A stretch of 64,000 bases of DNA from a virus, in IMG/VR virus record IMGVR_UViG_3300032220_000699, positions 1 to 64,000 of that record. One strand, written 5' to 3'. The notes beneath the pieces are model-generated. The model searched no databases. It saw nothing but the letters and a program-made list of their open reading frames with translations, and was not told the DNA's origin. Positions within the stretch are counted from its first letter, which is position 1, and each line of letters begins with the position of its first letter. The position numbers and the translations under genes were made by a program. This document shows positions 1 to 64,000 of this stretch, piece after piece.

Positions 1-3000
1 CCTTATTCGACCACACCTAGCGGTTTCTTGAAGTGTAACGGCGCTGAAGTTGATAAGACGACTTACGCTAATCTTTATTCTGTTATTGGTGATACTTTCG
101 CAGGTGATTTAACTCCTGGTTGTGGTAAGCCATGGCAGTTACAATATGCTTTTAATAAAGCACAAACAGCTGATGTTTTAGGTTGGTCTATTGGAACGTC
201 TTTACCAAGTGTTTTATGTCACACAACAGCTATTGTTACTAAGAATCGTGTTTACGTTCTTGGTGGTTACAATGGTTCAGCTTACACATCTACGGTTTAT
301 ACTGCTCCGATTAATAGTGATGGTACTATCGGAACATGGGTAACTGGAACACCGTTACCTTTAGGATTGATTGCATCAAGTGGTTTTGTTATTAATAATA
401 AAATTTATCTTGTCGGCGGTGCAACAGGCATAGGAACATATTTAAGTAATGTTTACTATGCCACTATTAATAGTGATGGTACTATTGGTTCTTGGGTAAC
501 TGGTCCCTCATTACCTGGTTTATTGGGATATACAAAAGTTATTGTTACTAAAAAACGTGTTTATACGTTAGCCGGTAACAATGGTAGTATTGCTATTTCT
601 ACAATTTATACTGCTACCATTAATGACGATGGAACTCTTAATGCGTGGTCTGCATATGGATCATTGCCTTATTCAGGATATCTCTGTTATACTGCTGTTA
701 TTAAAGATCGCTTATATGTTATTGGTGGCTACAGTAGTGGTTATAGAAGAGACGTTTATTACGCTAATATTGATAGCGAAGGTCTTTTAGGGGCTTGGAT
801 TTCTGGTATTTTCTTGCCAAAGGGTATGTCTCATGGCGAGTGTTTTACTACAGAAAATAAAATTCATATTACTTTTGAAAATGAGGTTTACACAGCACCT
901 ATCTATTCAGACGGTAGTTTAGGTACATGGTATAAGAGTGCAACACTTCCTTATAACATGGGTGAAACTGAATGTGTTATTACTAGTAGTAAAATTTATT
1001 TGATTTCAGCAGCTGCCGGTACTTATAATGGTTATGTTATATACGCTGATTTTGCTGGTGGTGGTAATGATTATTCTGCTTATTATGGCGGTGCGGATGC
1101 AACTATTAATTATTTAATACCTGGTTGTGGTAAACCATGGCAGCAACAATATCAGATCAATAATACACAATCTGCCGATATCACTGGTTGGTCTACATCT
1201 GGCACTCTTCCAGACAGTGTTTTAGCACCACAGGCAATTGTTACCAAGAATCGTGTTTATTTGATTGGTGGAGATAATACAACTACAGCAGCTGGTGCTA
1301 TTTCTTCGGTATATACAGCACCTATCAATAGTGATGGCACACTTGGAACATGGTCAGCTGGTACAAGTCTACCTGGTGCTTTAAGTAGAAGCACTAATGT
1401 TATTACCAAGAATCGCATATATATCATTGGTGGTTGGAATGGAACATCTGCTGTTTCTAGTATTTATACTGCTGTTATTAACGCAGATGGCACATTAGGT
1501 GCATGGTCAACAACTACTTCTTTTCCTATAGCTATCTACTGGACTAATTGTGTAGCTATTAAAAATAAACTTTATACTTTTGGCGGGATTAATGGTAGTT
1601 CGGTATCAGTTTCAAGCATTTATAGCGCGACTATTAATTCTGATGGAACTATTGGTGCTTGGTCTAATGTTTCGTCTTTGCCTGTTGCTGTTAATTCAAC
1701 ATCTATAGCTTTAACTAAAAATAAAATATATTTAATTGGTGGTCACACAGGAAGCACTTATTTAAATAATGTTTATGTGGCTTCTATAAATTCCGATGGA
1801 ACTTTAGGCGCCTGGAGTTCTAGTTATTCTTTACCTACTGTTGTTTCTACAAGTCAAGTTTTCGTGACTAAAAATACAATTTATTTGTTAGGAGGTAGCG
1901 CTAATAGTTCTACTCCAACTACGATAGTTTATAAAACTTCTATTAGTTCTGATGGTTCAATAGGCGCATGGGCGGCAAGCACATCATTGTCATCTGCTTT
2001 GTCAGGATCACAAGTTATTGGGACTAATAATCGTGTGTATTTGCTTGGTGGTAGTCTAAACACATGGTCAAATCCAACAAATACTATCATTAGTGCACCA
2101 ATTTCAGGTGGTCTTAATGACTACTCGTCTTATTATGACGGGACATATTCTTTAGATGGCGTAGGTATTAATTACATGATGCCTGGTTCTGGTAAACCAT
2201 GGCAGCAACAATATCAGATCAATGAAACACAGTCTGCCGATATCACTGGCTGGGTGACTGAAACCCCCTTATCATTTAATATTTGCGCACAAGGATGTAT
2301 AGTCACTAAGAATCGTGTTTATTTTATTGGTGGTTGGAATGGTAGTATAAATAGTGCTATCTCTACAGTTTATACTGCTCCTATAAATTCTGATGGAACT
2401 TTAGGTGCTTGGACAACTGGCACCAGTTTACCAGGAGCTATAAGTTTCACACAAACTATCACAACTAAAAATAGAGTATATGTATTAGGTGGATCAACTA
2501 CCGTTGCACATGTTTCTACAGTTTATACTGCGCCTATTAATTCTGACGGTACACTTGGCACTTGGTCTACTGGAAATAGTTTGCCAGGAAATCTTTCCTC
2601 GTCTTCAGCTGTTATAACCAAGAATCGTATATATCTAATTGGTGGTCACAATGGTTCTGCTTCAGTGTCTACTGTTTATACTACAGTAATTAACTCTGAC
2701 GGTACTATCGGCACTTGGACTACTGGTACATCTTTACCCAGTCCTGTTGGTAATTCTGTAACTATTGTCACTAAGAATCGTGTCTATTTATTAGGTGGAA
2801 GCAATTCTGGAACTTATATCTCTACAGTTTACACAGCACCTATTAATACTGACGGAACTTTAGGTGCTTGGACAACTGGTACCAGTTTACCTATTGCACC
2901 TCATTCGCATAATGTGTTTGTTACAAAAAATACAGTTTATCTTTTTGGTGGATTTAATGGTGTTGCTCTTCTTTCTAGCGTTTATCGGGCATCTATTAAT

Positions 3001-4365
3001 GCTGATGGTACATTAGGCAGTTGGTCAATAGCTACTTCTTTGCCTTCTTATAGCAATAATGCTTCTGTTATAGCCACTAAAAATCGTATCTATCTGATGG
3101 GTAACTGGAATGCAAATCAAACTACTTCAGGTACTGTTTATTCTGCGGCAATTCTTGAAGGTTTGAATGACTATTCTCCATACTACGATGGAACATATAT
3201 TACACCTGATACGACAGTTAATTACATGATGCCTGGTTCTGGTAAACCTTGGCAGCAACAATATCAAATTAACCAAACACAGATTGAAAATAATTTAGCT
3301 TGGTCAGCCGGAACAGCTCTTCCTTCGGTGCTTTCTAGCACACAAACAGTTGTAACTAAGAATCGTGTTTATCTAATTGGCGGAACTACCAATGGCAGTA
3401 ATGCTGTTTCCACTGTTTATACTGCTCCTATCAATGTCGATGGAACTTTAGGTACTTGGGTTACAGATACATCTATTCCTGGTGTTTTAAGTAATTCTCA
3501 GGCGATAGTAACTAAGAATCGTGTATACCTTTTAGGAGGCACGACCACTTCTTCAGCGTATACTTCTGTAGTTTATACAGCACCTATCAATAGTGACGGA
3601 ACTTTAGGCAGTTGGTCAACTGCTACCAGTTTGCCGAGCAATTTTGCATACTCACAGGCAATAGTAACTAAGAATCGTGTATACCTTTTAGGTGGACATA
3701 ATGGTAGTGCGCATACTTCTACAGTCTATACTGCTCCTATTAATACTGACGGTACACTTGGTACTTGGACTACTAGTTCATCATTACCTGGTGTTTTAAC
3801 ATTTAGTTCAGTAGCTATAACTAAGAATCGTGTATACCTTTTAGGTGGTTTTAATGGTAGCGGTTGGTCGTCTACTGTTTATACCGCAGCCATTAACAGC
3901 GATGGCACTTTAGGCACTTGGTCAACTAGCACTTCTCTTCTTAATGTGTTAGGTCGATCTATATCTTTTGTTACCAAAGATCGTATTTGGTTGTTTGGCG
4001 GTGACATCAACCAACCAACATTTTCTGCAAATGTTTACACAGCGCCTATCAACACTGATGGTACAATTGGAACATGGGTTTCTAATTTAACACTAGTAGG
4101 CGGAGCTTTGCCTGGTGGATTAAGTTTTTCACAATTAGTTTGTGTTAAAAATTACCTATATCTTTTAGGTGGGTACACTGGATCAAGTACAGTTACATCT
4201 GTTGTTTATAAAGCTCCTGTGTTGTCCGATATACAAGATTATTCTCCGTACTATGACGGAACAATTCAACCTGTTTCAACAGTTTCTACTAAGTTTAAAT
4301 TGCCAGACTACACTCTTCTCGATAGAGAGTTTGGTGAATCTGTAACTAGTTATATCAAGTTTTAA
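1..4365 (+). CDS. Tail-collar/beta-propeller receptor-binding fibre, 5' end outside window
   Basis: The reading frame is open from base 1, so the gene starts upstream; the first in-window residues (PYSTTPSGFLKCNG) are a phage tail-collar domain, not a start. It then holds four modules. Each opens with PGxGKPWQQQYQIN, contains six Kelch-like blades (W...LP...TKNRVYLIGG.NGS...VYTAPINSDGTLGTW) and closes with NDYS.YYDG. Six blades per module were counted in all four, giving 24 blades and four probable six-bladed propellers in a row. The C-terminus (LPDYTLLD...YIKF) matches that of the fibre at 19812-22601 (ALPDFS...YIKY). Role inferred: surface-exposed adhesin at a tail fibre or baseplate tip binding host glycans or proteins. 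The strong internal repetition makes module gain and loss by recombination likely. Confidence 0.85.
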   Translation, partial: PYSTTPSGFLKCNGAEVDKTTYANLYSVIGDTFAGDLTPGCGKPWQLQYAFNKAQTADVLGWSIGTSLPSVLCHTTAIVTKNRVYVLGGYNGSAYTSTVYTAPINSDGTIGTWVTGTPLPLGLIASSGFVINNKIYLVGGATGIGTYLSNVYYATINSDGTIGSWVTGPSLPGLLGYTKVIVTKKRVYTLAGNNGSIAISTIYTATINDDGTLNAWSAYGSLPYSGYLCYTAVIKDRLYVIGGYSSGYRRDVYYANIDSEGLLGAWISGIFLPKGMSHGECFTTENKIHITFENEVYTAPIYSDGSLGTWYKSATLPYNMGETECVITSSKIYLISAAAGTYNGYVIYADFAGGGNDYSAYYGGADATINYLIPGCGKPWQQQYQINNTQSADITGWSTSGTLPDSVLAPQAIVTKNRVYLIGGDNTTTAAGAISSVYTAPINSDGTLGTWSAGTSLPGALSRSTNVITKNRIYIIGGWNGTSAVSSIYTAVINADGTLGAWSTTTSFPIAIYWTNCVAIKNKLYTFGGINGSSVSVSSIYSATINSDGTIGAWSNVSSLPVAVNSTSIALTKNKIYLIGGHTGSTYLNNVYVASINSDGTLGAWSSSYSLPTVVSTSQVFVTKNTIYLLGGSANSSTPTTIVYKTSISSDGSIGAWAASTSLSSALSGSQVIGTNNRVYLLGGSLNTWSNPTNTIISAPISGGLNDYSSYYDGTYSLDGVGINYMMPGSGKPWQQQYQINETQSADITGWVTETPLSFNICAQGCIVTKNRVYFIGGWNGSINSAISTVYTAPINSDGTLGAWTTGTSLPGAISFTQTITTKNRVYVLGGSTTVAHVSTVYTAPINSDGTLGTWSTGNSLPGNLSSSSAVITKNRIYLIGGHNGSASVSTVYTTVINSDGTIGTWTTGTSLPSPVGNSVTIVTKNRVYLLGGSNSGTYISTVYTAPINTDGTLGAWTTGTSLPIAPHSHNVFVTKNTVYLFGGFNGVALLSSVYRASINADGTLGSWSIATSLPSYSNNASVIATKNRIYLMGNWNANQTTSGTVYSAAILEGLNDYSPYYDGTYITPDTTVNYMMPGSGKPWQQQYQINQTQIENNLAWSAGTALPSVLSSTQTVVTKNRVYLIGGTTNGSNAVSTVYTAPINVDGTLGTWVTDTSIPGVLSNSQAIVTKNRVYLLGGTTTSSAYTSVVYTAPINSDGTLGSWSTATSLPSNFAYSQAIVTKNRVYLLGGHNGSAHTSTVYTAPINTDGTLGTWTTSSSLPGVLTFSSVAITKNRVYLLGGFNGSGWSSTVYTAAINSDGTLGTWSTSTSLLNVLGRSISFVTKDRIWLFGGDINQPTFSANVYTAPINTDGTIGTWVSNLTLVGGALPGGLSFSQLVCVKNYLYLLGGYTGSSTVTSVVYKAPVLSDIQDYSPYYDGTIQPVSTVSTKFKLPDYTLLDREFGESVTSYIKF
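121..4250 (+). repeat. Four tandem ~1-kb propeller modules, 24 blades
   Basis: The module opener (GGTAAACCATGGCAGCAACA and close variants) recurs near 125, 1127, 2193 and 3242, and again near 20490 and 21525 in the paralogous fibre. Blade units of about 150-160 bp carry ACTAAGAATCGTGT and AATAGTGATGGTAC-like cores. Near-identical short cores at the DNA level could support recombination within and between the two genes. Confidence 0.85.
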
Positions 4366-4375
4366 TCATAAAAGA

Positions 4376-4416
4376 CACCAAGAGGGAGTAATCCCTCTTG
4401 GTGATCTTCTTTTTTT
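4376..4416. terminator. Bidirectional hairpin terminator
   Basis: A 12-bp perfect stem (CACCAAGAGGGA / TCCCTCTTGGTG) with loop GTAA is followed by a T-rich run on the plus strand and TCTTTT on the minus strand. It lies between the convergent ends of the fibre gene and the next minus-strand gene. Confidence 0.85.
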
Positions 4417-5098
4417 ATCGACGAACTAAGTTTTCCAACTGTGTTGGTTCTTTTTCTTTCTGAACCAAAGCTGAAGTCAAACCTTCTGTAAAGTAATTAC
4501 CTGCTACTTTATTCAATGTACTTAATGCCGAGAAATAGACATTTGTCAGATCAACAAACTCGGGAGTAGCGCTAGGATCTTGTCTTAAAAAGACAGACTT
4601 ATCTTTCTTTGTTCTAGCAATAAAACTGGTAACCAACTCAGCGGCTACAAAGTTATCACCAAGGTTACTACCAGAATAAGGCTGTAAATTATCCATAACC
4701 TTAATCAAGTCCTCATAACCCATAAACCAAGGACCCTTAGCATAGATAAAATAATTTTCAAAGAAGTTATAGCTAAGAAGATCTTTCTTAACAACATTCA
4801 CATTGTTAATGATGCAGTCATCTTTACCATAGATCAACTGAATATAAGTTTCACCATCACGATCAACCTCACCAATAATAATCGGAGAAGTGTTAATCAA
4901 TGTAGGCACAACTGATACACTATAACTGTCGCCAATGATGATAGCAAATACACCATAAAGATAAGTCACATCCTGAATATCCAGAAGTTCTTTATTAGCA
5001 TACCACTTTGGAAACTCGATGATTGTCTTTTCTTTTGTAAAGACTTTGTTGTCTTTGATATACAGCTTTGATTCGATAAGTGCTTTATCTCGTTTCAC
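4415..5098 (-). CDS. Hypothetical protein, 227 aa
   Basis: Not recognised. It starts with GTG after an AAGGAG ribosome site, one base past the stop of the lysozyme-like gene upstream, so the two are probably co-translated. The sequence looks soluble and mixed alpha/beta, without a signal peptide or clear membrane segment, and ends in a charged tail. Being last in the operon with an exported lytic enzyme, it could be lysis-related or virion-associated, but nothing in the sequence shows this directly. Confidence 0.8.
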   Translation of the reverse strand: MKRDKALIESKLYIKDNKVFTKEKTIIEFPKWYANKELLDIQDVTYLYGVFAIIIGDSYSVSVVPTLINTSPIIIGEVDRDGETYIQLIYGKDDCIINNVNVVKKDLLSYNFFENYFIYAKGPWFMGYEDLIKVMDNLQPYSGSNLGDNFVAAELVTSFIARTKKDKSVFLRQDPSATPEFVDLTNVYFSALSTLNKVAGNYFTEGLTSALVQKEKEPTQLENLVRR

Positions 5099-5099
5099 T

Positions 5100-5807
5100 C
5101 TATTGCTCCTTAACTATAAAGTAAGATTTGCTATACTTGGGAATATTATTATGGAAAACATCTTCGACATGATGTCTATTGATGTCACAAGCAGAACGTG
5201 TCCCGTATAACACTTTCTTACTCTTAAGACAATACTTCTCTACATTATTGAACCAGATATTAGGATTACAATTACTGGATAACCCACAGGCTCTTCGTTC
5301 TTTAAGAACTCCACCTAATCCACCGTTATAAGCAGCATCAACCATCTGCATACGGTTTTCTTTATTCTCAATAGTAAAGAGTTTCTTGTAATCGTCTCTT
5401 AACATTAAGATCATAATTCTTAATTGAATATCAGGGCGCTGATAAATAGTTTCCCATTTAGCTTCTCTGAGTTCTACTTTATAACGTTTAGCCATTTCAC
5501 CTAAAGTATCAAAACGAACTGAGCCATCAGGATTAAAAGCTCTTGTTACCTGACCTAAACCAGCTCCTTCTTCTCTAGCTGTTTTAAGTCTTGATAAACT
5601 ATTCCAACACTTTTTATGTTTAAGTGTTATACAACTTTCATGTTCTATCAACGATGGAACATAGTTGTAGTTATAAAGATCAGAAAAGTTATTATCTAAT
5701 TCCGTCTTAATAGTGTCACGATAAGTAAAGGCTTGAGGAGGAATAATATCAACCTCAGCAAATACCATAGTACTCACTAGAAGTAATAACCAAACTAACT
5801 TTTTCAT
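5100..5807 (-). CDS. Exported lysozyme-like/lytic transglycosylase endolysin
   Basis: 235 aa with a clear N-terminal signal (MKK, hydrophobic LVWLLLLVSTMVFA, likely cleaved before EVD). The mature part looks like a lysozyme or SLT-type fold: an early glutamate cluster (E55-H-E57) is followed by GLGQVTRAFNPDG, the GxxQv-type strand of transglycosylases, and later by AAYNGG, typical of SLT/endolysin C-terminal halves. Several cysteines (58, 67 and C-terminal pairs) suit a periplasmic, disulphide-bonded enzyme. Inferred role: peptidoglycan cleavage at lysis after Sec export, or a signal-anchor-release enzyme. The start has a GGAG site. It sits between a small coiled-coil gene and a 227-aa unknown gene. 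Confidence 0.72.
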   Translation of the reverse strand: MKKLVWLLLLVSTMVFAEVDIIPPQAFTYRDTIKTELDNNFSDLYNYNYVPSLIEHESCITLKHKKCWNSLSRLKTAREEGAGLGQVTRAFNPDGSVRFDTLGEMAKRYKVELREAKWETIYQRPDIQLRIMILMLRDDYKKLFTIENKENRMQMVDAAYNGGLGGVLKERRACGLSSNCNPNIWFNNVEKYCLKSKKVLYGTRSACDINRHHVEDVFHNNIPKYSKSYFIVKEQ

Positions 5808-5809
5808 TT

Positions 5810-6079
5810 TTAACTCCTTAATCCAATTTGTTTAACTTCTTCTATTGTTTGTTTTGATTTTTTAAAGAACTCATGTTCTTGTTCAGTTATTTCATCTGGA
5901 CAATATTTTAATTTAAGTTCATAAATTTCAATTTGTTTTTCATCGTGTTTAATAGCTGTTAATTTAGCCATAGTTGACATCACACTAAGATGATGTTCTG
6001 TCAGCATTAACTTTTGTTTCAGGTGATCAACTTCACGATTAGCTTTAGCTATTGCTGCTCGTTTACGAGATGAACTCAT
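5810..6079 (-). CDS. Small coiled-coil protein, 89 aa
   Basis: The start is placed at the ATG of MSSSRKRAAIAKANREV because AAAGGA precedes it by six bases; an upstream in-frame ATG at 6109 lacks a site. The protein is almost all charged helix (REVDHLKQKLMLTEHH..., EIYELKLKYC) and may form a coiled coil. It overlaps nothing and ends two bases before the lysozyme-like gene. No function is recognised. Confidence 0.7.
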   Translation of the reverse strand: MSSSRKRAAIAKANREVDHLKQKLMLTEHHLSVMSTMAKLTAIKHDEKQIEIYELKLKYCPDEITEQEHEFFKKSKQTIEEVKQIGLRS

Positions 6080-6110
6080 TTTAAATCCTTTATCGTATGA
6101 AACTTCCAAA

Positions 6111-6133
6111 ATTCTTTGATTAACCTTGAAAGG
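6111..6133 (+). promoter_or_regulatory. TTTGAT late-type promoter motif candidate
   Basis: TTCTTTGATTAACC lies just upstream of the GAAAGG ribosome site for the gene at 6142. It belongs to the TTTGA(C/T) group seen before many genes in this window. The assignment is by recurrence only. Confidence 0.4.
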
Positions 6134-6141
6134 ATAACAAA

Positions 6142-6681
6142 ATGTCAGTCCGATATTCAGATATCAGAGACAGTTTGAGGACAGGAGATCTTGTGTCTTG
6201 GAAAGCTGGGAAAGTTAATTCTTTCTTTACAGCAGTTTTAAAGATCTATCAAAAAATTCTCAAGCCTAAATCTGTTCATGTAGGTATTGTGTTTGTAATT
6301 GGTGGGCGTATATTTGTTGTTGAAGCTCGTCCTCCAGCGATTCGTATTTATCCATTATCACAGATGGAAGATTTTTATCTTATTCGAACCAATATTCCTG
6401 ATGAGAAAGCTAATGTCGATTTCTTATTACAAGAAGTTGGTGTTGAATATGGAATTTTAGATTTGGTTAGAGGTTTGCTTTTTGCAGACGGTAAAAATAA
6501 TAAACAACAATATTGCTCTGAGCTTGGATCTCTTTATTATGAAGTTGTTGGTCTACTTGACTCTTCCAAATACGATGAAGCCTGGAGAACTCCAGACAAC
6601 CTAATTGAGGCTATGTGTGAGATCACAGGGTCTGATCCTATTCATGTTAAAATTGATAGAGGTAATTTAAATGCCGTTTAA
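6142..6681 (+). CDS. Permuted NlpC/P60-like (YiiX/YaeF-type) papain-fold protein
   Basis: 179 aa. The order of motifs is that of circularly permuted NlpC/P60 enzymes: TGDLVSWKAG near the N-terminus, then SVHVGIV with the histidine, VVEARPP with the acidic residue, and much later QQYCSELG with the presumed catalytic cysteine. Known members are amidases, acyltransferases or proteases. In a phage virion cluster a cell-wall or lipid-directed hydrolase is plausible. There is no signal peptide. The start follows AAAGGA. The gene overlaps the following fibre-adaptor gene by 11 bases, suggesting coupled translation and perhaps a role in the same particle part. Confidence 0.7.
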   Translation: MSVRYSDIRDSLRTGDLVSWKAGKVNSFFTAVLKIYQKILKPKSVHVGIVFVIGGRIFVVEARPPAIRIYPLSQMEDFYLIRTNIPDEKANVDFLLQEVGVEYGILDLVRGLLFADGKNNKQQYCSELGSLYYEVVGLLDSSKYDEAWRTPDNLIEAMCEITGSDPIHVKIDRGNLNAV

Positions 6682-7759
6682 TGTCCCTGTTCTCGATCTA
6701 GATATTACGGGTTTAAACCCTAATAACAGAATTTCTGATGAACCACACACTTTATCAAATAGACCTGTTAGAAGTATTGCTACTAATCTTGGTCCCTTTT
6801 TTGGTGAAAGTGTTGTTATTAAGAATGGTGCTGCTACTCTTTCTCGTGGTAGCGACTATCAAATTGTTGAATTACATCAAGAAGCAACGCTTAAATATGG
6901 TAAGGAAATTGCTTCAGTTATTCTTATTATTAATGCTAACGTTCCGTCTGATGTAACAGTTACTTACCAAGCTTTGGGTGGTCATTATACTTATAATGAC
7001 AATGCTATTGGTAATATGTACCAATCGGTTATGAATGATAATCGTCCTGTTGACTGGACAAATATCTTCAATAAACCAACAGAATTTAATCCAGCTATTC
7101 ACAGACACCTTTTAGAAGATGTCTATGGTTTTGAACCTATCGTCGATTATCTTGAACGAATCAAGAGGGCAATTACTCTTGGTCAAACAACGGTTGTTCT
7201 TGAAATTGTTAATTCTCTTTTGTCTAAGTTTAAGTGTGGTGAACTTCCGAAGTGTTTGCCTAGCAATAAACTTATTCAATATGACGCTATGTTATATTTC
7301 CTTAGTAGAAGGAAAATTCTTAATAATATTTGGGTTGATAAGAAAGATTGTATCTGGTATAAAGGCGACAGTGCTGTTGTTCAGATTGATACGTCTGGTT
7401 ATCCTATCGGAACAACACTGTTCTGGGAACTCTATAAACCTGAAATGAATATCGGGACATTCGGCGCTAAGAGTGGTTCCTTTAAAACTAACGGTGCTAT
7501 TAAAGAAATTCAGATTTATGTACCTGCTGACACAGGAACAGTTGAGTATCCTTTATATCTTGGTGTTAAGGAATCTCCTGTCGATGTGGATTACAAAGCT
7601 GTTACCTATCTGATTGATATTCGTGAACATATTAGTACGGACTACATTTATCCGTATCTTCTTAATAATGCTCTTGAATTTAATGATACCAACGCAATGC
7701 TTGCTATGATTGCTGATGACGATGAACGTCGTTTGTATTACACACTTTCGAACTATTAA
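6671..7759 (+). CDS. Fibre/baseplate adaptor-like virion protein
   Basis: 362 aa. The first ~130 residues share their layout with the protein at 14238-15263: LD(I/M)(T/S)GxNPxNxI, ExHTxS, a GPFF/APFY segment, a DYxxxxxY strand and a YQxxGG motif. The two look like paralogues with a common N-terminal docking domain. The remainder is a different, beta-rich C-terminal part ending in DERRLYYTLSNY. Inferred role: structural protein joining a fibre to the tail or baseplate. It is followed directly by a hairpin terminator. Confidence 0.65.
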   Translation: MPFNVPVLDLDITGLNPNNRISDEPHTLSNRPVRSIATNLGPFFGESVVIKNGAATLSRGSDYQIVELHQEATLKYGKEIASVILIINANVPSDVTVTYQALGGHYTYNDNAIGNMYQSVMNDNRPVDWTNIFNKPTEFNPAIHRHLLEDVYGFEPIVDYLERIKRAITLGQTTVVLEIVNSLLSKFKCGELPKCLPSNKLIQYDAMLYFLSRRKILNNIWVDKKDCIWYKGDSAVVQIDTSGYPIGTTLFWELYKPEMNIGTFGAKSGSFKTNGAIKEIQIYVPADTGTVEYPLYLGVKESPVDVDYKAVTYLIDIREHISTDYIYPYLLNNALEFNDTNAMLAMIADDDERRLYYTLSNY

Positions 7760-7765
7760 TTATGG

Positions 7766-7791
7766 ATCTCTCCTGGGTGACCGGGAGAGAT
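7766..7791 (+). terminator. Hairpin terminator
   Basis: An 8-bp stem ATCTCTCC / GGAGAGAT with loop TGGGTGACCG, followed by TTATT, ends the 6142-7759 unit. Confidence 0.7.
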
Positions 7792-7810
7792 TTATTATCC
7801 TTTAAAAATA

Positions 7811-7826
7811 GTGTGACATACTACCA
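7811..7826 (+). promoter_or_regulatory. TGACATA promoter motif candidate
   Basis: GTGTGACATACTACC sits 20-30 bases before the start at 7844, just ahead of AAGGAT. The same TGACATA core stands in the same place before the terminase gene (22669-22675). Confidence 0.4.
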
Positions 7827-7843
7827 ATTAAGGATATTTCACC

Positions 7844-8707
7844 ATGAAATTATTTTCAAATAAAGACCAAATTGCGTTGAATTTTTCAATGGAAGAATTC
7901 CGTGGTCACTACCAAACAGCTAAGGTTATATCGGCTGAATCATTGACTGATTACTTCTACAAAGTTAAAGATGTTTTCTCCACTGTCTTTAACAACCTGA
8001 GTGGCGCTGTTAATGATAAGATTGTTATCGATACCACCTCTACTCGTTTTGAAACATTAGCACGCATTAAACGTGTTAAGTTTATTGATATGAAAGACTA
8101 TATTACATCGAAGCCTGAAAACTTCCATGGTAAATATGTCGACTATACTCTTGACCTGCTGAATGCTTCTAAGGTTTTAGTTGAGAATACTGAATCTACT
8201 CTGAATAATCTTAAACTAGCTATCAGTTCTTTTGTGAATGAATATTCCGAGAACAAGGTTGCTACGCTTTACGGTGCTGTTTATTTCAAAGAAGCCGAAA
8301 AGCTCGTTGAAGAAAATCGTAAAGATATTTCTAAATATTTCGTTGGTAGTAATGGTTCAACAAAGGCTTACATTCGTGATGTCCTTAAGACCACTAACGA
8401 TGTTGAAACACTTTATAAGAACATAGAAGTTCTTGACTCGACACTGAATCTTTCTAAGATCGAATATATCGCTAAGCTCACAAATGAATGTGTGAGTTTA
8501 ATTGATACTCTGATCGATCAAAATACCAAATCAGATATGCTGTCTAAGAATGACAGTATTAAAAAGGAACTCATTTCTGCTATTCATATCTCGGCTCGTG
8601 AAGTCGAGTTCTTAAACTATCTTTATGCTAACGCTGTTACGTTCTATGGCTGTTTTAAGAGCCTCACAGACGACATGAATAAAGCAGTTGATACCATTGA
8701 AGCCTAA
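7844..8707 (+). CDS. Hypothetical mostly helical protein, 287 aa
   Basis: Not recognised. The sequence is a largely helical, charged protein without signal peptide or membrane segments. It is a single-gene unit with its own upstream motif and two hairpins downstream, which suggests independent, substantial expression. A structural or internal-head protein is possible but not shown. Confidence 0.8.
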   Translation: MKLFSNKDQIALNFSMEEFRGHYQTAKVISAESLTDYFYKVKDVFSTVFNNLSGAVNDKIVIDTTSTRFETLARIKRVKFIDMKDYITSKPENFHGKYVDYTLDLLNASKVLVENTESTLNNLKLAISSFVNEYSENKVATLYGAVYFKEAEKLVEENRKDISKYFVGSNGSTKAYIRDVLKTTNDVETLYKNIEVLDSTLNLSKIEYIAKLTNECVSLIDTLIDQNTKSDMLSKNDSIKKELISAIHISAREVEFLNYLYANAVTFYGCFKSLTDDMNKAVDTIEA

Positions 8708-8721
8708 CTAAAAAATAATTG

Positions 8722-8750
8722 CTCCAAGGGCCTGAAAATGGCCTTTGGAG
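8722..8750 (+). terminator. Hairpin terminator
   Basis: An 11-bp stem (CTCCAAGGGCC / GGCCTTTGGAG, one G-U) with loop TGAAAAT, followed by TTATTATTACTTT. It ends the 7844-8707 unit. Confidence 0.8.
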
Positions 8751-8780
8751 TTATTATTACTTTGTACCTAATAAAGATAA

Positions 8781-8812
8781 AAGAACACCACGGATTTCTC
8801 CGTGGTGTTCTT
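8781..8812. terminator. Hairpin terminator, 14-bp stem
   Basis: A perfect stem AAGAACACCACGGA / TCCGTGGTGTTCTT with loop TTTC lies at the end of the minus-strand fibre gene. It is close to symmetric and could act both ways. Confidence 0.85.
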
Positions 8813-8820
8813 CTTAATTA

Positions 8821-11800
8821 TTACACACGAGACATGATGTACAGATGCAGTTCACGGATCTGAGCTTGCAGATCAGCAACCAGGGCATCCACTTCAGTCT
8901 TGGTATAGACGTCTTGAATTCCGAGATCAGCAATAGCGGTCGGATTCTGACCAGCAGTTGCACGACCCTTAGCATCAAAGGTTGTCTTGGTATAGGTACC
9001 AGCAGTGATACCAGAATCAGCAAGTGTTGAAACCAGAGCCACATTACCAGTACCGTCAAAGTTGACAGCCGGAGCAGTTGCGTCACCAGTCATAGAGAAC
9101 TGACGAACATTCTGGAGAGCAGTTGCTGTAGAAGCATTACCGTTAAGAGCGCCAGTGATGATATTGGCAGAGAAATTGCCACTCGAATCACGGCTAACCA
9201 GCGTATTAGCATTGGCGTCAGACGTAGCGTTAGAAATAACAACGATGTTACCAGAGGTAGCACCATCACCGTTTGTCACGGTCAGACCAATACCAGAAGC
9301 AATAACGCTCTTAGTTACAAAGCTATCAGTAGAATCACGAACAATAATACCAGCCGTCGTCACGCCAGAAACGGAAGTCAGGTTAGCATTCAGCGGCTGA
9401 GCATCTGTGATGCCGTAACCAGCGATTGTGTTCGGATTCGAACCAGCAGTAATACGACCATAACCATCGGTAGTAACCTTGGTGTAGGAACCAGGTGTAA
9501 CACCAGTTGTAGCCAGATCGATATTATCAGAGTTAATAACAATACGACCAGGGTTAGCTGTATTGATATCGATTGTGTTACCAGTCAGGGTCAGACCGTT
9601 GCCGGCGATGATAGAACCTTGACCAGAGAACTGATTGATAGCGATAGCATCGGTACCAATAGCAAATGTAACCGGATCAGAAACAGTCATGACCCAGCCA
9701 GTACCCTTCAGTGTGTTACCGTCGAACACATAGAAGTAGCTACCGGAGATTTCCGAAGACTCGTCAACCGTATTGATACGCTTGAGGATGAACGGTGTAC
9801 CAGCATCACCAACTTGCTGAACAGCGTAATCACCATTTTCAAGACCGTTAGTTTGCAGACGAACAAGAATACGATCGCCGACGTTCGGGGTCTTACCGTC
9901 AACAGACAGAGCACCATTAGAGGTACCAGTCAGTGTGGAATTAACACCAAACGAACCATTGTTATAAGTAGCAGCCAGATTGCCGGTTGTAGCCAAACGC
10001 ACTGAAGGCTTGGTAACCAGACCTTGTGCAACAGCGTCAACATACTGCTTGGAAGCAGGATGCATAGCTTGCTGCGGATCAGCATGCAGTGTGACATAAC
10101 CAGTCATTGTACCACCAGCCAACGGGAGCTTAGTAGAATCCTGAGCATCCACATAGGACTTGGTAACCGGATCACTATTCAGAGAACCAACGGTTGACTG
10201 GAGTGAAGTGATTTGTGTTTGAAGAGCCGTATCGGCATTGTCAATATAGGTCTTCTGCGTAGCATCCTTGCTGTCGACGTACTGCTTAGGAGCAGCTTCG
10301 AGGTTAGCAGTCGGATCACCCGGCAGAACAAGAGCACCAGTCATCGTGTCACCAGACTTGGAGACCTTCAGAGCGTCTTGTGTATCGATGTAAGTAGCCT
10401 GAGCAGCGTCCTTGTCATCGACATACTTCTTAGTAGCAGCTTGCAGGTCAGCAGTCGGAGCACCAGACAGAACCAGAGCGCCTGTCATTGTATCACCGGC
10501 CTTAGAGACCTTAAGAGCATCTTGACTATCTGTATACTGCTTCGTAGCAGCTTGCAGACCTGTTGTCGGATCAGCAGACAGTGTCAGCAGACCAGTCATT
10601 GTACCACCAGAGAGATTAACCTTAGAGTCAATCTGATCTTGAACATTACTAGCAATGCCAGTAAGTTGGTTAATATCACTGAAAGAAACAGTGATACCAT
10701 CGATTAAGGTATTCTGATCAACAGTTAAGTGCTTAGCTTCGTCAGAAGCATGTGTTGTAACAGTTGTATCAACATAGTTCTTCGTAGCAGAATGCATGCT
10801 AGATGTCGGGTTAGCTGACAGAGTCAGGAAACCAGTCATCGTGTCACCAGCCTTGTTCACCTTAAGGGCGTCGGCGGCATCAGTGTACTGCTTAGTAGCC
10901 GGTTGCAGAGGAGCAGCAGGATCAGCAGACAGTTCAATTGCGCCAGTCATCGTGCCGCCAGCTAAAGGCAGCTTAGCGTCAAGTTGGGTCTGAACAGCAG
11001 AAGTTGTACCTTGCAGGTAATTGACTTCAGTTGACGTGACAGTCAAACCGTCCAGGAAAGTATTCTGACCAGCGGTCAGGTGAAGTGAGGCATCTGACGT
11101 GTGACCAGACAAACCACCATCAACATACTGCTTGGTAGCGGCATGAAGAACAGCTGTCGGATCAGCGTGCAGTGTCAGGAAACCAGTCATTGTGTCGCCG
11201 GCTTTGGCAACCTTCAATGCATCCTGAGTATCAATATAGGTAGCCTGAGCAGCATCCTTATCATCGACATACTTCTTAGTAGAAGCATGCAAATCGGCAG
11301 TAGGAGCACCAGACAGAACCAGAGCACCAGTCATGGTGTCGCCGGCCTTATTAACCTTCAGAGCATCAGCTGCATCAGTGTACTGCTTAGTAGCCGGTTG
11401 CAGACTAGCAACAGGATCAGCAGCAAGTGTGATAGCACCAGTCATTGTACCGCCAGCTAAAGGCAGCTTAGAGGCCAGTTGAGTCTGAACGTTATCAGTG
11501 ATACCAGTCAGTTGGTTGATATCAGTAAATGTGACAGTGATACCATCCAGCAGCGTGTTTTGTGCTGAAGTAACGTGCAGTGACGCATCGTTGGCATGTG
11601 TCGAGATATTGGAATCAACATACTGCTTAGTAGCAGCGTGGAGATTAGAAGTAGGATTAGCTGACAGAGTCAGGAAACCAGTCATTGTGTCGCCGGCCTT
11701 AGCAACCTTAGTTGCGTCTTGGTCATCGACATAAGTCTTTGTAACAGGATCTGTGTTCAGGGTAGCGACCGTGCCTTGCAGCGTGGTAACTTGACCTTGA

Positions 11801-14160
11801 ATATTAGCATCGGCTGCATCAACATAACCCTTGTTAACTGCATCGGCAGCAACAGCAGGAATAGTGTTAAGACGCAGAGAACCAGCTGTTTCAACAGTAA
11901 CATTACCTGTAACAGTGCTAGATCCAGTCTTAGAAACCTTATCAGCGATATCAGCGATAACAGTGTCAGAAACCTTAACACCATTACCAGAAGAAGTCAG
12001 TGTAGTTCCATCAAGATTAACTTGGATCTTACCACCAGCGATTTCAAGGCCGCCAGCTGCTTCCAGGTTAACTTCAAGAACATCAGCATTAACAGCAAGA
12101 CCATTGCCGTAATTAACATTAAGAATATTGCCTGCCAGAGACAGAGCATCACCAGCTGTCAGGTTAACTGATGTATTAGTCGGAGTCCAGTTACCTTCAT
12201 CAGTACGGGTGTAAGAAACACCAAACTTAGAAGATTCCGGATCAAAGACCAGAGTTGTCGAACCAGCTTCAACTGCGTCAGCAACATACTGAATAGCACC
12301 AGCAGTAGCATTCGTGATGGTAACAATCTTGTTATCATGAGCGGTCAGGGTTGCGCCGACCACGGTAGCCGAGGTCAGAGAAACACCGAAACGATCACCA
12401 ACAGCAACGGCACGAGCTTGCAGGAATACCCATTCTGTACCATTGTGGAAAGTAGCATAACCAGCCTTACCAGCCCATGCAGCTGTCGGAGCAGCACCAA
12501 CAATGTAAACATCGTTAGCAACAGGAGAGGCAGGCGGTGTATTGAGATCATCAGCAACCAGGTTAATATCGGTAACCGGATCTTGCCACTTCTGACCAGC
12601 GATCAATGAATCAACATAGGTCTTGTTAACAACTTCAGTTCCAGTAGCAGGAACCTTAGAAACAAAAATTGTCTTACCAGCGTCAAGAGTAACATCACCA
12701 GTAATTGTGCCACCGGCCTTGTCAAACTTAGCATCGATCTGTGCCTGAACACCAGAAGTAACACCAGCCAAACGGTTAATTTCTGTAGAAGAAACCGTAA
12801 TACCGTCAAGAAGAGTATTCTGAGCAGATGTCAGGTGAACTGTGTCATCAGAAGCGTGTGTAGAGACAGTCGTATCAACATACTGTTTCGGAGCAGCTTC
12901 AAGATTAGCAGTCGGGTTACCTGGAAGAACCAGAGCACCAGTCATGGTGTCGCCGGCCTTATTGACCTTCAGAGCATCAGCTGCATCGGTATATTGCTTG
13001 GTCGCCGGTTGCATTGCAGTAGCCGGATCAGCAGCCAACGTGACGGCACCAGTCAACGTACCACCAGCAAGAGCTAACTTAGAATCAAGTTGTGACTGAA
13101 CGTTAGAAGAAACACCAGAAAGTTGGTTAACTTCTGCAGACGAAACAGTGATACCGTCGATAAAAGTATTCTGAGCAGATGTCAAGTGCAGAGAAGCATC
13201 GGTTGCGTGACCGCTAAGACCACCGTCGACATATTGCTTAGTAGCAGCTTGCATTGCAGAGACAGGATCGGCAGACAGAACCAAAGGTCCAGTCATTGTG
13301 TCACCAGCCTTAGCAACCTTCAGCGCGTCTTGCGTGTCGATATAAGTAGCTTGTGCAGCATCCTTGTCGTCAACATACTTCTTGGTCGAGGCGTGCAGAT
13401 CAGCAGTAGGAGCACCAGACAGAACCAAAGCGCCTGTCATCGTGTCGCCGGCCTTAGCAACCTTTAACGCATCAGCTGCGTCGGTATATTGCTTGGTCGC
13501 CGGTTGCATTGCAGCAGTCGGGTCAGCAGCAAGAACCAATGTTCCGGTCAGTGTACCACCAGCCAGTGCCAGCTTAGAATCAATCTGAGTTTGGACATTA
13601 GCAGAAACACCAGCCAGTTGGTTAACTTCACCTGAAGAAACTGTAACAGCGTCTAGGAAAGTATTCTGAGCAGATGTCAGGTGCAGTGATGTATCGGAAG
13701 CATGTGACAGAATTTCTGAATCAACGTACTGTTTAGGAGTAGCATGCAAAGCCGACGATGGATTTGCATTAAGGGTCAAGAACCCTGTCATTGTATCGCC
13801 GGCTTTATTCACCTTAAGGGCGTCAGCGGCGTCGGTATATTGCTTCGTCGAAGCTTCGAGATTAGTAGAAGGGTTACCGGCAAGAGTCAGAGCACCGGTC
13901 ATCGTTCCACCAGCAAGAGCCAGCTTAGAATCCAGTTGTGACTGAATACCACTTGTAACACCTGACACATAGTTGAGTTCGGTGGCCGTAGCGGTCAACG
14001 AGTCAAGTAACGTGTTTTGTGCAGTTGTGAGGTGCAGACTAACATTATTAGCATGTGCAAGAATACTGTTATCAACATAATTCTTGTTCGCGGCTTCCAT
14101 CGGGAGCTGCGGATCGCGCGGCGTGATGATAGGCTGATTACCATATACACTAAGTTTCAT
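8821..14160 (-). CDS. Giant repeat tail fibre, 1779 aa
   Basis: Two repeat types alternate along most of the protein: KAGDTMTGxLxLxxxPxxxLxAATKQYVD, known from many phage fibre shafts, and HASDxSLHLTSAQNTxLDGxTVSSxEVNQLxGVxSxVQxQLDSKL. A non-repeat insert near residues 510-680 carries WQDPV...WVFLQARAVAVGDRFGV, and the C-terminal third has fibre-type GLTLTGNTIDIN and PGSYTKVTTDGYGRITAG strands and a short coiled coil at the end. Expected to be a trimeric, elongated beta-helical fibre. The codons are markedly C/G-ending, fitting high expression. It lies downstream of the adaptor-like gene at 14238, probably in one transcript. AAAGGAG precedes the ATG. Confidence 0.85.
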   Translation of the reverse strand: MKLSVYGNQPIITPRDPQLPMEAANKNYVDNSILAHANNVSLHLTTAQNTLLDSLTATATELNYVSGVTSGIQSQLDSKLALAGGTMTGALTLAGNPSTNLEASTKQYTDAADALKVNKAGDTMTGFLTLNANPSSALHATPKQYVDSEILSHASDTSLHLTSAQNTFLDAVTVSSGEVNQLAGVSANVQTQIDSKLALAGGTLTGTLVLAADPTAAMQPATKQYTDAADALKVAKAGDTMTGALVLSGAPTADLHASTKKYVDDKDAAQATYIDTQDALKVAKAGDTMTGPLVLSADPVSAMQAATKQYVDGGLSGHATDASLHLTSAQNTFIDGITVSSAEVNQLSGVSSNVQSQLDSKLALAGGTLTGAVTLAADPATAMQPATKQYTDAADALKVNKAGDTMTGALVLPGNPTANLEAAPKQYVDTTVSTHASDDTVHLTSAQNTLLDGITVSSTEINRLAGVTSGVQAQIDAKFDKAGGTITGDVTLDAGKTIFVSKVPATGTEVVNKTYVDSLIAGQKWQDPVTDINLVADDLNTPPASPVANDVYIVGAAPTAAWAGKAGYATFHNGTEWVFLQARAVAVGDRFGVSLTSATVVGATLTAHDNKIVTITNATAGAIQYVADAVEAGSTTLVFDPESSKFGVSYTRTDEGNWTPTNTSVNLTAGDALSLAGNILNVNYGNGLAVNADVLEVNLEAAGGLEIAGGKIQVNLDGTTLTSSGNGVKVSDTVIADIADKVSKTGSSTVTGNVTVETAGSLRLNTIPAVAADAVNKGYVDAADANIQGQVTTLQGTVATLNTDPVTKTYVDDQDATKVAKAGDTMTGFLTLSANPTSNLHAATKQYVDSNISTHANDASLHVTSAQNTLLDGITVTFTDINQLTGITDNVQTQLASKLPLAGGTMTGAITLAADPVASLQPATKQYTDAADALKVNKAGDTMTGALVLSGAPTADLHASTKKYVDDKDAAQATYIDTQDALKVAKAGDTMTGFLTLHADPTAVLHAATKQYVDGGLSGHTSDASLHLTAGQNTFLDGLTVTSTEVNYLQGTTSAVQTQLDAKLPLAGGTMTGAIELSADPAAPLQPATKQYTDAADALKVNKAGDTMTGFLTLSANPTSSMHSATKNYVDTTVTTHASDEAKHLTVDQNTLIDGITVSFSDINQLTGIASNVQDQIDSKVNLSGGTMTGLLTLSADPTTGLQAATKQYTDSQDALKVSKAGDTMTGALVLSGAPTADLQAATKKYVDDKDAAQATYIDTQDALKVSKSGDTMTGALVLPGDPTANLEAAPKQYVDSKDATQKTYIDNADTALQTQITSLQSTVGSLNSDPVTKSYVDAQDSTKLPLAGGTMTGYVTLHADPQQAMHPASKQYVDAVAQGLVTKPSVRLATTGNLAATYNNGSFGVNSTLTGTSNGALSVDGKTPNVGDRILVRLQTNGLENGDYAVQQVGDAGTPFILKRINTVDESSEISGSYFYVFDGNTLKGTGWVMTVSDPVTFAIGTDAIAINQFSGQGSIIAGNGLTLTGNTIDINTANPGRIVINSDNIDLATTGVTPGSYTKVTTDGYGRITAGSNPNTIAGYGITDAQPLNANLTSVSGVTTAGIIVRDSTDSFVTKSVIASGIGLTVTNGDGATSGNIVVISNATSDANANTLVSRDSSGNFSANIITGALNGNASTATALQNVRQFSMTGDATAPAVNFDGTGNVALVSTLADSGITAGTYTKTTFDAKGRATAGQNPTAIADLGIQDVYTKTEVDALVADLQAQIRELHLYIMSRV
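10200..14100 (-). repeat. Direct repeats encoding fibre shaft units
   Basis: Blocks such as GTCATTGTGTCGCCGGCCTT and CATACTGCTTAGTAGC recur many times across about 3.9 kb, corresponding to the TKQYVD and GDTMTG units of the fibre. Synonymous differences between copies are frequent, so the repeats are not recent exact duplications. Confidence 0.85.
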
Positions 14161-14237
14161 TTTAGCTCCTTTAATTCACTAAAAAAAGAAAAAACTACCT
14201 GATTCCTTCATTCTATTTAAAAAAAACAGGTTGGTGG

Positions 14238-15263
14238 TTAGATGCCTCTTGGTGAATGCAAGTGGGCGGTGAGCATTGCCATTAGTTCGTTAAACTTATC
14301 ATCAACATAAGTCTTTGTAACAGGATCAAGTTGTGTCTGTGTAATCTGTCCTTGCATTGTGTCAAGTTGCAGTTGAAGATTTTGCTGACCTGCATCCACA
14401 TATTGTTTTGTAGCAGCATGAGCCGGTTGAATTGGATCTTGATTGAGTGTAAGAGGGCCACTCATCACATCACCAGCTTTATTAACCTTTGTATTAAGTT
14501 GTTGATTGACATATGTTGTCTGCGGATAATTAGACAACATTGATGTAATCTGAGAATTATTAACTAATAAACCATCTACATATTGTTTTGTAGCAGCATG
14601 AAAAGGATCAAGAGGATTTGCAGCTAATGTTAAAGGACCTTCCATCGTATCACCGGACTTCTTGACGTATGAAGTCAATGTGCCGGTATTTAACAACTGG
14701 AAGAAACTTTGAATTTCTTGTTGGGTCAAAGATGAGTTGGTAACAATAGCGTCACGAATTTGACCAAGCATTTGAACAAGTTCTTCTTGACCAAAGAACT
14801 GATCATAATCCTGATAATGAGGACTAGGCGGTAATGAATTAGGAACATTCGTAAGAATATCCCAAACAGTAGTTCTTGGGTTGTAAGCTTTGTCAGCTAA
14901 TGTAGTAAGAACAAGAAGTCTATCAGCAATTTGATCTCCACCGATAGTCTGATAATTCATCAGAAGGATACCGTTCAGATTCAGGTTATGCAATGTGACA
15001 GCGCCATACATTGCTTTGCCAGAAACACGAGTACCGGTAACATATTGAAGTGCAAATGAATAATCAACATCCTCTTGAAGAGGTGTGATAGTTCCATTAA
15101 TAGAAATAGAAAGAGAAAAGTTATCTACATAAAACGGAGCAAATTCAGGGACAATAAAATAATAGTCCTTAAAATGTGACTCTGAAACAGTATGGAGTTC
15201 ACCTTGAATTAGATTCGCCGGGTTATTGCCGGACATATCTAAAGGATATGTAACAGTTGGCAT
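14238..15263 (-). CDS. Fibre adaptor with shaft repeats, 341 aa
   Basis: The N-terminal ~130 residues (LDMSGNNPANLIQGELHT..., APFY, DVDY, YQTIGGDQIADR) match the layout of the 6671-7759 product. The C-terminal half has three GDTMEGPLTL...AATKQYVD-type shaft units and ends in a histidine-containing tail HLHSPRGI, like the collar of other fibres. This combination of a docking head and the same repeats as the 1779-aa fibre downstream suggests it links that fibre to the baseplate. AAAGGAC precedes the ATG. Confidence 0.72.
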   Translation of the reverse strand: MPTVTYPLDMSGNNPANLIQGELHTVSESHFKDYYFIVPEFAPFYVDNFSLSISINGTITPLQEDVDYSFALQYVTGTRVSGKAMYGAVTLHNLNLNGILLMNYQTIGGDQIADRLLVLTTLADKAYNPRTTVWDILTNVPNSLPPSPHYQDYDQFFGQEELVQMLGQIRDAIVTNSSLTQQEIQSFFQLLNTGTLTSYVKKSGDTMEGPLTLAANPLDPFHAATKQYVDGLLVNNSQITSMLSNYPQTTYVNQQLNTKVNKAGDVMSGPLTLNQDPIQPAHAATKQYVDAGQQNLQLQLDTMQGQITQTQLDPVTKTYVDDKFNELMAMLTAHLHSPRGI

Positions 15264-15280
15264 TTTGAGTCCTTTTTCAA

Positions 15281-15292
15281 TAAATCAAAAAA
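15281..15292 (-). promoter_or_regulatory. TTTGAT late-type promoter motif candidate
   Basis: On the minus strand TTTTTTGATTTA stands about 20 bases before the ATG at 15263, just ahead of AAAGGAC. It matches the motif before 61332 (TTTTTTGACTAA) and several plus-strand genes. Confidence 0.45.
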
Positions 15293-15322
15293 TTCTCTAT
15301 AAGGCTTCAAGTTAAAAATAAA

Positions 15323-15348
15323 AAGACCTAGGATTTCTCCTAGGTCTT
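15323..15348. terminator. Hairpin terminator
   Basis: An 11-bp stem AAGACCTAGGA / TCCTAGGTCTT with loop TTTC, with T-rich flanks in both directions. It lies directly after the RNAP beta gene. Confidence 0.85.
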
Positions 15349-15352
15349 CTTT

Positions 15353-18300
15353 TTATTTACCAAAATAAATATCTGCTACTTGTTTAGAAACATGTTTAAG
15401 AAGTCTATTTGTTGTACCGATTAGAATAGGAGAATTCACAATACGGTTCAACATCCCACGATAACTGAATACAGCGTCAACTCGTTCACCTGACTCAGTC
15501 GTAATACTATTTGTATAGACATCAGAAATAACTGACTTCATCTGGTTAGCAAAGACACCCTTGTCACCGATAGCCTGTGTAAGACGAACACGAATGTAGA
15601 CTTTGAGTTCTAACGTATCCATATTCAAATTCTTACCACCAACTCGATATTCAGATGTCACTGAACCATTTGCATTTTCAATAGCGGTTCCTTTTGTTTC
15701 GTCATAAAGTTCTCTATCTAAACGAGAAGCTAGTTTACGCAACGAAGGAGACATATCCGACAATTCACCATTGTAACGGATTTCATATTTATCAATCTTG
15801 CCTTTAACCTTTGCCTTAGGTGACAAAGAGGCAAGAGACTGTAACATCTCAATAGTAGATTCAGATAGATTATTGTAGTCTGTGTTCTCATCCAGAACTG
15901 TGAACAGAATGTCATTCGGTTCAACTTCAGATCCTTCAGGAATAAGACCAGTAATATTTTTATTAAACTCAATGATGAAAGATTTCTCTTTCACAATGAT
16001 AGTTGACATATCTTCACTAAGTTCTGTAGAAATCGCTGAAGAGTCTTCAAAGACTTCATTAGTCATAGTTAGTGCTACTTTAACAGTCCTACCAAACTTC
16101 ATGACAAGCTTAGAAGTATCTAACCAATCAGGTTCAAAGAACCCAGTATTATAAACGAGGTAATCATTTTTCTTAAACTTATTACCGACTTGAAGTTTAG
16201 TAGCAAGTTCATGCGGATAAACAGAACCTTCCATTCGTCCATAACGATTACCTAACTGAATGCTTTCAGTTTCACCGTTCTTATATTTCACAGTGAGAAG
16301 TTTATCAGTCTTAGCGGTTACCGAACCATCGTCTTTAGCAACAGAACAATAAAGCTTACCGACCTTAAACGGCATCATATATTCGTAACCAGTTCTCAGT
16401 AAAGGTTGCATATAACCTTCGGACATGATTGTATGTCCGTTCTGAATGTTCACGAAGTTAATACGCTTCGGATCATCTTGATCAGAACCAGGTGATAGCA
16501 ACACGGAGGTAGAGAACAGTTTAGATTTGTTTTCAATATGTTCTTGATTATCCATATCAATCAAACCACGGACATCCTTAAATCTTGCATAAGGAGTAAG
16601 ATAAGTATTTAGAGCAACATCACCAGAGTCAACAGTAGCTTCAGAAATAAAACCAGTGTCATTTTTATGGAAACGTCTCATGTATAAAGGAGTTGCGTCT
16701 TTGTTAAGACCATCCATCCCGGAGAAAGTAACTGCTTCAATTTCTTTCGTATCGGTGATAGGATTATTATCTTCAGTAATTTTGACAGTGTTATCTTGAG
16801 TGACATAGTTCCACACTTTGTATGGATCAAGTTCAATCTTAGATCTACCACCACCTTTAAATTTATATGTGCGAATACTTTCGGCAAGTGCTCTATACAT
16901 TAAACCAGGCATACGATCATAACCACGAATACGACAATACTTAGGATCGTTGATATCTGGATAAGCAAAATCTTTCAGAAGTTCATTTGCTCTAAATAAA
17001 AGCTTAAAGAAATCAGTCGGTTCACTCATACTCGCAAGAACGTCGACTGTAATCGGATCAAGAAAGAGTTCCTCGAGTAGATTGATCTCTTTAATATGAA
17101 TAAGTGATAAGTTACGATGTTCAAGCAAAGCAAGATAGATTTCTTTATAATCAAAATCTTTCAAACTGTGTTGCTTAATAACATCCTTGAAATAGAAGAA
17201 ACCATTAAACAGAAGTTGTTGTTCTGGTTTTGTGGTTTTAATAATAAGTTTATAGTCAGCAAACTTAAGAACAATTTCATCCTTAGTTGGCTTATACTGT
17301 TTATTTGATTCTAATAATTGATGTTCAACACCAGTCACAGAAATCAAATTAGAGATACCCAAGTAATAAGACATGACAACGCCTAACGGAATAGCGTCGC
17401 CAAGAATATTGATCATTGTGAAAGACTTAGGAAGCTTAGTGCGATCCAATTCAAGTAGATCAACTAAGTCACCCATCTCTTCCATGTTCTTTGTATAGTT
17501 AAAGATATTATCCTGATAATCTGTAACCAGAATGTTCTTTGATTTGTCATAACCAACAAACACTAAATCCTTGGCAGCAAGTTCCTTGACCACATTCTGA
17601 TCAATATAGTCTGTCATGTGTTTATGGTTAAAGATGAATTTATATTTATCTGTTTCAACACTACCAAAATGCATGGACATATTCGTGTACATGTTTGGGA
17701 GTAGAATAAGATTAGAATAGAAGTTACCTGGTTGAATCTTAATGATGTTACCATCACCAGCTATATAAGTTTCTTTGATATGATCAACAATATAAGCAAA
17801 ACTATCGAAACTCTTACGTTCTGTTCTGAAAACAAACAGTTTGCTATAGTTACTTGTTAAAGCAACACGAGTTGGTGAGATCTTACGAATAGGTAGATCT
17901 GTTCTTTGTTTACGCATACGGTAACGAATACCAGAGGCAGTAAACTCACCCTCATCATCAATCTTCGGAAGTCGGAAATAAACAGTAGACTCTTTACCGT
18001 GCAAAGGTTTAAGAGTTAGTTTATGAACTTCATATTGTCCTAACACAGAAGAATTATCTTCTACTGTGTAGTCTTTAATAATGACACCGGCTTTTTCAAT
18101 GTTAGTGATACAAGCGCTGATGTCTTTCTTCATTACTGTGTTTAGATATTTACGATCAAGGTTAAGAATAACCTCTTTCTTTAAATTGTCAGTAACTAAT
18201 GGATTATCAATATCAAGTACAGTATCTTCCTTAGTCAGCTTTGTTTGACCAGGTTGAATTTTGCTAAAGTTATCAATAGTTGAATTAGGATCGTAAGGAG

Positions 18301-19699
18301 ATTTCAATCCTTGTCTTGCTTCGAATGTTTTTCTTAACGTTCTGATCTCTTGTGAAGTTAGGAGTTTAAATTCCATAACTTCTTTCAGATAGTTATCAAA
18401 CTTATCTTGTAAAGTCTTATCCTTAAGAATCTTTTCCAGATGTTCAGGATCAGTATTAACAACAATAGGTGATTTATTTTCTTCTTCAGTTTCTGCGTCA
18501 ATCTGAAGAATAGAATCTTCGAAGATGCGATCTGTTTCCGAAGCATCATTTTGTTTAAGTTCTTCATCAAGCAACTGATTAAGACTAGCAATATTCGTAT
18601 CAACTGCGTTAGCGATACGATCATCAAAAGCTTTATCAACTTGAGCTAAACTAACAGGTTTATTTGCTTCTGGTGTTATACCAGAAATTTCAGGTAGTTC
18701 TGTGTCATGCGTGATGTTAAAATCTTCATTATGATCTTCATCATCCTCATGTTTAATTTGTTCACCAATTTCTTCTGGTGTTTCATCAATAAGTGTGCTA
18801 TCTTCACCTTGTTGATCGAGTTCAAGAATAGCGTTAATCTTGTTCTGGATCTTATAAAGTGTAAGGATAAATAACTTCTTAGTTTTAAGTGGTGAAATCT
18901 TAGAATTGTTTTCAATCTTAGACTCATCGCAAACACTACGAATAACAAACAAAGGCATAAAAGAACTATAACCTTTGTAATTAAATTCAATAATAATTCG
19001 TTTAGAGTCGTCGTCTGAAATATTCTTCAGAGTAGAGTTTTCACGAGTTTCATTAATCAACCATTTATAGAGATCAATAACTTGTGCAAGACGAACATCG
19101 TTAACAATACGAGCAAACTTAATCGGATTGAATTTTAAAATTACATCAAGCACATTGACATTCGGAATAACATTCGGAAGTTCAATCTTGATAAATTGAT
19201 AAGACTCATTCTCTTTACTAATAGCATGTTTAACATAATGCCAAACTGTGCTATGTAAATTAAGGTATTTGAAATGAGAAGATAGAAGTGATGATTTATA
19301 CTTATAAAGATCCTTAAGAAGATTATAGTTGTAAACTGAAACAACATTAACATCTTCATTAGGGATTTCTGCAAGATTAATATTCTTGAATTCTTTTGTA
19401 TTCTCTTGTCCCCATTTACGAACTTCCTGACCTACTGTCTTATTCAACAGCATTGAAGTTTCATCTTTGGACACTAAATCCAAAACGTGGTAAATAGGAA
19501 TACGTTTATTCTTACCAACTTGGCTAAAATAAGGTAACTCACGATTAGGAAAATGACTTTCCACACTGTGATCTAGATAGTGAAGAATAGAAAGACGTGG
19601 AAGATTAATTTCTTCTTGCTTAATCACAGCTGGATTAAGTAAGTAAATTGGACTTCTTATAGCTTCTTTTAAAAGAAACTGATTGAACATTAATAACAT
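15353..19699 (-). CDS. Multisubunit RNA polymerase beta-like subunit, 1448 aa
   Basis: The start is set at the ATG of MLLMFNQFLL, six bases after AAAGGA; the longer frame from a GTG at 19723 lacks a site. Conserved bacterial beta regions occur in order: NPITDTKEIEAVTFSGMDGL then FISEATVDSGDVALNTYL (compare [20 protein letters not shown] and PIETPEGPNIGLINSL), DDPKRINFVNIQN (compare DDANRALMGANMQ), and GDKGVFANQMKSVIS near residue 1378 (compare GDKMAGRHGNKGVIS). The usual C-terminal clamp part after this region is missing. An acidic, low-complexity stretch lies around residues 300-440. In phiKZ the beta chain is divided between two genes, so a single long chain here is notable. It should work with one of the two beta-prime N-terminal parts in this window. 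Confidence 0.88.
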   Translation of the reverse strand: MLLMFNQFLLKEAIRSPIYLLNPAVIKQEEINLPRLSILHYLDHSVESHFPNRELPYFSQVGKNKRIPIYHVLDLVSKDETSMLLNKTVGQEVRKWGQENTKEFKNINLAEIPNEDVNVVSVYNYNLLKDLYKYKSSLLSSHFKYLNLHSTVWHYVKHAISKENESYQFIKIELPNVIPNVNVLDVILKFNPIKFARIVNDVRLAQVIDLYKWLINETRENSTLKNISDDDSKRIIIEFNYKGYSSFMPLFVIRSVCDESKIENNSKISPLKTKKLFILTLYKIQNKINAILELDQQGEDSTLIDETPEEIGEQIKHEDDEDHNEDFNITHDTELPEISGITPEANKPVSLAQVDKAFDDRIANAVDTNIASLNQLLDEELKQNDASETDRIFEDSILQIDAETEEENKSPIVVNTDPEHLEKILKDKTLQDKFDNYLKEVMEFKLLTSQEIRTLRKTFEARQGLKSPYDPNSTIDNFSKIQPGQTKLTKEDTVLDIDNPLVTDNLKKEVILNLDRKYLNTVMKKDISACITNIEKAGVIIKDYTVEDNSSVLGQYEVHKLTLKPLHGKESTVYFRLPKIDDEGEFTASGIRYRMRKQRTDLPIRKISPTRVALTSNYSKLFVFRTERKSFDSFAYIVDHIKETYIAGDGNIIKIQPGNFYSNLILLPNMYTNMSMHFGSVETDKYKFIFNHKHMTDYIDQNVVKELAAKDLVFVGYDKSKNILVTDYQDNIFNYTKNMEEMGDLVDLLELDRTKLPKSFTMINILGDAIPLGVVMSYYLGISNLISVTGVEHQLLESNKQYKPTKDEIVLKFADYKLIIKTTKPEQQLLFNGFFYFKDVIKQHSLKDFDYKEIYLALLEHRNLSLIHIKEINLLEELFLDPITVDVLASMSEPTDFFKLLFRANELLKDFAYPDINDPKYCRIRGYDRMPGLMYRALAESIRTYKFKGGGRSKIELDPYKVWNYVTQDNTVKITEDNNPITDTKEIEAVTFSGMDGLNKDATPLYMRRFHKNDTGFISEATVDSGDVALNTYLTPYARFKDVRGLIDMDNQEHIENKSKLFSTSVLLSPGSDQDDPKRINFVNIQNGHTIMSEGYMQPLLRTGYEYMMPFKVGKLYCSVAKDDGSVTAKTDKLLTVKYKNGETESIQLGNRYGRMEGSVYPHELATKLQVGNKFKKNDYLVYNTGFFEPDWLDTSKLVMKFGRTVKVALTMTNEVFEDSSAISTELSEDMSTIIVKEKSFIIEFNKNITGLIPEGSEVEPNDILFTVLDENTDYNNLSESTIEMLQSLASLSPKAKVKGKIDKYEIRYNGELSDMSPSLRKLASRLDRELYDETKGTAIENANGSVTSEYRVGGKNLNMDTLELKVYIRVRLTQAIGDKGVFANQMKSVISDVYTNSITTESGERVDAVFSYRGMLNRIVNSPILIGTTNRLLKHVSKQVADIYFGK

Positions 19700-19811
19700 A
19701 ATCTGTCCTTTTGGCTTGATCACAAAATTCGTAGTTACATCTTTTTTAATTTAGCTGTTTTGTTAGAAGAATTCTGTGAACCATATTTCTAGGCTAACTG
19801 AAGGAGTTATT

Positions 19812-22601
19812 ATGAGAGTCAACATGGGTAGAGAAGGCCGCACTTCTTCGTCTTTGAGTGCTAACGGCGGCTCGATGCTTGGTGCTTTGATCCTGGCGAA
19901 CGGACCATCGCAACCTTTAGAGGCGGCTACTAAATATTACGTCGATTCGACATTTGCAAGTTTGAATGCAAATAACGTGCTTGATGGTGTTCTTCCTATT
20001 TCTAGTCTTCCTGGATTCACCGGGGACGCTACATCTCCACAAGGATCTAATGTTATTACTTTAACTAATCTTGGTGTCACACCTGGTTCTTATGCTAAGA
20101 TTATTGTTGATGCTAAGGGTCGTGTTACTGGCAATGACATTCTTACTGAATCTGATATCCCGAATATTGGATGGGATAAAGTTCAAAATAAACCTAATAC
20201 TCTTGAAGGTTATGGTATCACAGACGCGTTAAGTGTTACTGGTGGTGTTTTTGGTGGACAAATGTCTGTTGTCCCTCCGACAAATCCATTATCATCTGTA
20301 AGTAAACAGTATGTTGATTCTGCTCTTAGCGGTAACTCAGCTGTTGTAGGTGACATTATTCGTAAACCTTACGCTAGTACTCCGACAGGTTTCTTACGTT
20401 GTAATGGTGGTGTTGTTGATAAAGTAATGTATTCTGATCTTTATTCAGTTATCGGTGATACATTTAGTGTTAATACACTTGCTGGGTCAGGACAGCCATG
20501 GCAACAACAATATCAGATTAACGATTTACAGTCTGGTAATTTAACAAATTGGGTTCAAAATACAAATACACCTTACGCTGTTTTATATCATAAATGTGTT
20601 GTCACTAAACATCGCATCTATCTGATAGGTGGAGGAAACTCATCAACTAGATGGGGTACTATTTATACCGCTCCAATTCAGTCAGATGGTGTTATAGGTG
20701 TTTGGAGTGCTGCTGCTTCATTACCTGGTGAATTTGCTTATTTTCAAGCATTTGTAACTAAAAATAGACTTTATCTGATTGGTGGTGGTGGAAACACTAT
20801 AACCTCATTTGACACGATTTACACAGCTCCCATTGGAAGTGATGGTGCATTAGGCACATGGACAACTAGTGGAAATTTCCCTGTCGCTGTCAATGGTGTT
20901 CAAGTCGTTGTTTTGAAAGATAGAGTTTACGCATTTGGAGGCGGAAATTCCTCTGGTGCACTTAATTCTATTTATAAAGCAAACATAAATACTGATGGTA
21001 CTTTAGGTGCTTGGTCTTTATATGGAAATTTACCCACTAATTTAATTGCTGGTAATGTGGCTGTTACCAAAAATAGAATTTATCTGATCGGTGGAGGTAC
21101 AACTGCTTCTGCTTTTGTTAACACTGTTTATTCAACAACTATTAATTCGGATGGTACATTAGGTACATGGTCTTTATATGGAACAATTCCTTTAAATTTA
21201 ACTGTTGGTTGTATTTATGTTACTAAAAATTGTATTTATCTGTTAGGCGGAGCTTATGCATTAAACACATATACGTCTAATATTTATAAAGCTAATATAA
21301 ATTTAGACGGCACTTTAAGTGGTTGGGAAATGATTGGCAATATGCCTTATACTTTAGGTTATAGCACATGTGTGGCTGTAAAAAATAAATTGCATGTTAT
21401 AGCTGGTTATATTGGTGGTAGTGTTTCTAATGCGATTATGACAGCCACTATTAATAATGTTATACAAGATTATTCTCCTTATTACGGTGTAGATAATGAT
21501 TTAAACTATTTATTGGCTGGTTCAGGTAAACCATGGCAACAGCAGTATCAGATTAACAACACACAAACTAATGATATTACTAATTGGTCAATTTCTACTA
21601 GTTTACCAGTTGCACTGACTGACACATTTACAGTTGTTACTAAGAATCGTGTTTATCTCTTAGGTGGCACTAAAAATGGTAATATCCATAGTGGAATTTA
21701 TAGTGCCACGATTAATAGTGATGGCACATTAGGAACATGGGCTCCAGACGGAAACATACCAGAAGCTAATTTTTATGGTCAATCAATCGTAACTAAGAAC
21801 CGTGTTTATTTATTAGGCGGTGCCTATAATGCGATTGTTAACACAGCTCCTATTAATGCCGATGGTACATTAGGTACTTGGGTTGCATCTGCAAGTTTAC
21901 CTGGTGCTGTTGGTGTGGCGCAAGCCTTTGTTACTAAGAATCGTGTATATCTTTATGGTGGTAATAATGGTGGTGGTATTTTATCGTCAGGATATACTGC
22001 TGTAATTAATAGTGACGGCACCTTAGGCGCTTGGTCATCTGCACCATCTTTGCCTATCGGGTTAAGTCATTCCTCTGTTATTTTGACAAAGAATCGTGTA
22101 TATCTTTGCGGAGGTTATAATGGTTCATATACTAATGCTGTTTACAGTGCTATAGTTTATAGTAATGGTACTATAGGTTCATGGGGTATCGATACTTCTT
22201 TGCCTGGTGTTAAAGCTATGGCTCAGTCTTTTGTAACTAGTGATAGAGTTTATTTATTTGGTGGATTTAATGGTAGTGCTTATACCAATGTTGTTTATAC
22301 CGCACCTATTAATGCCGATGGTACATTAGGTACTTGGACAACAGGGACTTCTATACCAGGTATTATGGCAGAGGCTACTATAGTTGCAACCAAAGATCAT
22401 ATATACATGATAGGTGGTTATAATGGTGGATATATGGATGCTGTCTATATGGCCACTATTTCTGGTGGTTTAAATGACTATTCATCTTACTATGATGGTT
22501 CAATTTCTGCTTTAGAGCCTATCGATCAAACACCATTTTTCGCTTTGCCTGATTTCTCAGCTCGTGAAAAGAATGGCATTAATCTTTATATCAAGTACTA
22601 A
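19812..22601 (+). CDS. Second beta-propeller receptor-binding fibre, 929 aa
   Basis: The start is placed at ATG 19812 (MRVNMGREGRTSSS) because AAGGAG lies six bases upstream; the longer frame from 19776 has none. Order: a short fibre shaft (SMLGALILANGPSQPLEAATKYYVDS), PGSYAKIIVDAKGRVTG and DKVQNKPNTLEGYGITDAL strands, a second TKQYVD-like unit, a tail-collar domain (TPTGFLRCNGGVVDKVMYSDLYSVIGDTF region), and then two propeller modules of six blades each. The propellers and C-terminus are homologous to the fibre at 1-4365, which has four modules. It therefore shows what the missing N-terminus of that fibre probably looks like. Confidence 0.87.
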   Translation: MRVNMGREGRTSSSLSANGGSMLGALILANGPSQPLEAATKYYVDSTFASLNANNVLDGVLPISSLPGFTGDATSPQGSNVITLTNLGVTPGSYAKIIVDAKGRVTGNDILTESDIPNIGWDKVQNKPNTLEGYGITDALSVTGGVFGGQMSVVPPTNPLSSVSKQYVDSALSGNSAVVGDIIRKPYASTPTGFLRCNGGVVDKVMYSDLYSVIGDTFSVNTLAGSGQPWQQQYQINDLQSGNLTNWVQNTNTPYAVLYHKCVVTKHRIYLIGGGNSSTRWGTIYTAPIQSDGVIGVWSAAASLPGEFAYFQAFVTKNRLYLIGGGGNTITSFDTIYTAPIGSDGALGTWTTSGNFPVAVNGVQVVVLKDRVYAFGGGNSSGALNSIYKANINTDGTLGAWSLYGNLPTNLIAGNVAVTKNRIYLIGGGTTASAFVNTVYSTTINSDGTLGTWSLYGTIPLNLTVGCIYVTKNCIYLLGGAYALNTYTSNIYKANINLDGTLSGWEMIGNMPYTLGYSTCVAVKNKLHVIAGYIGGSVSNAIMTATINNVIQDYSPYYGVDNDLNYLLAGSGKPWQQQYQINNTQTNDITNWSISTSLPVALTDTFTVVTKNRVYLLGGTKNGNIHSGIYSATINSDGTLGTWAPDGNIPEANFYGQSIVTKNRVYLLGGAYNAIVNTAPINADGTLGTWVASASLPGAVGVAQAFVTKNRVYLYGGNNGGGILSSGYTAVINSDGTLGAWSSAPSLPIGLSHSSVILTKNRVYLCGGYNGSYTNAVYSAIVYSNGTIGSWGIDTSLPGVKAMAQSFVTSDRVYLFGGFNGSAYTNVVYTAPINADGTLGTWTTGTSIPGIMAEATIVATKDHIYMIGGYNGGYMDAVYMATISGGLNDYSSYYDGSISALEPIDQTPFFALPDFSAREKNGINLYIKY

Positions 22602-22614
22602 ATCATAATAACTT

Positions 22615-22636
22615 AGAGAGAGGTTCGCCTCTCTCT
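22615..22636 (+). terminator. UUCG-loop hairpin terminator
   Basis: A 9-bp stem AGAGAGAGG / CCTCTCTCT with a TTCG loop, followed by AGGTATATTTTTTT. Confidence 0.85.
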
Positions 22637-22665
22637 AGGTATATTTTTTTAAATATGCTCAGAAT

Positions 22666-22680
22666 GATATGACATAATTC
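22666..22680 (+). promoter_or_regulatory. TGACATA promoter motif candidate
   Basis: GATATGACATAATTC stands just before the CCAAGGAA ribosome site of the terminase gene and shares TGACATA with the region before 7844. Confidence 0.4.
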
Positions 22681-22693
22681 CCAAGGAATCAGC

Positions 22694-24838
22694 ATGATTC
22701 TGTTTAAAGACGACTGGCAAAAGTATCCAAATGCTATTATTCATTATGAAACAAAAAATCTAACTTTTCTAAGGTTAGCTGAAATTTATTATAAGATGGG
22801 TGTGAAGAATAATGCTTTCCATTTATCTTTGTTAGATCCTAGTTTAAAAGATATAGATCCTCATAACCCTGATCTTCCTATTCAAATTAAAAGCAGAATT
22901 GTTCAAGAATGTAAATTGAACCCATGGTACGTCTTTAGAGAGGTTTTACGTATTCCGATACCTGGTAGCCTTGTACCAACTAAATTTCGAGCTGATAGAG
23001 CGAATATAGCCCTTTACTGGTTATTCTTTAACCATGTCATGACTCTCATTGTTATTCTACGTCAGACTGGTAAGACAACATCACTCATGGGTCTTGTTAC
23101 AGGTATTCTAAACTTCTGGTCGTCGAATACATTTATTAACCTTCTAACTAAATCAGAAGGTCTTAAAGCTGAAACTTTGGCTAAGGTTAAAGCTTTATTT
23201 GAAGAGTTACCTGACTATCTTAATTTCTCAGATAAAAAAGATATCTTTAACAGCGACGAAGTTCGTATGCGAGACTTCGATAATGTATTTAAAGGTAACT
23301 TATCTTCTTCTTCTCCTAAGCAAGCCGAAAAGGTAGGTCGGGGTTTTACCTCTCCTATTAATATTATCGACGAAGCAGCCTTTATCGAAAACATTGCTAT
23401 CGCTATGGGCGCTATGCTCATGTCGGGTAACGCTGCCCGTGAGTTCGCACGTGAATTAAAGAAGATGTTTGGAACAATTCTCGCTACAACGGCTGGTAAT
23501 ATTGATGACCGTGATGGTAGCTATGTTTACAATCTTGCTATGAATGGCACATTCTGGGATGAACATCTCTTCGATTGTAAAGATGAAAAAGATCTGAATG
23601 AAACTATTCTTAAGAATTCTAATGCTTCTAAGATTCAAGCCAAAAGACCTATCGTTAATATTACAATGAGTTATCGTCAATTAGGTTATGATGATGAATG
23701 GCTTGCTCGTAGACTTGCAGAAAACATTTCGACACCTGAGAACATCGGTCGAGACATTTTCAACCAGTGGCTATCTGGTTCTAATCTTTCTCCTATACCT
23801 AAACAGTATCTGGATCTAATTAAAGAAAATATCATCGAGCAGCCTCGTGTTGAGTTTTATGCTCCTTATAACTATTTGTTAAGATGGTATGTAACTGAAG
23901 AGGATATGAATGTTCGTATTGCCAATGGTAATAGTTTTACAGTTGGTATTGATACTTCAGATGCTGTTGGTCGAGATGATATTGCTTTTGTAATGAGAGA
24001 TCATACCAGTGGGCAAGTTCTCTGTACTGCTGTCTTTAATGATCTTAACTTGATTACTCTTGCAGACTTTTTTGTATCCTTCTTGATGAAGTATGAAAAA
24101 GCTGTTATGATTATTGAACGTCGTAGTAGCGCTGCGACTATTATTGATTACATTATTCAGAAACTCTTATTAAATGAAATTAATCCCTTCACTCGACTCT
24201 ATAATACAATCTTTCAAGAACGTGAAAGATATGAGAAAGAGTTTGAAGAAATTACTAAGGCTAAGTACTATAACGATGAGATCTTCATTAAGTATAAGAA
24301 GCATATTGGTTTTGTTACTTCTGGATCTGGTGTAACATCTCGAGCTGAACTATATAGCTCAACACTCATTAGCATGCTCAAATACACAGGTAACTGTATA
24401 TATGACCAGAAAATGATCGGTCAAATTTCTGCATTGATTATTAAGAACAATCGTATCGATCACCCTGAGGGTGGTAATGACGATATGGTTATTTCTGGAT
24501 TGTTGTCTTATTGGCTTCTCACACATGGTAAGAATCTTAATCTTTATGGTATAGATACTACTTCTTTGTTGAAGCATAACAAGGTTTACTTGGCTGAAAA
24601 ATATGCTGTTGTAGAAGACGACTACACTGATCAAGAAGTTATGGAGCTTGAACATGAGTTCAATGAACTCATTGATCAATACAAAAAAGAAAGCAATGAC
24701 ATTATAGCTAGACAAATTGAAATACGTATTAAGAAACTGGCTTCAGAACTTAAGGTACTGAACCATGTGATCTCTGTTGAAGATCTTCTTGAGAGTATTA
24801 GTAGAGAACGTAAGCTTAAAGCAAGACGACTTGTGTAA
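22694..24838 (+). CDS. terL: Terminase large subunit
   Basis: 714 aa, the ATP-driven DNA-packaging motor and headful nuclease. The Walker A-like motif is RQTGKTT at residues 123-129, preceded by VILRQ. Walker B is IIDEAA at 224-229. A coupling TTAGN motif follows near 265. The C-terminal nuclease half (RNase H-like) starts with VGIDTSDAVGRDD near residue 425, has MIIERRSSA in the middle and NDDMVISGLLSYW towards the end, giving the expected spaced acidic residues. The extra N-terminal 60-70 residues and helical C-terminal tail are usual for giant phages. It is a single-gene unit between hairpins. Confidence 0.92.
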   Translation: MILFKDDWQKYPNAIIHYETKNLTFLRLAEIYYKMGVKNNAFHLSLLDPSLKDIDPHNPDLPIQIKSRIVQECKLNPWYVFREVLRIPIPGSLVPTKFRADRANIALYWLFFNHVMTLIVILRQTGKTTSLMGLVTGILNFWSSNTFINLLTKSEGLKAETLAKVKALFEELPDYLNFSDKKDIFNSDEVRMRDFDNVFKGNLSSSSPKQAEKVGRGFTSPINIIDEAAFIENIAIAMGAMLMSGNAAREFARELKKMFGTILATTAGNIDDRDGSYVYNLAMNGTFWDEHLFDCKDEKDLNETILKNSNASKIQAKRPIVNITMSYRQLGYDDEWLARRLAENISTPENIGRDIFNQWLSGSNLSPIPKQYLDLIKENIIEQPRVEFYAPYNYLLRWYVTEEDMNVRIANGNSFTVGIDTSDAVGRDDIAFVMRDHTSGQVLCTAVFNDLNLITLADFFVSFLMKYEKAVMIIERRSSAATIIDYIIQKLLLNEINPFTRLYNTIFQERERYEKEFEEITKAKYYNDEIFIKYKKHIGFVTSGSGVTSRAELYSSTLISMLKYTGNCIYDQKMIGQISALIIKNNRIDHPEGGNDDMVISGLLSYWLLTHGKNLNLYGIDTTSLLKHNKVYLAEKYAVVEDDYTDQEVMELEHEFNELIDQYKKESNDIIARQIEIRIKKLASELKVLNHVISVEDLLESISRERKLKARRLV

Positions 24839-24840
24839 AA

Positions 24841-24870
24841 GATACAGGAGAGGTTTCCCTCTCCTGTATC
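24841..24870. terminator. Hairpin terminator
   Basis: A 13-bp stem GATACAGGAGAGG / CCTCTCCTGTATC with loop TTTC, between convergent genes. Confidence 0.85.
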
Positions 24871-24877
24871 TCTATGT

Positions 24878-25297
24878 TTACTCAATTGTAGATGAAGTAG
24901 TTCTTGGATTACTTTTGATAAAAGTAAATATAGTATCGATATAAAGATCTAACAATACTTCTGAAAGAATTTCATAATTAATTTTAAATAGCACAAGTTT
25001 AATAACAATGATAACTTTGTCATTTAAGTCCTCACGATTAAGTTTAATATCGTCAGGAACTTTTAACTCAATTAAGAAACTATTTAGAAGCAGGACATTA
25101 TCTAACTTACGCTTCCTTTTGCGTCTATCTTCTTTAAAGATAAACCTAATTGGACCTAAGTTACTAATAAGTTCATATTCGCAAAATGTTTTAAGTTTGT
25201 CGTAAGTAACAAAGTTATTACGATCGATAACTATAACTTTAAAGATAAATAACCGATAGAAATATTTAAGAATATTTTTTATTAAGGATGCGAACAT
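24878..25297 (-). CDS. Hypothetical protein, 139 aa
   Basis: Not recognised. A basic, hydrophobic N-terminus (SLIKNILKYFYRLFIFKVIVI) could be a membrane-associating helix, followed by alternating strands and helices with many Leu/Ile. It begins two bases after the stop of the 550-aa virion gene with only a weak site (GAGATAAC), so translation probably depends on coupling. Confidence 0.7.
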   Translation of the reverse strand: MFASLIKNILKYFYRLFIFKVIVIDRNNFVTYDKLKTFCEYELISNLGPIRFIFKEDRRKRKRKLDNVLLLNSFLIELKVPDDIKLNREDLNDKVIIVIKLVLFKINYEILSEVLLDLYIDTIFTFIKSNPRTTSSTIE

Positions 25298-25299
25298 AG

Positions 25300-26952
25300 T
25301 TATCTCACAGTCAAGGATGCCACACTTAATTTAAGATAACCAGATACGGTCTCCTTGAGGAAGATAATGTCTACGTTGCTATAAAGACCAACACCTGTGT
25401 TGAAAGTAAAGATATCGTCGAACTGAGAGATCGGTACGATAATACCTTCATTCAGGTATTTAACTTCAATGTGCGTAGGTTCAGGTGCCTCAAGTTCCGT
25501 CATAGGGTTGTATAACGGAATAGTCTGTCTGTAAAGTTTAGTGATAAACTCTTCAACAGTTTCGATATCGTAACTGATACTAACTTTGGTATTTACAAGA
25601 GCATCTCTTGTTGCTCTTAAATTTGTACCATAGACAGGGGTAGTTGAAGGAACTTGTGTTCCTACTTCCCAGATATTTGTATTACTTGCTTCATTAGCAG
25701 GACCACGAAGAATAATATCAACAGTCTGAACATGCAGATAGTTGTTATAGATACCAGAGACATTAGACAGATTGACACTAAAGATCAAACGCTGTGTAAC
25801 GCCGTAAGCTGTAGGATTAAATGTCGGAGAATTAGTAGCAAGACTAACTAATGTAGTAACGTCAAACAAGACATTACGATCCAAATTCATCATATAAACT
25901 TTATAGTTATAACCGTTTACAGCGCTAACCCAAATAGGGAAAACAAACAGTTTAACATTATAACTGGTATTAGGATTACTAACCTTCAGTGTGTAAGGAC
26001 GAGTGATGTAGAAGTTATCGCTTTCAACACTAGCAAGAGCAGCTTCATCTTCATTCATACGGTAGCTAAGGACCAATGGAACCTTATGACCAATAATTGT
26101 ACTAACGAACTGATCAAGACCATAAAGTCTAAACTTATCACCATCAACTGGATATTCAATCTGACTACCATCGTTATACTGAACAACACCAATTGGGTTG
26201 AACGAAGCTAATGGAAGGTTAACAGGATAGTTAATATCTTCAGGTTGTGAAGTATTAATAAACGCACTCTTCATAAAGATCTGCGTGATGTATTTTTGTT
26301 CAGAATAAGCCTGAGCAACAAATGTTGTTTCTTCAATAATGCAACTAACTTTCGTAAGAACCTTACCAGCTGCATCAAAAACAACAACTGTACAAAGTTC
26401 ACCATCGGCTAAGTCTGCATTTGTGTTACAAGCAGGAATGCTCTTGATGGCATAGTTGTCATGAGTATTCATAGCTACAATTTGTAGCGGAATATCATGT
26501 CCAATAAAGTTACCACCATTGTCAAAGCGTCTGGAAATAATCTTTGTGTCGTCAATGAAAGCACCCTTATAAATTCTAGCAACCGTAGCAGTACTAGAAT
26601 AAACACGCATGAAACCATCGACATTCAATGTAAACGGAGAGATAGACTTATCGTAATAAATACGATAGTTATCATTCGTCGAAGAAATAATCTCATCAGT
26701 CGAAGCTGTCTGAGAAATATTGATAGGTGAAAGCTCAGGAATAAAGGTAATGTTATTCAAATCAGAAACACGGTAGGTAACACCAGTTTCTGGTTCAATA
26801 ACGTAATCATTTACCTTTGGAATATATTTGTTCTGACCTGCATTGCCCATGTAGATCTCGTGGATACTCCACATATTCCACCTTGCGTCAGGTGAATAAA
26901 TAGGAGCAAACCCATCTGATCCGACAATGCCAGTAGCGTTATTATCAGGCAT
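25300..26952 (-). CDS. Virion structural protein, 550 aa (probable)
   Basis: A beta-rich protein without catalytic motifs. The N-terminus (MPDNNATGIVGSDGFAPIYSPDARW...VGDYVIEPETGVTYRV style) and many short Asn/Thr-rich strands are typical of tail or baseplate proteins. AAGGAG precedes the ATG, and a TTTTTTGAATTTT element lies further upstream. It heads a unit with the 139-aa gene. The specific particle position is not recognised. Confidence 0.65.
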   Translation of the reverse strand: MPDNNATGIVGSDGFAPIYSPDARWNMWSIHEIYMGNAGQNKYIPKVNDYVIEPETGVTYRVSDLNNITFIPELSPINISQTASTDEIISSTNDNYRIYYDKSISPFTLNVDGFMRVYSSTATVARIYKGAFIDDTKIISRRFDNGGNFIGHDIPLQIVAMNTHDNYAIKSIPACNTNADLADGELCTVVVFDAAGKVLTKVSCIIEETTFVAQAYSEQKYITQIFMKSAFINTSQPEDINYPVNLPLASFNPIGVVQYNDGSQIEYPVDGDKFRLYGLDQFVSTIIGHKVPLVLSYRMNEDEAALASVESDNFYITRPYTLKVSNPNTSYNVKLFVFPIWVSAVNGYNYKVYMMNLDRNVLFDVTTLVSLATNSPTFNPTAYGVTQRLIFSVNLSNVSGIYNNYLHVQTVDIILRGPANEASNTNIWEVGTQVPSTTPVYGTNLRATRDALVNTKVSISYDIETVEEFITKLYRQTIPLYNPMTELEAPEPTHIEVKYLNEGIIVPISQFDDIFTFNTGVGLYSNVDIIFLKETVSGYLKLSVASLTVR

Positions 26953-27016
26953 TTAGAACTCCTTAAAAAAACCAATCTCTAAAATTCAAAAAATTACCTT
27001 TCTCAACAGACAAAAT

Positions 27017-27048
27017 AGATAAGACGCAGATTTCTCTGCGTCTTATCT
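27017..27048 (-). terminator. Hairpin terminator, 14-bp stem
   Basis: AGATAAGACGCAGA / TCTGCGTCTTATCT with loop TTTC, followed on the minus strand by ATTTTGTC. It ends the 27051-30143 unit. Confidence 0.85.
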
Positions 27049-27050
27049 TA

Positions 27051-27605
27051 TTAAATTTCAAACATATCGTCTTCAGGATTACTACCAGAAGTCTGACCAA
27101 GTTGTTGTGTCGGTTGAATGACATTGTATCTAGTCAGAATCTGATACCACTTTTGATTAACTTCATCAAAGCTTAAGTTATGGAGTAACTCCTGGTTCTT
27201 ACTATTCAAAGCTTCCAACAAGAAACCTAATCCACGAGAGGGTGTGTTGTTGTTAATCTGATCATAACGACCAAATATATCACCAAGATCACCGGCTTGT
27301 TTATGGAGATAAAGATTATTGGAATTTAATAGACTTGGGACAGTGAATAAAAATTCACGAGTCGTGTCGCTAAAAACACCTACTTCTGACATAGGAGTAC
27401 CTGCAATAGAAATCCATTCCATTACCCAATTGGGATTGGTAGGATTACCCATAAAGCAAGGTAAGAAATAATTAACAAATAATGACTCAGGAATAGAGTT
27501 CAAAGGACCTGCATTAAGTAAGCCGTCAAAGACAACTGTTCTAGACTTATCAATCTCAGCCATCAACATGTCTCTAACAGCATTTGCTTGGTTTTCAATA
27601 GACAT
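27051..27605 (-). CDS. Hypothetical protein, 184 aa
   Basis: Not recognised. Helical N-terminus (ENQANAVRDMLMAEIDKSR), then a mixed region and a polar Gln/Ser tail ending NPEDDMFEI. The start follows CGGAGA. Its place behind two small proteins and two phosphoesterases, between virion genes, gives no clear role; tail or capsid accessory function is possible. Confidence 0.72.
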   Translation of the reverse strand: MSIENQANAVRDMLMAEIDKSRTVVFDGLLNAGPLNSIPESLFVNYFLPCFMGNPTNPNWVMEWISIAGTPMSEVGVFSDTTREFLFTVPSLLNSNNLYLHKQAGDLGDIFGRYDQINNNTPSRGLGFLLEALNSKNQELLHNLSFDEVNQKWYQILTRYNVIQPTQQLGQTSGSNPEDDMFEI

Positions 27606-27659
27606 ATTGGTCTCCGTGAATTGCCGTTACGATCATATTATCTTTGATCATAGTGAAAA

Positions 27660-28091
27660 TTAAATAGAGGTAAGATAATTTACGGCATCGCCGTAATTAT
27701 TCATTTCAATAATGTTACGAATACCAGCAGAATTAGCTTCTGTGATACGTGTTAATTCGTGCTTGATGTTATCTTTATCAATAACAGAAGCATAGATCAA
27801 AATAGCAAACTGTTTTGTTGACAATTCTTTAACTTCGGTGACAACGTCAGTTGATATAAAATAACGTCCAAGCAAACGTTCTAGATCAGACTTAATGCCT
27901 GACGCCATACCATCTGGATCATTAATATACTTATAATAAGTTTCCGGAAGATTAATTACATTCCCTTTATAGGCAATAGACTGCATTGCGTCAGAGAGAA
28001 TGTAATGTGCAATTGCATATGTCAGGGTGTCTTTACTAGAAGTAATCCACCCTTCTTCAGTTAAGCTCGGAATAATCCCAGTCGTGGCCAT
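27660..28091 (-). CDS. Hypothetical protein, 143 aa
   Basis: Not recognised. The start follows AAGGA, and the first 31 bases overlap the end of the DHH gene upstream, so the two are translated together. It resembles a small tail-completion type protein in its alpha/beta pattern (IPSLTEEGWITSSKDTLTYAIAHYILSD), but this is only an impression. Confidence 0.75.
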   Translation of the reverse strand: MATTGIIPSLTEEGWITSSKDTLTYAIAHYILSDAMQSIAYKGNVINLPETYYKYINDPDGMASGIKSDLERLLGRYFISTDVVTEVKELSTKQFAILIYASVIDKDNIKHELTRITEANSAGIRNIIEMNNYGDAVNYLTSI

Positions 28092-29152
28092 TTAATCTTC
28101 CTTAATAACTTTGTTAAGAACCCAAAATCAGGTTCAGCTGTAACCAGAATATATTTATTCTTAATGATATCATTCAGTTCTTTAAAAGGAATACTAAAGC
28201 CGGATGCTTGTGCGTGTCCACCACCGCCATACATTAGACTAAGTGGTGATGAATCCAAACCTTTCTTAGAACGAAGACTACAACCAACAACACACTTGTT
28301 ATCAATATTGTAAGCAATAGCTACATCATAACCTTTTTCAACGATCAAATGACTACAAAGATCAGAAGCAATATCAAGGTAAGAGTTAACCAAGACACCT
28401 TTGTAATCTCGACCAGCAATCTTTACACAAATTTCAATTTCATTGGCTTTGGCAATTTTAGCATTACGTTCAGCTAAAACCTTTTCATATTTACCACCTT
28501 CAACAATGATATTGTTCTTGAAAGAATTCAAGAGTGTTTCAATCATGTTAAATGTACTAAGATCTTGTAACTTCAGACCATAGTAGAACTTACGAGAATT
28601 CTCTAGTTTAAATGTCCAGAGATCACGATCACTGATAAGTTCAATGTAGTCAGGAACTTCGTTATATCCACCGTGGAAATACATCCATGATAGCTTAGCA
28701 CCACTTTCAGCGTGAGAGAAAACAATCTGACAATTATCAGAAGGACGGATAAACAGCCAGCCAAATCCACCTTCTTTTACTTCATAACGTTCAGTATATT
28801 CATCGATAGCTGTTTTATGATGATCAAGAACAAGAATAGATTTAAACACACTAATGTATTCTTGTAGATGTCGAACAGGAAAAGAATAGTCTACGACATA
28901 AAGTTCCATCTCAGACATATCTTCAAGAGAAACTTTATTATCTTTGAACTGATAATTGACAGGGTTAAGTGTCGATGGATTTTTAATATAACCATTAAAG
29001 ATATAGTCCAATGCTTCCATTGGTTTCATATCCTGAATAGGTTTGTAATTTACTTCGATAAAGATGGTATCTTTGGAACCAAACTTTTTCCAGAAGCTAA
29101 AAGCGGAGAACAATCCATCGTGACAGTTCTTGTGAAAGAGAACGACTTTCAT
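28061..29152 (-). CDS. DHH/DHHA1-family phosphoesterase A
   Basis: 363 aa from the ATG that follows AAGGAT; an in-frame ATG at 29188 has no site. DHH motifs: FHKNCHDG (H7, D12), VVDYSFP (D88), LDHHK (110-112), and SDRDLW as the fourth acidic motif. The DHHA1 domain ends with GGGGHAQASGF, the substrate-binding GGGH loop. The family includes RecJ, nanoRNase/pAp phosphatase NrnA and cyclic-di-AMP phosphodiesterases; metal-binding residues all appear intact. Substrate here is unknown: short RNA, pAp or cyclic nucleotides are candidates. It lies directly downstream of a paralogue. Confidence 0.85.
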   Translation of the reverse strand: MKVVLFHKNCHDGLFSAFSFWKKFGSKDTIFIEVNYKPIQDMKPMEALDYIFNGYIKNPSTLNPVNYQFKDNKVSLEDMSEMELYVVDYSFPVRHLQEYISVFKSILVLDHHKTAIDEYTERYEVKEGGFGWLFIRPSDNCQIVFSHAESGAKLSWMYFHGGYNEVPDYIELISDRDLWTFKLENSRKFYYGLKLQDLSTFNMIETLLNSFKNNIIVEGGKYEKVLAERNAKIAKANEIEICVKIAGRDYKGVLVNSYLDIASDLCSHLIVEKGYDVAIAYNIDNKCVVGCSLRSKKGLDSSPLSLMYGGGGHAQASGFSIPFKELNDIIKNKYILVTAEPDFGFLTKLLRKIKWPRLGLFRA

Positions 29153-29180
29153 TTTATAATCCTTATGCAAAACAATGGTA

Positions 29181-30143
29181 TCATTCAATTATAAGAAAAT
29201 TATTATTTAAAATATCAAAAAGATCTTTTAAATCAATACCAAACCCACCTGAAGTTTTATGCCCGCCACCTTTAAATTTCTCTGAGATAATAAGAGAATT
29301 AAATTTATGAGTTGATCTAATACTACAGTGAGCTACTTGATTATTTTTGATATTATACAATAAACAAAAATCATGTTCTTTTATACAGAATAAAATATAG
29401 TTAGCTACATCAGATGCATTACTAAGATCTGTATTTACAATAGCACCTTTATGATAATCATTACCATGTTTAAGTTCAATTGTTACCAAATTAGAAGCTA
29501 TTTCTTTTACAACACTTAGTCTATTTCTTTCAACAAGTTCACCTAAAGCAATTATATCTTTAAAATCTGTTTCTACTAAATAATCGATACAAGTAAATTC
29601 ATAAGGCTTGTACAATGTTATACCGTGATAAAATTTATTAGTATCCTGAAAATAGTTTTTACCTAAATCCCGATCACTAACTAATTCAATATACCAGGGA
29701 ACATCACTATCTGTATAAAAATGTTTATAAACTAGTTTAGCTGAACTTTCTTCTGTGGAGAAAAAAACTTCTAAATTTTCTGCTGGTTTAAAATAAAACC
29801 ATCCTTTATCGTTTACAATGTAAGAATAATCTTGTCTTAGTTCTTCAAAGGACGTTTGGTGATGATCAAGTATAATTATAGATTTAAAAAGATCTTTATA
29901 AACAGATAGAAAATTCGGAGGGAAACAGAAATCAAACACATAGAGTGTTGCTTCTTTACAATCATTTATACTTATTTGTTTTTGTTTAAGAATATAACCT
30001 AATGCTTCGATAGGATCAAGATCAAGCACAGGTCTGTGACTAACAGAAATAAATTTAGCATCACAATCTTTAAACTTTTTCCAAGCTAAATACGCGCTAA
30101 AGAAACCGTCTTGACAATGATCGTGATACAGGACAATTTTCAT
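29181..30143 (-). CDS. DHH/DHHA1-family phosphoesterase B
   Basis: 320 aa from the ATG following AAAGGAG; an ATG at 30167 lacks a site. It is a paralogue of the next gene: YHDHCQDG (H7, D12), VFDFCFP, LDHHQ (93-95), SDRDLG and GGGHKTSGGF are all present. Its codons are more AT-rich than those of its twin and the two have drifted far, suggesting an old duplication with different substrates rather than a recent copy. The gene ends 28 bases before the twin starts. Confidence 0.85.
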   Translation of the reverse strand: MKIVLYHDHCQDGFFSAYLAWKKFKDCDAKFISVSHRPVLDLDPIEALGYILKQKQISINDCKEATLYVFDFCFPPNFLSVYKDLFKSIIILDHHQTSFEELRQDYSYIVNDKGWFYFKPAENLEVFFSTEESSAKLVYKHFYTDSDVPWYIELVSDRDLGKNYFQDTNKFYHGITLYKPYEFTCIDYLVETDFKDIIALGELVERNRLSVVKEIASNLVTIELKHGNDYHKGAIVNTDLSNASDVANYILFCIKEHDFCLLYNIKNNQVAHCSIRSTHKFNSLIISEKFKGGGHKTSGGFGIDLKDLFDILNNNFLIIE

Positions 30144-30198
30144 AAACATCTCCTTTAAATAGGTCACCCTATTAAAAATTGCACTAAAAGAAAAAAAA

Positions 30199-30224
30199 AA
30201 GAAGAGACCCTGAGGTCTCTTCTT
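30199..30224. terminator. Hairpin terminator
   Basis: An 11-bp stem AAGAAGAGACC / GGTCTCTTCTT with loop CTGA. On the minus strand it is followed by a long T run (TTCTTTTTTTTTT). Confidence 0.85.
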
Positions 30225-30232
30225 CTTGTTGT

Positions 30233-30433
30233 TTAAGCCATGGCTTTAACCTTCATACCCAGTAGACTCTTCAACCGATCACTGATGTTCGGGTTACGAA
30301 TCATAATGTTACGCTGAAGCCATTGGTAATTATTACCACTAGCCGTTACAGAACGACGAAATTCCGGAATGTCAATCTTCTTATCGCCCAAGAGGGTGTT
30401 CAGTTCTTCCAATTCCGCAGCGTTAAGTTTCAC
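30233..30433 (-). CDS. Hypothetical small protein, 66 aa
   Basis: Starts with GTG five bases after AAGGAG and three bases after the preceding stop. Composition is helical and basic (LEELNTLLGDKK, RSVTASGNNYQWLQRNIMIRN). Not recognised. Co-transcribed with the 209-aa gene. Confidence 0.75.
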   Translation of the reverse strand: MKLNAAELEELNTLLGDKKIDIPEFRRSVTASGNNYQWLQRNIMIRNPNISDRLKSLLGMKVKAMA

Positions 30434-30435
30434 TT

Positions 30436-31065
30436 TTACTCCTTGTTAAACTTCACAGGTTGGTCTGACTTCAAGGTAAAATCGAAATCGCATGTCTTAA
30501 GGAACCAATCCATTGCGTCCCAAGTGTTTCTAATCTGAGACTTCTTGAAATGATCTAACTCTTGATCACCTATTTGGAGATCTTCGAGATAATGCTTAAC
30601 AGTCCAACCATCTTCAGTTGGAATCAAAGCACCGTCCATAACTCTTCGATAATTATAATCAGCTTCCCCGACAGTCTTGCCAGAGATATTTACATAACTT
30701 CCAGAATAACCATCAAGATTCTGATCAATGTACATCTGCTTGATTTGCGGATGTGCCATAACCCAACGTTGCATTGTCAGGTTAGCATTCTGAAGCTGTT
30801 GAAAACTCAGAAGCTCTTGATAGTAGTTGTCGATAACAACTAACCCACTATCCTGAAGTTTATTCAGAATACCGTATTGAGTTAATTTGTCATTGATGTA
30901 ATTATAACTTGTACTCATAGCGTTATAAACACGCTGGCTAAATTCATTAAATGCTTGCGGCATCGCTTGCATTTGATTATATAGATAATTACTTATGACG
31001 TTGGATTTATCCCCGTAGAGGACGAGATCCAAACCTGCTTCTGGAACGTTAACAACTATTCCCAC
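30436..31065 (-). CDS. Hypothetical protein, 209 aa
   Basis: Not recognised. It starts with GTG, but has a nearly full anti-16S site AAGGAGGTGAT and an early-type promoter motif 40 bases upstream, so it should be made early and strongly. Helical N-terminal half (SNYLYNQMQAMPQAFNEFSQRVYNAM), C-terminal half with many aromatic and acidic residues. No catalytic motif is visible. Confidence 0.8.
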   Translation of the reverse strand: MGIVVNVPEAGLDLVLYGDKSNVISNYLYNQMQAMPQAFNEFSQRVYNAMSTSYNYINDKLTQYGILNKLQDSGLVVIDNYYQELLSFQQLQNANLTMQRWVMAHPQIKQMYIDQNLDGYSGSYVNISGKTVGEADYNYRRVMDGALIPTEDGWTVKHYLEDLQIGDQELDHFKKSQIRNTWDAMDWFLKTCDFDFTLKSDQPVKFNKE

Positions 31066-31070
31066 AGAGT

Positions 31071-31081
31071 ATCACCTCCTT
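31071..31081 (-). promoter_or_regulatory. Extended Shine-Dalgarno AAGGAGGTGAT
   Basis: Eleven bases complementary to the 16S rRNA 3' end, five to six bases before the GTG start at 31065. It is the longest ribosome site seen in the window and supports the non-ATG start. Confidence 0.85.
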
Positions 31082-31104
31082 TAAATGTTGAGTGACAAGG
31101 GACA

Positions 31105-31120
31105 GGTAATATATATGTAC
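31105..31120 (-). promoter_or_regulatory. Early-type promoter, GTACATATATATTACC
   Basis: On the minus strand it contains TATATTAC, the core reported for phiKZ early promoters, within the wider GTNACATATATANTA motif shared by six minus-strand genes in this window. Confidence 0.6.
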
Positions 31121-31153
31121 TCAAAACAATTCCTGTTGAAATATAAAATAACT

Positions 31154-31179
31154 AGAGACCCGCATTGCTACGGGTCTCT
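31154..31179 (-). terminator. Hairpin terminator
   Basis: A 9-bp stem AGAGACCCG / CGGGTCTCT with loop CATTGCTA ends the RNAP beta-prime unit. Confidence 0.75.
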
Positions 31180-31183
31180 TATA

Positions 31184-32614
31184 TCAACTATTCATCCAAT
31201 TGGATAAAGTACTGATAATAGTCTTTGGTAACTTGATGTTACTACTGAATTCATTCGGACCACCAAGGGTCAGGATGTTATGGTGCGGTTCGAAGTTATG
31301 CAGATTCCTCAAAACCTTTTCAGTTAATACCAAAGACAAATTCAATTCGTCACCATCATAATCCGAGTTAAAGCTGGGACCAATAAGGTAACTCATACTG
31401 ATCGTATTGTCGCCTGTGTCAATCTTGACACGGGTGATTCGAACACTTTGAATAGAACCACGATGCAGAGACGGATTACGGTTAAACAGACAACGAAGTC
31501 CATTACCAGATGCCGCAATGATCTCATGGAAGATTTCATCAAGAACAGGAGTATAAATCCTGTTATGATATTGTAAGAAGTTCGTTGCTTGCTTGTAAGT
31601 ATACTTACGAACATACAGACGATTCAGAATGTGTTCACGGAGAAGCGTGCAAGCAATACTCCATGGAATATAGATCTCATCATAGTCATGGGGACCAGAG
31701 ATACTACTAATCACAGCTCGAGCTGTGAAATGACAACGAGTCGACGCGATATGCTGACGATTAAGTCCAGGTTTGCTGAACATAACGTTCTTCATATAGG
31801 ACGCATAGAACTCAGACAAGTCGATTAGACTGTTTGCGACCTTAGCTTGTTTAACAACAGAAGGCTTTGTATAGAGATCGATACCAGTTAACCGACGAAT
31901 AACGTTAATTGGGTTCAACAGACTCTTGTCAATAAACTTACCTAACTCATTACTCTCCATCGCAAAGATGATGCGATTAGGAAACGGTAGATAGTTACTA
32001 AAGATACGATCTCGATTTCTCATCAAGAACTCATAGAAGTTAAACTCGTCAATGCTTGGTTTCTCTTTGACGAATTCGGTCTCAAGAATCTCAATGATCT
32101 TGAAGAAGTTTTGTACGAAGCTATTATAGCCACGTTTGATATTATTTTGTTCGAGCAGGAAATCTAGTTTTTCTAGCTGATCAATATTCTTACGATTCAT
32201 ACGTTTATCGAACTTAAAGTTCGGAAGCATGATATACTTGATCAACTGTACATTTGGTTTTGTGATCTTGTAACGATTCAGAAGAATGTTCAAGACTTGT
32301 GGCGAGATAAACTGTTCAACTTCTTGTGGCTTAGCAGCCCAAAGCAAGAAGGATATGTTGTCATCCAGATTAGATGAGACGTGTGTACCACACTTATGGC
32401 AAACTTCACCAATATAATAAGCACCCTTCAGGTCACCACAGTTACATGACGGGATAATAGATAGATTGTCTTCCGAATAATTCTTAAGAATGATCGAGTC
32501 AAGCTTTTCTTTGTTTTCGGTATTGAAAACATCCTCATGGTTAATAAGGATCTTAGGTGACTTGATTCGATTATAGATTGTATCAAAGTTTATCAACTTG
32601 AGTGTAACTGGCAC
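31184..32614 (-). CDS. RNA polymerase beta-prime-like N-terminal subunit with zinc ribbon
   Basis: 476 aa, starting with GTG six bases after AAAGGAG. It follows the bacterial beta-prime N-terminal order: a zinc-ribbon-like cluster (C57, C59, C72, C75; CNCG...CHKCG), LFNRNPSLHRGSIQS (compare LLNRAPTLHRLGIQA), then NSDYDGD at 416-422 (compare NADFDGD), the Mg-binding catalytic loop, and NILTLGGPNE (compare NILSPANGEP). The chain ends shortly after, so the rest of beta-prime must come from another gene outside the window. Inferred to be one catalytic half of a phiKZ-type polymerase, possibly the non-virion one. A hairpin follows the stop. Confidence 0.87.
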   Translation of the reverse strand: MPVTLKLINFDTIYNRIKSPKILINHEDVFNTENKEKLDSIILKNYSEDNLSIIPSCNCGDLKGAYYIGEVCHKCGTHVSSNLDDNISFLLWAAKPQEVEQFISPQVLNILLNRYKITKPNVQLIKYIMLPNFKFDKRMNRKNIDQLEKLDFLLEQNNIKRGYNSFVQNFFKIIEILETEFVKEKPSIDEFNFYEFLMRNRDRIFSNYLPFPNRIIFAMESNELGKFIDKSLLNPINVIRRLTGIDLYTKPSVVKQAKVANSLIDLSEFYASYMKNVMFSKPGLNRQHIASTRCHFTARAVISSISGPHDYDEIYIPWSIACTLLREHILNRLYVRKYTYKQATNFLQYHNRIYTPVLDEIFHEIIAASGNGLRCLFNRNPSLHRGSIQSVRITRVKIDTGDNTISMSYLIGPSFNSDYDGDELNLSLVLTEKVLRNLHNFEPHHNILTLGGPNEFSSNIKLPKTIISTLSNWMNS

Positions 32615-32668
32615 AGATCACTCCTTTCTGAAAATCACGATATTCACCTATCCAGTTTTTTATTAATA

Positions 32669-32923
32669 TTAATCATTGCCAAGAATAATGTTACTTATCT
32701 TCTTTAACCAATCTGGAAATTGTTCCAGTTCAGTGATATTAGTTATATGTTCATTAGCTATAGAGTTTATTTCATCCTGAAGTCTTGACCAGTGTATATG
32801 ATCAAGCTCAGGTGCAGAAAACTGTTTGGATGAAATAATAGAGTCTAACTCTTTGGTGGATAAACCTTGTTCCTCAAAGATAGGTTTTAATTTATTAATT
32901 ACATCAATGACATTACGACCCAT
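32669..32923 (-). CDS. Hypothetical small protein, 84 aa
   Basis: Not recognised. Charged helical protein (VIDVINKLKPIFEEQGLSTKEL). ATAAGGAG precedes the ATG, and an early-type TATATA motif lies 20-40 bases upstream, so this is probably an early gene. It ends 54 bases before the beta-prime gene, possibly reading into it. Confidence 0.72.
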   Translation of the reverse strand: MGRNVIDVINKLKPIFEEQGLSTKELDSIISSKQFSAPELDHIHWSRLQDEINSIANEHITNITELEQFPDWLKKISNIILGND

Positions 32924-32940
32924 AGAAATCTCCTTATATG

Positions 32941-32964
32941 CTACACATACTATATATGTGACTG
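32941..32964 (-). promoter_or_regulatory. Early-type promoter
   Basis: Minus strand: CAGTCACATATATAGTAT followed by GTGTAG. CATATATAGTAT(G/C)TGTAG is shared exactly, but for one base, with the element before 36744. Confidence 0.6.
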
Positions 32965-32988
32965 TTTTAATTCTGGATGCAATAATAA

Positions 32989-33015
32989 GACTACCTACGA
33001 TTTACGTAGGTAGTC
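32989..33015 (-). terminator. Hairpin terminator
   Basis: An 11-bp stem GACTACCTACG / CGTAGGTAGTC with loop ATTTA, at the end of the small membrane-protein gene. Confidence 0.8.
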
Positions 33016-33020
33016 AATAT

Positions 33021-33179
33021 TTATTGTGTTTTTTTGTTACGATAATCGTACCGCATTTTGAGAATTATACATGAAGCACCCATTAAAATAGCTCCAGAGA
33101 AAAATCCTAACCAAAATGCTTCTAACCTCATTGCTTCTAGCCCAATAAGAGCGAGTCCATAAGGTTTTGATTCATACAT
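33021..33179 (-). CDS. Small membrane protein, 52 aa, with upstream mini-cistron
   Basis: ATG at 33179 opens a frame encoding MYESKPYGLALIGLEAM, a single hydrophobic segment (FWLGFFSGAILMGASCIIL) and a basic tail KMRYDYRNKKTQ. It has no good ribosome site of its own. A strong one (GGGAGG) serves an ATG at 33198 that opens an eight-codon frame (MELPGWDV) whose stop TGA overlaps the downstream start region, so reinitiation is likely. Alternatively a one-base error splits one gene. Role unknown; small phage membrane proteins often act on host envelope or in superinfection exclusion. Confidence 0.5.
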   Translation of the reverse strand: MYESKPYGLALIGLEAMRLEAFWLGFFSGAILMGASCIILKMRYDYRNKKTQ

Positions 33180-33239
33180 CCAACCAGGTAATTCCATGTT
33201 ACCTCCCTTTCCAATACCTCAATATATGAAAAAAGAAAA

Positions 33240-33259
33240 GCAGACCCCGAAGGGTCTGC
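33240..33259 (-). terminator. Hairpin terminator, CGAA loop
   Basis: An 8-bp stem GCAGACCC / GGGTCTGC with tetraloop CGAA (minus-strand reading TTCG), followed on the minus strand by TTTTCTTTTTTC. It ends the tubulin gene. Confidence 0.85.
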
Positions 33260-33267
33260 GTATCTTT

Positions 33268-34185
33268 TTACAGAACTACATCATCAGAATTGGAATTACT
33301 AACTTCCAGTTCCTTAAACTTGTTGATCTTCTTGTTGTCTTGAAGATCCTTGATTTCGCGTTCCATTTCTTCAACGATAATAGACAGCTTACCAAGGATA
33401 TTGTCAACACGAATATCTTCATTCTTGTATTGCGGATCGGTGACAACACAAGTAGACAGGTATTCCGGAACAACCGGCTTAATGGTCGAATGCTTATCGG
33501 TCGTCAGCAAAATACTGCTAACAATCGTTGTATTCTTTTCCGGATTAATAGTTTCGTTTTCATTGACTTCAAGGATCGAAACGGTTGGGGAATTATCCGT
33601 AACACGATCGAAGTTAATGAAATTAGTAAGATCAGTCGTATCGAATTCTTCTGTATGCTGCTTATTCACCAGCAGGGAAAGAAGATTGATGAACCAGACA
33701 GCCTTGTTATCGCTTTCTTTGCGATTGCTGTTTTCGATATAGAAAATGCTGATGGCTTTCTTGATACCATCGGAGATAGACTTGTAAGTCTTGAAAGTCT
33801 TAATCGTGTTGTCCAGTTCCTTAACGGAGTGCTTGGAATCGATTGCGATAACGATCGTATTGTGACCTTGACGAATCAATTCTTTTGCAACCAGCGGAGC
33901 GATAATGCTACCAGAACCACCGGACAACGAAGACACGACAACGTTCAGAGAAGGAGAAGGTTTGAATTTGATAACGACATCACCAGCGATGTCTTTGAAA
34001 TGTTCATAGGTCTTAGAACGATCTTTGCCTGCGCCGTCGATATTTTCGAGGACGAAGATATTGTCAGACTTCACACCCTTGAGGTTAGAGGTCGACGTGT
34101 CGATATAGTTGACTTCGATATCGAGGTCAGAAATTTGTTTTGCAATGTTACTACCACAACCGCCACAAGCGAATACAGAGATCAT
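33268..34185 (-). CDS. phuZ: Phage tubulin/FtsZ-like GTPase (PhuZ-type)
   Basis: 305 aa, close to the size of known PhuZ proteins. Tubulin-type GTP-binding elements: ACGGCGSNIAKQ at residues 6-17 (first loop) and VVSSLSGGSGSIIAPLVAKE around 83-102, where GGSGS (89-93) stands for the GGGTGSG signature. A later helix with TNFINFDRV may carry the loop that completes the GTPase site of the next subunit. The C-terminus is polar and acidic (SNSNSDDVVL), like the tail PhuZ uses in filament formation. Known PhuZ filaments centre the phage nucleus and deliver capsids. AGGAG precedes the ATG, and hairpins flank the gene. Codons are rather C-ending, fitting high expression. Confidence 0.85.
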   Translation of the reverse strand: MISVFACGGCGSNIAKQISDLDIEVNYIDTSTSNLKGVKSDNIFVLENIDGAGKDRSKTYEHFKDIAGDVVIKFKPSPSLNVVVSSLSGGSGSIIAPLVAKELIRQGHNTIVIAIDSKHSVKELDNTIKTFKTYKSISDGIKKAISIFYIENSNRKESDNKAVWFINLLSLLVNKQHTEEFDTTDLTNFINFDRVTDNSPTVSILEVNENETINPEKNTTIVSSILLTTDKHSTIKPVVPEYLSTCVVTDPQYKNEDIRVDNILGKLSIIVEEMEREIKDLQDNKKINKFKELEVSNSNSDDVVL

Positions 34186-34251
34186 CTAAAGCTCCTGAGG
34201 AAAAAGGTTCTCACCTAATGTTTGTTTTAACCAAGACCAAAAATAAAAACA

Positions 34252-34275
34252 ACCGGAGAGGAAATCCCCTCCGGT
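34252..34275 (-). terminator. Hairpin terminator
   Basis: ACCGGAG / CTCCGGT with an imperfect inner continuation, followed on the minus strand by TTGTTTTTATTTTTGG. It separates the 614-aa gene from the tubulin gene. Confidence 0.75.
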
Positions 34276-34292
34276 CATTTTGATAACGCCTA

Positions 34293-36137
34293 TTAGTACT
34301 GACGGTTGTAACCCTGCGGCATACCGAAGAAGCTGCCGTACATGTTGGAAGCACCCAGAACGCGAGCATCCTGGCCAAGCATAGCGCCAGTGAAGTCTGC
34401 AGTCGAACGACGCTGGAACATATCGTTCGTGGCACCCATGTTGCTGAACAGCGGGCTGAAGCCGACATTACGCAGAGCACCCAGCAGTTGCATCAGGAAC
34501 GGCGAGCTGAAGATCAGGCGGTCATAGTACTGCTTGTAGACGGCCGACTTGTTGCTCATTTCGTCCAGATACTTCTTACGCTCGGCGCAACGCAGCTCGT
34601 TCGGAATGCTGGTGTTGTACAGAGTGTTGGTGTACTGAGCGATCAGTGCAGGCGACTGATTGGTATCAGCGATAAAGTTTGCAAAGCCCAGGTAGGAATT
34701 CAGGTGACGAATATCCTTGTAACCACCGTTTGCCGACTTGTAGAAACCACCGTGGATCTTGTTGGTGATGCTGTCGAACATCTGGAAGTTACCGCCCTGG
34801 AAGGAACCATTGGTCATGGTGTTGATGTAATCCATCACACGACCGAAAGCATCCTTGGAGTTGCGGAACTTGATATAGGGCAGAGCGGACATGAACCAGG
34901 TTTCCGGACCAGCCTTGGGGACATCGATCGACACCAGGATGTTCGGACGAACCAAACGCTGGATGTAGTTGTTCAGATCGATCACGGAGAAGGTCTTGTC
35001 CTTCGTGTTGATCTTCTTGCCGAAACCAGTCTGGTTCAGCTCGATGTTGCCTTCGACGTTCAGGCCGCCGATATCGTTGAAGTCGATTTCATTCTTCTTA
35101 CCCGGAGTCGGACGGAAAGCCTGCATCCAGTTCATATCTTCATTCAGCGCGAAGACAGAAGCCACGCCGAGGAACATGATATCCGGAGTCGGAGCAACCT
35201 TGGATTCGATGTGGGTAATAACGAAGTTCGGAACAAACTTCTGGCTACCAACCATGCCGTTGACCATCGTCGGCGACCATTCGAAATCGATGTAACCATA
35301 GGTCTTCACGATGTCGAAAGCGTCATCACCTTGATTGATGGAACGCTGGTTCTGGCTGGTGTTCATCTTGTACGACAGAGCGATACACACGTCTTGACGA
35401 ACCGGCATACCGGTCTGGTCGAAGAACTGAGCATCTTCCTGGTTGAAGTACATGTTGATGAAGAACTTGCCATTGCGATTGTTGTTGATCAGCTCAGCCA
35501 GATTAACACCCTTGTAGTCATTCACACGGATGTTGATTTCCGAGTGCGTGGCGTTGAAGGTATTCTGGATCAGATCGTTCACCATAGCTTCGCTGGTGAC
35601 ATCGAATTCGTTCGGCACCAGGGTACCGTCGGTAACGATGACGGTGGACACATCAACCTTGAGGGCGTCAGCGACCGCAGCAGCAGCTTGAGAAACATAC
35701 TTGTCGTCGAGTGCGTCTGCCGGAGTACGAGTGATTTCGTAACGAGTACCGGCAACGGTTTCGATGAGCTTTTCCGGATAATCACCGGTCTTTTCGACCA
35801 TGAGGATATGTGCAGCAGTAACGCCGTTAAACGTTTCGGCGATAACGATTGCAGAGTAGTTCAGACCAGCATTCTGCTTCAGAAGCTTGACGGCAGCATA
35901 GGTTTCTTCCGTTTTGACTTCTTCATTCAGGAACTTGATCTTCTTGGAGATGTTTTCGTACAGCTTTTCGAACTGCTCACCGCCGGAACCAAATGCCGAC
36001 AGACGAGTTTGAAGACCGAATACCGGCATGAAAGCAGCGCCGGCTTGTTGAGTGGGTTGTGCAGCAGCAGCCGGAGCAGCGGATTGTTGTGCAGCGGCAG
36101 CCTTCTTGGTACCGGTGGAAGTAGCGTTAACGCTCAT
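34293..36137 (-). CDS. Abundant 614-aa protein: nuclear-shell (chimallin) or major structural candidate
   Basis: Strong AAGGAG site and the most C/G-rich codon choice of the window, so it should be one of the most abundant phage proteins. Order: a disordered Ala/Gln-rich N-terminal ~35 residues, an alpha/beta domain to about residue 200 (SAIVIAETFNGVTAAHILMVEKTGDYPEK), then a larger domain (NGKFFINMYFNQEDAQFF, YGYIDFEW, PDIMFLGVASVFALNEDMNWM) and a flexible Gly/Met/Tyr-rich tail. No enzyme motif is seen. Its length is close to that of known chimallins (about 600-630 aa) and its neighbour is the tubulin gene, but a major capsid or sheath protein is equally possible. The family was not recognised from sequence alone. 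Confidence 0.8.
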   Translation of the reverse strand: MSVNATSTGTKKAAAAQQSAAPAAAAQPTQQAGAAFMPVFGLQTRLSAFGSGGEQFEKLYENISKKIKFLNEEVKTEETYAAVKLLKQNAGLNYSAIVIAETFNGVTAAHILMVEKTGDYPEKLIETVAGTRYEITRTPADALDDKYVSQAAAAVADALKVDVSTVIVTDGTLVPNEFDVTSEAMVNDLIQNTFNATHSEINIRVNDYKGVNLAELINNNRNGKFFINMYFNQEDAQFFDQTGMPVRQDVCIALSYKMNTSQNQRSINQGDDAFDIVKTYGYIDFEWSPTMVNGMVGSQKFVPNFVITHIESKVAPTPDIMFLGVASVFALNEDMNWMQAFRPTPGKKNEIDFNDIGGLNVEGNIELNQTGFGKKINTKDKTFSVIDLNNYIQRLVRPNILVSIDVPKAGPETWFMSALPYIKFRNSKDAFGRVMDYINTMTNGSFQGGNFQMFDSITNKIHGGFYKSANGGYKDIRHLNSYLGFANFIADTNQSPALIAQYTNTLYNTSIPNELRCAERKKYLDEMSNKSAVYKQYYDRLIFSSPFLMQLLGALRNVGFSPLFSNMGATNDMFQRRSTADFTGAMLGQDARVLGASNMYGSFFGMPQGYNRQY

Positions 36138-36193
36138 GTGAAACTCCTTCTTCTGTTTGATGGATGTGAAAAATTCGATGTCTCTAAGTCAGC

Positions 36194-36240
36194 TACAGGC
36201 GATCACCTGTAACTTTCTCACTCTATATGAATAATAGTAA
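36194..36240 (-). promoter_or_regulatory. Weak early-type promoter and leader hairpin
   Basis: Minus strand: TTACTATTATTCATATAGAG at 36221-36240, a poor match to the early motif, followed by a 6-bp leader hairpin TACAGG / CCTGTA (36194-36211) with loop TGATCG. It lies upstream of the abundant 614-aa gene. Confidence 0.35.
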
Positions 36241-36261
36241 TTTTTTAATATTTGAAATTGA

Positions 36262-36744
36262 TTAATGCAGAAAAGGAATCAATCGTTTCAAACTGAATTT
36301 ACGAGCAATAAACTTGGTCTTTCTTTTATTGATGTAATCACGATAAGCTGAATTCACATGGATATGAACCGCCTCCAACCCAAATTTCTTCTTGAGATCC
36401 TCCGGGATATAAATGATACTACCGTTGAAGATAATGATTTTCCCCCGATGCGCTGCTGTGAGATTCACATAACGAATCAGAATGGACTTTTGTTCCTCGG
36501 CTAATTCAGCCGAAGACTTAATGATCACAAGATCATAATAATAATCAATCTTGCTATAACTCAGAATCTGTTTGATTTGAGTAATATAATCGATGTAAGT
36601 ACCGTTTTTAGTTCGAGCGATATTGCCGAACACAAATTCAGACAGCTGAGTAGACAACGTGTCTCCACGCATAAACTGCTCAGTTAAATTTTCTATATCC
36701 GAAACAACGGTATTGTTGGTTACTAATGCCTCCGGATAAAACAT
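36262..36744 (-). CDS. Hypothetical protein, 160 aa, probably early
   Basis: Not recognised. AAAGGAG precedes the ATG, and a good early-type promoter lies 26-47 bases upstream. The protein looks globular, alpha/beta, with a strongly basic C-terminus (KRKTKFIARKFSLKRLIPFLH) that suggests nucleic-acid or membrane contact. No downstream hairpin is seen before the leader of the 614-aa gene, so its transcript may read into that gene. Confidence 0.78.
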   Translation of the reverse strand: MFYPEALVTNNTVVSDIENLTEQFMRGDTLSTQLSEFVFGNIARTKNGTYIDYITQIKQILSYSKIDYYYDLVIIKSSAELAEEQKSILIRYVNLTAAHRGKIIIFNGSIIYIPEDLKKKFGLEAVHIHVNSAYRDYINKRKTKFIARKFSLKRLIPFLH

Positions 36745-36769
36745 GTTTAAAAGCTCCTTTGTAGTTTAA

Positions 36770-36791
36770 CTACAGATACTATATATGCGGT
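36770..36791 (-). promoter_or_regulatory. Early-type promoter
   Basis: Minus strand: ACCGCATATATAGTATCTGT followed by AG, almost the same as the element before 32923. Confidence 0.6.
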
Positions 36792-36847
36792 TATTTCTCT
36801 TTCCAATGCAGATTTTATAAATAGTGTATTAAAATAAATATCTTCTA

Positions 36848-36866
36848 TTTTTTGACTATGAATTAA
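36848..36866 (+). promoter_or_regulatory. TTTGACT late-type promoter motif
   Basis: TTTTTTGACTATGAATTAA lies directly before AAGGAAAG and 15-30 bases before the ATG at 36878. It contains TTTGACT, shared with the regions before 39150, 48258, 50682 and (minus) 61332, and also TATG. Confidence 0.5.
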
Positions 36867-36877
36867 GGAAAGATATA

Positions 36878-37984
36878 ATGCTATATCTGGATATCTTCAA
36901 CCGGGATTATATTAATCGAACTCCGATAACCGGTATCGTACATCCAACTGACCTAAGTTATTTACGTCGTTTGTACATTTTTAATAAAGATGCAATCGAG
37001 CGTTATTACCAAGAAAGGAATTTTGCTGTTAAGAACACCCATATTCTTAGCAGAATCCTAGAACACTTCCCTACCTATATTCAATACGATACATTCCGTT
37101 ATATTGACTACGCTTTAGATAAACTAAAGTACCTAGCCAAGCATTTTCAATTTACAAGCGATATTGAAAAAGGTACTGTACATCCTGGTAATTTCTTCGG
37201 GAATGAAAACGAAGAGATTATTATAGCAAGTTATGAACTATTTGATGTCAGTGAACTAACACGTAATTGGCAACAAGCTAAAACAGTTTATACGTTAACA
37301 CATAATCGGAACGACCATAAGTTACTACTTCCGTTAGGAACAGACGACGAAAGTAAATCAGGACTTTGCAGTCTAATGATTAATATACCTAAACTTGCAG
37401 TTCAGTATCGTGAGTTTAATAAGCAACAAGCCCGTCATGAAGCCGGACAAGTTGAAGATGGAAGTTTAGTTTTAAATAAGAATCACTTTGTTATTAAATA
37501 TGTGATTAGTAACATGATGGACGATGTTATTGATCATATGTTTCTGAATAAGATCATTGACAAGTTTTATGGTATTGAAACACAGCAGCCTAAGTTTAAG
37601 CATCGTTTCAAGATCTTTGAACCCAATCTTCAGATAGAACGTTATGTCGAACAAACACTTGATGTTATCACAAGTAAGAGTTTAGACTTTATAAATATCT
37701 TACATAATATCCATTTAATGTTTAAGATTGATGCAAGTGAATTACTTGCTCTTCCTAACATTGGTTATACAAATCAGATCAAGTGGGCACTTTTTATTAG
37801 TCGTCTTGATTACATGATATTCTTGTACGATGTAGCAAAGAATAAATCTGGCAATAAACATTATATTAATGACTGGAAACGTTTAGCTAAACGAATCGAA
37901 AGAGACGGTCGATTAAACGATATGTTCAGTTATGAAACTGAAAAAGATATTAAAGAGAAGTTGTATAGAATTTCACAAATGTAA
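36878..37984 (+). CDS. Hypothetical protein, 368 aa
   Basis: Not recognised. Mostly helical, basic and aromatic-rich (RRLYIFNKDAIERYYQERNF), with no signal peptide or membrane segment. It forms a single-gene unit with a late-type motif and a strong terminator. Similar large helical proteins without enzymatic motifs occur among giant-phage virion proteins, but no relation can be shown here. Confidence 0.8.
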   Translation: MLYLDIFNRDYINRTPITGIVHPTDLSYLRRLYIFNKDAIERYYQERNFAVKNTHILSRILEHFPTYIQYDTFRYIDYALDKLKYLAKHFQFTSDIEKGTVHPGNFFGNENEEIIIASYELFDVSELTRNWQQAKTVYTLTHNRNDHKLLLPLGTDDESKSGLCSLMINIPKLAVQYREFNKQQARHEAGQVEDGSLVLNKNHFVIKYVISNMMDDVIDHMFLNKIIDKFYGIETQQPKFKHRFKIFEPNLQIERYVEQTLDVITSKSLDFINILHNIHLMFKIDASELLALPNIGYTNQIKWALFISRLDYMIFLYDVAKNKSGNKHYINDWKRLAKRIERDGRLNDMFSYETEKDIKEKLYRISQM

Positions 37985-38017
37985 CTATCTGGCTACCTGT
38001 TTGGTAGCCAGATAGTT
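37983..38017. terminator. Hairpin terminator, 15-bp stem
   Basis: AACTATCTGGCTACC / GGTAGCCAGATAGTT with loop TGTTT overlaps the stop of the 368-aa gene and abuts the end of the minus-strand small gene, serving both. Confidence 0.85.
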
Positions 38018-38199
38018 TATCTTACAACAATCGGATCTTTTCTTTGAAGAGTAGTCGTCATCTTTTTACGATGGGTCTCTTCTTTATAATCTTTACTTTC
38101 CTGGATGAATTTCTTTCTAGGACAATCTTTACAGTTTTCTTTGCAATCTTCTAAAGAACAATTAAAACATACTCTATCTGCGGCTGGTAAGTTACACAT
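38017..38199 (-). CDS. Cysteine-rich small protein, 60 aa
   Basis: Seven cysteines in the first 30 residues (MCNLPAADRVCFNCSLEDC, then KENCKDCP) look like a small zinc-binding fold. The remainder is a basic, charged tail (HRKKMTTTLQRKDPIVVR). Size and basic tail suit a nucleic-acid- or host-protein-binding regulator. A GGGGAC site precedes the ATG. Family not recognised. Confidence 0.65.
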   Translation of the reverse strand: MCNLPAADRVCFNCSLEDCKENCKDCPRKKFIQESKDYKEETHRKKMTTTLQRKDPIVVR

Positions 38200-38239
38200 T
38201 GCGAAAAGTCCCCTATTGGAAAATTGGATCTATGTCCAA

Positions 38240-38608
38240 TTAATTTCCATTTAAAATAGTCGCTAGTGCTCTTGCTTGATTAACTTTAGAGGTCGCAAAC
38301 ATATCTGTTAAAGTAAAATCGTACTTTGGTAGCAGACTTCTTAATTCCTCAATAAGCTCTGGATTATGAATAGCCCATTCTTTCCAAAGCTTTAGATACT
38401 CTTCCCAAAGATCCACAGATTCATTAAGAGGTGGTTTACCTTTACCTTCACTAATAGAAGGATAGCCCTTCACACCAACTTGATAATGATATTCTATTGA
38501 TTTACCATCGGGCAGTCTTGCAAAGAATGCAGAAAACCTTTTGTCACCTTTGGATGATACTTCATATCCAGGACGATGGAATCTACCCCAGTTAACAATT
38601 ACGCTCAT
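38240..38608 (-). CDS. Hypothetical protein, 122 aa
   Basis: Not recognised. Starts within the last codons of the gene upstream (17-base overlap) with only a weak site, so it is probably coupled. It has a compact N-terminal half rich in Gly/aromatics (SVIVNWGRFHRPGYEVSSKGDKRFSAFFARL) and a helical C-terminus. Confidence 0.72.
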   Translation of the reverse strand: MSVIVNWGRFHRPGYEVSSKGDKRFSAFFARLPDGKSIEYHYQVGVKGYPSISEGKGKPPLNESVDLWEEYLKLWKEWAIHNPELIEELRSLLPKYDFTLTDMFATSKVNQARALATILNGN

Positions 38609-38879
38609 GTTTGCCAGTCACCGTGATAATCTCTGAGATATAAGAATTGAACTTGTACTGAAAATCTTCAACCCAGCACTTAGGTTTAGTTTCATCAAAG
38701 ACCTTCAGGATGACTTTGATATCTTTACCATTTTGTTCAACACCGATTGCTAAAAATTGTTCTTCTGACAATGAATGTGAAAGTTTATCTACTTTCTTAA
38801 TAATATCATTAACAATATTTTTAGTTATAAACAAATTAATAAGATATTCTGTAAGGCTGGTAATAGTCCATTCACCCAT
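38592..38879 (-). CDS. Hypothetical protein, 95 aa
   Basis: Not recognised. Middle member of a tight three-gene minus-strand unit (38240-39069), with one base between it and the gene upstream. Helix then strands; contains KVFDETKPKCWVEDFQYKF. Weak ribosome site AAAGAAAG. Confidence 0.7.
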   Translation of the reverse strand: MGEWTITSLTEYLINLFITKNIVNDIIKKVDKLSHSLSEEQFLAIGVEQNGKDIKVILKVFDETKPKCWVEDFQYKFNSYISEIITVTGKHERNC

Positions 38880-38880
38880 T

Positions 38881-39069
38881 TTATTCTTTCTTTATATCGC
38901 CTGTCTTCACATCGACACGGTGCCAGTTATCAGTGCCGACTAGTTTCATTTCGAAAGTATCGTCTCTCATACAAACGGCTAACTGATTACCTTCTGCTGT
39001 TTCAAGTATAACACTGTTGAAAATTTCCTTCAATACTATATTTCGGTCTTGATCAACTGATACTTTCAT
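38881..39069 (-). CDS. Hypothetical protein, 62 aa
   Basis: The start is placed at MKVSVDQDRN because TTGGAG lies six bases before it; an in-frame ATG at 39096 lacks a site. Small, beta-rich (FEMKLVGTDNWHRVDVKTG). First gene of the three-gene unit; a GTTTGATAACG element lies upstream. Not recognised. Confidence 0.68.
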   Translation of the reverse strand: MKVSVDQDRNIVLKEIFNSVILETAEGNQLAVCMRDDTFEMKLVGTDNWHRVDVKTGDIKKE

Positions 39070-39124
39070 TTTGTGCTCCAATGTAAACGTTATCAAACTA
39101 ATTAAAGACAGAATTAAAAAATTG

Positions 39125-39141
39125 TTTGACTTTATCGAAAG
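39125..39141 (+). promoter_or_regulatory. TTTGACT late-type promoter motif
   Basis: TTTGACTTTATCGAAAGG directly joins the ribosome site of the gene at 39150. Confidence 0.5.
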
Positions 39142-39149
39142 GATTTGAA

Positions 39150-39587
39150 ATGCCTACCTTCTTATTGAAAAAATACGACTCTGCTCCCACGGAAAACGTT
39201 AATCAAGAAAATCCGGAACAACCTTCTGAAAAGAAAGAAGAACAAGTTCCTGAGACAATGACTATCACTGTGTCTGGTTCTATCTCTCAGATTGTCGCTA
39301 CTGCTCTAAATAAAGTTCTTGAGAATACAGATGTTCAAGTAGAACAAACTGATTCTGAAGATCAGAACGCTGACGTGAAAGCTATTTCCACTGAAAATAT
39401 CAATGAAGAACCAGTTGATACACTCAGAAATATTCACGATAATGACTTTGTGTTTATTCACACACAAGGGTTTACAACTGCACAGGAAGAATGGTTCTTG
39501 ACAAATATGGCTAATAAAACCAACAAGGTTGTTTATACGTTGGAAAGCTTTATTAACCATGTTAAAGCACACTTTAAGCTGGGTTAA
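39150..39587 (+). CDS. Hypothetical acidic protein, 145 aa
   Basis: The start is ATG 39150 (MPTFLLKKYDSAPTENV) after AAAGGA; the longer frame would need a TTG. The first ~90 residues are Glu/Gln/Asn-rich and look disordered apart from TMTITVSGSISQIVATALNK; the C-terminus (DNDFVFIHTQGFTTAQEEWF) is compact. Three bases separate it from the 406-aa gene. Not recognised. Confidence 0.75.
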   Translation: MPTFLLKKYDSAPTENVNQENPEQPSEKKEEQVPETMTITVSGSISQIVATALNKVLENTDVQVEQTDSEDQNADVKAISTENINEEPVDTLRNIHDNDFVFIHTQGFTTAQEEWFLTNMANKTNKVVYTLESFINHVKAHFKLG

Positions 39588-39590
39588 ACC

Positions 39591-40811
39591 ATGCACGTCA
39601 AAGAGGCTTTTGATAAGCTATTCGAAGGAGTTCGCTTCGACACTAGCTTTTACAAAAAGATCGTAGTTAACAATATTCAGTTTATTACTAGAAACACAGA
39701 GTTTAAGAATCTGTTTGGTTCTAAACTTATTGGAAATCATCTTGTTAAATACACTATGTATGACAAGGATATTTTCTATGATAATCTGTTCGGCATAACT
39801 GCTTCGGATGTTATTGAAACAATTGATAAGATTACTACTATTAACAAGAACTTCAAGATTGCTCGTGATGACGTCAACCTTGTTTGTTTTTATATAGCGC
39901 ATCGTTTCCTTTCGAATAAAGATCTTCCTAAAGAAAAAGCTGAAGAGTATGCTAGAGAGATTCTAGATTACTTTAATTATAGAACATTGGTTCTTATTTC
40001 AAGCAACTACTTTGTTTATCCTATTTCTGAAGAAAAAGCATTAACACTGATTGAACGCTTGAATAACAAATACATTATTAAGAAACTTAAGAACTGGAAT
40101 GAATATTGTCAGTATCGTAGTCAAGAGTATATCGATAGTAAGTTTCGTGATCTGTTAGTTAAGTTTAATCGTGATCCTGAACTTCCTAACGCTATTACTG
40201 ACTTATTTAATAGAACAAAAGACACAATCAAAAATATCTATAGTGAATTTATGGATATGGTTGAAAATGATGACATTATTAAGAGTCGAAAGAATATTAT
40301 CAATGACGTAGAAGGTGCTGAAGTTATTGTTGATAAACTAGATACTCCGGAAAAATACTTTATTAAGATTGAAAATATCTTAGTTGAGAAAAATACTTTT
40401 GTTAAAAAAGACTATATTAATGTTGTAACAGACATTATCAATAGTGTTTCTTATAAACAAGTGGAAGAAACACTAAGTTTAATTTGTGATTATAACTTCT
40501 CTACTCGTGAAAATAATCAAAAGGTTCTTGCTTTTGTTAACAGTGTTCTTGTTAATACAATTGATTACCTGAATAAGAATAATCTTTTCTTACATAATAA
40601 ATCTGACATTATTGATGTCATGAATACTATTGTCGGTAATGTTTTATATGCCCGTGGTACAGATATTGAAATCAATAAGGTAAAAGATCAAGGTGATAAG
40701 TTAATTAAAGAAATTTACAAATCACATAAAAAATACATTACGGATCGCAACATCAAGAATATTCGTAATGCTGTTTATATTTATATTGTATTACGAGCTG
40801 TAATCGATTAA
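39591..40811 (+). CDS. Hypothetical helical protein, 406 aa
   Basis: Not recognised. Long, mostly helical, Lys/Asn/Ile-rich, no membrane segment. Starts four bases after the stop of the 145-aa gene, with only weak site sequences, so probably translated by coupling. A shared hairpin separates it from the convergent tail gene. Virion or replication roles are both possible. Confidence 0.78.
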   Translation: MHVKEAFDKLFEGVRFDTSFYKKIVVNNIQFITRNTEFKNLFGSKLIGNHLVKYTMYDKDIFYDNLFGITASDVIETIDKITTINKNFKIARDDVNLVCFYIAHRFLSNKDLPKEKAEEYAREILDYFNYRTLVLISSNYFVYPISEEKALTLIERLNNKYIIKKLKNWNEYCQYRSQEYIDSKFRDLLVKFNRDPELPNAITDLFNRTKDTIKNIYSEFMDMVENDDIIKSRKNIINDVEGAEVIVDKLDTPEKYFIKIENILVEKNTFVKKDYINVVTDIINSVSYKQVEETLSLICDYNFSTRENNQKVLAFVNSVLVNTIDYLNKNNLFLHNKSDIIDVMNTIVGNVLYARGTDIEINKVKDQGDKLIKEIYKSHKKYITDRNIKNIRNAVYIYIVLRAVID

Positions 40812-40815
40812 AAGA

Positions 40816-40844
40816 ACACCAGAGGGGAGTTACCCCTCTGGTGT
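40816..40844. terminator. Bidirectional hairpin terminator
   Basis: A 12-bp stem ACACCAGAGGGG / CCCCTCTGGTGT with loop AGTTA between convergent genes. Confidence 0.85.
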
Positions 40845-40849
40845 CTTAT

Positions 40850-43800
40850 TTATGCTTCTACGCTCTTTCTGGATAGGTTTACACCACCCTTAGGAATAGA
40901 TTTATCAGGCGCTGGCGGAGGAGTCTGTTGAGACTTTCCGGCGGCTAACTGTTTAAATGTATCAGCGTCAAATTTACCATCGATAGATGTAAGAATCTTA
41001 GCGATGAGATTTAACGCATCTAATTGATCTGTCATTAGTTTTTCTGAGTTCTTCGGATTCATAACTGAACTTTGTTGAGGCGCTGGTGCTTGTGCTGGTG
41101 CACTTGCTGGTGACGCTGTATCAACTGTTTTATACAAAGAACCTGATGATGTTTCAGGTTTATAAACGGCTTTATTAAGTTGTGCAACTTGAGATGAGTT
41201 AGAATTATTTTGTTGTTTAGGTGCATCGTTAGACGCAACTGTAATAGAAGGTTGTTTAGAAGTATCAGTAGAAGCAACTGTTGGTTTTGTTTCTGTAGCA
41301 GTAGTGTTACCTGCTGCATTTCCACCTCCACCTGCGGCTGCAATTTTCCCACTAACTTTCTGGACATATCCTTGAACACTAGCATCACCGATACCAGCTT
41401 TATTAGCAGCATAAGCATCACCACTAACAGCATTCTTCATCGGAGTATTTGGATCTTTCTTCAAGAAGTCGATAATCTTTCTTGCACCCGATGCACCGTA
41501 ATGATGTGCTAAGTAAATAGCTGTTGCTTCATCAATACCAGCAGACTGGTAATCTTTAAGACCTGCTAAGTTTTCCTTAGCGTATTCCATCGCCATTAAA
41601 GCATTGTAGTAATTATTATCCGGCTTAGCATCCGGAGGTAGACCATATTTAGGTCCATATTTTTTAACAAGTGCTTTCCATGTACCACCAACAATCTGGA
41701 AAAGACCTGTCGCAGAACTATTCTTGTTCTTAATGCTACCACCTTTACCGCTCGATTCCATTTGAGCGTAAGCTTTCATTGTTGCTTCATTCATTCCGGT
41801 CATCTTAGCTGCTTGTGTTATAGCGGCATCAGGACCAAGTTCAGCATACTTACCAACATCAGTAGCTGGGTTAGCCGGAGCAACATTTTCAGATTTCTCT
41901 AAAGGTTTATTAGAAGAATTAATTGTAGGTTTAGCTTCTGCGTCAGGATTACCACTACCTGTTGCTATGCTTCCAGCACTTCCGCCAGTTGTTGCAGCTT
42001 TAGCGTCAGTATTTGATTGTGTAGCTGTAGGAGAAGCAGCTCCGGTTATCTTTGGCTTATCACCGGGTGTTTCGCCAGGTTTACCACCCATACCAGGTTT
42101 AGGTTCTAAGTTAGGAGCTGGGCTATTCTTAATTGCCTTAGCAGGATCAATAGTTTCTCCACCAGCTTTGTTGTAAACAGAAAGTTGATATTGTACATCA
42201 CGTTTTTTAAGCGTAGAGTTATCTAAAGCACCATAACCGTCACCACCTTTACCAGGAGAAGACTGAATAGCACTAAATCTATAGTTTTGATCTTTCTTAG
42301 CTCTATTTGGGTCAAGAGAAACACCGATAGGTTCGATGTGCCACTTTTCACCACCGATAGGTCTAGTGAAACCATACTTACGCATTAAACCAAGTTTGTC
42401 AAGTTCATCAGCTTCTTTCGAGTTAATGTCAAGAGCCAAACCAAATTCATGTGTAGAATTACCAGGCTTAGCAGCTTTGCCAGGCATCTTAGCATAAAGT
42501 GCTGCTTGATCTTCGTATGATCTAAATGCTTCATTAACAGGAATTGTTTTACCAGTTAATGCGTTATATTCCTTAGCCATACCGGTAAAGAGTTCACGAA
42601 CATTAGGATCAAGATTATATATCTTTTCTTTTGCGAGCTTTGTACTAATACCTTCAAGAGAAGTAGTACCTGGATAAATTTCACCAGAAGCTTTAGTTAA
42701 CTTAGCAGCAGCCTTTGTTTCTGTCTTTTCACCAACACCAGTTTCAGTTTTTCCAGGAGGACTATCAGCTTCACCAGGAGACTGTTCTAAAGGTGGTTGT
42801 TTTGCAGGAGGAGGCGCTGGTTTAGTTTCTTCAGCTTTCTTCTGTTCTGGCTGTTGCTTTTGCGCAACTGCGGATTGCTTTGCTTTATTTTCAGCTTCGA
42901 TCTTCTTAGCCGTGTTAGGATCTTTTTGATTAGCTTGATCTTTACATTGATTAGTGATGTTTGTTAACATAGAGTCAACTTCATCTTTAGTTGAATAAAC
43001 CTTAGGATCATCAAAAGTCGGAACTTCTTGAATATCGTAAATAACCGTAGGAACACTGATACGTGTTACAAAGTTATAAACATCCAGAGGTTTCATCTTG
43101 TCAATTTCGTCAAGATAAATACTGTTATTAACACTATACAATGCTTGCATGAAAGCCTTATAAGCAGGCATAAATCTCTTAACAAACCATGTGTTAAGAA
43201 TCTTATATTTATCCTTTTCTTCGCGTTTTACCTTGAAGATATCTAGGATCTTATCAATATCATCGTTGTTAAGTTTATCTACTGTGACCTTATAGTCTTT
43301 AAACTTAACATAATCTTTCATCATCATTTCAAGATCGAAGACCTTGGAATAATGTTCTTTCTTCACATCGTTGAAACCATACATCAATAATCTTAAACGT
43401 GTTAACTTACCGCCAAGATCATCAGCCACATTGTTTCTTGTGAGATATTTATAAAGTTTATAACCGGCGTAAGCTGCTGTTGCGGCAGCTGCAATCCAGC
43501 CAACAGGACCTGTTGCTAGTGTTAAAGCGGCACGGCCTGCTAATTTTAAAGCTCCGCCAGCCATAGGTAACATAGCTCGGCCAGCGGTCTTAGCACCCTC
43601 CATAGCTACAGTTCCTATGGCTTTTAATCCACCACCAACTAACTTAGATGTTAATTTGGCTATAGTTGAACCAAGGGCTGGAACAAGACTCATCATGGTT
43701 TTGCCTAGGCCTTTAACAACAAAACCACCTAAATAACCAATTGACTTACCAAAGCCCTTTAAAAGAAAACCGCCGAGACCGCCTAGTGCTTTACCAATCA

Positions 43801-44398
43801 AACCACCAACAGCACCAACTGCTCCAAGAATTTTTCCAAGCCAAGAACTTTTTTCTTTCTTTTTGGAATTTTCTTGAACAGCCTTCTTTTCTTCCTCGAT
43901 CTCTTTCTTTCGCCTTTCGGCGCGTTCGTTTGTTTTACTGAACATTTTACTAAATGCAGATTCTTTCTTTTCAGATTTAGCTTCTGCATTAGCATTGTTC
44001 ATTTCTGTCTGGCTCTTTTCCTGCTCTGTTCTAGATTCTTCAGGAGGACTTACACCAGTTTCATTTTCCTTCTTAAATAGATTTGTAAGCTTAGATTGAA
44101 TATCTGTTGCCTTGGCTTTAGCTGTTTCTAAAAAGCCTTTTTGTTTGGATTCTTCTTTAAAGTTTTTAGCCTTTTCTAAAAACTCTTTTCCTTTTCCTTT
44201 TACATTTTCAATACTTGCACCAACGTCAATATTTCTTTTCTTAAGCATTTTATCAAGAGCATTAAAAATATTTTCAGCTCTTTCAATACTCTGTTTAATG
44301 AATATAACAACGTTTGAATCTTTGTGTTTTTTAAACACAGATTTGGTTGCACCTCTAAAGGCTGCATTCAAATCTTCAAATAAGCTTTTCTCAGCCAT
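40850..44398 (-). CDS. Tail-associated protein with two murein hydrolase domains, 1182 aa
   Basis: N-terminal ~180 residues are highly charged coiled coil. Residues ~185-320 are a Gly/Ala/Leu-rich hydrophobic region with several possible membrane-inserting helices (GWIAAAATAAYAGYKLYKYL). After a Pro/Glu/Lys-rich linker comes a VanY-type D-Ala-D-Ala carboxypeptidase domain with STHEFGLALDIN (SxHxxGxAxD) and EKWHIEP (ExWH). A second Pro/Gly/Ala linker leads to a lytic transglycosylase domain: AYAQMESSGKGG with the catalytic Glu, ATGLFQIVGGTWK, and a conserved LAHHYGASGA. This is the architecture of an injected or tail-tip protein that inserts in the membrane and cuts peptidoglycan during entry. 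It follows the 1042-aa gene and probably shares its operon, though a hairpin lies between them. Confidence 0.85.
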   Translation of the reverse strand: MAEKSLFEDLNAAFRGATKSVFKKHKDSNVVIFIKQSIERAENIFNALDKMLKKRNIDVGASIENVKGKGKEFLEKAKNFKEESKQKGFLETAKAKATDIQSKLTNLFKKENETGVSPPEESRTEQEKSQTEMNNANAEAKSEKKESAFSKMFSKTNERAERRKKEIEEEKKAVQENSKKKEKSSWLGKILGAVGAVGGLIGKALGGLGGFLLKGFGKSIGYLGGFVVKGLGKTMMSLVPALGSTIAKLTSKLVGGGLKAIGTVAMEGAKTAGRAMLPMAGGALKLAGRAALTLATGPVGWIAAAATAAYAGYKLYKYLTRNNVADDLGGKLTRLRLLMYGFNDVKKEHYSKVFDLEMMMKDYVKFKDYKVTVDKLNNDDIDKILDIFKVKREEKDKYKILNTWFVKRFMPAYKAFMQALYSVNNSIYLDEIDKMKPLDVYNFVTRISVPTVIYDIQEVPTFDDPKVYSTKDEVDSMLTNITNQCKDQANQKDPNTAKKIEAENKAKQSAVAQKQQPEQKKAEETKPAPPPAKQPPLEQSPGEADSPPGKTETGVGEKTETKAAAKLTKASGEIYPGTTSLEGISTKLAKEKIYNLDPNVRELFTGMAKEYNALTGKTIPVNEAFRSYEDQAALYAKMPGKAAKPGNSTHEFGLALDINSKEADELDKLGLMRKYGFTRPIGGEKWHIEPIGVSLDPNRAKKDQNYRFSAIQSSPGKGGDGYGALDNSTLKKRDVQYQLSVYNKAGGETIDPAKAIKNSPAPNLEPKPGMGGKPGETPGDKPKITGAASPTATQSNTDAKAATTGGSAGSIATGSGNPDAEAKPTINSSNKPLEKSENVAPANPATDVGKYAELGPDAAITQAAKMTGMNEATMKAYAQMESSGKGGSIKNKNSSATGLFQIVGGTWKALVKKYGPKYGLPPDAKPDNNYYNALMAMEYAKENLAGLKDYQSAGIDEATAIYLAHHYGASGARKIIDFLKKDPNTPMKNAVSGDAYAANKAGIGDASVQGYVQKVSGKIAAAGGGGNAAGNTTATETKPTVASTDTSKQPSITVASNDAPKQQNNSNSSQVAQLNKAVYKPETSSGSLYKTVDTASPASAPAQAPAPQQSSVMNPKNSEKLMTDQLDALNLIAKILTSIDGKFDADTFKQLAAGKSQQTPPPAPDKSIPKGGVNLSRKSVEA

Positions 44399-44419
44399 GG
44401 TAATCCTTTTCAGTAATAA

Positions 44420-44450
44420 GTGTACTGGGTCAAAAAATGACCCAGTACAC
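44420..44450 (-). terminator. Hairpin terminator, 13-bp stem
   Basis: GTGTACTGGGTCA / TGACCCAGTACAC with loop AAAAA (plus) or TTTTT (minus), between two co-directional tail genes. No clear U tract follows on the minus strand, so partial read-through or RNA processing is possible. Confidence 0.7.
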
Positions 44451-44457
44451 TTTATGT

Positions 44458-47400
44458 TTAAATAGTAGCTGCTTCAGCTGCCTTAACTTCATCCTCAAAT
44501 TCTTTAAGGGTCGCTTTAGCCTTAGCGATAAATGTTCTAAATGGTTGAATAGCTTGTTGGCTAAACTCAGTCATTGTCTGTACATTTGTATCGATATTAG
44601 CTATACCATTTCTACTTTCATGAAGAGTTCCTTTGAATTTCTTCAATAAGGCAATTTCTTTTTTCTTTGCCTGAACCATTGTTTTCGTACCTTCACGCAT
44701 AACACTATCTAGAGAATTCTCACTAACATTTTCTCTAACACTTGCTGCAAGTTCGCTTAGTTTAGCTTCTTCTTCTCGAAGAGTAGCTTCTTCAGCTGCA
44801 ATTAGTGAATCAATTTTTCTAATATAGTTGTCAGCCATTTCTAGCATTTTCTTTTTGGCGTTCTCTTTAACACCAGGACCATCTTTTTTAATTAGGTCAT
44901 CAATTTGTTTTTGTAATCCATTAAGAGACTTAGTCACATTCTTATAAGCTTCTTTAGCTGATTCTTGAGATTGTTCTGAAACAGATTTAAGCATAGATTT
45001 AACAGCACTCTTCATGCCATCGAAACCTTCAGCTTCATTAATATCTTTACTAAACTTTGATCCTATATCAGTAAACTTACTTAAATGTTTACCAAACGCA
45101 CTTTTTTCTGTTATATCAATAATATCTAATTTTGATCTTGCTTCTAAAGCTTTTTTAACAGCTCTACTACCTCGCTTAGAAAGTGCTTTAAGTTCACCAG
45201 CGTCAACTAAAGCTTCATCTTTATTATCTTTACCTAACTTACCTTCAACTAAATTAGTTATACCTAATTGACCTGAATCTTGAAGATCAGAATCATAGTC
45301 GTGAAGTATTTGGAATGTATCTGGATTAAATTCAAAACTATTAAATAAACTTTCATTAACCATTGAAATGAAAAGTGTTATTTGTGAATTTTTATATGTG
45401 TCGTCTTCAGCTTGAATTTGACGACACTGCGGAATAAATACTTCAAGATAAGGGAAACAAACGGACTTATCTTTTTCTGGTATAAAAGCAAAACATGTTG
45501 CATCACATATACTGCTTAAAGTTATTGGTTTATTTCTTCCGTGCATGTAAGCAACTAAAGCTTTAGAAATTAAGTTAGCTGCATCACCCTTTACATTATT
45601 AAGAGTTTTACTACCAACTAATCTGGAAGCTTCTCGGAATAATTCTATCACACCGAGAGTAGGATAAATTCTTCTAGAATCTTTAACTCTTTCATTAAGA
45701 TTAGAATTCTTTTTGGAAAGATTAAGGGATTGCAATGTTTCTACATATTGTTTTAGTTTTGGATTCTTTTCAACAATTGCTTTTAATCCTGGGTCTTTAT
45801 CTATATTTGTAACAACATTGTCATAATTGAAGTCTTTGGCATCTATCTTTGTACTTGCCATAGACATAAATTCTTGAAAGGATTTTTGATTTCCTTTATT
45901 AGAAAGGATTTTATATGCTTCTTTATCTGTCTTTTTATCGACAGAAGATAGAGCTAATGAATTAATATTATCAGCTGCAGAAGTAATCTTCTTAGATTCT
46001 TTACCAGTGTCTTTAAAAACAGCCTGATCTACAGCAGCTTTAAATTCAGCCTTTGTTGAAAGTTTTCTATCAACATAGTTATAGACTTGTTCTTCTTTGT
46101 CAGAAAAGTTTTTAAGTTTACCTAAGTTAACAGTTTTATACATTAATCTTAAATTAGTATTTTCACTTAAGATTTTAGCAAGATACATCGGTATAACTTC
46201 TGTGATACTACGATGAACCTTATTATCAAATATAGCAGGTTTATTATGGTCAAGTATATTTTTCTTCTTAACCTCAAATCTCTGCATGTTAGGATCAGTT
46301 GCGCTTAAGAGTTCATCGGCGCCGCCTAACAATTTACTAGCAAGGAAACGTAACGGTGTTCCTTCATCCTGATAATTTTCTTTAGCTGATTGTGTTTTAC
46401 CACGAAGCATAGAAAAGAAAGTTCTCGGAGAATTAGCCATCATGTTAAGATAGTTTCCACCTGCCTTAACATATTTATTATCTTTGGTCTTAGATCCAAG
46501 TTTATCGCCTAACCAGTTGCCGGCCTTTTCACCAAGAATACCGCCACCCATGCCAGACATAATACCACCGAGTACACGACCACCGCCGCCACTCATTTCA
46601 CCAGCCTGATTAATGCCTGATAAAGCATCAGTGACATTATCAACATTATCTGTTATACTACTAATTTTTTCATTAATAATATTAGTCATTCTCTTCTTTA
46701 CATTCTGCATATACTCAGAATTAGAAAAGAGTTGTTTGTATGTATTTTGAATGAACTGTGTTCTCATTAATTCAGAGACACGTTCAGATGTTTGAAGTTT
46801 AACAAAATCAGGAAGGGCTGTGTTCTTCTTAATTTCTTCAAACTGAATAGAGAAACCTTTGTAATAGTCTCTCATGTCTTTAAGCATATCTGCTTGAACA
46901 AAATAACTCTTGTATTGAAGTTCAAGTGACTTACGATAATATTCTTTACTAATCTGTAAAGTGAAAGCTGTTTGATTAGAAAGATTATTGTCAATACTAG
47001 TAAGAACATCTAGATTGACTTTACTAATTGCTAGATTTTGTTTTCTATCAGCTTGATCTTCTGCACTTCTCTTAGATTCAATAGCCTTGGTAATTTCAAG
47101 TTGCTTATCAAAGATAGAACTAAGATTAGATTGAATATTACCTTCACGAATTTGCTCTTCTGTCTGAGACTTAAATGCCTCAAAATCACTTTCATATTTC
47201 TGTAAAAAATTATCAAGCATCTTGGACTGGAATGGAAGAATCTTCTTAACTTCCTTACCAAGACTATAAAGGCTTTTATTAATTTTACCCTTACTTGCTT
47301 GAAATGTTTCTTTAGCAAAATCAGCATATTCTACTGCTGTATAATAATTATCTTTATAAGAATCCGGGAGTGCTTTCTCAGCAGCTTTTCTGGCGGTTGA

Positions 47401-47586
47401 GTCTAAGAAACCTTGACCAGCTTCTTTTGCCATTTCTTTGGCAATTTCACTAGTTGAAGGTTTTCTAGAAGACATATCAACATCTTCTAATCCTCCAAAA
47501 TCCATACCACCATCTGCTTCGAGATCGTCTAAATCTCCGAAATCTAAATCATTATCTAGATCTTTATTGCCTGACTTCTTCTTCAT
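44458..47586 (-). CDS. Large tail/virion protein, tape-measure-like, 1042 aa
   Basis: The start is placed at MKKKSGNKDLDN because AAGGAT lies five to six bases upstream; an ATG at 47604 sits before that site. An acidic low-complexity head (DLDNDLDFGDLDDLEADGG) is followed by long helical, Gln/Lys/Glu-rich stretches and a Gly-rich hydrophobic patch (GGGGRVLGGIMSGMGGGIL) near residue 345. The C-terminal third is coiled coil (EEATLREEEAKLSELAASV). This pattern is that of tape-measure or internal tail proteins. Its neighbour carries murein hydrolase domains, which often accompany the tape measure. Confidence 0.7.
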   Translation of the reverse strand: MKKKSGNKDLDNDLDFGDLDDLEADGGMDFGGLEDVDMSSRKPSTSEIAKEMAKEAGQGFLDSTARKAAEKALPDSYKDNYYTAVEYADFAKETFQASKGKINKSLYSLGKEVKKILPFQSKMLDNFLQKYESDFEAFKSQTEEQIREGNIQSNLSSIFDKQLEITKAIESKRSAEDQADRKQNLAISKVNLDVLTSIDNNLSNQTAFTLQISKEYYRKSLELQYKSYFVQADMLKDMRDYYKGFSIQFEEIKKNTALPDFVKLQTSERVSELMRTQFIQNTYKQLFSNSEYMQNVKKRMTNIINEKISSITDNVDNVTDALSGINQAGEMSGGGGRVLGGIMSGMGGGILGEKAGNWLGDKLGSKTKDNKYVKAGGNYLNMMANSPRTFFSMLRGKTQSAKENYQDEGTPLRFLASKLLGGADELLSATDPNMQRFEVKKKNILDHNKPAIFDNKVHRSITEVIPMYLAKILSENTNLRLMYKTVNLGKLKNFSDKEEQVYNYVDRKLSTKAEFKAAVDQAVFKDTGKESKKITSAADNINSLALSSVDKKTDKEAYKILSNKGNQKSFQEFMSMASTKIDAKDFNYDNVVTNIDKDPGLKAIVEKNPKLKQYVETLQSLNLSKKNSNLNERVKDSRRIYPTLGVIELFREASRLVGSKTLNNVKGDAANLISKALVAYMHGRNKPITLSSICDATCFAFIPEKDKSVCFPYLEVFIPQCRQIQAEDDTYKNSQITLFISMVNESLFNSFEFNPDTFQILHDYDSDLQDSGQLGITNLVEGKLGKDNKDEALVDAGELKALSKRGSRAVKKALEARSKLDIIDITEKSAFGKHLSKFTDIGSKFSKDINEAEGFDGMKSAVKSMLKSVSEQSQESAKEAYKNVTKSLNGLQKQIDDLIKKDGPGVKENAKKKMLEMADNYIRKIDSLIAAEEATLREEEAKLSELAASVRENVSENSLDSVMREGTKTMVQAKKKEIALLKKFKGTLHESRNGIANIDTNVQTMTEFSQQAIQPFRTFIAKAKATLKEFEDEVKAAEAATI

Positions 47587-47619
47587 GACAATCCTTAATT
47601 TCATTGGTCAAACGATAAA

Positions 47620-47660
47620 ACAAAAAAAGAAAAAAAAAAACACCAGTGGCAAGCTGGTGT
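47620..47660 (-). terminator. Intrinsic terminator with long U tract
   Basis: Minus strand: ACACCAG / CTGGTGT stem with loop CTTGCCA followed by ten T, C and seven T. It ends the 149-aa gene. Confidence 0.88.
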
Positions 47661-47671
47661 CCTTTAAACTG

Positions 47672-48121
47672 TTACCTCAGTTTCTTCAAAGCGTAGTTTT
47701 CCCAATACTCACGGTACTTACCACCTTTATCGGCAACAATCTTTTCCAGTTTCTTTTGGACTTCATTCCCACGACGCCACACAGACCCGTCATCAGAATA
47801 GTCATAATGCCAATCGTGGGCGAGACAGATGCGACGAAATTCATCAAACTCGTCGTCACCTGTTGCGAAAGCACGATCAGAAACTTGTTGCAAATGTTCA
47901 CGCTGATTATCAAGAGCTTTCTGAACAGCGTTGTTGATAACCGCACCCATTCGGTACTTCATGGTATGCAGAAAAATGTTGATGAAGTGAATACCACCAT
48001 GTTTGGCTTCAGTAAAGAGCTTATAAAACTCTTCAATATAAGCAAACAACGTATAGTAGCTGTCAGCTTCATGAGGCATCCTGCTTTGATTCATACGAGA
48101 GATAAAAGTATCACGGTCCAT
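47672..48121 (-). CDS. Hypothetical protein, 149 aa, under leader pseudoknot
   Basis: Not recognised. Helical, His/Tyr/aromatic-rich (HDWHYDYSDDGSVWRRGNE) and soluble. Transcribed as a single-gene unit from an early-type promoter with a structured 70-base leader whose loop can pair beside the GAGGAG site. The codons are more C/G-ending than average. A host-directed early function is plausible. Confidence 0.8.
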   Translation of the reverse strand: MDRDTFISRMNQSRMPHEADSYYTLFAYIEEFYKLFTEAKHGGIHFINIFLHTMKYRMGAVINNAVQKALDNQREHLQQVSDRAFATGDDEFDEFRRICLAHDWHYDYSDDGSVWRRGNEVQKKLEKIVADKGGKYREYWENYALKKLR

Positions 48122-48129
48122 TTGTACTA

Positions 48130-48181
48130 CTCCTCGGCTCTAGGGATAAGAATTCTTAGCTGAGAGCCATGACTAAGAATT
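48130..48181 (-). promoter_or_regulatory. Leader hairpin/pseudoknot at ribosome site
   Basis: A 9-bp stem AATTCTTAG (48181-48173) / CTAAGAATT (48159-48151) with loop TCATGGCTCTCAG. Loop GGCTCT (48168-48163) is complementary to AGAGCC (48141-48136), which directly joins the GAGGAG site (48135-48130). The pairing would form an H-type pseudoknot touching the ribosome site. The same design occurs at 54850-54901. Confidence 0.65.
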
Positions 48182-48190
48182 AAGTTCAAT

Positions 48191-48206
48191 AAGTATATAT
48201 GTAACT
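48191..48206 (-). promoter_or_regulatory. Early-type promoter AGTTACATATATACTT
   Basis: Minus-strand match to GTNACATATATANTA, 10 bases before the leader hairpin. Confidence 0.6.
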
Positions 48207-48230
48207 ATAAAAAATTCAAAATGTGGTCAT

Positions 48231-48241
48231 TTTTTGACTGA
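48231..48241 (+). promoter_or_regulatory. TTTGACT late-type promoter motif
   Basis: TTTTTGACTGA stands ten bases before AAAAGGA of the gene at 48258. The early minus-strand promoter at 48191-48206 is only 25 bases away, so the two units diverge from a compact region. Confidence 0.5.
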
Positions 48242-48257
48242 ATAAAAGGATCTAAAT

Positions 48258-49892
48258 ATGGATGCCACATCTTTAAAGAAATTGCCTGTCAACTTAGACT
48301 TACTTATGGTTACAGAGCAAGACAAAGTACGAGTCGGTGAAGTCACCGATATGCAAATTTTTGACAACACAAATAACTTTCACCCTCAAGGATTATTTAG
48401 TACAACTATTTTCGGTAACATCGGAACTGAATTTAGAAATAGAACATTTGGTTATATTGACTTAAAGACAGAAGTTCTTCATCCATTAATCTATTTTGCA
48501 GTTATCTCGTTAAAGGCTTTTTACAAGCAAATACTAGACGGCACAACAACAGCTGAATGGGATGCTAAGACAAAGTCTTTTATTAAATCAAATTCAGACG
48601 AAGCAAGAACTGGTTATACTTTCTTTGTTGAACATATTGAACAACTTGTCTTTGAAAAGAATGAATCAGAAAAACGTTCTTTCTTAATTGATCTATTTAA
48701 TAAAGCGATTAAAGAACAAAAGTATAAGATGCGATATCTTCTTGTTCTTCCTGCTGGTATCCGTGATTATTCTGTTGATGATAACGGTAAACCACAAGAA
48801 GATGAAATTAATAAGTTTTATCGTAAGGTGTTATTCCAGTCAAGTATTATTGATCCTATTATTTCTAAGAAGTCTCCTGAGGTTTATGACAATATTCGTA
48901 ATAGCTTGCAGAAGATTACACTAGATCTATTTGATTATATTAAGAGTTTACTTGAAGGTAAACACAAACTTATTTTAGGTAAGTGGTTAACTCGTAAGAT
49001 CTTTAATTCAACTCGTAATGTTCTTTCCAATCCGATCGAACGTGCTAACAATATTAATGATCCTAATCGATTAGGTTATAATGAATCGTATATTGGTCTT
49101 CATCAATTCTTGAGAGCTATTGCTCCTAAGACTTTATACGAGATCAAAAACACATACATTAAAGATATCTTTATTGAAAATAATAGTTTTGCTTATTTAA
49201 CGAATGTTAAAACACTGAAGCGTGAAGAAGTAATGAACACGCATATTCAGAAAGACTATGACCTATGGACTTCGTTAGAAGGTCTTGAAAAAGTTATTGG
49301 TAACTTTGCTAACTTAGATCTTCGTCATTTACCTATTACATTGAATAAAGGTAAACACTACCTTGGTCTTGTTTATAAGGATGGTAAGTATTTTAAATTC
49401 TTGCAAGATATAGATTCTGTTCCTGAAGGATTTGATAAGTCTAAAGTTACACCTGTCACTATGGCAGAGTTTCTTTACATGTCTATTTATAGTTTATCAG
49501 GTAAGTATCCTGGTCTCATTACTCGTTATCCTATCACTGGTTATGGTTCTATCTATCCTTGTTTCCTTAAACTCAAAACAACCAACACTTCTGAAAGTTT
49601 AGAAGAGCTTGATTTTGAATGGAAACCTACAGGAAGACTTGCATCGTGTTTCCCTATTAGAGATAAAGATTTCTTTAATACAATTGCGGCACATACTTCT
49701 CACTATAAAGCTATGACGGCTGACGTAGACGGTGACGCTCTTTCTATTATTGGCTTGACAACTGATGAAGCTATTCAAGAAGTTCAAGATTACTTAACAA
49801 GGAAGGAATACTACATTTCTTCTGACAATCGTTTCCACTTTAGTATTAGTCAAGACACTATTGACGCAGTACTGAACTATATGACAGCCTAA
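48258..49892 (+). CDS. Second RNA polymerase beta-prime-like N-terminal subunit
   Basis: 544 aa after AAAAGGA. It follows beta-prime N-terminal order: a FSTTIFGNIGTEF region (compare ARIFGPVKDYE), LVLPAGIRDY (compare TVLPVLPPDLRP), RKIFNSTRNVLSNPI (compare KRVDYSGRSVITVGP), ITRYPITGYGSIYPCFLKL (compare LLNRAPTLHRLGIQAF), and TADVDGDALS at 487-496 (compare NADFDGDQMA) with all three catalytic aspartates. Unlike the 476-aa subunit it has no zinc cysteines near its N-terminus. It ends about 50 residues after the catalytic loop, so the rest of beta-prime is encoded elsewhere. The two subunits are too different to be recent copies and belong to two polymerases; this one may be the virion form. Confidence 0.87.
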   Translation: MDATSLKKLPVNLDLLMVTEQDKVRVGEVTDMQIFDNTNNFHPQGLFSTTIFGNIGTEFRNRTFGYIDLKTEVLHPLIYFAVISLKAFYKQILDGTTTAEWDAKTKSFIKSNSDEARTGYTFFVEHIEQLVFEKNESEKRSFLIDLFNKAIKEQKYKMRYLLVLPAGIRDYSVDDNGKPQEDEINKFYRKVLFQSSIIDPIISKKSPEVYDNIRNSLQKITLDLFDYIKSLLEGKHKLILGKWLTRKIFNSTRNVLSNPIERANNINDPNRLGYNESYIGLHQFLRAIAPKTLYEIKNTYIKDIFIENNSFAYLTNVKTLKREEVMNTHIQKDYDLWTSLEGLEKVIGNFANLDLRHLPITLNKGKHYLGLVYKDGKYFKFLQDIDSVPEGFDKSKVTPVTMAEFLYMSIYSLSGKYPGLITRYPITGYGSIYPCFLKLKTTNTSESLEELDFEWKPTGRLASCFPIRDKDFFNTIAAHTSHYKAMTADVDGDALSIIGLTTDEAIQEVQDYLTRKEYYISSDNRFHFSISQDTIDAVLNYMTA

Positions 49893-49923
49893 AGAAGAGA
49901 GAGGGATATCCCTCTCTCTTCTT
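49892..49923. terminator. Perfect 32-base palindrome terminator
   Basis: AAGAAGAGAGAGGGAT is followed directly by its reverse complement and TATTTTTA, between convergent genes. Confidence 0.85.
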
Positions 49924-49927
49924 ATTT

Positions 49928-50158
49928 TTACAAATCAGGTTGTTTGTGTTCTGGGAGAGCATCCATCTTATCAGCATGCTCTCTAGCAATTCTTACAATC
50001 TCAGGATCACCACCGTCTTTTTCTACTTCATCTGCCCAGAATCGGACAGTTTTACTTGCATGTTTATCTTTACCTAAAAGAAGAAAGACTGGCATGTCCT
50101 CAGGAATCTTGTTCTCAGGATCTTGAATACGATTGTAGTCTTCACGAGCATGTAACAT
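49928..50158 (-). CDS. Hypothetical small protein, 76 aa
   Basis: AAGGAG precedes the ATG. Compact and charged; contains DMPVFLLLGKDKHASKTVRFWADEVEKDGG, which reads like a small conserved phage protein, but the family and function are not recognised. It is co-transcribed with the 65-aa gene three bases upstream. Confidence 0.78.
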   Translation of the reverse strand: MLHAREDYNRIQDPENKIPEDMPVFLLLGKDKHASKTVRFWADEVEKDGGDPEIVRIAREHADKMDALPEHKQPDL

Positions 50159-50161
50159 GAC

Positions 50162-50359
50162 TTACTCCTTATCTTTTAAACTAGACTCATAGATAATTCG
50201 TTTACCTAATTGAATCAATTCTTCACCTAGTTCTTTTGGAGAAATTGTTTTTTTAACATTGATAGCACGCCACTGCTGATTATTGAACAAAACACGTAGA
50301 CTACTCATGTCGCCTGTCTTTACCACTTCAATATCTTCTACAACACTAATAGCAGTCAT
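50162..50359 (-). CDS. Hypothetical small protein, 65 aa
   Basis: AGGAGA precedes the ATG. Beta-strand-rich start (ISVVEDIEVVKTGDMSSLRVLF) then a helix (PKELGEELIQLGKRII). Not recognised. It lies just downstream of the terminator of the minus-strand RNA. Confidence 0.75.
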   Translation of the reverse strand: MTAISVVEDIEVVKTGDMSSLRVLFNNQQWRAINVKKTISPKELGEELIQLGKRIIYESSLKDKE

Positions 50360-50398
50360 TGTAATCTCCTAGTTAATTTCATAAAGTTTAGAATAAAA

Positions 50399-50434
50399 TA
50401 AAAAAAGAAAAACACTACCTGAAACAGGCAGTGT
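50399..50434 (-). terminator. Intrinsic terminator of the small RNA
   Basis: ACACTGCCTG / CAGGTAGTGT (one G-U), loop TTT, followed on the minus strand by TTTTCTTTTTT. The one-sided U tract fixes the direction. Confidence 0.88.
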
Positions 50435-50555
50435 GAGTGCTTTTCATGTATTTAATAATTTCAGGGTAACGCCCTAATTCAAATCAGCTTAGGACTGACG
50501 ACCAGTGTGGTGTGTGCTAACGAGTCAGAGACTCTACCGCACACACTTCTCTTCC
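50399..50555 (-). ncRNA. Putative structured small RNA
   Basis: This 320-base gap between 50359 and 50682 holds no plausible gene. On the minus strand it shows a strong two-part hairpin: GTGTGTGC (50546-50539) pairs with GCACACAC (50517-50510), and inside it GAGTC-TCT-GACTC (50534-50522), separated by a symmetric GGTA/GTTA internal loop. A second stem GTCCTAA / TTAGGGC with loop GCTGATTTGAA follows, then a short AGGG/CCCT hairpin, then an intrinsic terminator. Ends of the RNA are inferred. It is not a tRNA: no cloverleaf can be drawn. Between 50556 and 50654 only AT-rich sequence is seen. Confidence 0.6.
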
Positions 50556-50651
50556 TACCTTAGTAGTTATAATCTTTGAATACCAAAACATTTTATAACA
50601 GTTTAAAATTAATCAATAAATAATTAAATAATTAAAAAATTAATGAAAGTA

Positions 50652-50669
50652 TGATTTGACTAATAAACT
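50652..50669 (+). promoter_or_regulatory. TTTGACT late-type promoter motif
   Basis: TGATTTGACTAATAAACT lies directly before AAGGAA of the gene at 50682. Confidence 0.5.
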
Positions 50670-50681
50670 AAGGAAATTCAA

Positions 50682-52946
50682 ATGGCAATAGGCGACTTAA
50701 TAGGTAGTGCTAAATCAGCCATGGGTTCTGTACAAGGTGCAGTTAGCTCAGCACAAAATATGGTTGGATCAGCTACTTCAGGTTTAAATATTACATCAAA
50801 AACAGATCAGTCAAGAGCTATCGAATCAATCGACTCAACTTTTGACAGAGAATGGTTAAAGAGTACTTTTATTCTTAGAGACGAAGATATAGTTTTAGGT
50901 GATGAATACAGTAAGTGGGTGAGAAAGAATCGTTACATTTCTTCAGCTGACTTTAAGTATACATCTACAGCACCTGGTATGAATATGGCTGTTAATCCTA
51001 AGCCACAATTCACACGTTATGCAGATCCTCGTGTTAGAGGTAAACTTGAATCAAGACCAGAGTTTATTTCTGTGGCAACAACAGGACATCAACATGGTTT
51101 AGGTATGGGTCGTTATTATTCGGAAGCTTTCGATGATAATCAACAACGTATCTTTATGAGATTCGGTGTACCTAAATATATCCCTCTTCTTCTTTGGATA
51201 TATAAGTCATTCGACGTTGATAAAGTTGTTCTTCAGAATAGAGGTGTTATTACTTCTACACTTATTGAAACAGTTGGTCTTATTGCTAAGATGTTTGCTA
51301 TTGCAACAGCACCACTGTTAGCTTTTGGTATGTTTGCTGCGAATGTCATTACTCAGAGTAGTCGTTTCTATTCTGTTAAAGATACAATGTATACTTATTG
51401 GTGTACTGTTGAAAACATCCTTAACCAAATGGCTGCTCGTAGAACAATGATTCCCCATGTTCTTCAAGACTTTACATTCCGTTTAGATAGTCGTATTGGT
51501 ACAGAACAGAAACCAACAGAGAAATTCTTAACTGGGTTTAATGAGATTCTTCCTGATGTTATTAATCCAGAAACTGGACGTATCAGTGTTTTTGCTTTGG
51601 CTTTAAGAGCACAAGCTGCTTTTAACAAAATGAAGAAAGCTGATGTCGAGAAGAATGAATCTAAAACTATCTCGAGTGATTTTACAGGTTATCCTGAGAC
51701 AGGTAATACTTCCCACGATACCTATTTCACGAATAAAGAAGGTAAGGCAACTTTGTTCACAGAGTTGTTATTTAAACGTGCCTATGATTTATTAATCAAA
51801 GATGATAAGGATAACACCGTAAGTCTTGATCAAGATAACAGTACAAATCAAAGTGGTCTTATTGATTTTGATCCAACATGGACTGACGAGAATGGTAAGA
51901 TCCTTTCTCCTAAAGTAAATAAGGATAATCCTGAAGACTCTGTTGAAAAACAAGTCATGGAAAATGCTGAAAAGAAAAAGGATAAATGGGGTAAGTATAA
52001 AGAATACATGATGGCAGAGTTATCTGAAGGTGCTGCCTTTGCTGTATTTAATGTTGAGTATACCGGTTCTATTGGTGAGTCATTTAGCAACTCTTTCGGA
52101 TCTAATCCATTAGAGTCAACATTTAATTCTATCAGTTCAAAAGCACGTAACTTAACTGACTTAATGTCTTCAGCTGCTAATATTCCTGTCGTAGGCGATG
52201 CAATGAAATTTGCAGCAGATGCAGGTGCTAAGATTCTGAGTGAGGCTAGTTTTGGTCTTGCTAACCCACTTCTTGCACTGGCTTATGGTGTTAACATCAC
52301 TATGCCTAAGGTTTGGGAATCTAGTTCAGCCACACTACCTAGAGCGAGTTATAAGATGAAACTTATTTCTCCTTATGGTAATGCATACTCTCAGTTATTT
52401 AATATCTATCTTCCTATGGCTATGCTTCTTGCCGGTAGCCTTCCTAGGTCAACTGGTAATACTTCTTACACCTATCCATTTTTCTGTCAGCTCTTTGACA
52501 GAGGTAGAACAAATATTCAGCTTGGTATGATTGAGTCTGTATCATTTACTCGTGGTACATCTAATCTTGGTTTTAGTCGTGCTGGTCATCCTAATGCAAT
52601 TGATATTGATTTCTCTGTTGCTAATCTTGACGAAATGATAGCAGTTGATGTTTCACAATCTGGTGTACTTGGTAAAGCAATGGCTGCACTTAGTCCAGAC
52701 TTTAGTGACAGTCCTTTTGTTTCTTATCTTAACACAATTACTGCTGTTGATGTTTATACACAAATTTACCGTATACCTATGCTTAGACTTAAACTCGCTG
52801 AACGTATAGCGACATTAAAATCAGTAGTAAATCCAGATCCAGCAGCATTTGCCGCTATGACAGTTCAAAACTTCCCAGGACTTGGTTTTGCTAGAAATGT
52901 TCTTGGTGATAATCACCAAGCGTTACAAGATATAACAATGCGTTAA
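50682..52946 (+). CDS. Virion structural protein, 754 aa (probable)
   Basis: An Ala/Ser/Gly-rich amphipathic N-terminus (DLIGSAKSAMGSVQGAVSSA) is followed by a hydrophobic region (IETVGLIAKMFAIATAPLLAFGMFAANVI) around residues 205-235 that may insert in a membrane. The middle is polar; a second hydrophobic part lies near 545-620 (NPLLALAYGVNITMPKVW, YLPMAMLLAGSLP). The C-terminal part (IESVSFTRGTSNLGFSRAGHPNAIDIDFSV) is beta-rich and looks like baseplate or tail-tube associated proteins. No enzymatic motif. AAGGAA precedes the ATG. Position in the particle is not recognised. Confidence 0.72.
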   Translation: MAIGDLIGSAKSAMGSVQGAVSSAQNMVGSATSGLNITSKTDQSRAIESIDSTFDREWLKSTFILRDEDIVLGDEYSKWVRKNRYISSADFKYTSTAPGMNMAVNPKPQFTRYADPRVRGKLESRPEFISVATTGHQHGLGMGRYYSEAFDDNQQRIFMRFGVPKYIPLLLWIYKSFDVDKVVLQNRGVITSTLIETVGLIAKMFAIATAPLLAFGMFAANVITQSSRFYSVKDTMYTYWCTVENILNQMAARRTMIPHVLQDFTFRLDSRIGTEQKPTEKFLTGFNEILPDVINPETGRISVFALALRAQAAFNKMKKADVEKNESKTISSDFTGYPETGNTSHDTYFTNKEGKATLFTELLFKRAYDLLIKDDKDNTVSLDQDNSTNQSGLIDFDPTWTDENGKILSPKVNKDNPEDSVEKQVMENAEKKKDKWGKYKEYMMAELSEGAAFAVFNVEYTGSIGESFSNSFGSNPLESTFNSISSKARNLTDLMSSAANIPVVGDAMKFAADAGAKILSEASFGLANPLLALAYGVNITMPKVWESSSATLPRASYKMKLISPYGNAYSQLFNIYLPMAMLLAGSLPRSTGNTSYTYPFFCQLFDRGRTNIQLGMIESVSFTRGTSNLGFSRAGHPNAIDIDFSVANLDEMIAVDVSQSGVLGKAMAALSPDFSDSPFVSYLNTITAVDVYTQIYRIPMLRLKLAERIATLKSVVNPDPAAFAAMTVQNFPGLGFARNVLGDNHQALQDITMR

Positions 52947-53047
52947 TAGATAGCTCTAGAAGCTTCGTAATCGCTCTGTAAGCGATTTAAAACACTAACA
53001 TGATGAATGTTACTAGCAAGAAAAATAAACGCTTAAAACACGTAAGA

Positions 53048-53078
53048 AACATCCAGAGGGAATAACCCTCTGGATGTT
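53048..53078. terminator. Bidirectional hairpin terminator
   Basis: A 13-bp stem AACATCCAGAGGG / CCCTCTGGATGTT with loop AATAA between convergent genes. Two weaker hairpins (AATCGCT/AGCGATT and AACAT/ATGTT) lie in the preceding 100 bases. Confidence 0.85.
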
Positions 53079-53091
53079 ATCTTTTCAGATA

Positions 53092-54024
53092 TTACTGTGC
53101 AGCTACTTCGGCCGGCGCTTCAGCCAGGGATGCGGCAGCAGCCAAATCAGGATTGTCAACAGTTGCCGGAACAATTGCATCATTAGCTTGACCTTCGGCA
53201 GCCTTCTGAGAAGCTTCAGCCTCACGAGCCTGTTGTTTCGCAACAGCAACGCGATACAGATCATCATAGTTTACATCACGCAGGATAACGAAGATTTCCT
53301 TACGAACGATGTAGTCAAACATACGAACAGACCAGTCTTCAAAACCATGCTGTTGAACCAGTTGGTTCATGATCTTGCCATTGGTAGCCGAGACATCCAT
53401 TTCTTCAACGATGTGACGGATATTGGCAGTCATCTTATCCAGAACTTCAATCTCTTCCGGAGCAACAACAGCATTCTGGAAGAACAGTGCAAACTGCTCT
53501 TCAGTCAGACGGACAGGCAGACCCAGACCGAGGTGAACTTGGTTGACCGGATCACGTTGATCACCCATGAAGAATGCGGCTTCTTCAAAGTTCAGATCAG
53601 CACCGACAGCACCAAGAATGTCGCAACCCAGTTCTTCGACGAGTTCACGCTTAGCAGCAGCCAGGCAGGTGTCAACCAGGTCTTGCTTGGTCATAACGAA
53701 ATGATCAGTGGTGTCTTCAGCAGTATGCCTGGATTGACACTTGATTTCGTCAGCATCATCAATGTGACCACCGAAACCGATAGAAACCTTAGACAGCAGA
53801 CGATCATCACCACCCTTAGCAGCACGCTTGTACTGAGCAAACAGAAGTTTACCTTCAGCATGCTTGGGCGTATAGAAAACAACATAAGGAACAACTTGCA
53901 GGAACTTATTGTTCGGGTCTTCGCAGATATCACGTGCGACCATACAGCTGTCGATGGTCTCAGCTTCACCACGGATCAGAGCACCGATTTCTTCCATCGA
54001 ATTGATACAGAGAGCGCGCTTCAT
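53092..54024 (-). CDS. NUDIX-like hydrolase with interrupted NUDIX box, 310 aa
   Basis: The start is placed at MKRALCINSM after AGGAG; the longer frame to 54075 has no site. GFGGHIDDADE followed about 32 residues later by AAKRELVEELG gives the two halves of a NUDIX box (G...E and RExxEE), with an insertion rich in Thr/His/Asp between them instead of the usual seven residues. Around it PYVVFYTPK and KLLFAQYKR suit the NUDIX core strands. A C-terminal ~50-residue Ala/Glu tail looks disordered. NUDIX enzymes cut nucleoside-diphosphate-linked compounds (mRNA caps, NAD, alarmones). C/G-ending codons suggest high expression. Confidence 0.75.
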   Translation of the reverse strand: MKRALCINSMEEIGALIRGEAETIDSCMVARDICEDPNNKFLQVVPYVVFYTPKHAEGKLLFAQYKRAAKGGDDRLLSKVSIGFGGHIDDADEIKCQSRHTAEDTTDHFVMTKQDLVDTCLAAAKRELVEELGCDILGAVGADLNFEEAAFFMGDQRDPVNQVHLGLGLPVRLTEEQFALFFQNAVVAPEEIEVLDKMTANIRHIVEEMDVSATNGKIMNQLVQQHGFEDWSVRMFDYIVRKEIFVILRDVNYDDLYRVAVAKQQAREAEASQKAAEGQANDAIVPATVDNPDLAAAASLAEAPAEVAAQ

Positions 54025-54081
54025 AAAAACTCCTAATTGACTTGTTTGGGAAATCCATACAATATAACTTGTCATTAAAAA

Positions 54082-54121
54082 ATAAAAAAAAAAAATACAA
54101 CCACCGGTTAAGGTGGTTGTA
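54082..54121 (-). terminator. Intrinsic terminator with very long U tract
   Basis: TACAACCACC / GGTGGTTGTA with loop TTAACC, followed on the minus strand by a T run of about 15 with one A. It ends the 234-aa gene. Confidence 0.88.
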
Positions 54122-54137
54122 CTTAACTTCGAGGATA

Positions 54138-54842
54138 TTAAACCTGAGCTACCTCTTCGACAACACCACTCTCAGTGTTTTCGATAACAGGTTCATCTTC
54201 ACCGTCGGGTTTGACTTTCTGTTGAGGTTTGTTCGGCTTGGTTTTCGGTTGAACCGGTTCCAGGTTAAAGTTCTTACGAACCACCTGGTCGATCCAGCCT
54301 TGAAGTTTCTTCAGTTCGAAACCAGGAATAATCTTCTCGGATTCGATTTTACCAAGCCCGGAATGATTACCGTGCTCGATGTTCAGTTTGACAAGAGCCT
54401 TGATAATGTCCGCATTCTTTTGATTCTGCGGAAATTCTTTAAGGCCGTTAGCGTGGATGCGATATTCTGCCCAGGGAAGATCAAGCAGATTCACACCACC
54501 TGCGGTCGACTGCTTAACCAGCGCTCCGTGCAACGAGGAAAGCTGATACCATTTAGCGAGATACAATGCTTGTTGGTAGAGCACCTGCGTGTCGCGGTCA
54601 AGGTAAGGCAGACGAGTCGGCTTACCAGAGTGACGTTGAGTTTCATCACCATAGTGGAGCCAAGAAACAAAACTTTGCGGAGAAAGGAATTCCCCCAACT
54701 GAGGGATGAAGAAAGCGCGACGCCAATTCATACTGGCGTATTTTCCGATCTTGGTTTCGCCAAAAGGAGCAAGCAAAACATGATCAACACCGTCTTGTTT
54801 GAATGCAACCTTAATCATAGCCTCTTTAATAGAGAGTGACAT
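54138..54842 (-). CDS. Hypothetical protein, 234 aa, under leader pseudoknot
   Basis: Not recognised. Residues 1-185 look globular (SMNWRRAFFIPQLGEFLSPQSFVSWLHYGDE...), then a Pro/Lys/Gln linker and an acidic tail (GEDEPVIENTESGVVEEVAQV). Single-gene unit with early-type promoter, structured leader and strong terminator, and C/G-ending codons. The leader structure is shared with the 149-aa gene at 47672, so the two may be regulated together. Confidence 0.8.
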   Translation of the reverse strand: MSLSIKEAMIKVAFKQDGVDHVLLAPFGETKIGKYASMNWRRAFFIPQLGEFLSPQSFVSWLHYGDETQRHSGKPTRLPYLDRDTQVLYQQALYLAKWYQLSSLHGALVKQSTAGGVNLLDLPWAEYRIHANGLKEFPQNQKNADIIKALVKLNIEHGNHSGLGKIESEKIIPGFELKKLQGWIDQVVRKNFNLEPVQPKTKPNKPQQKVKPDGEDEPVIENTESGVVEEVAQV

Positions 54843-54849
54843 TTTTATA

Positions 54850-54901
54850 TCCTCATTAGCTCAGGTTGAAAAACTCCTAACGTAGAGCCATTGTTAAGAG
54901 T
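54850..54901 (-). promoter_or_regulatory. Leader hairpin/pseudoknot at ribosome site
   Basis: A 9-bp stem ACTCTTAAC (54901-54893) / GTTAGGAGT (54881-54873), one G-U, with loop AATGGCTCTAC. Loop GGCTC (54889-54885) can pair with GAGCT (54862-54858), three bases before the GAGGA site. Same design and loop sequence as at 48130-48181. Confidence 0.62.
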
Positions 54902-54910
54902 AGGGTCAAA

Positions 54911-54927
54911 TATTAAATATGTAACTG
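54911..54927 (-). promoter_or_regulatory. Early-type promoter CAGTTACATATTTAATA
   Basis: Minus-strand match to GTNACATATATANTA; the sequence from here through the leader hairpin aligns with that before the 149-aa gene almost without gaps. Confidence 0.6.
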
Positions 54928-54961
54928 ATAATAATTCAGCTGCATATCTGGGAATCTTGGT

Positions 54962-54988
54962 GTCCATGGAGGATTAACCTCCATGGAC
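54962..54988 (-). terminator. Hairpin terminator
   Basis: An 11-bp stem GTCCATGGAGG / CCTCCATGGAC with loop ATTAA. It ends the 219-aa gene. Confidence 0.8.
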
Positions 54989-55005
54989 TTTATTTCTACC
55001 TTCCG

Positions 55006-55665
55006 TTAGTTAAGACTAAATGTCTCGAAGAAGGGTTTGATCATGGTTACGTTATCATTGGAGTCCATATACTGGATCTTACCAACAATGTAAATTTTCC
55101 CTTCGTCTACATCTGTATTGACTGAGAAAGGAACAATGTCGCCGTAATCAGAGTAGAGAGAATAGACCCTTTCAAGTTTATCATCCTCAATACTGACAAT
55201 AGCAAAAATATAGTTCTCGTATTCTTCATCATAACCAACAAGGAAGATACGATTTTTCTTTTGAATATAACTGAAAATGTCGATGGACTTAAGACAACTT
55301 AAACTATCAATAATGCCATCGGGTTGACGGTAAACAATCTGTTCAGTGTACTCGACTTCATCCTTATCAGTTATTTTGAATTTATAGGCTTTATCGTTAA
55401 ACTGGATAATTCCGATAAAGGTATATTCGTTGCCATTGTTGCAGAAGGGTTTAAAGAACTTAATACTGGTGAAGTTTTCAAAACCGTTAGGTGTCTTAAC
55501 TTCATCAATATTCTCGATCAGGAAAAACTTATCTGTGGTGATTTTGTAAAGCTTGTGTTCCTCACGATCAAAGAAGAAAAAGAAAATATTGAAACGATCA
55601 GAGTACACAAATAAATGTTCGCCGTTGAACTCAAGATCCGACAGCTTAATTTCTTTGTCTTGCAT
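55006..55665 (-). CDS. Hypothetical beta-rich protein, 219 aa
   Basis: Not recognised. Repeated short strand patterns with aromatic/hydrophobic residues (HLFVYSDRFNIFFFFFD, NRIFLVGYDEEYENYIFAIV, GKIYIVGKIQYMD) suggest a small beta-propeller or beta-barrel. Highly acidic overall. A GGAGG site precedes the ATG. No early-type motif is seen upstream, and a hairpin separates it from the 161-aa gene. Confidence 0.75.
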   Translation of the reverse strand: MQDKEIKLSDLEFNGEHLFVYSDRFNIFFFFFDREEHKLYKITTDKFFLIENIDEVKTPNGFENFTSIKFFKPFCNNGNEYTFIGIIQFNDKAYKFKITDKDEVEYTEQIVYRQPDGIIDSLSCLKSIDIFSYIQKKNRIFLVGYDEEYENYIFAIVSIEDDKLERVYSLYSDYGDIVPFSVNTDVDEGKIYIVGKIQYMDSNDNVTMIKPFFETFSLN

Positions 55666-55689
55666 AACTACCTCCGTAATTAGTCCGAA

Positions 55690-55718
55690 ACTCTAGGGAG
55701 ATTAACTCCCCCTAGAGT
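55690..55718 (-). terminator. Hairpin terminator (bulged)
   Basis: ACTCTAGG / CCTAGAGT with a GAG/CTC inner part and loop ATTAA ends the 161-aa gene. Confidence 0.75.
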
Positions 55719-55729
55719 CGCGGCGCAAA

Positions 55730-56215
55730 TTACTTGCCGAACATGCCAGCAAATTCTTCCGACATGGAATCGCGGACAGCCTTCAGGCCGTTGCCCTTGA
55801 CAGAGGAAGAGGAGACGGTCGTCTGCATAACGAGATGCTTGACAACTTCCTTTTCATCCGGGTTCTTTGCCAGATGGTTCTGGAAAGTCTTGGTGCGAGC
55901 CACAGAAATATTGATGCTGTCATTCTTACCGAAGTAACCAACTTCAGCTTCAACAGCTTCAACAGCCTTGTCACCCTTGAAGATTTCGGCAGCCATTTCG
56001 CCGACAGCGATGTGCGTGGCGGTAACGAACTTACCGTTGTACTTCGACAGTTCTTCAACCGTATCAGCGGTGATACCTTCCGGCAGGTTTTCGACATAGG
56101 TCGAACGCGGCACAGTTTCCTTGATAGCGGAACCTTGGGCTACGAGACCACCCTTGATTTTTGCGGCGAGATCAGAATGCTTTTGCAGGTTTTCTGCTTT
56201 GAAATTGACGGACAT
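55730..56215 (-). CDS. Abundant small protein, 161 aa
   Basis: Family not recognised. AAGGAG site, C/G-ending codons, a good early-type promoter and a 156-base leader mark it as strongly expressed. The protein is compact and helical, Lys/Glu/Ala/Val-rich, ends SEEFAGMFGK, and has no signal peptide. Candidates include a small nucleic-acid-binding or phage-nucleus-associated protein, but nothing diagnostic is visible. Confidence 0.8.
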   Translation of the reverse strand: MSVNFKAENLQKHSDLAAKIKGGLVAQGSAIKETVPRSTYVENLPEGITADTVEELSKYNGKFVTATHIAVGEMAAEIFKGDKAVEAVEAEVGYFGKNDSINISVARTKTFQNHLAKNPDEKEVVKHLVMQTTVSSSSVKGNGLKAVRDSMSEEFAGMFGK

Positions 56216-56370
56216 CTTTTAACTCCTTGTTGATATGATCTGATTGATCACGGGTCTAGGTAGGGAATCTATTACTGAGATTAGGCACTGGATCAAAAAC
56301 TGCTTGATAACCAGATAACCAATTGATAGTGTTAATCAATAAAAAAATAATAACATTGTACTTAGAGACA

Positions 56371-56388
56371 CTTAATATATATGTTACT
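56371..56388 (-). promoter_or_regulatory. Early-type promoter AGTAACATATATATTAAG
   Basis: Minus-strand match to GTNACATATATANTA. The leader that follows is long (156 bases) and holds hairpins ATTGAT/ATCAAT (56340-56322) and AATCT/AGATT (56282-56266), but not the AUGGCUCU loop. Confidence 0.6.
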
Positions 56389-56484
56389 AATTTAGCTTCC
56401 AAAACACAAACCACTTATGAAAATTTAAATAAATATGAGAATCCTTTTACAACTTACTTCCAACTATTCATAAAGGTGGGTTAA

Positions 56485-56970
56485 ATGCAAACTTTAACAC
56501 CATGTTGTAACAACAACACATTGATGAACAAATTTTATAAGAATCTGACTTTGTTCTTATTCTTCGTTCTTCCTTCAAAGATCGCAAACATCTTCATCAA
56601 TCTTTCTATCTTGGCAATTATATACGATATTCGGAATATCAATTTTTGTACTGACAAGATAAACACCGATCGCATCCACTCTTTATTGAAAGTAACTGTT
56701 AGCGAAGAAATTTTACTATTACCCAATTACACCATTCATTGGTTTTGGGATGAAAATTTCCTTAACACAAAAACAACAATCAACAATCAAGAATACACTC
56801 TGAAACAGATCATTTATGATTCTGGACTGTTTTTCAGTCATATGAGATTGGTTATCGATATGTTCCTTAACCATCTTCCGAACACAATGAAAATGAAGTT
56901 AGGTGTGAGTGACGCAAGAAAGCGCATTGCTGTTAAGCACAATTTAATGAACATCCTTATTTATAGTTAA
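56485..56970 (+). CDS. Hypothetical protein with hydrophobic segment, 161 aa
   Basis: Not recognised. After MQTLTPCCNNNTLMNKFYKN comes a strongly hydrophobic stretch (LTLFLFFVLPSKIANIFINLSILAIIYDI) that could be a membrane anchor. The rest is soluble and aromatic-rich. AAGGTGG precedes the ATG. It is an isolated plus-strand gene between two minus-strand groups. Confidence 0.68.
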   Translation: MQTLTPCCNNNTLMNKFYKNLTLFLFFVLPSKIANIFINLSILAIIYDIRNINFCTDKINTDRIHSLLKVTVSEEILLLPNYTIHWFWDENFLNTKTTINNQEYTLKQIIYDSGLFFSHMRLVIDMFLNHLPNTMKMKLGVSDARKRIAVKHNLMNILIYS

Positions 56971-56977
56971 ACTGAAA

Positions 56978-57009
56978 ATACTAGAAGGAGCACTGGCTCC
57001 TTCTAGTAT
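56978..57009. terminator. Bidirectional hairpin terminator, 14-bp stem
   Basis: ATACTAGAAGGAGC / GCTCCTTCTAGTAT with loop ACTG between convergent genes. Confidence 0.85.
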
Positions 57010-57017
57010 CTTTATCT

Positions 57018-57413
57018 TTAATCAAATGTAGCAGCAAGAATAAACAGATTATCAAGTTGCTCATCTGTAAGACCAAACGCTGAAGCAATCTGACCAAGTA
57101 ATGGCGCATTACGTTTTACAGTGGCAGCGTATTCCCATTCAATTCGAGCAGCCTGTCCTTGGACCCCAGGCATGTTAGCAATGGCTGTATCAACTTGTTG
57201 AAGCAGACCATATTGAAGCAGAGCAAGCTTAGCTTGTCGCATGGTTACTTCTTGAGGGACATTTCCATTAGCTACAATATCAGGAATAGGTTCTAAAGAA
57301 CCAATATGAAGCTCTATAGTAGAATATTGATCAGTTGTTAACGGTAGTCTTTGTGTAAGAATACCGTCATCATATACTTCAAAGAAATCTTCAAATACTT
57401 TAACTTTTCTCAT
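57018..57413 (-). CDS. Small tail-fibre-region protein, 131 aa
   Basis: The C-terminal ~80 residues (VTMRQAKLALLQYGLLQQVD, IEWEYAATVKRNAPL, LGLTDEQLDNLF-type ending with FGLTDEQLDNLFILAA) match a small helical domain common in proteins encoded beside phage tail fibres. A role in tail-fibre assembly or baseplate attachment is inferred. It is the last gene of the 57018-60955 fibre cluster, nine bases after the preceding stop. Confidence 0.68.
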   Translation of the reverse strand: MRKVKVFEDFFEVYDDGILTQRLPLTTDQYSTIELHIGSLEPIPDIVANGNVPQEVTMRQAKLALLQYGLLQQVDTAIANMPGVQGQAARIEWEYAATVKRNAPLLGQIASAFGLTDEQLDNLFILAATFD

Positions 57414-57421
57414 ATGTCCTC

Positions 57422-58021
57422 TTATTCAGTAACGTAAACGGCTGGTATATTACCAGTGTTAATTGTAAAGTCTTTAGGTGCAACAGCAGGTAAAACAGAA
57501 TTTGTCAAATTTCTATACAAATGAGTATAGATAGCTGTTGAATTAGCGACTCTTCCTAAATAAGGATAAATTGATGCAGATGCAAGTGCTCTTAATGTTG
57601 GAGCGCCATAGCAGATAATACCAATCCAATATAACAAATCTTTATTAAAACTAAAATCAATAATGGCTTCTTTATCACCAGTCGATGTTGTAATCAATGT
57701 ATCTACAAAATCTAATAGATTGCCAGGATTATCACTTCCATTTACTAATTTTGTATTATCATAAATACCAACAGAACAACCACTATTACTAGCTTGTGAT
57801 GTTACTGATATTTTTACTTTATCTGCTTTAAATTGCCTTGGTGTCTGGAATGGAAAAACATATAAACGTTTGGTAACCATAGCTATAGTTCCCAAAGCTG
57901 TGCCATTCATATCACCTAACACACGAGAAGATTCTTTACGTGTTATAGATGCTAAAGCACCGATACCATTATTACCAAGCTGTTCTTTATTTGTTAACAT
58001 GCTACTTTTAGTAGTTCGCAT
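57422..58021 (-). CDS. Fibre-cluster protein, 199 aa (paralogue of the next upstream gene)
   Basis: Residues from about 40 on align with the last 170 residues of the 58030-58725 product: shared Y(V/A)...MVT(K/R)RLYV(F/I)PF, VSIYDN/GVYNN, NGSDNPGNLL / NGNDNPYQLL, LYWIGIICYGAPTLRALASAS / LYWVAIMCSSAPTLRAVN, and VAPKDFTINTGNIPAVYVTE / LGPTDLLSGTTNIPAIYLVE. It is a beta-sandwich-like domain and lacks the N-terminal IKFFKV segment. AAGGAT precedes the ATG. Confidence 0.72.
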   Translation of the reverse strand: MRTTKSSMLTNKEQLGNNGIGALASITRKESSRVLGDMNGTALGTIAMVTKRLYVFPFQTPRQFKADKVKISVTSQASNSGCSVGIYDNTKLVNGSDNPGNLLDFVDTLITTSTGDKEAIIDFSFNKDLLYWIGIICYGAPTLRALASASIYPYLGRVANSTAIYTHLYRNLTNSVLPAVAPKDFTINTGNIPAVYVTE

Positions 58022-58029
58022 AATTATCC

Positions 58030-58725
58030 TTACTCAACTAAATATATGGCAGGTATATTTGTTGTTCCGCTTAGTAAGTCAGTTGGACCTAAAGCAGGAA
58101 GACCAAATGTACCATAATCTTTATACAGATGACTTACACCTGTATTACTAGAAGGAACACGTCCTAACGATGAAGCAACAGAATAAATATTGACAGCTCT
58201 TAGTGTTGGAGCTGAACTACACATAATAGCAACCCAATAAAGTGTATTAGGCTGAAACACAAATGAGCTAGCAGAATCTTTATTGCCATTAGGTGCACCA
58301 GTCGACATTGTGACCGATGTCAGTAGTTGGTAAGGATTATCATTGCCGTTAGCAATCTTTATATTATTATAAACACCGATAGCAGCATTTCCTGCAGACT
58401 GACCAGTGACACTAATTCTAAAATTAGTTAAAGTTAATTCTCTCGGTGTGACAAAGGGAATAACATATAAACGTCTTGTAACCATAGCCTGTGTGGCTAA
58501 AGCATAAATATTATTATCTCCTACAATTTTAGGAGATTCTTTTCTAACAGGGAAAGGAATTAAATCACTACCTGTTCCTCCGCCTCCAGATAACTGAAGG
58601 GAGCTTATTCCGTCTTTGTCTGTTACGTGAACAGTTAAGATGCCAGCGGTGTTAACAAAATAAATGCTATCAGGTTCTAACACCGCTGGCAAACTGTTGA
58701 CTTTAAAGAACTTGATTGATGACAT
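58030..58725 (-). CDS. Fibre-cluster protein, 231 aa
   Basis: The N-terminus (SSIKFFKVNSLPAVLEPDSIYFV) is shared with the 58728-59291 product, and the C-terminal domain with the 57422-58021 product, so this gene bridges the two. A Gly-rich hinge (LSGGGGTGSDL) joins the halves. Inferred to be a virion protein with a docking head and an exposed tip domain. It starts two bases after the preceding stop with a weak site, so translation is coupled. Confidence 0.72.
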   Translation of the reverse strand: MSSIKFFKVNSLPAVLEPDSIYFVNTAGILTVHVTDKDGISSLQLSGGGGTGSDLIPFPVRKESPKIVGDNNIYALATQAMVTRRLYVIPFVTPRELTLTNFRISVTGQSAGNAAIGVYNNIKIANGNDNPYQLLTSVTMSTGAPNGNKDSASSFVFQPNTLYWVAIMCSSAPTLRAVNIYSVASSLGRVPSSNTGVSHLYKDYGTFGLPALGPTDLLSGTTNIPAIYLVE

Positions 58726-58727
58726 GC

Positions 58728-59291
58728 TTACCAGTCAGCTTGTTCTAAACGAGCACGCGGATGATTGCCAGCGTATTGCAGATCACCGTTAGCATCTTCA
58801 CCGATCTTATTCAGTTCGGTCATGTTAGCATGGGTGTGACGCTGAGCAACAGCAGAATCAATATCGGCAACAGAAGAAGCCGGCTTGTTCTGAATAGCAG
58901 CCCAGGTCAGTGTGACATCGAGTGACTCATATTCAGAAACCTTAACCCATGTGCTATTAGAAGAACGCCATGCATAGGTAGCAGCACCGCTAGCAACAGT
59001 TGCATCGCCAGTTGCATCCAGAACCAGAACAAACTTATTACCGGTTAAGGACAGAGCGTCACGAGCTGCAATATTATCAACGATTTCGAAAGCATTGCTA
59101 GCGGAAATCGAACTATTGATCATCGACTGGATGTCGTCGATGTTAACGATACGACGGACAACAGACGCATCAGCGCTGGTCACGTACATCTCAACGTGAT
59201 TAGGTTTGGCGACTGGTGCGACGTAGTAAACTGCGTGGCCTTCCAGGATTGCCGGAAGAGTCGTTACCTTGAAAAACTTAATAGCTGCCAT
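58728..59291 (-). CDS. Fibre-cluster protein, 187 aa
   Basis: The N-terminus AAIKFFKVTTLPAILEGHAVYYV matches the next downstream gene. The middle (NIAARDALSLTGNKFVLVLDATGDATVASGAATYAWRSSNSTWVKVSEYE) is a small domain widely seen in phage fibre and adsorption proteins, followed by IQNKPASSVADIDSAVAQRHTHANMTELNKI, a typical fibre tip connector. Codons are C/G-ending. AAGGAG precedes the ATG. Confidence 0.75.
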   Translation of the reverse strand: MAAIKFFKVTTLPAILEGHAVYYVAPVAKPNHVEMYVTSADASVVRRIVNIDDIQSMINSSISASNAFEIVDNIAARDALSLTGNKFVLVLDATGDATVASGAATYAWRSSNSTWVKVSEYESLDVTLTWAAIQNKPASSVADIDSAVAQRHTHANMTELNKIGEDANGDLQYAGNHPRARLEQADW

Positions 59292-59316
59292 GTTTGTACT
59301 CCTTGTGAAAAAAAGA

Positions 59317-59892
59317 TTACCAGTCCAAATTACCAGTGATTGCTACATTATCGAGAGTTGAGTCAAATTGTTGTTTGGTAACAGGATGCATAGGCTGCGT
59401 CGCGTTATCAGACAGAATCAGCTCACCATAAAGTATATCACCAAATTTACTTATTTTATTGCCTAGTTCATTGTCAACATATAACTTTGTTGCCAACAAA
59501 GAAGTATCTACTTGTCCTATTTCAGCAACTTTAGAATCAACATAAGTCTTAGTTGCTATAAGTGACAGATCTAGACCATTGATCTCCGCAATAAGATCAT
59601 TAACATATTGTTTTGTAACGACATGATTATTATCAATAGGTGTAGTAAGTAACGCAAGATTACCAAGCATACTATCGCCTGATTTACTAACCTTTGAAAG
59701 TAATCTATTATCTACATAAGTTTTTGTTGTGTAACTGGTATTAATAGCATTTAAAGTATTTTCAATACTATCTAATCTAGTAGCTACTTCTTCAATATTG
59801 AAGCTACCAAGACCAAGAACACCCTCTATATTTTTGATCTTTTTAAATAGATCAGTCTTATCAAAATAGAAAGGATCTGTAGGTGTGTCCAT
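59317..59892 (-). CDS. Short fibre-shaft protein, 191 aa
   Basis: Contains the GDSMLGNLALLTTP...VTKQYVNDL and GDILYGELILSDN...VTKQQFDS units of the giant fibres, with helical TKTYVDSKVAE repeats between, so it is a short trimeric shaft. GAGGTT precedes the ATG; a TTTTTTGAATTTATATA element lies upstream. It ends 25 bases before the 187-aa gene. Confidence 0.75.
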   Translation of the reverse strand: MDTPTDPFYFDKTDLFKKIKNIEGVLGLGSFNIEEVATRLDSIENTLNAINTSYTTKTYVDNRLLSKVSKSGDSMLGNLALLTTPIDNNHVVTKQYVNDLIAEINGLDLSLIATKTYVDSKVAEIGQVDTSLLATKLYVDNELGNKISKFGDILYGELILSDNATQPMHPVTKQQFDSTLDNVAITGNLDW

Positions 59893-59926
59893 TTTAACCT
59901 CAGTTTAATATATAAATTCAAAAAAT

Positions 59927-59960
59927 TCACTCTACCAGGTTATTAAGCCTGGTAGAGTGA
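59927..59960 (-). terminator. Hairpin terminator
   Basis: A 13-bp stem TCACTCTACCAGG / CCTGGTAGAGTGA with loop TTATTAAG ends the 329-aa gene. Confidence 0.82.
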
Positions 59961-59965
59961 CTATT

Positions 59966-60955
59966 TTATGCAGGTAAAGCTGTCATCATATCAAGAAAAT
60001 ATGCTTGTGTTAAGCGGTATGTTGAACCGACAACACGATGATCGTTGTATAATTGAATGTCAGTAAATGACATATTAGAAATTAAGTGTTGATTGTAATA
60101 AGCATCTTGAAGATACACAGTCCATTTTGTATCATTATTTTTCTTTTTAAAGTATTCACCAATTTTACCATATCCAACAAGAATAGGCATTGTGGGTTCA
60201 ACTTCAGTTCTAAAGTTTCCCGGAACATTACTATGCTCTAGATATATTTTATTTAATGCAAGTCCATCAATTGGAAGACTAACTAAGAAAGAGTTAAAGC
60301 TAGTAAGAAATGCAATAACAGCTGCATCTGATCTAGCCATACCGGCATCAATGACAGAAGGATTATTAATCGATGTAGGAATATTCAGCTCAGTGAAAAT
60401 ATCTCTATAACGATTTAATTCATATAGCTTTTCAATATAATTAAGACGATCCAATCTTAAAGCAAAAGATCTATCTGAAACACGATAAAAGAACTCAGGA
60501 TTTTCAAACACCATATATCCACAAATCATAAGGATAGGTGATTGAATTTCTTCATCAAAAGTGATAATCGCTTTCTCGTAAAGAGTAAATGGTGCTTCAG
60601 GAGTCACCATGCTAATATTGATAGGTTTCTTAACCATAGGGTTATCTAACTTATTAAAGCTTATAATTCCGATATGATTGGAACGAGCTTTAAGCATAGA
60701 CTTAGTTGCGTTAGCAATAAATAATCTGTTATCAATAAGTTCAGTTGGATAAATATACCCATTGACACTTAATAAACATTTATTATGAAGATCAGCCATT
60801 TCCGTGAAGGTATTAGGACGAGTGATCTCAATGTCAGGGAAATTATCTTTATGGTAATAAGCTAACTCATCGTAATTGTTAAAACCAATCTTACAGATAT
60901 TAAACTTATAACCAGCTGTATTAGCAAGTTGGTAGTTAAAATGTTTTTGGGTCAT
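59966..60955 (-). CDS. Hypothetical virion-region protein, 329 aa
   Basis: Not recognised. Mixed alpha/beta, aromatic-rich, no membrane or signal segment. AGGAT precedes the ATG. Its place at the head of the fibre cluster, just before the shaft gene, suggests a baseplate or connector protein; the assignment rests on context only. Confidence 0.68.
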   Translation of the reverse strand: MTQKHFNYQLANTAGYKFNICKIGFNNYDELAYYHKDNFPDIEITRPNTFTEMADLHNKCLLSVNGYIYPTELIDNRLFIANATKSMLKARSNHIGIISFNKLDNPMVKKPINISMVTPEAPFTLYEKAIITFDEEIQSPILMICGYMVFENPEFFYRVSDRSFALRLDRLNYIEKLYELNRYRDIFTELNIPTSINNPSVIDAGMARSDAAVIAFLTSFNSFLVSLPIDGLALNKIYLEHSNVPGNFRTEVEPTMPILVGYGKIGEYFKKKNNDTKWTVYLQDAYYNQHLISNMSFTDIQLYNDHRVVGSTYRLTQAYFLDMMTALPA

Positions 60956-60963
60956 GACAGATC

Positions 60964-61332
60964 CTAGAGAGCAAGAAGTTTGAGAACATTACCGAACATG
61001 GAAATGAGTCCATTCAGACTGTCATTAACCTTAAATAGAGCAGCAACCAATAGAACAATAACAACAGTCAAAAAGAAAACATAAGAAATAGTCTTCAGTT
61101 TGATGTTATGAATTTGAACAATATTATCAGGATCTGTGATCATATTACGATAGTGCATCTGTTCAAGAACAATCTTAAAAACAAACAACTGTTCTTCTTC
61201 AGAAAGAGTGTTCTTAAAAACACCCAATAATCTTTTCAAATACTTGCGCTCTTTATCAGGCATGTTCATGTATTTGACATTTTGTTCTGTAATTTCTTTA
61301 AATGTATCTTTAATTTTTTTACTAACAATCAT
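60964..61332 (-). CDS. Single-span membrane protein, 122 aa
   Basis: An ~80-residue charged helical cytoplasmic part, one strong membrane helix (ISYVFFLTVVIVLLVAALF, about residues 82-100), then an amphipathic C-terminal helix (NGLISMFGNVLKLLAL). AAGGAG precedes the ATG, with TTTTTTGACTAATAT upstream. Being close to the spanin pair, it could be a holin or lysis regulator, but the topology is also that of many phage membrane proteins. Confidence 0.72.
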   Translation of the reverse strand: MIVSKKIKDTFKEITEQNVKYMNMPDKERKYLKRLLGVFKNTLSEEEQLFVFKIVLEQMHYRNMITDPDNIVQIHNIKLKTISYVFFLTVVIVLLVAALFKVNDSLNGLISMFGNVLKLLAL

Positions 61333-61350
61333 GATGGGTTCTCCTTATAT

Positions 61351-61363
61351 TAGTCAAAAAATG
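61351..61363 (-). promoter_or_regulatory. TTTGACT late-type promoter motif
   Basis: Minus strand: CATTTTTTGACTA stands just before ATAAGGAG of the gene at 61332. Confidence 0.5.
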
Positions 61364-61388
61364 CTTTGGTTCAACTAAGGAGATTAAA

Positions 61389-61709
61389 ATGGAGCTTTTT
61401 AATTATAGCGGTAAGGTAGCTAAAGTTGTTGACGGTGATACAGTTGATGTTGTTCTGGATCTAGGTTTTGAAGTTTATAAGAAAGTTCGTTGTCGTTTAA
61501 ATGGAATTGATTCTCCTGAAACAAATACAGAAGCTGGTAAAATTGCTAAAACTTTTTTAACAACAGAACTTCCTGTTGATACTCCTGTTAAAGTAGCAAG
61601 CAGACTGTATGATAAATATGGTCGTTCTGTTGCAGATATTTATAAAGGAGATGTCAATATTAATCAGTTTATGATTGATTCAGGTCATGCGGTAGTTTAC
61701 AAAGCTTAA
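61389..61709 (+). CDS. Staphylococcal-nuclease-like protein, 106 aa
   Basis: SNase fold signatures are present: KVVDGDTVDVVLDLGF, RCRLNGIDSPE (compare RLLLVDTPE, with the catalytic Arg and Glu), and YDKYGRSVADIY (compare KTDKYGRGLAYIY, with the second Arg). At 106 aa it is a minimal form, ending at the last core helix (NQFMIDSGHAVVYK). It probably cuts DNA or RNA with calcium, perhaps to degrade host nucleic acid or process phage ends. No signal peptide, so it acts inside the cell. AAGGAG precedes the ATG. Confidence 0.85.
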   Translation: MELFNYSGKVAKVVDGDTVDVVLDLGFEVYKKVRCRLNGIDSPETNTEAGKIAKTFLTTELPVDTPVKVASRLYDKYGRSVADIYKGDVNINQFMIDSGHAVVYKA

Positions 61710-61710
61710 A

Positions 61711-61741
61711 AACATCACCAGGGAATAACCCTGGTGATGTT
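61711..61741. terminator. Bidirectional hairpin terminator
   Basis: A 13-bp stem AACATCACCAGGG / CCCTGGTGATGTT with loop AATAA between the nuclease and spanin genes; same loop as at 53048. Confidence 0.85.
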
Positions 61742-61746
61742 CTCAT

Positions 61747-62052
61747 TTATTTTGTTTCACCAGCCACGGGAAGTTTCCTAATCTTCTCCATTCGACCATT
61801 ACACTCTTTGATTGTTCCTAACAGACTAACAGAATAGTCTGTCATAGCTGCTTCACGTTCATGTGGTTTAAGCTTTAAATACTCTTCCTTTACGGGTGGT
61901 TTCTTGGGCACACATGGTTCTGTCAATTCTTCAGGAACTCTTTGTGTGACAACTTTTGTGTCTGTGAATTCAAGTTTGTCGTATTTAGGTGTTGATCCAC
62001 AACCAACCAACACCAGACTGAACAAAATAGTTACGAACAATTGCTTAAGCAT
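61747..62052 (-). CDS. Outer-membrane spanin lipoprotein (Rz1-like)
   Basis: 101 aa. A short signal sequence ends in LVLVGCGS, a lipobox with Cys18 for lipid attachment. The mature part is Pro-rich (VPEELTEPCVPKKPPVKEE) with a second cysteine, then helical. The gene starts inside the end of the inner spanin gene (22-base overlap, other frame), the usual Rz/Rz1 order. Spanins fuse inner and outer membrane in the last step of lysis. AAGGAG precedes the ATG. The conserved start KVVTQRVPEELTEPC is like Rz1-family proteins. Confidence 0.85.
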   Translation of the reverse strand: MLKQLFVTILFSLVLVGCGSTPKYDKLEFTDTKVVTQRVPEELTEPCVPKKPPVKEEYLKLKPHEREAAMTDYSVSLLGTIKECNGRMEKIRKLPVAGETK

Positions 62053-62552
62053 TTAGGCTCCTTCAAATTTGGAAAGAAAGAATCAAAAACTTCATTAATG
62101 GTATCGGCGTTACTAGCAGATAGTTGGTCATACTCCGTAATAGGAATAGTGATCGTAGTATCTGTCACAACAGTCTTCTTGTTAAGTTGATCAATGGTTG
62201 CTTTATCTTTAGCTTCCTTTTTCTTCTTAGCTTCAATGATATCGTTCTGGATCTTTTCACGCTCTTTAGCAGAATCTACTAGAGCTTTGATCTCAGCTTT
62301 ATGACGAGTCTCTTGAGCAGCTAAGTCGCTTTGAAGATCTTTGTTAACACGTTGGGCTGTTTCAAGCTCGCCTTGCAAACGAGTAACTTCGGCTTTCAGA
62401 TTGGTAGCAGTTTCAAAACCAAACTTAGATAAAATGACACTGGAGTTAGAGAAGAGAAAAACACCGAAGATAATAGCAAAGATACCGATAAAGATACCGG
62501 TAGAACTCATTACTTTATCACCGAAGAAAGTCTTAATTGCTGTCCACCACAT
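62031..62552 (-). CDS. Inner-membrane spanin (Rz-like)
   Basis: 173 aa. A short cytoplasmic start is followed by a membrane helix (TGIFIGIFAIIFGVFLF, about residues 18-34) and then a long periplasmic coiled coil (KAEVTRLQGELETAQRVNKDLQSDLAAQE...). The C-terminal tail has two cysteines (PKCLSNCS). This is the standard type II i-spanin layout. Together with the overlapping lipoprotein gene it forms a complete spanin pair. AAGGAG precedes the ATG. Confidence 0.85.
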   Translation of the reverse strand: MWWTAIKTFFGDKVMSSTGIFIGIFAIIFGVFLFSNSSVILSKFGFETATNLKAEVTRLQGELETAQRVNKDLQSDLAAQETRHKAEIKALVDSAKEREKIQNDIIEAKKKKEAKDKATIDQLNKKTVVTDTTITIPITEYDQLSASNADTINEVFDSFFPNLKEPKCLSNCS

Positions 62553-62573
62553 TCTAAACTCCTTAAAATTTGT

Positions 62574-63137
62574 TTAACTTGTCTTTTCTCCGTCAGCGGC
62601 ACGTTCTTCTAAGACTGACAGATAATGAACAAAACCGATTGCTATAGAATCAATTTCATGTTCAGACAAACCTTCTATTTCCTTAGTGATGATAATTTCT
62701 TTATCTTCACGCTTTTTGTACAAGAACTGCTTGATAACTTCTTTAGAAGCTAAATGTTGTTTAGCGAAAAGCTTTTTAACCAATAAAGGTTCTACAAGCT
62801 TCATTCCCAGTTGATTAGGAATAACAATAAGGTACTTAATCGAGAAGATAACTTCCAATAAAGAACCATATGCCATTGGAGTTAATGCATTATAAAATGG
62901 TGCTTCAATAATCAGAGCATCAATTTTAGGATATGTGGTTAAGATCTCTTTGATCTTATTGATAATCGCCATTACTTTAACTGTGCGATTACCGAAACGA
63001 GTTTCAACGACTTTCTCTTCGTCAGTGAACTTTCTGGCATTCTTAACAAGCCAGGTATCTTTTACTGTGAATTCTGCGTCTAAATCAAGAACGGATAAAC
63101 CGCAATTGTTTATGCCGGGGTCGATACTAAGAATCAT
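62574..63137 (-). CDS. RuvC-like Holliday-junction resolvase
   Basis: 187 aa with RNase H-fold resolvase residues: SIDPGINNCGLS (D6), ALIIEAPFYN (E78), and SEHEIDSIAIG (E161, D163). Spacing is that of RuvC/poxvirus A22-type resolvases. It likely resolves branched phage DNA before packaging and also may debranch during recombination. A weak AGGTT site precedes the ATG; a GTTTGATAAATAC element lies upstream. It leads a minus-strand unit with the two spanins. Confidence 0.85.
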   Translation of the reverse strand: MILSIDPGINNCGLSVLDLDAEFTVKDTWLVKNARKFTDEEKVVETRFGNRTVKVMAIINKIKEILTTYPKIDALIIEAPFYNALTPMAYGSLLEVIFSIKYLIVIPNQLGMKLVEPLLVKKLFAKQHLASKEVIKQFLYKKREDKEIIITKEIEGLSEHEIDSIAIGFVHYLSVLEERAADGEKTS

Positions 63138-63195
63138 TTTAGAAACCTATTTTGGTGTATTTATCAAACAATTTTAGCAAAAATGAAAAATGCCT

Positions 63196-63225
63196 AAGAG
63201 ACTAGGGATTTCTCCCTAGTCTCTT
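63196..63225 (-). terminator. Hairpin terminator
   Basis: A 13-bp stem AAGAGACTAGGGA / TCCCTAGTCTCTT with loop TTTC at the end of the virion gene cut by the right edge. Confidence 0.85.
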
Positions 63226-63232
63226 TTAGTAT

Positions 63233-64000
63233 TTATACAGATTCATTAACCAATAAAGGCTCAACACTACCAATGTCAAGTTCAATCTGGACTTGAGTTG
63301 TATTAGCAGTAAGTGCATGGTATTGTGACAAGAAAGCAGCGACTTGTGCAGAGATAACGTCAGTATAATTACTAACGGTATTTCCAAAGTTACCTTGAAC
63401 TACTTTGTCAACACCATGAACCATAGCGATTTCATTAATAACAGCATAACGAGCATCACCGAACATAATGTCACAAGCTGTCAGAATTTCATTGATATCT
63501 TGTTGATTCAGTGTGAAAGTTGTCTTTGCTGTTGAGACAAGATAATCACCGTTTGGATTGTTCAGATCAACATTACTCAGATCTGGAGCAGTCGGAGAAA
63601 GATCAGACAGAGATGGTGAGAAAGAATTAGTAGTGATAACACCATCGTTGACATTACGCAGCTCAACAGCCGGAGAAATATCATCAATAGTGAGAGCACG
63701 CAGATAATAAGCAACGTACTGATTACCACCAATCGTAACAGGAACACGCAGACGATACTTCAGACGTTCTGTAGAACTCAGATCGTTAGCGATATCACGA
63801 ATCACAAAAGGAATAAAGTTATACAAGCTAGCGTGACGCGGAAGATGCGGAATAGGTGTGGTCAAAACAAAACCAGTTCCAGTTACATCGTAAGTCGCAC
63901 CTTTGTTACCGATACCGATATATCCCAGAACAGGGTATTCACCGACACCAGGAACTTCGCTTGCAAACAAGTTGAACTTCTGATTCAGCGTGCTGTTCGG
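63233..64000 (-). CDS. Virion structural protein, 5' end outside window
   Basis: The frame stays open to base 64000 (…STLNQKFNLFASEVPGVGEYP), so the start lies beyond the edge; the TTG at 63970 is internal. At least 255 residues. Beta-rich, with FIPFVIRDIANDLSSTERLKYRLRVPVTIGGN, which reads like a baseplate or tail protein. No enzymatic motif. Role inferred from composition and context. Confidence 0.72.
   Translation of the reverse strand, partial: PNSTLNQKFNLFASEVPGVGEYPVLGYIGIGNKGATYDVTGTGFVLTTPIPHLPRHASLYNFIPFVIRDIANDLSSTERLKYRLRVPVTIGGNQYVAYYLRALTIDDISPAVELRNVNDGVITTNSFSPSLSDLSPTAPDLSNVDLNNPNGDYLVSTAKTTFTLNQQDINEILTACDIMFGDARYAVINEIAMVHGVDKVVQGNFGNTVSNYTDVISAQVAAFLSQYHALTANTTQVQIELDIGSVEPLLVNESV

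Follow-up and report, generated by a model that had tools for sequence, protein, structure and literature searches.

Few phage small RNAs are known: 21 have been counted, and two more were found in phiKZ (PMC8545117). In phiKZ, an ncRNA of about 180 nt derives from the 5' UTR of p40, with a second stem that may end transcription early, and another of about 100 nt derives from the 3' UTR of PHIKZ298 (PMC8545117). We analyzed the first 64 kb (hereafter the window) of the 189,134-base virus record IMGVR_UViG_3300032220_000699 and found a gap that, on balance, seems to hold an independent transcription unit for a predicted late-expressed small non-coding RNA. The resemblance to the phiKZ 5' UTR-p40 ncRNA lies in the phiKZ-group phage, the similar size, the structured nature and the terminator-like stem before a start codon; however, the phiKZ RNA was detected experimentally alongside a longer mRNA, whereas the RNA here is predicted from sequence. 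With the PHIKZ298 ncRNA it has in common that it is small and structured and carries a Rho-independent terminator at its end, but the former comes from an mRNA 3' end, and here no close same-strand gene lies upstream. Bacterial intergenic trans-acting small RNAs likewise possess their own promoter-like motif, hairpins and an intrinsic terminator with a T run; unlike the situation for those RNAs, no target above chance and no conservation were found here. A phage-wide search with the gap RNA, which was not aligned directly to the p40 ncRNA, returned no phiKZ match. The original prediction regarded stable RNAs of this size as little described in phiKZ-like genomes; given the p40 ncRNA, such RNAs are not undescribed, and ours is a prediction from one genome whose place within the known category of phage-encoded small RNAs is plausible but unproven. 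An RNA-only late unit, if true, would offer a clean test of regulatory RNA use by phiKZ-like phages, because RNA synthesis in such phages is carried out by polymerases of their own.

The genes around the gap (50360-50681) belong to phiKZ-type families, which agrees with the phiKZ-like setting proposed earlier:

48258-49892, RNA polymerase beta-type subunit gene (phrog_2986)
50162-50359, minus strand, 65-aa ORF downstream of the terminator, no family
50682-52946, plus strand, divergent virion-protein gene (phrog_3181), relative of phiKZ gp182

A tail fibre protein gene (phrog_3201) is also among the neighbours. Relatives of the phrog_3181 protein, roughly 26-34% identical to it, occur in jumbo phages of Vibrio, Burkholderia, Erwinia and Pseudomonas. 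The small minus-strand genes downstream of the terminator span 50359-49928, and their 65-aa and 76-aa proteins had no relatives in the searches made.

The gap, whose sequence was read on both strands, measures 322 nt and separates divergent genes, and the next-largest gaps of the window measure 166-237 nt, varying with the start codons and the minimum length allowed. That it is the only gap above 300 bases thus holds within the window under a simple ORF call, but the rest of the 189-kb record has larger ones, and tRNAs or a tmRNA lie in several of these. Among the 14 divergent gaps of the genome, 11 are 55-133 nt long, and the present one exceeds them by about 200 nt; two further long gaps are located at 56215-56485 (269 nt, containing short ORFs) and at 32923-33196 (272 nt). 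The minus strand of the gap contains no ORF of at least 30 aa, and its longest ORFs have at most 24 codons. Going 5' from the terminator, the next gene on the minus strand is reached only after 2.6 kb, on the far side of the divergent gene at 50682, so that the terminated RNA contains no protein gene, as had been claimed. The elements traced in the gap, in the direction of minus-strand reading, are as follows:

50628-50640, minus strand, second, weaker promoter-like candidate ATTTTTTAATTAT, two mismatches, in an AT-rich low-complexity stretch
50609-50621, minus strand, late-type promoter-like motif ATTTATTGATTAA, one mismatch to ATTTTTTGAnTAA
50404-50608, minus strand, predicted small RNA of about 205 nt, both ends putative
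50510-50546, minus strand, hairpin 1: 8 bp, GGUA/GUUA 4x4 internal loop, 5 bp, UCU triloop
50483-50499, minus strand, hairpin 2, 6 bp, weak
50461-50477, minus strand, hairpin 3, 6 bp, weak
50399-50434, minus strand, intrinsic terminator: 10-bp stem 50434-50412 with a 3-nt loop, T run 50411-50399
50379-50387, minus strand, candidate promoter from which the small genes downstream could be read separately, ACTTTATGA, one mismatch

Hairpin 1 comprises 13 bp in total, divided by the symmetric 4x4 internal loop, and reaches -20.7 kcal/mol when folded alone (z -3.5, 200 shuffles). Of the 18,272 49-nt windows taken along the two strands of the window, 128 reach -20 or lower, which places hairpin 1 in the top one percent. 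The two-part hairpin with its GGTA/GTTA internal loop is confirmed and folds better than shuffles. The single second stem-loop of the original prediction turned out to be two, both weak (hairpins 2 and 3 jointly -11.8 kcal/mol, z -1.8, 200 shuffles). The 149-nt body gives z -2.7, with an equally good fold in 3 of 200 shuffles; the z of -5.3 for a longer stretch is inflated, because a purine-rich 5' segment pairs with the U tract.

The terminator stem is followed on the minus strand by TTTTTCTTTTTTT; folded alone, it yields -13.7 kcal/mol (z -5.5, 200 shuffles). No T run follows the stem in the plus-strand reading, and the T run is indeed specific to the minus strand. In the whole record, 49 of 78 terminator-like sites lie within 120 nt 3' of a stop codon on the same strand. 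Among the remaining 29 are two-way terminators read in reverse, intragenic sites and sites after genes missed by the simple caller, with the tmRNA and one tRNA also among their upstream neighbours; the survey, which takes these 29 as a group, is support and not a test. The tmRNA and tRNA genes of the record are situated in large gaps, with such terminators 3' of them. Elsewhere, a 300-nt gap at L009:6951-7250 (record about 90951-91250) has a terminator about 227 nt past the preceding stop codon, and possibly represents a second RNA or a long 3' UTR.

Two motif types were found upstream of the genes of this phage. The early-type ACATATATAATAATTG resembles the AR9 early consensus AAATATATATTAT-6N-G (PMC5312081). 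The second type, ATTTTTTGAnTnA, which a motif search also recovered, sits about 30 nt 5' of start codons and differs from the published late motifs, AACA-6N-TA/G in AR9 and TATG in phiKZ; we name it late-type by analogy, the timing being predicted only. Its long form, ATTTTTTGAnTAA, was derived from the other genes of the phage. When no more than one mismatch to ATTTTTTGAnTAA is allowed, the 189-kb record contains 23 sites, 13 of them outside ORFs. Eleven of these 13 are 29-47 nt before a start codon; the remaining two are L009:13645, located 48 nt 5' of the tRNA-Leu gene, and 50621, the single one-mismatch occurrence 5' of the hairpins in the gap. An equally good match arises in 54 of 2000 dinucleotide shuffles (2.7%) of the AT-rich stretch upstream, which makes the motif at 50621 moderate evidence. 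A candidate promoter 3' of the terminator, ACTTTATGA, would make the small genes independent, but it is weak and at chance level, with an equal match in 377 of 2000 shuffles (19%) of the 40-nt stretch. Elsewhere in the window (44398-44458), two minus-strand genes are separated by a 15-bp hairpin with a late-type motif, TTTTTTGA, at its loop, an apparent fusion of terminator and promoter; a similar fusion is seen at L012:11964.

The motif and the terminator together point to an RNA of about 205 nt, shorter than the interval 50399-50680 originally taken as the RNA gene. In the reading we favour, minus-strand transcription by the phage's own RNA polymerase, the non-virion one, would begin at the late-type motif near 50621 and end at the terminator. 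This would free the RNA (50608-50404), whose hairpins may guard it against decay. Transcription of the adjoining small genes would come from a promoter of their own, located beyond the terminator. This reading draws on a strong terminator with no nearby same-strand gene upstream, the folding, the placement and orientation of the motif, the gap length, the similar placement of the record's tmRNA and tRNA genes in large gaps ahead of such terminators, and the want of a good ORF. Against it stand the failure to find a homologue, the AT-rich context of the motif, the weakness of hairpins 2 and 3, the chance-level ACTTTATGA and the leader-like position of the terminator, just 40 nt before a minus-strand start codon. 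The proposal of a small RNA gene is thus upheld in its structure, terminator and absence of a protein gene, to which the promoter motif is added, but the transcript itself is a prediction, no homologue was found by which to judge its conservation, and one serious rival persists.

That rival is a 5' leader with an attenuator, in which the start near 50621 serves the small genes at 50359-49928, the terminator halts most transcription and the short RNA arises as a by-product or works as a regulated switch. We consider it possible, at a distinctly modest level of belief, and serious because the phiKZ p40 5' UTR ncRNA (PMC8545117), whose architecture the locus matches, has a stem that possibly ends transcription early. 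The short distance from the terminator to the ATG at 50359 fits a leader, as does a 7-nt CCUGAAA (50465-50459) that can pair with the terminator's UUUCAGG, and a 5' AGGUAG repeats the terminator's 3' arm. However, the CCUGAAA/UUUCAGG pairing has a probability near 0.01 when the transcript is truncated and close to zero when it is complete, whereas the terminator forms with a probability of 0.95-0.997, and the tested antiterminator fold is negligible. Furthermore, a terminator followed by a new promoter is common between genes of this phage, a weak one-mismatch promoter motif does follow the terminator here, and no known riboswitch or leader family of Rfam 15 matched at the gathering threshold.

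The other alternatives fare worse. A long stem interrupted by an internal loop is the outline of T7 RNase III signals, and hairpin 1 resembles them to that extent. It might accordingly serve RNase III-type processing or mRNA stability within a longer minus-strand RNA that the terminator ends, but no close minus-strand gene lies upstream and the loop is a symmetric 4x4, which leaves this improbable. It is hardly probable that the gap is intergenic sequence devoid of function, or what is left of a gene, its hairpins due to chance and its terminator a relic: no homologue was found and the matching gap of the nearest relative holds unrelated sequence, but the genes of the phage are tightly packed, and the structures and terminator beat shuffles. 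Translation of a small ORF from the GTG at 50544 (21 codons) or at 50546 (9 codons) behind GTAGGAAGAG is highly improbable, in spite of a Shine-Dalgarno-like AGGA a few bases 5' of the GTG codons; both start codons are within the stem of hairpin 1, the ORFs are very short and no relative was found.

Searches for relatives of the predicted small RNA were uniformly negative, although near-identical records may escape these searches. Rfam 15 gave nothing at gathering and, at E up to 10, sub-threshold chance matches only (SpF11, ARRPOF); a tRNA or tmRNA identity was rejected, with no ARAGORN or Rfam match. Blastn of the RNA against phage and plasmid records returned 25-29 nt chance matches only. 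Scans of IMG/VR and GTDB genomes with patterns of hairpin 1 revealed no homologue: the 26 matches to the loosest pattern looked by eye like coding sequence or chance, none backed by a covariance model. A match at the end of contig L105 shows the same internal loop with another upper stem and was dismissed as chance, because the contig shows no phiKZ-type RNA polymerase subunit. The covariance search proposed for related phages, run with a single-sequence model over 85 loci and 20 related contigs, gave best matches that were partial, terminator-like or weak; with no homologue, there is no covariation evidence. The nearest relative found in IMG/VR, L015 (64% identity in the phrog_3181 protein, 68% in the polymerase subunit), has a different, unrelated sequence with other hairpins in the matching gap. 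Its upstream gene also differs and, judged by eye, encodes a ribonucleotide reductase-like protein that appears to contain an intein. This gene (L015:422-2509, minus strand) occupies the place of the window's two small minus-strand genes.

Complementarity to phage start sites, another check suggested at the outset, amounted to 12 9-nt matches against 12.3 expected over 176 genes; a 9-nt complementarity at the start site of gene 50682, the divergent one, is therefore not significant. As complementarity does not exceed chance, protein binding is favoured over start-site pairing, and a protein-binding or structural RNA working via hairpin 1 is the most likely mode of action, a view that we hold weakly. 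The fullest version is doubtful: it would place this small RNA in a new family, late-expressed and confined to this lineage of phiKZ-like phages, that binds protein and acts through the GGUA/GUUA hairpin on the machinery of gene expression in phage or host.

The record also carries other RNA genes. Six minus-strand tRNA genes (Leu, Arg, Met, Asn, Tyr and Ser) were observed in L009 and L010:

Record about 97.5-98.2 kb, 112.6-113.1 kb and 122.7-122.9 kb, minus strand, tRNA genes

A tmRNA gene is located at L009:12161-12597 on the minus strand (record about 96161-96597), with the ARAGORN tag AANDAQFAPQLKLAA. None of the 20 related contigs has a tmRNA that passes the family cut-off, and in blastn no phage record covers more than 9% of the gene; huge-phage tmRNAs are already known (PMC7162821). 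In Rfam the gene matches the permuted tmRNA RF04321 (102 bits) and the betaproteobacterial tmRNA RF01850 (96 bits), and the permuted form is a hint of a betaproteobacterial host.
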